From positions 1 through 21,059 of IMG/VR virus record IMGVR_UViG_3300049846_003059: a stretch of 21,059 bases of DNA; one strand, given 5' to 3'. Both the position numbers and the translations under genes were made by a program. The DNA is from a virus. Position 1 is the first letter of the stretch; every line of letters begins with the position of its first letter. The notes under the pieces were generated by a model, which saw only the letters and a program-made list of their open reading frames with translations, did no database searches and had not been told where the DNA came from. Positions 1-21,059 of the stretch are shown piece by piece.

Positions 1-290
1 ATTTTACAATGTTGATTGTAGCATGGACAGCGTGGGATTATATCTATCACAATGATGTACCGGATAATGATTGGTTGATATTTTTAGCAACATTGGCGGG
101 AGTAGATATGATTCAAGCAGCAGTTAAAACCGCTGCTAATACAAGAGTACGATCACAAGAAGTAGCAGCAAATAAAGAAACTGCGGTGAAAACATTAGAA
201 TTAGAACACAAAAAACTTTCTGTAAACAGCAATGGACAAGTTGTTGCAGAATCAACTACTGATGAAGAAACAGAGAAAGAAAAAGGTTAA
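1..290 (+). CDS. Small membrane protein, N-terminus probably cut by window edge
   Basis: The frame is open from the window edge and ends with TAA at 288-290. The first ATG is at 9, but the frame continues upstream and no ribosome binding site can be seen, so the true start may lie outside the window. From that ATG it encodes 93 residues: a hydrophobic stretch (LIVAWTAW), a polar turn (YHNDVPDND), a second hydrophobic stretch (WLIFLATLAGV), then a charged, probably helical tail rich in Glu and Lys. The first hydrophobic stretch is short for a membrane span, which also suggests that N-terminal residues are missing. The layout of membrane segment or hairpin plus charged cytoplasmic tail is seen in many small phage membrane proteins, including holin-like ones, but I recognise no family. 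It ends 3 nt before the bS21 gene, so the two are probably co-transcribed. Confidence 0.6.
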   Translation, partial: FTMLIVAWTAWDYIYHNDVPDNDWLIFLATLAGVDMIQAAVKTAANTRVRSQEVAANKETAVKTLELEHKKLSVNSNGQVVAESTTDEETEKEKG

Positions 291-293
291 ATT

Positions 294-512
294 ATGTATA
301 TAAAGGTTAACGGAGATTCTAAAGAAGATTTGTTACGTGCGTTACGTGAGTTCAGTAAGCGGGTAAAGAAATCGGAAATCATGACGGAACTTCGCAATAG
401 ACAATATTATTTGAAACCGTCCCAAGAAAAAATTCGCAAACGGCAGGAGTCAATTCGTCGGAAACGGCGGGATGAACGAAGGCAAGAACGATTTGATAAA
501 CGAAATTCGTAA
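294..512 (+). CDS. rpsU: Ribosomal protein bS21 homologue (phage-encoded)
   Basis: A 72-residue, very basic protein with the layout of bacterial small-subunit protein bS21. It has the N-terminal strand (MYIKVNGDSKEDL), the helix ALREFSKRVKKS, the hallmark segment ELRNRQYYLKPSQEKIRKR (compare the bacterial pattern E-R-R-x-[FY]-Y-x-K-P-[ST]), and an Arg/Lys-rich C-terminal helix. Length is normal for the family (about 65-75 aa). An AAGG site ends 7 nt before the ATG, and the start lies 3 nt after the upstream stop. bS21 sits on the 30S platform near the anti-Shine-Dalgarno end of 16S rRNA and takes part in translation initiation; virus-encoded bS21 genes are known from aquatic phages. By inference the phage copy joins host ribosomes to favour phage messages. 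Identification is by sequence pattern only. Confidence 0.88.
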   Translation: MYIKVNGDSKEDLLRALREFSKRVKKSEIMTELRNRQYYLKPSQEKIRKRQESIRRKRRDERRQERFDKRNS

Positions 513-642
513 AAAATACCGTTTTTTCGAAATTTAATACTATATATTATTGAAATGCACCTTTGCAGTTATAAGGTGACTGAGTATTATTACTTAACTA
601 GTTAAAAGCTCATTTAATAGCTTTTTGATAGGAGTATGGATT
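513..642 (+). other. AT-rich intergenic gap with small hairpin
   Basis: A 130-nt gap between bS21 and the prohead core gene. It holds an A-run/T-run inverted repeat just after the bS21 stop (AAAAAA-taccg-TTTTTT), an AT-rich element (ACTATATATTATTG near 539), and a 6-bp hairpin CACCTT/AAGGTG at 558-563 and 573-578 with a 9-nt loop. The hairpin is not followed by a T-run, so it is not a convincing terminator. A late promoter could lie here, because the downstream scaffold gene begins a new expression unit, but I see no clear T4-type TATAAATA box. Confidence 0.3.
628..634 (+). promoter_or_regulatory. Ribosome binding site deciding the start at 643
   Basis: ATAGGAG ends 8 nt before the ATG at 643. 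The same frame is open from a TTG at 625, but that start would place this site inside the coding region and has no site of its own. The ATG at 643 is therefore chosen. Confidence 0.7.
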
Positions 643-2088
643 ATGGCAGAATTTACCAATAAACTCGTAAAGGAAGCTATCGCGGATGCTGAAGCAGTTC
701 GTGAATCTGCAATTGCGAATGCAAAGCTGGCTTTAGAGGAAACCTTTACTCCCGCAATTAAGCAATTAATTGCTAAGAGATTAAAGGACGAAGCAACCGC
801 TGATGAAAAGCTAGAACGGGAAATGCAACGCGCCATTGCAAGCAATGGTAATGCATTGGCTGGACAAGACCCCAATTCATTTGCAGCAGCACCCGGTCAG
901 CAACAGGATGAGCTTGATACGTCAGCTATTGGAACGGGCGTTAACAAGGAACCCGACGAATTTACTACGAGCGGTATCGGTGATAGTGCACCAAGTAACA
1001 TTGGACAGGAATTCACTGGTAGCGATCTAGAAAAAGAAGGTCCGGGACCACAGAAGTTAGAAGCAGTTCCACCTTCCAACGATGATCTAGCCGCAGGTGC
1101 TGGATTGGATGGTTTGGAAGATATGGGTGACGAAGAAGGTGAAGAGGGTGATGAAGATTATGACGAATTTGATCTTGATCTTGAATCCATCATCAAAGAA
1201 TTAGAAGCTGATATTGAAGCTCTTAAGAATGCACAGGCTGAAAAGAGCGGCGGATCAGAAGAAGAGGAAGAGGAAGAGGAAGAAGGAGAGGAAGATCTTA
1301 AGAAAGCCGCTCCCGCTCCCCCGTTCGGTGTTGAAAAGGAAGAAACTGTAGTTGAGAGTGTTCCTAACACGACATCCGGCCTCGGCTCTGGTGGTGATAA
1401 CAAGCAACCAGAAGGTTTTACCTCTAGTGGTATTGGTTCCTCCACCCCCGATAACGTGGGTAAGGAATTCAAGGGCAGTGATCTTGAAAAGAAGGGATCT
1501 GCTGAAACAAAATACGAAGGTGAAGAAAATGCAGCACCTGCACCTGACTATAAGAAGGCAAGTTCGGCTGATACGGAAACAACGCATTCTGGCCAGAACT
1601 TTGTAAAAGAAGGTTCCGAAGAAGACCTTGACCTACACGAAATACTTGATGAGCTTGAAGTCTCCAATTACGAACAAATGGCTTCAGAAATTGCAAGTTT
1701 ACAAACTGAGAATACTGAACTACGTAAGGCAGTTAAATTCATACGCGGTAAGCTCAATGAGGTCAATCTTCTCAACGCAAAACTTTTGTTCACCAATAAG
1801 TTATTCCGTATTTCTGGATTAACGAATGAACAGAAGGTTCGTATTGTTGAAAACATTGATCGCACGACCACGGTACGGGAAGTGAAGTTGGTATACACAG
1901 CACTTGCTGAAAATATCTCCGGCACCCCTCGTAAAGTCCCGTCGCGCAAAAAGGTAACTGTAATGGAGGGGACGGCTAGTAAGGCAACCGCTTCGTCTAC
2001 AGCACCTAAGCAAGAAATAATTACTGAAGCAAGTACATCTGCTAAGAGACTACAAGTTCTAGCAGGTATACTCAAAGATGAAAACTAA
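643..2088 (+). CDS. Prohead core/scaffold protein, gp22-like
   Basis: 481 residues and strongly acidic; it lies directly upstream of the major capsid gene, where T4-like phages carry gene 22. Scaffold proteins of this kind form the inner core of the prohead and are cut into peptides by the gp21 protease at L/I-x-E sites. Several such triplets are present (for example IKE at 184-186, LDE at 335-337, ITE at 460-462). Visible parts: an N-terminal helix (1-60), a low-complexity Gly/Ser/Asp/Glu region holding a duplicated segment of about 48 residues (93-140 and 244-292), an acidic run of nine Glu (206-214), and a helical, probably coiled-coil C-terminal part (340-425) with NLLNAKLLFTNKLFRISGLT and TVREVKLVYTALAEN. 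It is longer than T4 gp22 (about 270 aa), mostly because of the repeated acidic middle. The assignment rests on context and composition. Confidence 0.65.
   Translation: MAEFTNKLVKEAIADAEAVRESAIANAKLALEETFTPAIKQLIAKRLKDEATADEKLEREMQRAIASNGNALAGQDPNSFAAAPGQQQDELDTSAIGTGVNKEPDEFTTSGIGDSAPSNIGQEFTGSDLEKEGPGPQKLEAVPPSNDDLAAGAGLDGLEDMGDEEGEEGDEDYDEFDLDLESIIKELEADIEALKNAQAEKSGGSEEEEEEEEEGEEDLKKAAPAPPFGVEKEETVVESVPNTTSGLGSGGDNKQPEGFTSSGIGSSTPDNVGKEFKGSDLEKKGSAETKYEGEENAAPAPDYKKASSADTETTHSGQNFVKEGSEEDLDLHEILDELEVSNYEQMASEIASLQTENTELRKAVKFIRGKLNEVNLLNAKLLFTNKLFRISGLTNEQKVRIVENIDRTTTVREVKLVYTALAENISGTPRKVPSRKKVTVMEGTASKATASSTAPKQEIITEASTSAKRLQVLAGILKDEN
919..1518 (+). repeat. Internal duplication in the scaffold protein (two about 48-aa copies)
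   Basis: Residues 93-140 (919-1062) and 244-292 (1372-1518) are clear copies. Both carry a T-S-x-[IL]-G-[TS]-G start, a central F-T-[TS]-S-G-I-G-x-S and an end of G-x-E-F-x-G-S-D-L-E-K. The copies are well diverged at the DNA level, so the duplication is old. The acidic poly-Glu region lies between them. Confidence 0.8.
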
Positions 2089-2110
2089 CCTCTAAGGAGA
2101 TAATTGAATT

Positions 2111-3679
2111 ATGGAACGTGTAGATGTTTCCCAGTATATCAATGAAGCTGCTTCCGCTCACAAGCGGTTGACCGAGGAAACTCGTAAGCTATCTGATAAA
2201 TGGTCTACTTCAGGACTTCTCGAAGGGTTGAAGGGCAATGATAAGCAAGGAATGGCAGTTCTTCTTGAAAATCAGGCCAACCAACTTCTTACCGAAAACT
2301 CCTATACTAACTCTTACGGCGCCACAGGCGAAAACTGGGCAGGTGTAGCACTACCGCTCGTCCGTAAGGTCTTCGGACAAATCGCAAGTAAGAACTTCGT
2401 TTCTGTCCAACCCATGAACCTACCAGCAGGTTTGGTATTCTACATGGACTTCAAGTATAACAATACTTTGAACAACCAAACCGCAGGCGGATCGGTCTAC
2501 GGTGTTACCAGCGGTTCGGGCACCATTCCGACCGGTGGTTTCTATGGCGCTGGCCGTTTCGGCTACACCATTAACGATCAAAACAAGACCGGTTTGAGCA
2601 TTACTCCGTCCGGTTCGGCAAGTGCAGCTGACGTTGATTTCACTGGTATTGCAACGGCATCGTTGGGTATCTATGAAGTTACCGTTGCCGCAATGGGTAC
2701 CTCCCCTGCACCAGACGTAAGTGCAATTCGGGTATTCCTCCCAAGTGGTTCTGGCGTCAATTTCGGAACTGGAACTCTCCAAGTTCACACCAAGTTGTCA
2801 GCAGACGGTTCTACGATCCGTTTCGTTGCTCCGCTCGGTGGTACACTACAATCCGTAGCATACGTTGGTCAACCAACGGATTCTACCCGTGGTGACTACG
2901 AAGATACGACAGGTGCAAACCTCAATATCCCAGAATTGAACCTAGAACTCCGTTCTGAACCAATCGTTGCAAAGACCCGTAAATTGAAGGCCGTTTGGTC
3001 ACCGGAACTCGCTCAAGACTTGAACGCATACCACAGCGTTGATGCAGAAGCAGAATTGACTGCAATGTTGAGTGATTACATCTCTGTGGAAATCGATCTT
3101 GAAATCCTTGATATGTTGAATATCAATGCACAAACAGTCGATTACTGGTCAACAAAGATTGGTGATGAATATAACCCATCAACGGGTGCATTCGCAGCCA
3201 ATTCGTTCGTTGGTACTGCATGGACGAACATGACTTGGTATCAAACACTAGGTCAGAAGATGCAGAAGGTTTCAAACAAGATCCATCAGCTAACGATGCG
3301 TGGTGGTGCAAACTTCGCAGTATTGTCACCAACTCTTGCAACCGTTGTTGAAACCATCCCCGGCTTCACCGCCAATACCGATGGTGACAAGATGGAATTC
3401 TCGGCAGGTATTACCAAGATCGGTTCATATCAGTCTCGTTGGACGATCTACAAGAACCCATACATGACCGAAAACGTTATCGTCATGGGCTTCCGTGGTA
3501 ACAACTTCCTAGAAACCGGCGCAGTCTATGCACCGTACATTCCATTGATCATGACTCCGCTAGTCTATGATCCAAATAACTTCACGCCACGGCGTGGTGT
3601 TATGACTCGTTACGCGAAGAAAGTGGTCAGGCCAGAATTTTTTGGCAAGATTATTGTTGAAGGTGTTTCGCGCATCTAA
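2111..3679 (+). CDS. gp23: Major capsid protein, gp23-like
   Basis: 522 residues, almost the length of T4 gp23 (521). It forms the hexameric lattice of the head with an HK97-type fold. Family signs include the helical N-terminal propeptide and the segment FVSVQPMNLPAGLVFYMDFKY near residue 100, matching the conserved gp23 [GV]-V-Q-P-M-N-x-P-x-G-x-[VI]-F. A prohead protease site is visible: L60-T61-E62 followed by Asn63, at almost the same place as the T4 cut after Glu65. By inference the mature protein starts at Asn63. A strong AAGGAGA site (2094-2100) lies 10 nt before the ATG, and the gene follows the scaffold stop by 22 nt. Codons are enriched in C-ending forms (AAC, TTC, ATC) compared with the connector genes, as expected for a very abundant product. 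A hairpin terminator follows. Confidence 0.93.
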   Translation: MERVDVSQYINEAASAHKRLTEETRKLSDKWSTSGLLEGLKGNDKQGMAVLLENQANQLLTENSYTNSYGATGENWAGVALPLVRKVFGQIASKNFVSVQPMNLPAGLVFYMDFKYNNTLNNQTAGGSVYGVTSGSGTIPTGGFYGAGRFGYTINDQNKTGLSITPSGSASAADVDFTGIATASLGIYEVTVAAMGTSPAPDVSAIRVFLPSGSGVNFGTGTLQVHTKLSADGSTIRFVAPLGGTLQSVAYVGQPTDSTRGDYEDTTGANLNIPELNLELRSEPIVAKTRKLKAVWSPELAQDLNAYHSVDAEAELTAMLSDYISVEIDLEILDMLNINAQTVDYWSTKIGDEYNPSTGAFAANSFVGTAWTNMTWYQTLGQKMQKVSNKIHQLTMRGGANFAVLSPTLATVVETIPGFTANTDGDKMEFSAGITKIGSYQSRWTIYKNPYMTENVIVMGFRGNNFLETGAVYAPYIPLIMTPLVYDPNNFTPRRGVMTRYAKKVVRPEFFGKIIVEGVSRI

Positions 3680-3706
3680 ACAATTCTTTGTTGGATGAGT
3701 AATGGA

Positions 3707-3743
3707 AATGAAGGGGAGAGATGAAAGTCTCTCCCTTTTCATT
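3707..3743 (+). terminator. Intrinsic terminator after the capsid gene
   Basis: The inverted repeat is GGGAGAGA (3714-3721) with TCTCTCCC (3728-3735), an 8-bp stem with loop TGAAAG. It is extended below by AATGAA (3707-3712) pairing with TTCATT (3738-3743) across small bulges. TTTT directly follows the inner stem. It lies 27 nt after the gp23 stop and before the homing endonuclease gene, and probably ends the scaffold-capsid transcript. Confidence 0.8.
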
Positions 3744-3789
3744 GCTCGTTTCACCATAGAACTCACTATGTATATAAAAGGAGAATTCT

Positions 3790-4347
3790 ATGGAACACTT
3801 ACTTTATAAGTTAACGGCACCCAATGGGAAGGTTTATATTGGTAGGACGAAAGAGTGGAAAAATAGGTTAAAAGATCATAAACACTGTGCATATACTAAA
3901 AAATTACAACAACATTTGTACAAATCTATCAGAAAGTATGGATGGGAGAATTTTACTAAAGAAATACTCTGTACTGCACCCACCGAAGAAGCAGCTATCA
4001 TATTAGAAGAATCTCTTATACTTAAATTTGATTCTGTGGAAAACGGATTGAATGAATCCTACAGTGGAGCAGGTGGTGGTGGAGTTTTTGAAAATCCAAA
4101 AGTAAAGGAACGGCATCGGACAACTCTCAGTAAGATGTTTTCCGGCAAAAACAATCCCATGTACGGTCGTAATCAAAGTGAAGAGGCAAAAGCAAAGCAG
4201 CGAGAGATGGCAAAAGGCCGATTCAGCCTACAATGGTTCATTGATCGTCACGGTGAAGTCGAGGGAACTAGATTATACAACGAACGAAGCAGTAAGCTGA
4301 GTAGTAGAAAACTTTCCCGAGATTCGTTTGGTAGATATACTAAATAA
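3790..4347 (+). CDS. GIY-YIG homing endonuclease with NUMOD3 motif
   Basis: 185 residues. The GIY-YIG nuclease domain (about 1-95) shows LLYKL at 4-8 and VYIGRT at 15-20 (the first triplet is degenerate, LLY), the catalytic-type Arg in R26-L-K-D-H30, a Glu pair at 73-74 where the metal-binding Glu is expected, and NGLNES at 85-90. A NUMOD3 DNA-binding motif follows (SGKNNPMYGRNQSEEAKAK, about 118-136). A C-terminal helical segment (WFIDRHGEVEGTRLYNER) is common in phage free-standing endonucleases. Such enzymes cut a related phage genome near their own insertion site and spread by repair, like the T4 Seg proteins. There is no sign of an intron; the gene sits between complete genes. An AAGGAG site lies 6 nt before the ATG. 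AT-rich codon use unlike the capsid gene suggests it is a mobile insertion. Confidence 0.9.
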   Translation: MEHLLYKLTAPNGKVYIGRTKEWKNRLKDHKHCAYTKKLQQHLYKSIRKYGWENFTKEILCTAPTEEAAIILEESLILKFDSVENGLNESYSGAGGGGVFENPKVKERHRTTLSKMFSGKNNPMYGRNQSEEAKAKQREMAKGRFSLQWFIDRHGEVEGTRLYNERSSKLSSRKLSRDSFGRYTK

Positions 4348-4417
4348 TGATTCCTTATGAAGTTAATGTCTATTTATAGAATGAGCGTGTAACGTATTAT
4401 CGGGGAATAATAAGCAT

Positions 4418-5587
4418 ATGCCAGTAACTACCGAACCGACTGTATATGATGGAGATGCAGGCAGTCCACAAGGCCTAACTCCGTTTGGTATCTTTGATTT
4501 AGAAGCCGATTTCGTAGCCGAAGCTCCTAAAGTTGCAACCTTTGTCACACATCGGTTGGGATATCCAGTTTTAGATGTTGAATTAACGGAAAAAAACATT
4601 TATACTTGCTTTGAAGAAGCAACATTGGCCTACGCTGGGCAGGTGAATCAATTTTTAGCGCGAGAATACATGTTATCCGCACAGGGTATGCCAACGGGTT
4701 CCTCCTTGACCGGCCAAAACGTTGTTAAAACGGCTCTACCCCAAATAGTCCGCCTGTCTTCGGTATATGGTGTAGAAGCGCAAACTGGTGGTGATGTGGA
4801 AGTCAAGCGAGGGTGGATTTCGGCGTCCGCACATGTCCAAAAATATGATTTAAAAACATTGTGGGCAGATGTCAGTGAAAGTAGTCGTGCTATTGAAATT
4901 CGACGCATTTATCACTTCATGAAACCCGCCATCGCTCGGTATTATGATCCCTTCGCTACAACAGGGCTTGGATTAACCAATTTAATGTCCGAATTCGGGT
5001 TTGATGGATATTCACCCGCTGTTACTTTCGTCATGATGCCAGCATATGAAGATTTACTCCGTTTACAAGCTATTGAATTAAATGACATGATTCGTAAGTC
5101 AGCATATTCATTTACGTTGTCCAATAACATCGTTGAATTCACACCACAGATGAATGAAGACTGGGCAGGTCGGCCTATTTTCTTTGATTACATGGTAGTA
5201 GACGATAAACAATCCGGTATGTTTACTTCAGGAAGTGGTAGCAGAGTATCCGATTATTCCAACATACCCTACCAGCACATTCCCTATAACAATATCAATT
5301 CCATTGGTCGTCAGTGGATTTACAAATATACATTGGCACTGGCAAAAGAGTTGTTGGGTATCATTCGTTCCAAATATCAGCGTATTCCTATCCCCCAAGC
5401 GGAAATTTTATTGGATGGAGAAATTCTTCGTCGGGAAGCTACTGCAGAGAAGGAAGGATTGATCAAAGAATTGCGAGAAACGTTGGAACAAACAGGATTG
5501 AAACAGCAAATGCTTCGTCAGGCTGAGATAGCGAAGGCAACACAAGAAATATTTGAAAAGGTGCCACTCCTATTTTATATAGGTTAA
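4418..5587 (+). CDS. Virion neck/head-tail adaptor protein, gp13-like (tentative)
   Basis: 389 residues. It lies between the capsid gene and the gp14-like and gp15-like genes, the place expected for the portal adaptor. The N-terminal third contains a short helical pattern (FVTHRLGYPVLDVELTEKNI, residues 42-61) typical of connector-type helical bundles. The C-terminal part has a conserved-looking segment with GRQWIYKYTLALAKELLG, followed by IRSKYQRIPIP and a charged coiled-coil tail (ATAEKEGLIKELRETLEQTG). Proteins of this type occur among virion proteins of marine T4-like phages. I cannot establish homology to T4 gp13 by eye, so the specific neck role is inferred from gene order. The start is preceded by GGGGAA 11 nt upstream rather than by a standard AGGAG. 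The gp14-like gene starts 6 nt downstream. Confidence 0.55.
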   Translation: MPVTTEPTVYDGDAGSPQGLTPFGIFDLEADFVAEAPKVATFVTHRLGYPVLDVELTEKNIYTCFEEATLAYAGQVNQFLAREYMLSAQGMPTGSSLTGQNVVKTALPQIVRLSSVYGVEAQTGGDVEVKRGWISASAHVQKYDLKTLWADVSESSRAIEIRRIYHFMKPAIARYYDPFATTGLGLTNLMSEFGFDGYSPAVTFVMMPAYEDLLRLQAIELNDMIRKSAYSFTLSNNIVEFTPQMNEDWAGRPIFFDYMVVDDKQSGMFTSGSGSRVSDYSNIPYQHIPYNNINSIGRQWIYKYTLALAKELLGIIRSKYQRIPIPQAEILLDGEILRREATAEKEGLIKELRETLEQTGLKQQMLRQAEIAKATQEIFEKVPLLFYIG

Positions 5588-5593
5588 TATAAT

Positions 5594-6052
5594 ATGCCTA
5601 AATTTGTAAGTCGGCGTGACTTTGATTTTATTAATCGAATCAATAAAGAACTTATTCAAGATGTTATCGATGTAACGGTAACATTATACAAGATTTTGGT
5701 AGAACAAACTCAAGTGAATCTATATGGGGAAGCTACGGATAAAGTTCGATATAACGGAGTGCAAATTCATGCACTTATTTCATATGGTGAAATAACGACT
5801 ACTACAGAAAGTGGCGCCGGCCCCGATGTTAAGCAAGAAGTGGAATTTAGATTCATTCGTCGGGTATTAGAAGATCAGGGTGTATATCCAGAAACCGGAG
5901 ATATCATTCATTACAACGGAAACTATTATGAAATCTTCAATGTGAATGAACAACAACTCATTGCAAGCCGTGAAGATTACAATATGTCGGTTGTGTGTAA
6001 GACATACATCACTCGTCGCAGTGGTCTAGATATAGAGGATCGTCAAGTATGA
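5594..6052 (+). CDS. Neck protein, gp14-like head completion protein
   Basis: 152 residues. The key segment is E-T-G-D-I-I-H-Y-N-G-N-Y-Y-E-I (100-114). It parallels the G-D-L-I-Y-F-x-x-x-x-x-L-F-E-I block of T4 gp14 and similar beta-barrel head-closure proteins. A C-terminal strand (MSVVCKTYITRRSGLDI) follows. It is shorter than T4 gp14 (256 aa), so only the core domain seems present. By inference it closes the head below the adaptor and docks the tail. It starts 6 nt after the upstream stop with only a weak AGG site. Its last 4 nt overlap the next start (ATGA), so the two genes are probably translationally coupled. Confidence 0.6.
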   Translation: MPKFVSRRDFDFINRINKELIQDVIDVTVTLYKILVEQTQVNLYGEATDKVRYNGVQIHALISYGEITTTTESGAGPDVKQEVEFRFIRRVLEDQGVYPETGDIIHYNGNYYEIFNVNEQQLIASREDYNMSVVCKTYITRRSGLDIEDRQV

Positions 6053-6840
6053 CTATAGACGGGAAGCAAGTTGTCATCTCTCAAGTTGACACAAAAGCAG
6101 CAGCAAATAGAGCAGATGAAACGCGAATTGAAGATACCAATTTTGTTAATATCGGTATTGGATTATATGATGTTGACGAAACGCTGGTAGATTACATTAA
6201 TCAACGTATTCAACCCAAAGTAACACAAGGTGGAACACAAGTAGTTGTACCCGTGCTATATGCTAATGCTGAACGGTGGAAATCGGTACAAAAAGACGGT
6301 GTGCTTAGAGACAAGCAAGGTAAATTACAACTTCCTGTTATTTTGCTCCGCCGTGCAACAATTTCTCGTAATAAAATGAACAATCCCATTAACCGATACC
6401 ACCATCAGGTATTAACATCCCGATGGAATCGCAGAAACGGATATGATCGGTTTACTGTTTTAAATCATGTCAATCCTTCTCAAGAATTGATCACAGTAGT
6501 CATTCCCGACTATTATAATATAGTTTATGAAGTGACGGTGTGGACAGAATTCTTGACACAGCTTAATGAGTTGGTAGAACAGATTTCGTTTGAAACCGAA
6601 GATTATTGGGGAGAACGAAACAAGTATAAATTTTTGGTAAATGTCAATGAATACAAAATTGACAACACCATATCCAATAATGCCGACCGTTTAGTAAAAT
6701 GTACGTTTAACATGACCGTCAACGCGTATTTACTTCCTGAACGAACACTGGATACCCAGCGTCATCCTACGGCGACCACCAAAATTGGGTTTACACGTAA
6801 AAAAGTTGTTATTGAAGAGAAAATAGTGTCGAAATTATGA
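6049..6840 (+). CDS. gp15: Tail sheath stabiliser/tail terminator, gp15-like
   Basis: 263 residues; T4 gp15 has 272. Matching blocks: VPVLYANAERW (67-77; T4 has a V-P-I-T-Y-A-S-K-E-H block), the strand LQLPVILLRRATI (93-105), PDYYNIVYEVTVWTEF (153-168), and LNELVEQISFETEDYWG (172-188), which parallels the T4 Y-E-L-S-I-F-T-R then I-V-E-Q-I. A C-terminal beta segment (TFNMTVNAYLLPE) completes the fold. gp15 caps the tail tube and sheath as a hexamer and joins the tail to the neck. The start overlaps the gp14-like stop by 4 nt and has GAGG about 10 nt upstream. A 63-nt gap follows. Confidence 0.8.
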   Translation: MTIDGKQVVISQVDTKAAANRADETRIEDTNFVNIGIGLYDVDETLVDYINQRIQPKVTQGGTQVVVPVLYANAERWKSVQKDGVLRDKQGKLQLPVILLRRATISRNKMNNPINRYHHQVLTSRWNRRNGYDRFTVLNHVNPSQELITVVIPDYYNIVYEVTVWTEFLTQLNELVEQISFETEDYWGERNKYKFLVNVNEYKIDNTISNNADRLVKCTFNMTVNAYLLPERTLDTQRHPTATTKIGFTRKKVVIEEKIVSKL

Positions 6841-6903
6841 TGTTTGTAAAAATAACTGTATATTTATGGTACGAGTACAATTGCAAGTCACAAGTGGGGT
6901 TAT

Positions 6904-7179
6904 ATGGCGGACAAAATCAAATTCACTGACGAGGAATTGACTGAAACCAGCACTCTACGAGATAAGATGGCAGAAATATTTGGAGAGTTGGGGCAGTTAA
7001 CAATTTCACGGCATTTGTTAAACGAGCAATTAGCAGTTGTAATACAGAAAGAAGAAGAAGCATTAAAAACATATAAGGATCTAGCCAAACAGGAAGAGGA
7101 TCTGGTTACAAAGTTAACTAATAAGTACGGTGTTGGGTCACTTGACTTGAACACCGGTGAATTTACACCAGAAAAGTAA
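6904..7179 (+). CDS. Small coiled-coil protein upstream of tail sheath
   Basis: 91 residues, mostly charged helix. It has an N-terminal KIKFTDEELTE segment, then a long heptad-like helix (about 15-75) with ISRHLLNEQLAVVIQKEEEA, and a short C-terminal tail (KYGVGSLDLNTGEFTPEK). Small proteins of this pattern are often encoded beside the sheath gene in T4-like environmental phages; no function is known to me. The start has GGGG only 4 nt upstream. The stop is 17 nt before the sheath ATG, so it likely shares the sheath transcript. A tail-assembly or virion role is inferred from position only. Confidence 0.7.
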   Translation: MADKIKFTDEELTETSTLRDKMAEIFGELGQLTISRHLLNEQLAVVIQKEEEALKTYKDLAKQEEDLVTKLTNKYGVGSLDLNTGEFTPEK

Positions 7180-7196
7180 TTTAGTGGAGAGATTCT

Positions 7197-9524
7197 ATGG
7201 CAGAACGTCTTGTAAGCCCGGGCGTATTTACTCGCGAACGTGATTTATCGTTCCTTACTCAAGGCATATCAGAAATTGGTGGAGCGTTTATCGGCGCAAC
7301 AGGCAAGGGACCAGCATTTATCCCGACTATTGTTCGTTCTCAGAACGAATTCCAGAACCGTTTCGGTGTACCCAATGAGGATTCCTATTTAGGATATACC
7401 GTCATGAACTATTTGCAAGAATCCGGGGTTGCAACGATAGTTCGTGTGTTAGGATTGGACGGATATTCAGGGTCAGCAACAGTATCAGCATTATTGTATA
7501 TAACGGGATCTGGTGGTAAGCATCTTCTTGGTGCATTCCATCCGAACATTTCGGGTAGTTCGTTAACTAACGTAGCGGTCGCCGGAACTTCGGCTAGCTT
7601 CTCGTTGGTATTGTCAGCGTCCGGTGCATCTCCGGTATCTGCATCATCGTTGTCGGCAGATTCGGGCAGCACAAACTTCTTCCACAATGCCTTCGGTACT
7701 GATCCGAAGAACAAGAAGAATGCATACATGTATGCAACGTTCCCAGATGCATATACGAGTGCAAGTGCAAGTTCAACGTTAATTTTCACCACTTCCTCGG
7801 TCGCATTGGATTTCGCTGGAGTAGAATATTCCAACGCAAGCACACCGTGGATTATGTCTCAAACCGTTGGTGGTACTCGTCAAGACTTGTTCAAGATTCA
7901 TACCTTGTCTGACGGCGTAGCTTCGAATAAGGACGTAAAAGTTAGTATCGTTGCGGTTAAACCATCTACCGTTGTTGGTGAATATGGTACATTTGGTTTG
8001 TTAATTCGTGAAGCAACGGATACCGATTCCAAGCCTATTATTTTGGAACAATGGGATAACCTAGACATCAATCCAGATAGTGCAAATTACATCGCGCGTC
8101 GTATCGGTGACAGTGCACCATATACCGATTCGGAAACCGGTGAAATTTACTATCAGGGTGATTTCAAGAACAACAGTCAGTACATTCGTATTGAAATGGT
8201 TGATGGTATTCTCGGTATTCCAGCAGAAGCACTTCCATATGGATACCGGGCAATCTATTCTCCGGTTATCGCACAGGTAGGAACAATTCCAGAACCACGA
8301 AATATTACCACTCGTTGGCGTTCGGGATCGTTTGAAGGCTACACTGCGGGTGCAGTACCAGATGTGAAGAAGTATTATGGATTTGATTACACTGAAACTA
8401 ACTTGAAGAATCAGAGCTTCCTCGCTCCGCTTCCAAACAATGCATTTACGGTTGGTTCGGACTTCTCAATGGAAAATCTACCTGCAAATGAATATGATGG
8501 TACTGATCCAATTTCCATCACTGACACGGCACATTTGAACCTTCGTAAGTTCACCGTTCCTTTCCAAGGCGGCTTCGATGGATTCGCACCAAATATCGCA
8601 CGTGCAACTGGCGGAGCAATTACAACTACCAATACACAAGGATTTAACTGTTCAACGTCAACATCCTCTGGTACCGTAGCATACGCGAAGGCAATTAATT
8701 CGTTGAGTAACGGTGACGATTGGGATTTCAACCTCCTAGTTCTACCGGGTATTATTTATTCCCTTCACGGATATGTTGCACAGTTGGCAATTGATTTGTG
8801 TGAAACCCGTGGTGATGCATTCTGTATCATTGATCTTGAACAATTGACGGCAACCGTTAATTCCGTGGTCAATACTGCAACGTTGGTTGATACCAACTAC
8901 GCAGCAGCATACTATCCGTGGGTACGTATTTTGGATACCAACACCAATAAGATCGTCTGGGCTCCGCCATCAGTCGTAATGCCTGAAGTTTATGCATACA
9001 ATGACAACGTGGCTGAAGTATGGTTCGCACCAGCAGGTCTAAACCGTGGTGGTGTTCCGGGTGCAATTGGCGTCAAGAGTAAGTTGACGCAGGCTTCCCG
9101 TGATACCTTGTATGAAGGTAAGGTCAATCCGATCGCATCCTTCAACAAGCAAGGTATTGCAGTGTGGGGTCAGAAGACGTTACAGCGTGTACCATCGGCT
9201 CTTGATCGTATTAACGTTCGTCGTTTGATCATTGAAGTCAAGAAGTATATCGCAAGCACCGCACGGTATTTGGTCTTCGAACAAAATGTTGAAGCAACTC
9301 GTAATCGTTTCTTGAACATCGTCAATCCGTACTTGGCATCCGTACAGGAACGCTATGGATTGTACGCATTCAAGGTCATTATGGATGAAACGAACAACAC
9401 TCCTGATATCATTGATCGCAACATTCTCTATGGTCAGTTGTATCTACAACCAACGAAGACGGCTGAATTCATTCTACTCGACTTCAACGTTCTTCCAACA
9501 GGAGCTGTGTTCCCAACAGCATAA
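7197..9524 (+). CDS. gp18: Tail sheath protein, gp18-like
   Basis: 775 residues. It is the contractile sheath subunit that surrounds the tube and drives it through the cell envelope. The N-terminus LVSPGVFTRERD (5-16) followed by GGAFIGATGKGPAF matches the T4 start (L-L-S-P-G-I-E with a later G-P-A-F). The C-terminal core (NVEATRNRFLNIVNPYLASV; LYLQPTKTAEFILLDFNVLP) is the conserved sheath-fold end that links neighbouring subunits. It is longer than T4 gp18 (659 aa). The extra length seems to lie in a Ser/Ala/Gly-rich region at about residues 95-210, likely a surface-exposed insertion domain. GGAGAG ends 7 nt before the ATG. Codon use is enriched in C-ending codons, as in the capsid gene. Confidence 0.93.
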   Translation: MAERLVSPGVFTRERDLSFLTQGISEIGGAFIGATGKGPAFIPTIVRSQNEFQNRFGVPNEDSYLGYTVMNYLQESGVATIVRVLGLDGYSGSATVSALLYITGSGGKHLLGAFHPNISGSSLTNVAVAGTSASFSLVLSASGASPVSASSLSADSGSTNFFHNAFGTDPKNKKNAYMYATFPDAYTSASASSTLIFTTSSVALDFAGVEYSNASTPWIMSQTVGGTRQDLFKIHTLSDGVASNKDVKVSIVAVKPSTVVGEYGTFGLLIREATDTDSKPIILEQWDNLDINPDSANYIARRIGDSAPYTDSETGEIYYQGDFKNNSQYIRIEMVDGILGIPAEALPYGYRAIYSPVIAQVGTIPEPRNITTRWRSGSFEGYTAGAVPDVKKYYGFDYTETNLKNQSFLAPLPNNAFTVGSDFSMENLPANEYDGTDPISITDTAHLNLRKFTVPFQGGFDGFAPNIARATGGAITTTNTQGFNCSTSTSSGTVAYAKAINSLSNGDDWDFNLLVLPGIIYSLHGYVAQLAIDLCETRGDAFCIIDLEQLTATVNSVVNTATLVDTNYAAAYYPWVRILDTNTNKIVWAPPSVVMPEVYAYNDNVAEVWFAPAGLNRGGVPGAIGVKSKLTQASRDTLYEGKVNPIASFNKQGIAVWGQKTLQRVPSALDRINVRRLIIEVKKYIASTARYLVFEQNVEATRNRFLNIVNPYLASVQERYGLYAFKVIMDETNNTPDIIDRNILYGQLYLQPTKTAEFILLDFNVLPTGAVFPTA

Positions 9525-9535
9525 CGTGAAATGTC

Positions 9536-9562
9536 TCGGCGCTCTCACAGTGAGGGCGCCGA
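9536..9562 (+). terminator. GC-rich hairpin between sheath and tube genes
   Basis: TCGGCGCTCTC pairs with GAGGGCGCCGA (with one G-T pair) around the loop ACAGT. It is the most stable hairpin visible in the first 12 kb by inspection. It lies 12 nt after the sheath stop. The tail AAATTT is not a real T-run, so it may be a leaky terminator or an mRNA-stabilising or processing hairpin that sets the sheath:tube expression ratio. Confidence 0.6.
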
Positions 9563-9608
9563 AATTTCCACTATCCGATACTTATAGAAAAGTACTTGGA
9601 GTTTTACT

Positions 9609-10100
9609 ATGGCAAATTTGATTCAAGAACAAGAGCTATTTTTCAACGCGTTTGAACCCAAAGTAGGGAATCGGTTCATGATGTTCATGGACGGGGTTCC
9701 TTCGTATATAGTTCGTGCTTCTGCTCGTCCTACCTTAACTCAACCTGCAATTCAAGTTCCACATATCAACCTCGTTCGTTTCGTCAAGGGTCGTTCGGTA
9801 TGGGGTACCATGCAATTGCAATTCTATGATCCCATCGTTCCATCCGGCGCACAAGCTGTCATGGAATGGATTCGTTTACATCATGAGTCCGTTACGGGCC
9901 GTGATGGTTATTTGGAATTCTATAAGAAAGATTTGACCTTGAATCTTCTTGGCCCCGTTGGTGACAAAGTTGAAGAATGGATCATCAAGGGTGCACAAAT
10001 TACTGAAGCTAACTTCGGTGAATTGACTTGGGAAAATGGTGAAAATCTTGCAAATATTACCATTACGATTCAACCTGATTACTGTATCCTCAATTACTAA
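9609..10100 (+). CDS. gp19: Tail tube protein, gp19-like
   Basis: 163 residues, the same length as T4 gp19. It polymerises as hexameric rings into the inner tail tube through which DNA passes. Family signs are the N-terminal FFNAFEPKVGNRFMMFMDG, the strand GRSVWGTMQLQFYDPIVPSG, the helix VMEWIRLHHE, and the C-terminal strand segment ENLANITITIQPDYCILNY. GGAG lies 7 nt upstream of the ATG. The gene follows the sheath gene across an 84-nt gap holding the hairpin, and is closed by a strong terminator. C-ending codons are again enriched. Confidence 0.94.
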   Translation: MANLIQEQELFFNAFEPKVGNRFMMFMDGVPSYIVRASARPTLTQPAIQVPHINLVRFVKGRSVWGTMQLQFYDPIVPSGAQAVMEWIRLHHESVTGRDGYLEFYKKDLTLNLLGPVGDKVEEWIIKGAQITEANFGELTWENGENLANITITIQPDYCILNY

Positions 10101-10120
10101 GACAAGACGCATTCCACTCA

Positions 10121-10147
10121 AAATCCCCCTTTATTGGGGGATTTTTT
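10121..10147 (+). terminator. Rho-independent terminator after tail tube gene
   Basis: A perfect 9-bp stem, AAATCCCCC (10121-10129) with GGGGGATTT (10136-10144), with loop TTTATT and a run of six T from 10142 that overlaps the stem end. It lies 20 nt after the gp19 stop. Confidence 0.92.
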
Positions 10148-10182
10148 GTGCTGAGTAAATCGACTAACCAATTAAAACGTTT

Positions 10183-10200
10183 ATACTTATATAAGAGTAT
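10183..10200 (+). promoter_or_regulatory. Candidate late promoter / AT-rich palindromic element
   Basis: ATACTTATATAAGAGTAT holds the perfect palindrome CTTATATAAG and outer arms ATACT/AGTAT. It lies just after the terminator of the preceding unit and 24 nt before the next ATG, where a new transcript must begin. The core resembles the AT-rich T4 late box (TATAAATA) only loosely. The same ATACTTATA string occurs at about 9579 before the tube gene, which supports a shared element. Confidence 0.35.
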
Positions 10201-10223
10201 ATTGCTCAATTTCGGGGTATAAT

Positions 10224-10559
10224 ATGGCAGACTATACAGAATTTTCCATTGGACAAGGTGAGACATTCAAATTACTCACACAGATTCGGGATGGTACGAA
10301 CACTCCTCTAGACATTACCAGTTGCTCCTTTAGCGGTCAGATACGAGAAACATACGACAGTGAAGATATTGCTGCATCATTTGATTTTGACAAAATATCA
10401 CCATATCAATCTGGATCACTATATGTGTATCTTTCTTCGTCAGTTACATTGACATTAGGAGATCGTTCCTATGTCTATGACGTATATTACACAACTGGTT
10501 CATACACACGACGAATTTTGGAGGGGAAATTTATCGTTCGTCCAGCGGTGACTAAATAA
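10224..10559 (+). CDS. Small beta-domain virion protein (fibre or baseplate associated)
   Basis: 111 residues, almost wholly beta-strand in character. It has the pattern of a common phage tail or fibre domain: a start like F-x-x-x-Q-G-x-x-[FY]-x-L (FSIGQGETFKLLTQIRDG), then T-P-L-D-I-T-S-C-S-F-x-G-Q-I-R, then a Gly/Ser turn and YVYDVYYTTG, ending LEGKFIVRPAVTK. Domains of this pattern occur in fibre, upper-baseplate and virion-attached proteins; the exact role is unknown. It is preceded by the unusual site CGGGGTATAAT. The stop overlaps the next start by 1 nt (TAATG), which implies translational coupling and a likely joint role with the short fibre downstream. Confidence 0.65.
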   Translation: MADYTEFSIGQGETFKLLTQIRDGTNTPLDITSCSFSGQIRETYDSEDIAASFDFDKISPYQSGSLYVYLSSSVTLTLGDRSYVYDVYYTTGSYTRRILEGKFIVRPAVTK

Positions 10560-11419
10560 TGTCCGATGATATCAATTTGGATGTGCCAGATCTTAAAGTA
10601 ATTGTAGATAAACCAGATCATTACCATATTTTACTACAAAATACTGTTTACAATGCTCTTTTTCAAGATCAGGAGGCATATTTTGTTCACTTATCCCAAT
10701 CAAGTGCTGCAAATGTCATCGTAAACACGCCAGATCATTATCATGTTACCGTACAAAGTAGTGATAACAAAGTTTTTCTTGAAAATCCAGAACAATACTT
10801 AGTTCAACTATCCCAACCAAATACCAGCGTCATTGGATTACCACTTTCCGCCGTATTTGCTATTTCATCCAGTTATGCCCTAACAGGTTCCTATGCAATA
10901 ACTTCATCATATAGTGTCACCTCGTCCTACGCAGAAAATGCTGGTGCTTCGTTCCCCTACACCGGATCGGCACAAATTACCGGATCGGTTGGAATTACAG
11001 GTAGTCTTACTGTTAAATCTGGTTCTAATTGTATTTTACATGTTGATCCATCCGGGATGGTTGGTGTTAATCTGTGCAATCCACAGTATGCACTACATGT
11101 ATCTGGTGCTATTTTTGCTACAGATGATGTGACAGCATTTTCTGATCGCAGAGTAAAGACTGATATCGTTCCGATTTATTTTGCGCTGAGCAAGGTGCAA
11201 CAAATGCAGGGAGTGACATTTAAACGAATCAATGATCCCACCAACCGTATTCATATGGGCTTTATTGCTCAAGATGTACAAGAAATACTTCCCGAAGTGG
11301 TCGTTGGTAGTGATTTGACAGGTTACGGTGTCAGTTATGGCAATATAACTGCTGTCTTGGTGGAAGCAATAAAAGAACTCAAGAAAGAAATAGATGAATT
11401 AAGATACGGTTTGGAGTAA
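10559..11419 (+). CDS. Short tail fibre with C-terminal S74 intramolecular chaperone
   Basis: 286 residues in three parts. Residues 12-90 hold four degenerate repeats of about 19 aa ending in Y-x-[VI]-x-[LV]-[SQ] (PDHYHILLQ, EAYFVHLSQ, PDHYHVTVQ, PEQYLVQLSQ). Residues 100-155 hold Ser-Tyr-Ala and ITGS repeats (SSSYALTGSYAITSSYSVTS) typical of trimeric phage fibres. Residues 191-286 form a peptidase S74/intramolecular chaperone domain: FSDRRVKTDI with the Ser195-Lys200 dyad, then HMGFIAQDVQEILPEVV, then a C-terminal helix with AVLVEAIKELKKEIDELR. In the family (endosialidase-type fibres) the chaperone trimerises, guides folding of the beta-helical stalk, and cuts itself off just before the Ser. 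Cleavage here would leave a 194-residue fibre. It lies next to the repeat genes, in a host-interaction module. Confidence 0.88.
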   Translation: MSDDINLDVPDLKVIVDKPDHYHILLQNTVYNALFQDQEAYFVHLSQSSAANVIVNTPDHYHVTVQSSDNKVFLENPEQYLVQLSQPNTSVIGLPLSAVFAISSSYALTGSYAITSSYSVTSSYAENAGASFPYTGSAQITGSVGITGSLTVKSGSNCILHVDPSGMVGVNLCNPQYALHVSGAIFATDDVTAFSDRRVKTDIVPIYFALSKVQQMQGVTFKRINDPTNRIHMGFIAQDVQEILPEVVVGSDLTGYGVSYGNITAVLVEAIKELKKEIDELRYGLE

Positions 11420-11442
11420 CGGTTCAGTTTCCGGGATAATAT

Positions 11443-12084
11443 ATGCCATCAGCAACACCAACAAGAACACCCTCTAGAACACCTTCAATAACACCTACAA
11501 GAACACCAACAATCAGTGTTACACCAACGATCAGTGTTACACCAACTATCACACCATCTATCACTCCAACGATTAGTGAAACACCTAGCGTAACACCAAG
11601 TATTACACCATCTATTACACCAACAATAACACCAACTATTAGTGAAACACCGAGTGTTACACCATCTATAACGCCAAGTATTACAGCAACCATCAGTGTT
11701 ACCCCCAGTGTAACGCCAAGTATTACAGCAACCATCAGTGTTACCCCCAGTGTAACACCAAGTATTACACCATCTATAACGCCAAGTATTACAGCAACCA
11801 TCAGTGTAACACCATCAGTTACACCTAGTGTAACACCATCGATTAGTATCACCCCATCCGTTACACCATCTATTACACCAAGTATTACTCCGACAATTAG
11901 CATAACACCTTCTATTACACCGTCAATTACGGTTTCGGTGACACCTTCTCCAAGTTTGATTAGTGGATTTGCATTAGCAAAAGTGTGGTTTTATTTAGAC
12001 AATCCGCCAACGTGGGTAGACGAAACCGCAGACGCGGATAGTGGTGCTACGAATGATGTATTGGGACCATATTATGATGGGTAA
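11443..12084 (+). CDS. Ser/Thr-Pro-Ile/Val repeat protein, short form
   Basis: 213 residues. There is no globular N-terminal domain: repeats begin at once ([15 protein letters not shown]) and run to about residue 168. The motif is S-I-T-P and P-T-I-S-V-T-P, the same repeat as in the giant gene downstream. Two sites read ISETPS, placing Glu in the hydrophobic register. The last 45 residues are a non-repetitive, Trp-containing acidic tail ([20 protein letters not shown], then ending LGPYYDG). The start has a weak CCGGGAT site 7 nt upstream, and the gene follows the fibre stop by 23 nt. Function is unknown. It could be a structural partner, a truncated relative, or a recombination source for the giant gene. 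The continuous frame, the conserved parity of the repeat and the distinct C-terminal domain argue that it is a real coding gene. Confidence 0.75.
11671..11754 (+). repeat. Two exact tandem copies of a 42-nt unit
   Basis: 11671-11712 and 11713-11754 are identical, each encoding 14 residues ([14 protein letters not shown]). A third partial copy follows after an inserted stretch (from about 11764). Exact identity at synonymous positions, where other repeats in the gene differ, indicates a recent duplication. Confidence 0.85.
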
Positions 12085-12114
12085 TTTATGAAGTATGAGT
12101 TGAAAGAATAACAT

Positions 12115-15100
12115 ATGGCAGCACCAACATATGTAGGCATAGGTACAACAGGTACCGTAGCAAGTGGTAACTTAACATTAAATTATCCTACAACTTCATC
12201 ATTGCAAGTTGGGGATATTCTTGTTGCCTGTATTACTTATCGTTCCAATGTTACCTTTACTCCGCCTGCTGGATGGGCACTCATTCAGTCCAGTTCAACA
12301 GGTAATACTACTGCAACACTTGGTACTGCTTCTGCGGCGATGTTTTGGGATGCATATGATGGTACTGGACTTTCTGCCGCATTTACGAGAACTGGTGGTG
12401 ATTTGGGTCATGGTGCTATCATTGCTATTCGTGGGTGTGATTCTAGTACTCCTGTAGATGCTTCGTCTTTAGTTCTTCGTACTGGTACTGGTGCCGGTGC
12501 GATGGCATTTTCCAACATTACCACTGCTGGTGATTATTTCCTTGTCTGGCAAATTTCATCGGGTGATAACTCTACAAATAGCGCTGAATCAACTACTACA
12601 CCGAGTACTGCATGGCAAAATCCACTGGATGCCGGTACTAATACTGGTGCAGACGGTGGTATTTGTATTTTACTTAATTCTGGATCGGGAGCTATTACCA
12701 CTGCGGGATCTGCTGCCACAGCGTCTGCGAACCAGACAGCAGTAGTTATTCTGGCGGCATTTAAACCACCGGCACCTTCACCAACGCCAACACCAAGTAT
12801 TACGCCAAGTATTACTCCATCGATTAGTGTAACTCCGTCGATTACACCGTCAGTAACACCATCGATTACACCGTCAGTAACACCATCGATTACACCATCG
12901 ATTACACCATCGATTACACCTAGTATCAGCGTCACACCTAGTGTTACACCGTCCATTACACCTAGTATTACACCGTCAATTACGCCATCTATCACACCAA
13001 CTATTAGTGAAACACCCAGCGTAACAGCATCAATTACTCCAACAATTACACCAACCATAAGTGTAACTCCGAGTATTACCGCATCAATTACTCCAACAAT
13101 TACACCAACCATAAGTGTAACTCCGAGTATTACACCATCGGTTACACCAACTACCACACCTACAATTAGCATCACACCTAGTGTAACGCCAACAATAACA
13201 CCAACGATCAGTGTTACACCATCTGTAACTCCAAGTGTAACACCATCGATTACTCCAACGATTAGTATCACCCCAAGTGTTACTCCATCCACTACGCCAA
13301 CAATCAGTGTCACTCCGAGTGTGACACCATCGATTACTCCAACGATTAGTATTACACCGTCAATTACACCAAGTATTACAGTATCAGTTACACCAACGAC
13401 AAGTGTTACACCAACAATTACACCATCCATTACGCCAACGATCAGTATCACATCAACAATTACACCATCGATTACACCATCGATTACACCATCGATTACT
13501 CCAACGATTAGTGTGACACCTAGTGTTACATCGTCTATAACTCCATCTATAACGCCAACGATCAGTGTTACACCGAGTATATCACCGTCTATTACACCTA
13601 GTATCACTCCTTCTATTACGCTGTCAATCAGTGTTACACCGTCTATTACACCAAGTATCACGCCAAGTATTACTCCATCTATAACACCGAGTATTAGTGT
13701 CACACCTTCAGTAACACCTTCTATTACGCCATCAATAACACCTTCCATTAGTGTCACGCCGAGTATTACACCAAGTATTACTCCATCTATAACACCGAGT
13801 ATTAGTGTAACACCAAGTATCACACCAAGCGTGACACCATCCATTAGTGTCACGCCATCTAGAACGCCTAGTATCACCCCGAGCGTCACGCCAAGTATTA
13901 GTGTAACACCTAGTATCACACCGAGTATTACACCAACGATTAGTGTAACACCATCTATTACATCAAGTATTACACCAAGCACAACACCATCAATAACACC
14001 GAGTATCAGTGTTACGCCATCCATAACGCCGAGTATTACTCCAAGTGTGACACCGAGTGTCACTACATCGGTTACGCCAACGATTAGTGTTACCGCGAGC
14101 ATAACAGCATCAGTTACACCAACGATTAGTGTAACACCATCTATTACATCAAGTATTACTCCATCTATTACTCCAACAATTACACCAACGATTAGTGTAA
14201 CACCATCTATTACTCCAACAGTTACACCAACTACCAGTGTTACACCGTCTATAACATCTAGTATTACGCCAAGTATAAGTGTGTCGGTATCATTTGGTTC
14301 TTCTCCATCTACTACACCAAGTATTACTTCGACAATTAGTTTAACACCTTCTATTACACCAAGTATTACAACTTCTATTACACCAAGTACCACACCTTCA
14401 ATTACGCCAACGATTAGTATCACCCCAAGTGTAACACCAACGATCACACCAACGATTAGTGTGACACCATCCGTGACACCAAGTATCACGCCAACAATCA
14501 CACCAACAATCAGTGTAACGCCATCTATTACACCAAGTGTTACTCCAACAATCACACCAACCACCAGTGTAACTCCAAGTATAACGCCAAGTATTACACC
14601 AACACGAAGTTCAACTATTAGTGTGACACCAAGTATTACATCAAGTATTACGGCATCTATTACACCAACCACCAGTATTACGTCGAGTGTTACACCTTCT
14701 ATTACTGTATCTGTTAGTGTGTCACCGAGTATTACACCATCTGTAACACCAAGTATTAGTGTAACACCTTCAAAAACACCGAGTATTACTCCATCAATTA
14801 GTATATCATCGAGTACCACTCCTTCAAAAACTCCATCAATTATACCGTCGATTAGCATTACACCATCTATTACGCCAAGTATTAGTTCCTCCGAAATTAT
14901 TGCTATCACGCCTAGTATTACACCAACAATAACACCAAGTATTAGTACAAGTGCAATAATATTAATTACACCAACTGTCACTCCTACAATGCCAGCGTGT
15001 CTTCCATTTGTTGGCCCATTAAGTTTGGAAATGATTGCAATACATAAGAGAGAATTTGTGCCGGGGACACCGATAAGTTTAACAACACTATCGACAACCA

Positions 15101-18100
15101 ATATCAATCAAAATAGTTATTATCGTCCGGATGGAATAGCCCCACACAGTATTAGTGAATTTTTGGGATATTGTCATTATGCATCAGCTGTTCCAACAGT
15201 AACACCAACATATACTCCAAGTACGACACCAACTCAATTTCCATTTATTACACCGTCGATTACGCCAACTATTAGTGTAACACCATCGATTACGCCAACC
15301 ATTATACCGACTATTAGTGTTTCACCATCTAACACACCAAGTACAACAGTTTCAATTAGTGTCACACCGAGTATTACATCATCTATCACACCAGCTATTA
15401 GTGTTACACCTTCAGTAACGCCAAGTATAACACCATCAATCACATCAAGTATTAGTATCACACCAAGTACTACACCTTCTATTACTTCAAGTATTAGTAC
15501 TACACCTAGTATCACGCCATCTATTACTTCATCCGTTAGTGCAACCCCAAGTGTTACACCATCCATTACACCTACAAAAACACCAACCATTAGTATAACA
15601 CCATCAATTACATCAAGTATTACACCTTCTATAACACCAACAATCAGTGTTACGCCTAGTGTAACTCCAACGCGAACACCAACGATTAGTATAACACCAA
15701 GTGTTACGCTAAGCGTGACACCATCAATTACATCAACGATTAGTGTAACACCGTCTATCACACCAAGTATTACAGCATCAGTTACACCATCAATTAGTAT
15801 AACACCATCAATTACATCAAGTATTACACCTTCTATAACACCAACGATAAGTGTAACAACATCCATCACTCCAACTATTACACCGTCCATAACTTCATCT
15901 ATTAGTGTATCACCATCTATAACACCGTCTGTTACTCCAACTATCACACCGTCTATCACACCATCTATTACTGGTACACCGGGTGCAAGTGTTACGGCAA
16001 GTATTACACCAAGTATTACACCAACACGAACTCCAACCATTAGTATAACACCAAGTATTACATCGACAATCACTCCAACAATTACACCAACGATTAGTGT
16101 AACACCATCTATTACGCCAAGTGTTACTTCGTCTATCACGCCAACCATTAGTATAACACCATCTATTACGCCAAGTATCACGCCAACACGAACACCGACA
16201 ATTAGTATAACACCGTCTATTACACCAAGTATCACGCCAACACAAACACCAACCATTAGTGTAACACCGTCTGTCACACCGAGTATTACACCATCGATTA
16301 GCGTAACACCTAGCGTTACACCAAGTATTACACCAACACGAACTCCAACAATTAGTATTACACCGTCTATAACGGCAACAATTACTCCATCTATTAGTGT
16401 GACGCCGAGCATTACATCGTCTATCACACCAACCATTAGTATAACACCTAGTATTACTTCAAGTGTTACTCCAACAATTACATCAACTATTAGTATTACA
16501 CCAAGTGTAACACCAACGCGAACCCCAACGATTAGTATTACACCAAGTGTTACACCGAGTATTACACCGTCTGTAACACCAAGTATTACGCCAACAATTA
16601 GTGTAACACCCAGTATTACACCATCTATAACTCCATCCGTAACACCGACAATCAGTGTCACTCCGAGTATTACACCATCCATTACTCCATCTATTACACC
16701 AACGATTAGTGTGACACCATCTGTAACACCGTCTGTAACACCAACCATTAGTATCACACCAACGATTACACCGTCTATTACGCCAAGTATTACTTCATCT
16801 ATCACGCCAACTATTAGTATAACATCAAGCGTAACTCCATCCATTACCCCGAGTATTACAGCATCAGTTACACCAACGATTAGTACCACTCCAAGCGTGA
16901 CACCTTCGGTTACGCCAACGATCAGTGTCACTCCAAGTATCACACCGTCTATAACAGCATCAATTACACCATCAATTAGTATAAGTCCATCATCTACTCC
17001 GAGCATTACACCAACGATCAGTATAACACCTAGTATTACCCCAAGCATTACAGCAAGTATTACACCATCTATTACATCAACGATCAGTATAACACCTAGT
17101 ATTACTCCGAGCATTACAGCAAGTATCACACCAACACGAACTCCAACAATTAGTATCACTCCAAGTGTGACACCATCTATTACACCAACCATCAGTGTGA
17201 CGCCAAGTGTTACACCGTCTGTAACGCCGACACAAACACCAACCATTAGTACCACCCCGTCTATTACACCAACGATTAGTGTAACACCTTCTATTACGCC
17301 AAGTATTACTTCATCTATCACGCCAACCATTAGTATTACGCCAAGTGTAACACCTTCAGTTACGCCAACTATAACACCAACGATTAGTATCACCCCAAGC
17401 GTAACACCAAGTATCACGCCAACAATCACACCAACGATCAGTATAACACCATCTATTACACCAAGTATTACTTCATCTATTACACCAACGATTAGTATCA
17501 CCCCGAGTGTGACGCCAACAATCAGTGTCACTCCAAGTGTAACACCAACTATTACGCCAAGTATTACACCAACGATCACACCAACGATTAGTATAACACC
17601 GTCAATAACACCTAGCATAACGGCATCGATTACGCCAACGATTACGCCAACGATTAGTATCACCCCAAGTGTAACACCAACGATTAGTGTGACACCATCC
17701 GTGACACCAAGTATTACAGCATCAGTTACACCAACAATTAGCGTAACTCCATCGGTTACACCATCAATTACCCCATCCATTAGTGTAACGCCAAGTATAA
17801 CTTCAAGTATAACACCTTCTATTACGCCAACCATTAGCGTAACACCGAGCATCACTCCAACAATTACACCAACGATTAGTACAACACCAAGTGTTACGCC
17901 AAGTGTTACTCCAACTATAACACCAACCATTAGCGTAACACCGAGCATCACTCCAACAATTACACCAACGATTAGTACAACACCAAGTGTTACGCCAAGT
18001 GTTACTCCAACTATAACACCAACAATTAGTGTAACCCCAAGTATTACTCCAACGAGAACACCAACTATTAGTATAACACCATCGGTTACACCATCTATTA

Positions 18101-21059
18101 CGCCAACGATTACGCCAACGATTAGTGTCACCCCAAGTATTACTCCAACGGTCACACCAACGATCAGTATAACACCATCTATTACACCAAGTGTGACTCC
18201 AACCATTACCCCAACCATTAGTGTAACACCTTCAGTTACGCCAAGTGTTACGGCAACCATTAGTATAACACCTAGTATAACTCCAAGTATAACGGCATCT
18301 GTAACACCAACAATTAGTGTAACCCCAAGTATTACTCCAACGAGAACACCAACTATTAGTATAACACCATCGGTTACACCATCTATTACGCCAACTATAA
18401 CACCAACAATTAGTATCACCCCAAGTGTAACACCAACGGTCACACCAACGATCAGTACAACACCAAGTATTACACCAAGTGTGACTCCAACCATTACCCC
18501 AACCATTAGTGTAACACCTTCAATCACCCCTAGTATCACAGCAACCATTAGTATAACACCTTCAGTTACACCAAGTGTAACGGCATCTGTAACACCAACA
18601 ATTAGTGTAACACCATCAGTTACGCCTTCGGTAACACCAACGATCAGTATAACACCGAGTGTTACTCCGAGCATCACACCTACGATCACGCCAACTATTA
18701 GTATCACGCCAAGTGTGACTCCGTCAGTTACACCAACCATCAGTGTAACACCTAGTATAACTCCAAGTATTACTCCAACTAGAACGCCAACGATCAGTAT
18801 AACACCTTCAATCACCCCTAGTATCACAGCAACCATTAGTATAACACCTTCAGTTACACCAAGTGTAACGGCATCTGTAACACCAACGATTAGTACAACA
18901 CCAAGTGTTACTCCAACGAGAACCCCAACGATTAGTATAACACCAAGTGTTACACCAAGTGTGACGCCAACTATAACACCAACGATCAGTACAACACCAA
19001 GTGTTACACCAAGTGTGACGCCAACTATAACACCAACGATCAGTACAACACCAAGTGTTACACCAAGTGTGACGCCAACTATAACACCAACGATCAGTAC
19101 AACACCAAGTATTACACCAAGTGTGACGCCAACTATAACACCAACGATCAGTACAACACCAAGTATTACACCAAGTGTGACGCCAACAATTACCCCAACC
19201 ATTAGTATAACACCTTCAGTTACACCAAGTGTAACTCCTTCAATTACTTCAAGTATTACACCAACAATTAGTGTAACACCATCAGTTACACCTTCGGTAA
19301 CACCAACGATTACACCAACAATTAGTGTAACACCATCAGTTACGCCTTCGGTAACACCAACGATTACACCCACGATTAGTATAACACCGTCCATAACACC
19401 TAGCATAACGGTATCAGTTACGCCAACGATTACACCGACACCAAGTATACAATCGATTCGAGGAACACTTTATTTGGGTGATACCAATCCATTTTATGCA
19501 GTTCTTATTAAGGTTGGTACTGTAGGAGTACTAACTTCAGGAACTACATGGAGTTATTGGGATTCTGGATTAAGTAACTGGGTTGCAGTATCGAATTTAC
19601 AAGAAACTGTTACTGATCTATCCAATTTTGAAACCACAACAGAAGGAACAGTGTGGTGGACTGTATCTGGTACATGGGGACAAACATCGGTTAATGGAAG
19701 TACTCAATATTGGATAAAAATAGATAGTAATTCAACTGGTACAACTGTTGATACACAGCCACTGATAACATATATTAGGCGGAACACTGTACCATCTCCA
19801 ACACCAACGCCAACAATTAGTATAACACCAACTATTAGTGTAACACCAACTATTAGTGTAACACCAAGTATTACTCCGTCTATTACTCCAAGTATAACAC
19901 CTACTATTAGTGTAACTCCGTCAGTCACCCCATCTATTACTCCTAGTGTTACACCGTCTATTACGCCAACTATTAGTGTTACCCCAAGTGTTACTCCATC
20001 TATTACACCGAGTATTACAGCATCTATTACACCAAGTATTACTCCGACAATTAGTGTAACACCAAGTATTACTCCAACGCGAACGCCAACTATTAGTGTT
20101 ACCCCAAGTGTGACACCATCTATCACTCCATCCATTACTCCAACGATTAGTGTGACTCCATCTGTAACTCCAAGTGTAACACCATCCATTACCCCAACGA
20201 TTAGTGTGACTCCATCTGTAACTCCAAGCAGAACACCATCGGTTACGCCAACAATCAGTATTACTCCAAGTGTGACACCATCTATCACCCCAACTATTAG
20301 TATTACTCCAAGTGTGACACCATCGATTACTGCAACAATTACTCCAACAATTAGTGTAACTCCATCGGTTACACCATCTATTACTCCAACAATTAGTGTA
20401 ACACCATCGGTTACGCCATCCATTACCCCAACAACCAGTGTAACACCAAGTGTTACACCAAGTATTACAGCATCAGTTACACCAACCATCAGTATTACGC
20501 CAAGTGTAACACCATCAATTACACCAACGATTAGTATAACACCAAGTGTTACACCAAGTATAACACCAACGCGAACCCCAACGATTAGTATCACGCCAAG
20601 TGTGACACCGAGTATCACTCCAACAATTACACCAACGATTAGTACAACACCAAGTGTAACACCAACACGAACACCAACTATCAGTATCACGCCAAGTGTG
20701 ACACCATCTATCACCCCAACAATCACGCCGACCATTAGTGTGACACCGAGTATCACGCCAACAATCACACCAACCATTAGTATCACGCCAAGTGTTACTC
20801 CAACGAGAACACCAACCATTAGTATCACGCCAAGTGTGACACCATCTATCACACCAACGATCACACCAACTATCAGTGTAACGCCATCAGTTACTCCAAG
20901 TATTACACCAAGTATTAGTCTTGCGGTGAGTCTTACTCCAACCATTACTCCAACCATCAGTATTACGCCAAGTGTAACACCAACGCGAACTCCAACGATT
21001 AGTATAACACCAAGTGTTACGCCAAGTATCACACCAACCATTACTCCAACCATCAGTAT
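12115..21059 (+). CDS. Giant modular repeat protein (partial, at least 2,981 codons)
   Basis: The frame is continuous from ATG at 12115 to the window end without a stop, so the C-terminus is missing. Residues 1-220 form a beta-rich domain with [36 protein letters not shown] and a final VVILAAFK strand; similar domains occur in many phage and bacterial surface proteins. Then come repeat block 1 (221-958), a 68-aa island (959-1026, Cys962 and Cys1020), repeat block 2 (1027-2444), a Trp-rich 115-aa island (2445-2559), and repeat block 3 (2560 to the end). The repeat is built from SITP and PTISVTP, with Ser/Thr at every second residue. There is no signal peptide or membrane segment. The ribosome binding site is weak (GAAAG). 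Position after the fibre genes suggests a very long fibre or virion surface protein; this is inference. Frame continuity was checked line by line. Confidence 0.85.
12775..14988 (+). repeat. Repeat block 1 of the giant protein (12-nt/18-nt units)
   Basis: About 738 residues made of SITP (12 nt) and TISVTP (18 nt) units with many synonymous differences. Short exact tandem stretches occur, for example a 24-nt unit twice at 12841-12888 and a 12-nt unit twice at 12889-12912. The block becomes more degenerate towards its end ([18 protein letters not shown] near 14890-14970). Confidence 0.9.
13027..13134 (+). repeat. Tandem 54-nt duplication
   Basis: 13027-13080 and 13081-13134 differ only in the last base. 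Each encodes 18 residues ([18 protein letters not shown]), so this is a recent in-frame duplication. Confidence 0.85.
14989..15192 (+). other. Island domain 1 within the giant protein
   Basis: A 68-residue non-repetitive segment (residues 959-1026), in frame. It contains [20 protein letters not shown] and [11 protein letters not shown], with Cys at 962 and 1020. The I-S-L-x-x-L ... I-S-[ED]-F-x-G-Y layout resembles a short motif seen in phage structural proteins (I-S-L-S ... L-S-x-F-Y-G). It may be a small folded module carried on the repeat stalk. Function is unknown. Confidence 0.6.
17827..18018 (+). repeat. Two exact tandem copies of a 96-nt unit
   Basis: 17827-17922 and 17923-18018 are identical over all 96 nt (32 residues each), although neighbouring units differ at many synonymous positions. 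Confidence 0.9.
18014..18877 (+). repeat. 288-nt higher-order repeat, three units
   Basis: 18014-18107 is identical to 18302-18395 (94 nt, offset 288). The block starting at 18512 is matched again starting at 18800 (offset 288) for about 90 nt. The stretches between these anchors also align at the same offset with scattered differences. Unit length is 96 residues. Units are about 18014-18301, 18302-18589 and 18590-18877, the last being more diverged in its first half. Confidence 0.8.
18961..19176 (+). repeat. Four tandem copies of a 54-nt unit
   Basis: Copies start at 18961, 19015, 19069 and 19123, each beginning GTGACGCCAACTATAAC and encoding 18 residues. Copies 1-2 carry GTT and copies 3-4 carry ATT at one codon (Val to Ile); otherwise they are identical. 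This is the most homogeneous stretch of the gene. Confidence 0.92.
19447..19791 (+). other. Island domain 2, Trp-rich, within the giant protein
   Basis: A 115-residue in-frame, non-repetitive segment (residues 2445-2559) with seven Trp and beta-strand character: [71 protein letters not shown]. The pattern Y-W-x-x-x-x-x-x-W-x-x-[LV] ... G-T-V-x-W-x-V-x-x-x-W ... V-N-G-x-x-x-Y-W-[IV]-[KR]-I recurs in beta-sandwich domains of phage and bacterial surface proteins. Many exposed Trp would fit carbohydrate or surface binding, which is inference. Confidence 0.65.
19792..21059 (+). repeat. Repeat block 3 of the giant protein, runs off the window
   Basis: At least 422 residues of the same [10 protein letters not shown] repeat, still in frame at the last base. 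Arg marks (P-T-R-T-P-T) recur near 20071, 20567, 20665, 20810 and 20980. Relative to blocks 1 and 2, the Ser/Thr register is on the opposite residue parity because island 2 shifts it by one. Within the block the parity is kept throughout. Confidence 0.9.

What the first reader, a model, noticed from the sequence alone, without database searches (positions are those of the whole stretch)
12115..21059. Giant (at least 2,981 codons) modular repeat gene in a T4-like fibre region
One frame stays open for 8.9 kb and leaves the window. It joins an N-terminal beta domain, about 2,580 Ser/Thr-Pro-Ile/Val repeat residues and two folded islands. If fully extended (about 0.33 nm per residue) the repeats alone in this window would span roughly 0.85 micrometre, several times a T4 virion. 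This suggests a very long tether, fibre or glycosylated brush, and I know of no characterised T4-type protein like it. The function is unknown.
Basis: partly seen in the sequence, partly recalled or inferred. Interest (0 to 1): 0.8.

Follow-up and report, generated by a model that had tools for sequence, protein, structure and literature searches.

The report
Giant alternating Ser/Thr phage stalk protein
A T4-like phage contig carries one of a widespread but, as far as we could find, undescribed class of giant phage proteins in which small folded tail-type domains are strung on thousands of residues where every second amino acid is serine or threonine, most likely a very long stalk or tether of the tail-fibre region that may be sugar-coated.

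Summary
In detail: one + strand frame runs from 12115 off the contig end (2,981 codons), with a 220-aa N-terminal beta domain, about 2,560 array residues and two folded islands. The real rule is stricter than "Ser/Thr-Pro-Ile/Val": every second residue is S or T (1,272 of 1,284 positions) and Pro-Pro spacings are always even. Codon third positions are scrambled between copies while the hydroxyls are kept, so the protein is under purifying selection.

The N-domain (confident model) matches phage minor tail proteins. Island 2 matches domains of phage-tail and injection-system baseplates. In a syntenic relative, island 1 is the N-terminus of a separate gene, so the window gene joins modules that can be separate. 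More distant phages carry tail-fibre, LamG-like or collagen-like stalk proteins at this locus.

The gene is not unique: viral contigs hold dozens of such proteins. One complete 5,472-aa example is identical in four contigs.

Most likely it is a virion tail/baseplate-associated modular adhesin on an extended (S/T-X)n stalk, possibly O-glycosylated. Virion location, glycosylation and the missing 3' end are unproven. New variant of a known kind: repeat-stalk phage tail proteins.

The parts
12115..21057 (+). Giant modular ORF, 2,981 codons, open at the contig end
12115..12780 (+). N-terminal beta domain (residues 1-222)
   Evidence: 89% identical in L004; 22 relatives in viral contigs; AlphaFold2 pLDDT 85.6, pTM 0.88; BFVD matches to S-CBWM1 gp97 and mycobacteriophage minor tail proteins
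12781..14979 (+). (S/T-X)n array 1, about 730 residues, slightly degenerate near its end
14989..15195 (+). Island 1 (residues 959-1027)
   Evidence: 62% identical to the N-terminus of a separate gene in L052; similar N-terminus in L121
15196..19443 (+). (S/T-X)n array 2, about 1,416 residues; higher-order periods of 14, 18, 32 and 96 residues
19447..19797 (+). Island 2, beta-sandwich
   Evidence: 65% identical in L052, remote copy in L205; AlphaFold2 pLDDT 79.8; PDB 9efk_M (LME-1 phage portal-tail complex) Z 8.2, baseplate chains Z 6.0-6.9
19798..21057 (+). (S/T-X)n array 3, at least 419 residues, runs off the contig
11443..12084 (+). Companion ORF, 213 aa: same array type plus a conserved 40-aa C-terminal cap, without the N-domain that its L052 counterpart has
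10559..11419 (+). Upstream fibre-type protein with Peptidase_S74 (endosialidase chaperone) C-terminus
   Evidence: Pfam PF13884 E 2.7e-18; PHROG tail fibre and baseplate hits
10224..10559 (+). Tail-associated protein (phrog_1084; phrog_3304 L-shaped tail fibre assembly)

Best explanation
A virion tail/baseplate-associated modular adhesin. Shown: an N-terminal phage-tail-type beta domain; three long arrays with S/T at every second residue; an inserted N-terminal-type module (island 1) and a baseplate-type beta-sandwich (island 2). Inferred: the N-domain anchors the protein to the tail or baseplate. The nearly uncharged, Gly-poor array of beta-branched residues and proline forms an extended flexible stalk. 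The beta-sandwich and the unseen C-terminal part bind host or matrix surfaces, so the phage captures hosts over a larger radius. Arrays lengthen and shorten by recombination between repeats, which also swaps and fuses the folded modules, while selection keeps the alternating hydroxyls. The stalk plays the part that collagen-like repeats play at the same locus in relatives.
For: Virion-gene context. Relatives at the same position encode MANEFIARKG-type proteins, LamG-like virion proteins and a 2,384-aa collagen-like tail fibre. The N-domain fold matches mycobacteriophage minor tail proteins and S-CBWM1 gp97, which is encoded next to an annotated tail fibre gene. Island 2 matches a phage portal-tail chain and injection-system baseplate chains. 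Module exchange: island 1 starts a separate gene in L052; different N-domains precede arrays at this locus in L004, L052 and L126. Purifying selection: between copies 18 codons apart S/T is kept in 98-99% while third positions match 40-48%, although only 19% of first or second position changes would keep S/T. Of 53 complete viral array ORFs, 38 have folded N and C ends.
Against: No proteomics or microscopy; virion location is inferred. The C-terminus is missing. No tail-fibre chaperone or trimerisation motif was shown for this gene. The closest isolates, Mel-JY01 and immuto, have no such array by a DNA pattern, so it is dispensable in the wider group. The island 2 match is to folds of several functions, and binding was not tested.
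Confidence: 0.55

Rival explanations
1. Mucin-like brush: the alternating S/T positions are O-glycosylated by phage or host enzymes, giving the virion a stiff glycan coat that binds or evades surface polymers.
For: A hydroxyl at every second residue with proline is a typical composition for O-glycosylation. A giant-array phage contig (G003) carries a sugar gene cluster (epimerases, FkbM methyltransferase, several glycosyltransferases); GT2 matches are 4-7 in G001, G003, G005 and G022 against 0-3 in most comparators. Virion glycosylation is known in mycobacteriophages (Freeman et al. 2023, seen only as a citation in PMC12619734).
Against: Several of the giant-array contigs are one phage lineage, so the correlation is not independent; G018, fetched for another array, also has 5; G004 has none and G002 one. 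No glycosyltransferase lies in this window. No glycosylation data.
Confidence: 0.2
2. Mostly neutral repeat expansion: a short S/T-P linker grew by slippage and its length has no function of its own.
For: Array length varies from about 14 repeats (L144) to hundreds at the same locus; repeats reach 118 identical bp, showing recent duplication; tandem repeats arise fast in other mobile elements (Borgs, PMC9879509).
Against: Strong purifying selection on hydroxyl positions and on the open frame over kilobases; identical 16.4-kb genes in four contigs; the same alternation grammar in arrays attached to many unrelated N-domains.
Confidence: 0.15
3. Not a virion part but a protein acting in or on the infected cell, for example a lysis-released or surface matrix protein.
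For: No direct virion evidence; the gene lies after, not within, the core tail genes.
Against: Tail-type domains and fibre-locus synteny; no signal-peptide-like N-terminus seen on inspection.
Confidence: 0.07
4. Assembly chimera joining two array genes of different origin.
For: Island 1 starts its own gene in L052; arrays are repetitive; contigs tend to break in arrays.
Against: Array 1 shares at most about 44 exact bp with array 2 among the longest repeats listed; giant genes of the same class are identical in four other contigs.
Confidence: 0.06

Closest known systems
Mycobacteriophage Tweety gp54 / Che8 gp57 / PMC gp51 tetrapeptide-repeat proteins (PMC2884959)
   Same: Phage proteins with conserved N and C ends and a 12-bp/tetrapeptide array of variable copy number (48, 26, 15); likely unstructured; function unknown
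   Different: Ala-Ala-x-x repeats, tens of copies, not in the tail operon; here S/T-X alternation, hundreds of copies, tail-fibre locus
Collagen-like phage tail fibres (phrog_30509, phrog_1806, phrog_6320)
   Same: Long low-complexity stalk in a tail-fibre protein; found at the same locus in relative L201
   Different: Gly-X-Y repeats there; the array here has 2 Gly in 1,416 residues
Borg amino-acid tandem-repeat proteins (PMC9879509)
   Same: In-frame repeats under selection, enriched in P and T with a P/T/S-rich group, often extracellular, thought disordered
   Different: Archaeal extrachromosomal elements; different proteins
Pro-Thr box linkers of secreted glycoside hydrolases (own knowledge)
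   Same: T/S-P rich extended linkers between folded binding domains, often glycosylated
   Different: Tens of residues, not thousands; not phage tail proteins
BACON tandem repeats in crAss-like tail proteins (PMC6949934)
   Same: Tail-associated repeat expansion thought to serve host binding
   Different: Repeats of a folded domain, not of a dipeptide

Membership tests
T4-like myovirus structural region | gp23-type capsid, sheath and tube genes upstream in order | tested here: met
   phrog_138 E 9e-64, phrog_23 E 3e-72, phrog_4542 E 8e-20; PF16724 gp15 E 2e-4, below its cut-off
T4 long tail fibre (gp34-gp37) | Sequence similarity of the giant ORF's folded parts to gp34/36/37 families | tested here: not met
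   No Pfam family passing its cut-off and no PHROG hit for the N-domain or islands
T4 long tail fibre (gp34-gp37) | Trimeric fibre, part of the virion | not testable with these tools
   Needs microscopy or proteomics
Phage minor tail protein N-domain fold | Same fold over most of the domain | tested here: met
   BFVD: S-CBWM1 gp97 E 1e-11, TMq 0.84; minor tail proteins of Shauna1 E 1e-6 and Tweety E 7e-5
Phage/injection-system baseplate beta-sandwich (island 2) | Same fold over the whole domain | tested here: met
   9efk_M Z 8.2, 104 aligned, rmsd 2.9, 26% identity; 9gtp, 9qgl, 6j0n Z 6.4-6.9; model pLDDT only 79.8
Tweety gp54-type tetrapeptide-repeat proteins | AAxx tetrapeptide array | tested here: not met
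   Array composition differs; the folded ends were not compared with gp54 itself
Mucin-type glycoprotein | PTS-rich tandem repeat domain | tested here: met
Mucin-type glycoprotein | O-glycosylation of the repeats | not testable with these tools
   Needs protein chemistry
Collagen-like tail fibre | Gly-X-Y repeats | tested here: not met
   2 Gly in 1,416 array residues

The most novel reading that the evidence does not exclude
Phages in several unrelated lineages have independently evolved micrometre-scale, strictly alternating (S/T-X)n polymers carried on the virion and decorated by phage-encoded glycosyltransferases: a viral mucin that forms a glycan brush or a capture tether far longer than the virion.
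Probability: 0.2. Interest if true: 0.85.

Novelty: new variant of a known kind. Interest (0 to 1): 0.62.

Why it matters
Complete members reach 5,472 codons, very large for a phage gene. Their simple, strict grammar in proteins with many different N-domains makes a testable claim about what the stalk must be (a hydroxyl at every second residue). If on virions, they would extend host capture well beyond known fibres or give phages a mucin-like coat, and they offer a natural repeat polymer to study. The arrays also appear to break short-read assemblies, so they are probably under-counted, and they seem to act as seams where adhesin modules are swapped.

Tried and rejected
Antisense coding (open frames of 857-1390 codons): rejected, since the domains with homologues lie in the + frame. 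Pfam, PHROG and PDB sequence searches of the N-domain and islands gave no convincing hit. Foldseek and VIA-align for the N-domain against PDB found nothing (best E 0.055, best Z 4.8). Island 2 alone as a viral-contig query found nothing; an alignment found L205. Query L120:13515-13717 was a coordinate slip, repeated correctly, without a match. blastn of the array against phage records found nothing, but the low-complexity filter limits this. The closest isolates by capsid lack a related DNA pattern. Literature searches found no description of giant phage S/T-X proteins, but the library is open-access only and matches words. The 3' end of this gene was not recovered. S/T occupancy is partly circular, because arrays were defined by it there; carry that claim.

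Full report
What is there. The window is a 21,059-bp IMG/VR viral contig. A frame opens at ATG 12115 and leaves the contig at 21057 without a stop: 2,981 codons. Upstream genes are T4-like virion genes: an acidic protein in the scaffold position, gp23-type capsid (phrog_138), a GIY-YIG endonuclease, a head-tail adaptor match, a gp15-like sheath stabiliser, sheath, tube, a phrog_1084 tail protein and a Peptidase_S74 fibre-type protein. The capsid protein is 52% identical to that of Flavobacterium phage immuto and 47% to that of Microcystis phage Mel-JY01, so the phage lies in that outer T4-like branch; its host is unknown.

The array. Three arrays, 2,560 residues in all, consist almost wholly of S, T, P, I and V. 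Amino-acid self-identity is 0.41 at even lags and 0.02 at odd lags: the true unit is two residues, [S/T]-X, with X mostly P, I or V. S/T fills 1,272 of 1,284 alternate positions, and distances between prolines are always even. Higher-order periods of 14, 18, 32 and 96 residues come from runs of xTP[S/T] broken by a two-residue phase shift. Copies 18 codons apart keep S/T at 98-99% of hydroxyl positions, while third codon positions match only 40-48%; random first or second position changes would keep S/T in 19%. This is protein-level purifying selection on an old array, and it argues for + strand coding.

The folded parts. The N-domain is 89% identical in contig L004, which has the same neighbours and a differently composed array. 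A profile finds 22 relatives in viral contigs, several near portal, capsid or tail-fibre genes. The model is confident (pLDDT 85.6, pTM 0.88), has no close PDB match but matches S-CBWM1 gp97 and mycobacteriophage minor tail proteins. Island 2 models as a beta-sandwich and matches a domain of the LME-1 phage portal-tail complex (Z 8.2) and injection-system baseplate chains (Z 6.0-6.9). Island 1 resembles N-terminal modules: it starts a separate gene in L052 and has a relative near the start of an array protein in L121.

Module exchange. In L052, from another metagenome, the same place holds two genes: gene A (another N-domain, array, 40-aa cap) and gene B (island 1, about 1,080-residue array, island 2, array, running off the contig). 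In the window, the counterpart of gene A has no N-domain (ORF 11443-12084), and gene B is fused behind the L004-type N-domain and array. L126 has yet another N-domain before an array. Arrays therefore seem to act as seams for recombination. This is inferred from a handful of related contigs.

The locus. Beyond the closest relatives, the same position holds tail-fibre-like proteins, LamG-like virion proteins and, in L201, a 2,384-aa collagen-like tail fibre. L144 has a complete 282-aa protein with 14 repeats at this place. This supports a stalk role: the low-complexity polymer is exchangeable.

The class. A six-unit pattern gives 69 stretches in 2.9 million viral contigs and 36 in 84,980 cellular genomes. 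Among the fetched loci, 128 viral ORF entries (overlapping loci not fully merged) carry at least 100 alternating residues against 3 bacterial; 53 are complete and 38 of these have folded ends on both sides; the N-terminal parts fall into 37 clusters. Giant complete cases: 2,940 aa (L120) and 5,472 aa (G003), the latter identical over 16,416 bp in G003, G022, G025 and G026; G001 has a frameshift after 12.6 kb. The finding is thus a member of a recurring class, not a singleton.

Mechanism. Best supported is a tail-associated adhesin with a very long, nearly uncharged, extended stalk. Glycosylation is attractive because of the hydroxyl alternation and because a giant-array contig carries a sugar-gene cluster, but the correlation is confounded by lineage. 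Neutral expansion may explain length changes but not the constraint.

Comparison with known kinds. Phage proteins with tetrapeptide arrays of variable copy number between conserved ends are on record (Tweety gp54 and relatives), as are collagen-like tail fibres and P/T-rich tandem-repeat proteins in Borgs. What differs here is the strict S/T-X alternation, the length, and the tail-fibre locus. I therefore file it as a new variant of a known kind.

Limits. One incomplete contig; no 3' end; no virion data; AlphaFold models from shallow alignments (island 2: 3 sequences); literature restricted to an open-access library.

Noticed in passing
3790-4347 +: GIY-YIG endonuclease with NUMOD3 directly behind the major capsid gene; a close copy precedes the same head-tail genes in L052. 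Likely a homing endonuclease.
   Followed up: partly
625-2088 +: Acidic, Glu-rich protein before the capsid gene with a TTG start by the mechanical ORF call; an ATG a few codons in (MAEFTNK) is the likelier start.
   Followed up: no
L004:9361-9900: A SAM-methyltransferase-like gene sits immediately upstream of the array gene in the relative, where the window has the small array ORF.
   Followed up: no
L310-L311 (contig G003, 56013-68119): Cluster of sugar epimerases, FkbM methyltransferase and glycosyltransferases in the contig with the 5,472-aa array gene.
   Followed up: partly
L201:12964-20115: 2,384-aa collagen-like tail fibre at the same locus in a relative.
   Followed up: partly
about 14986-14991 +: A methionine just before island 1 could be a remnant or internal start of the formerly separate gene B.
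   Followed up: no
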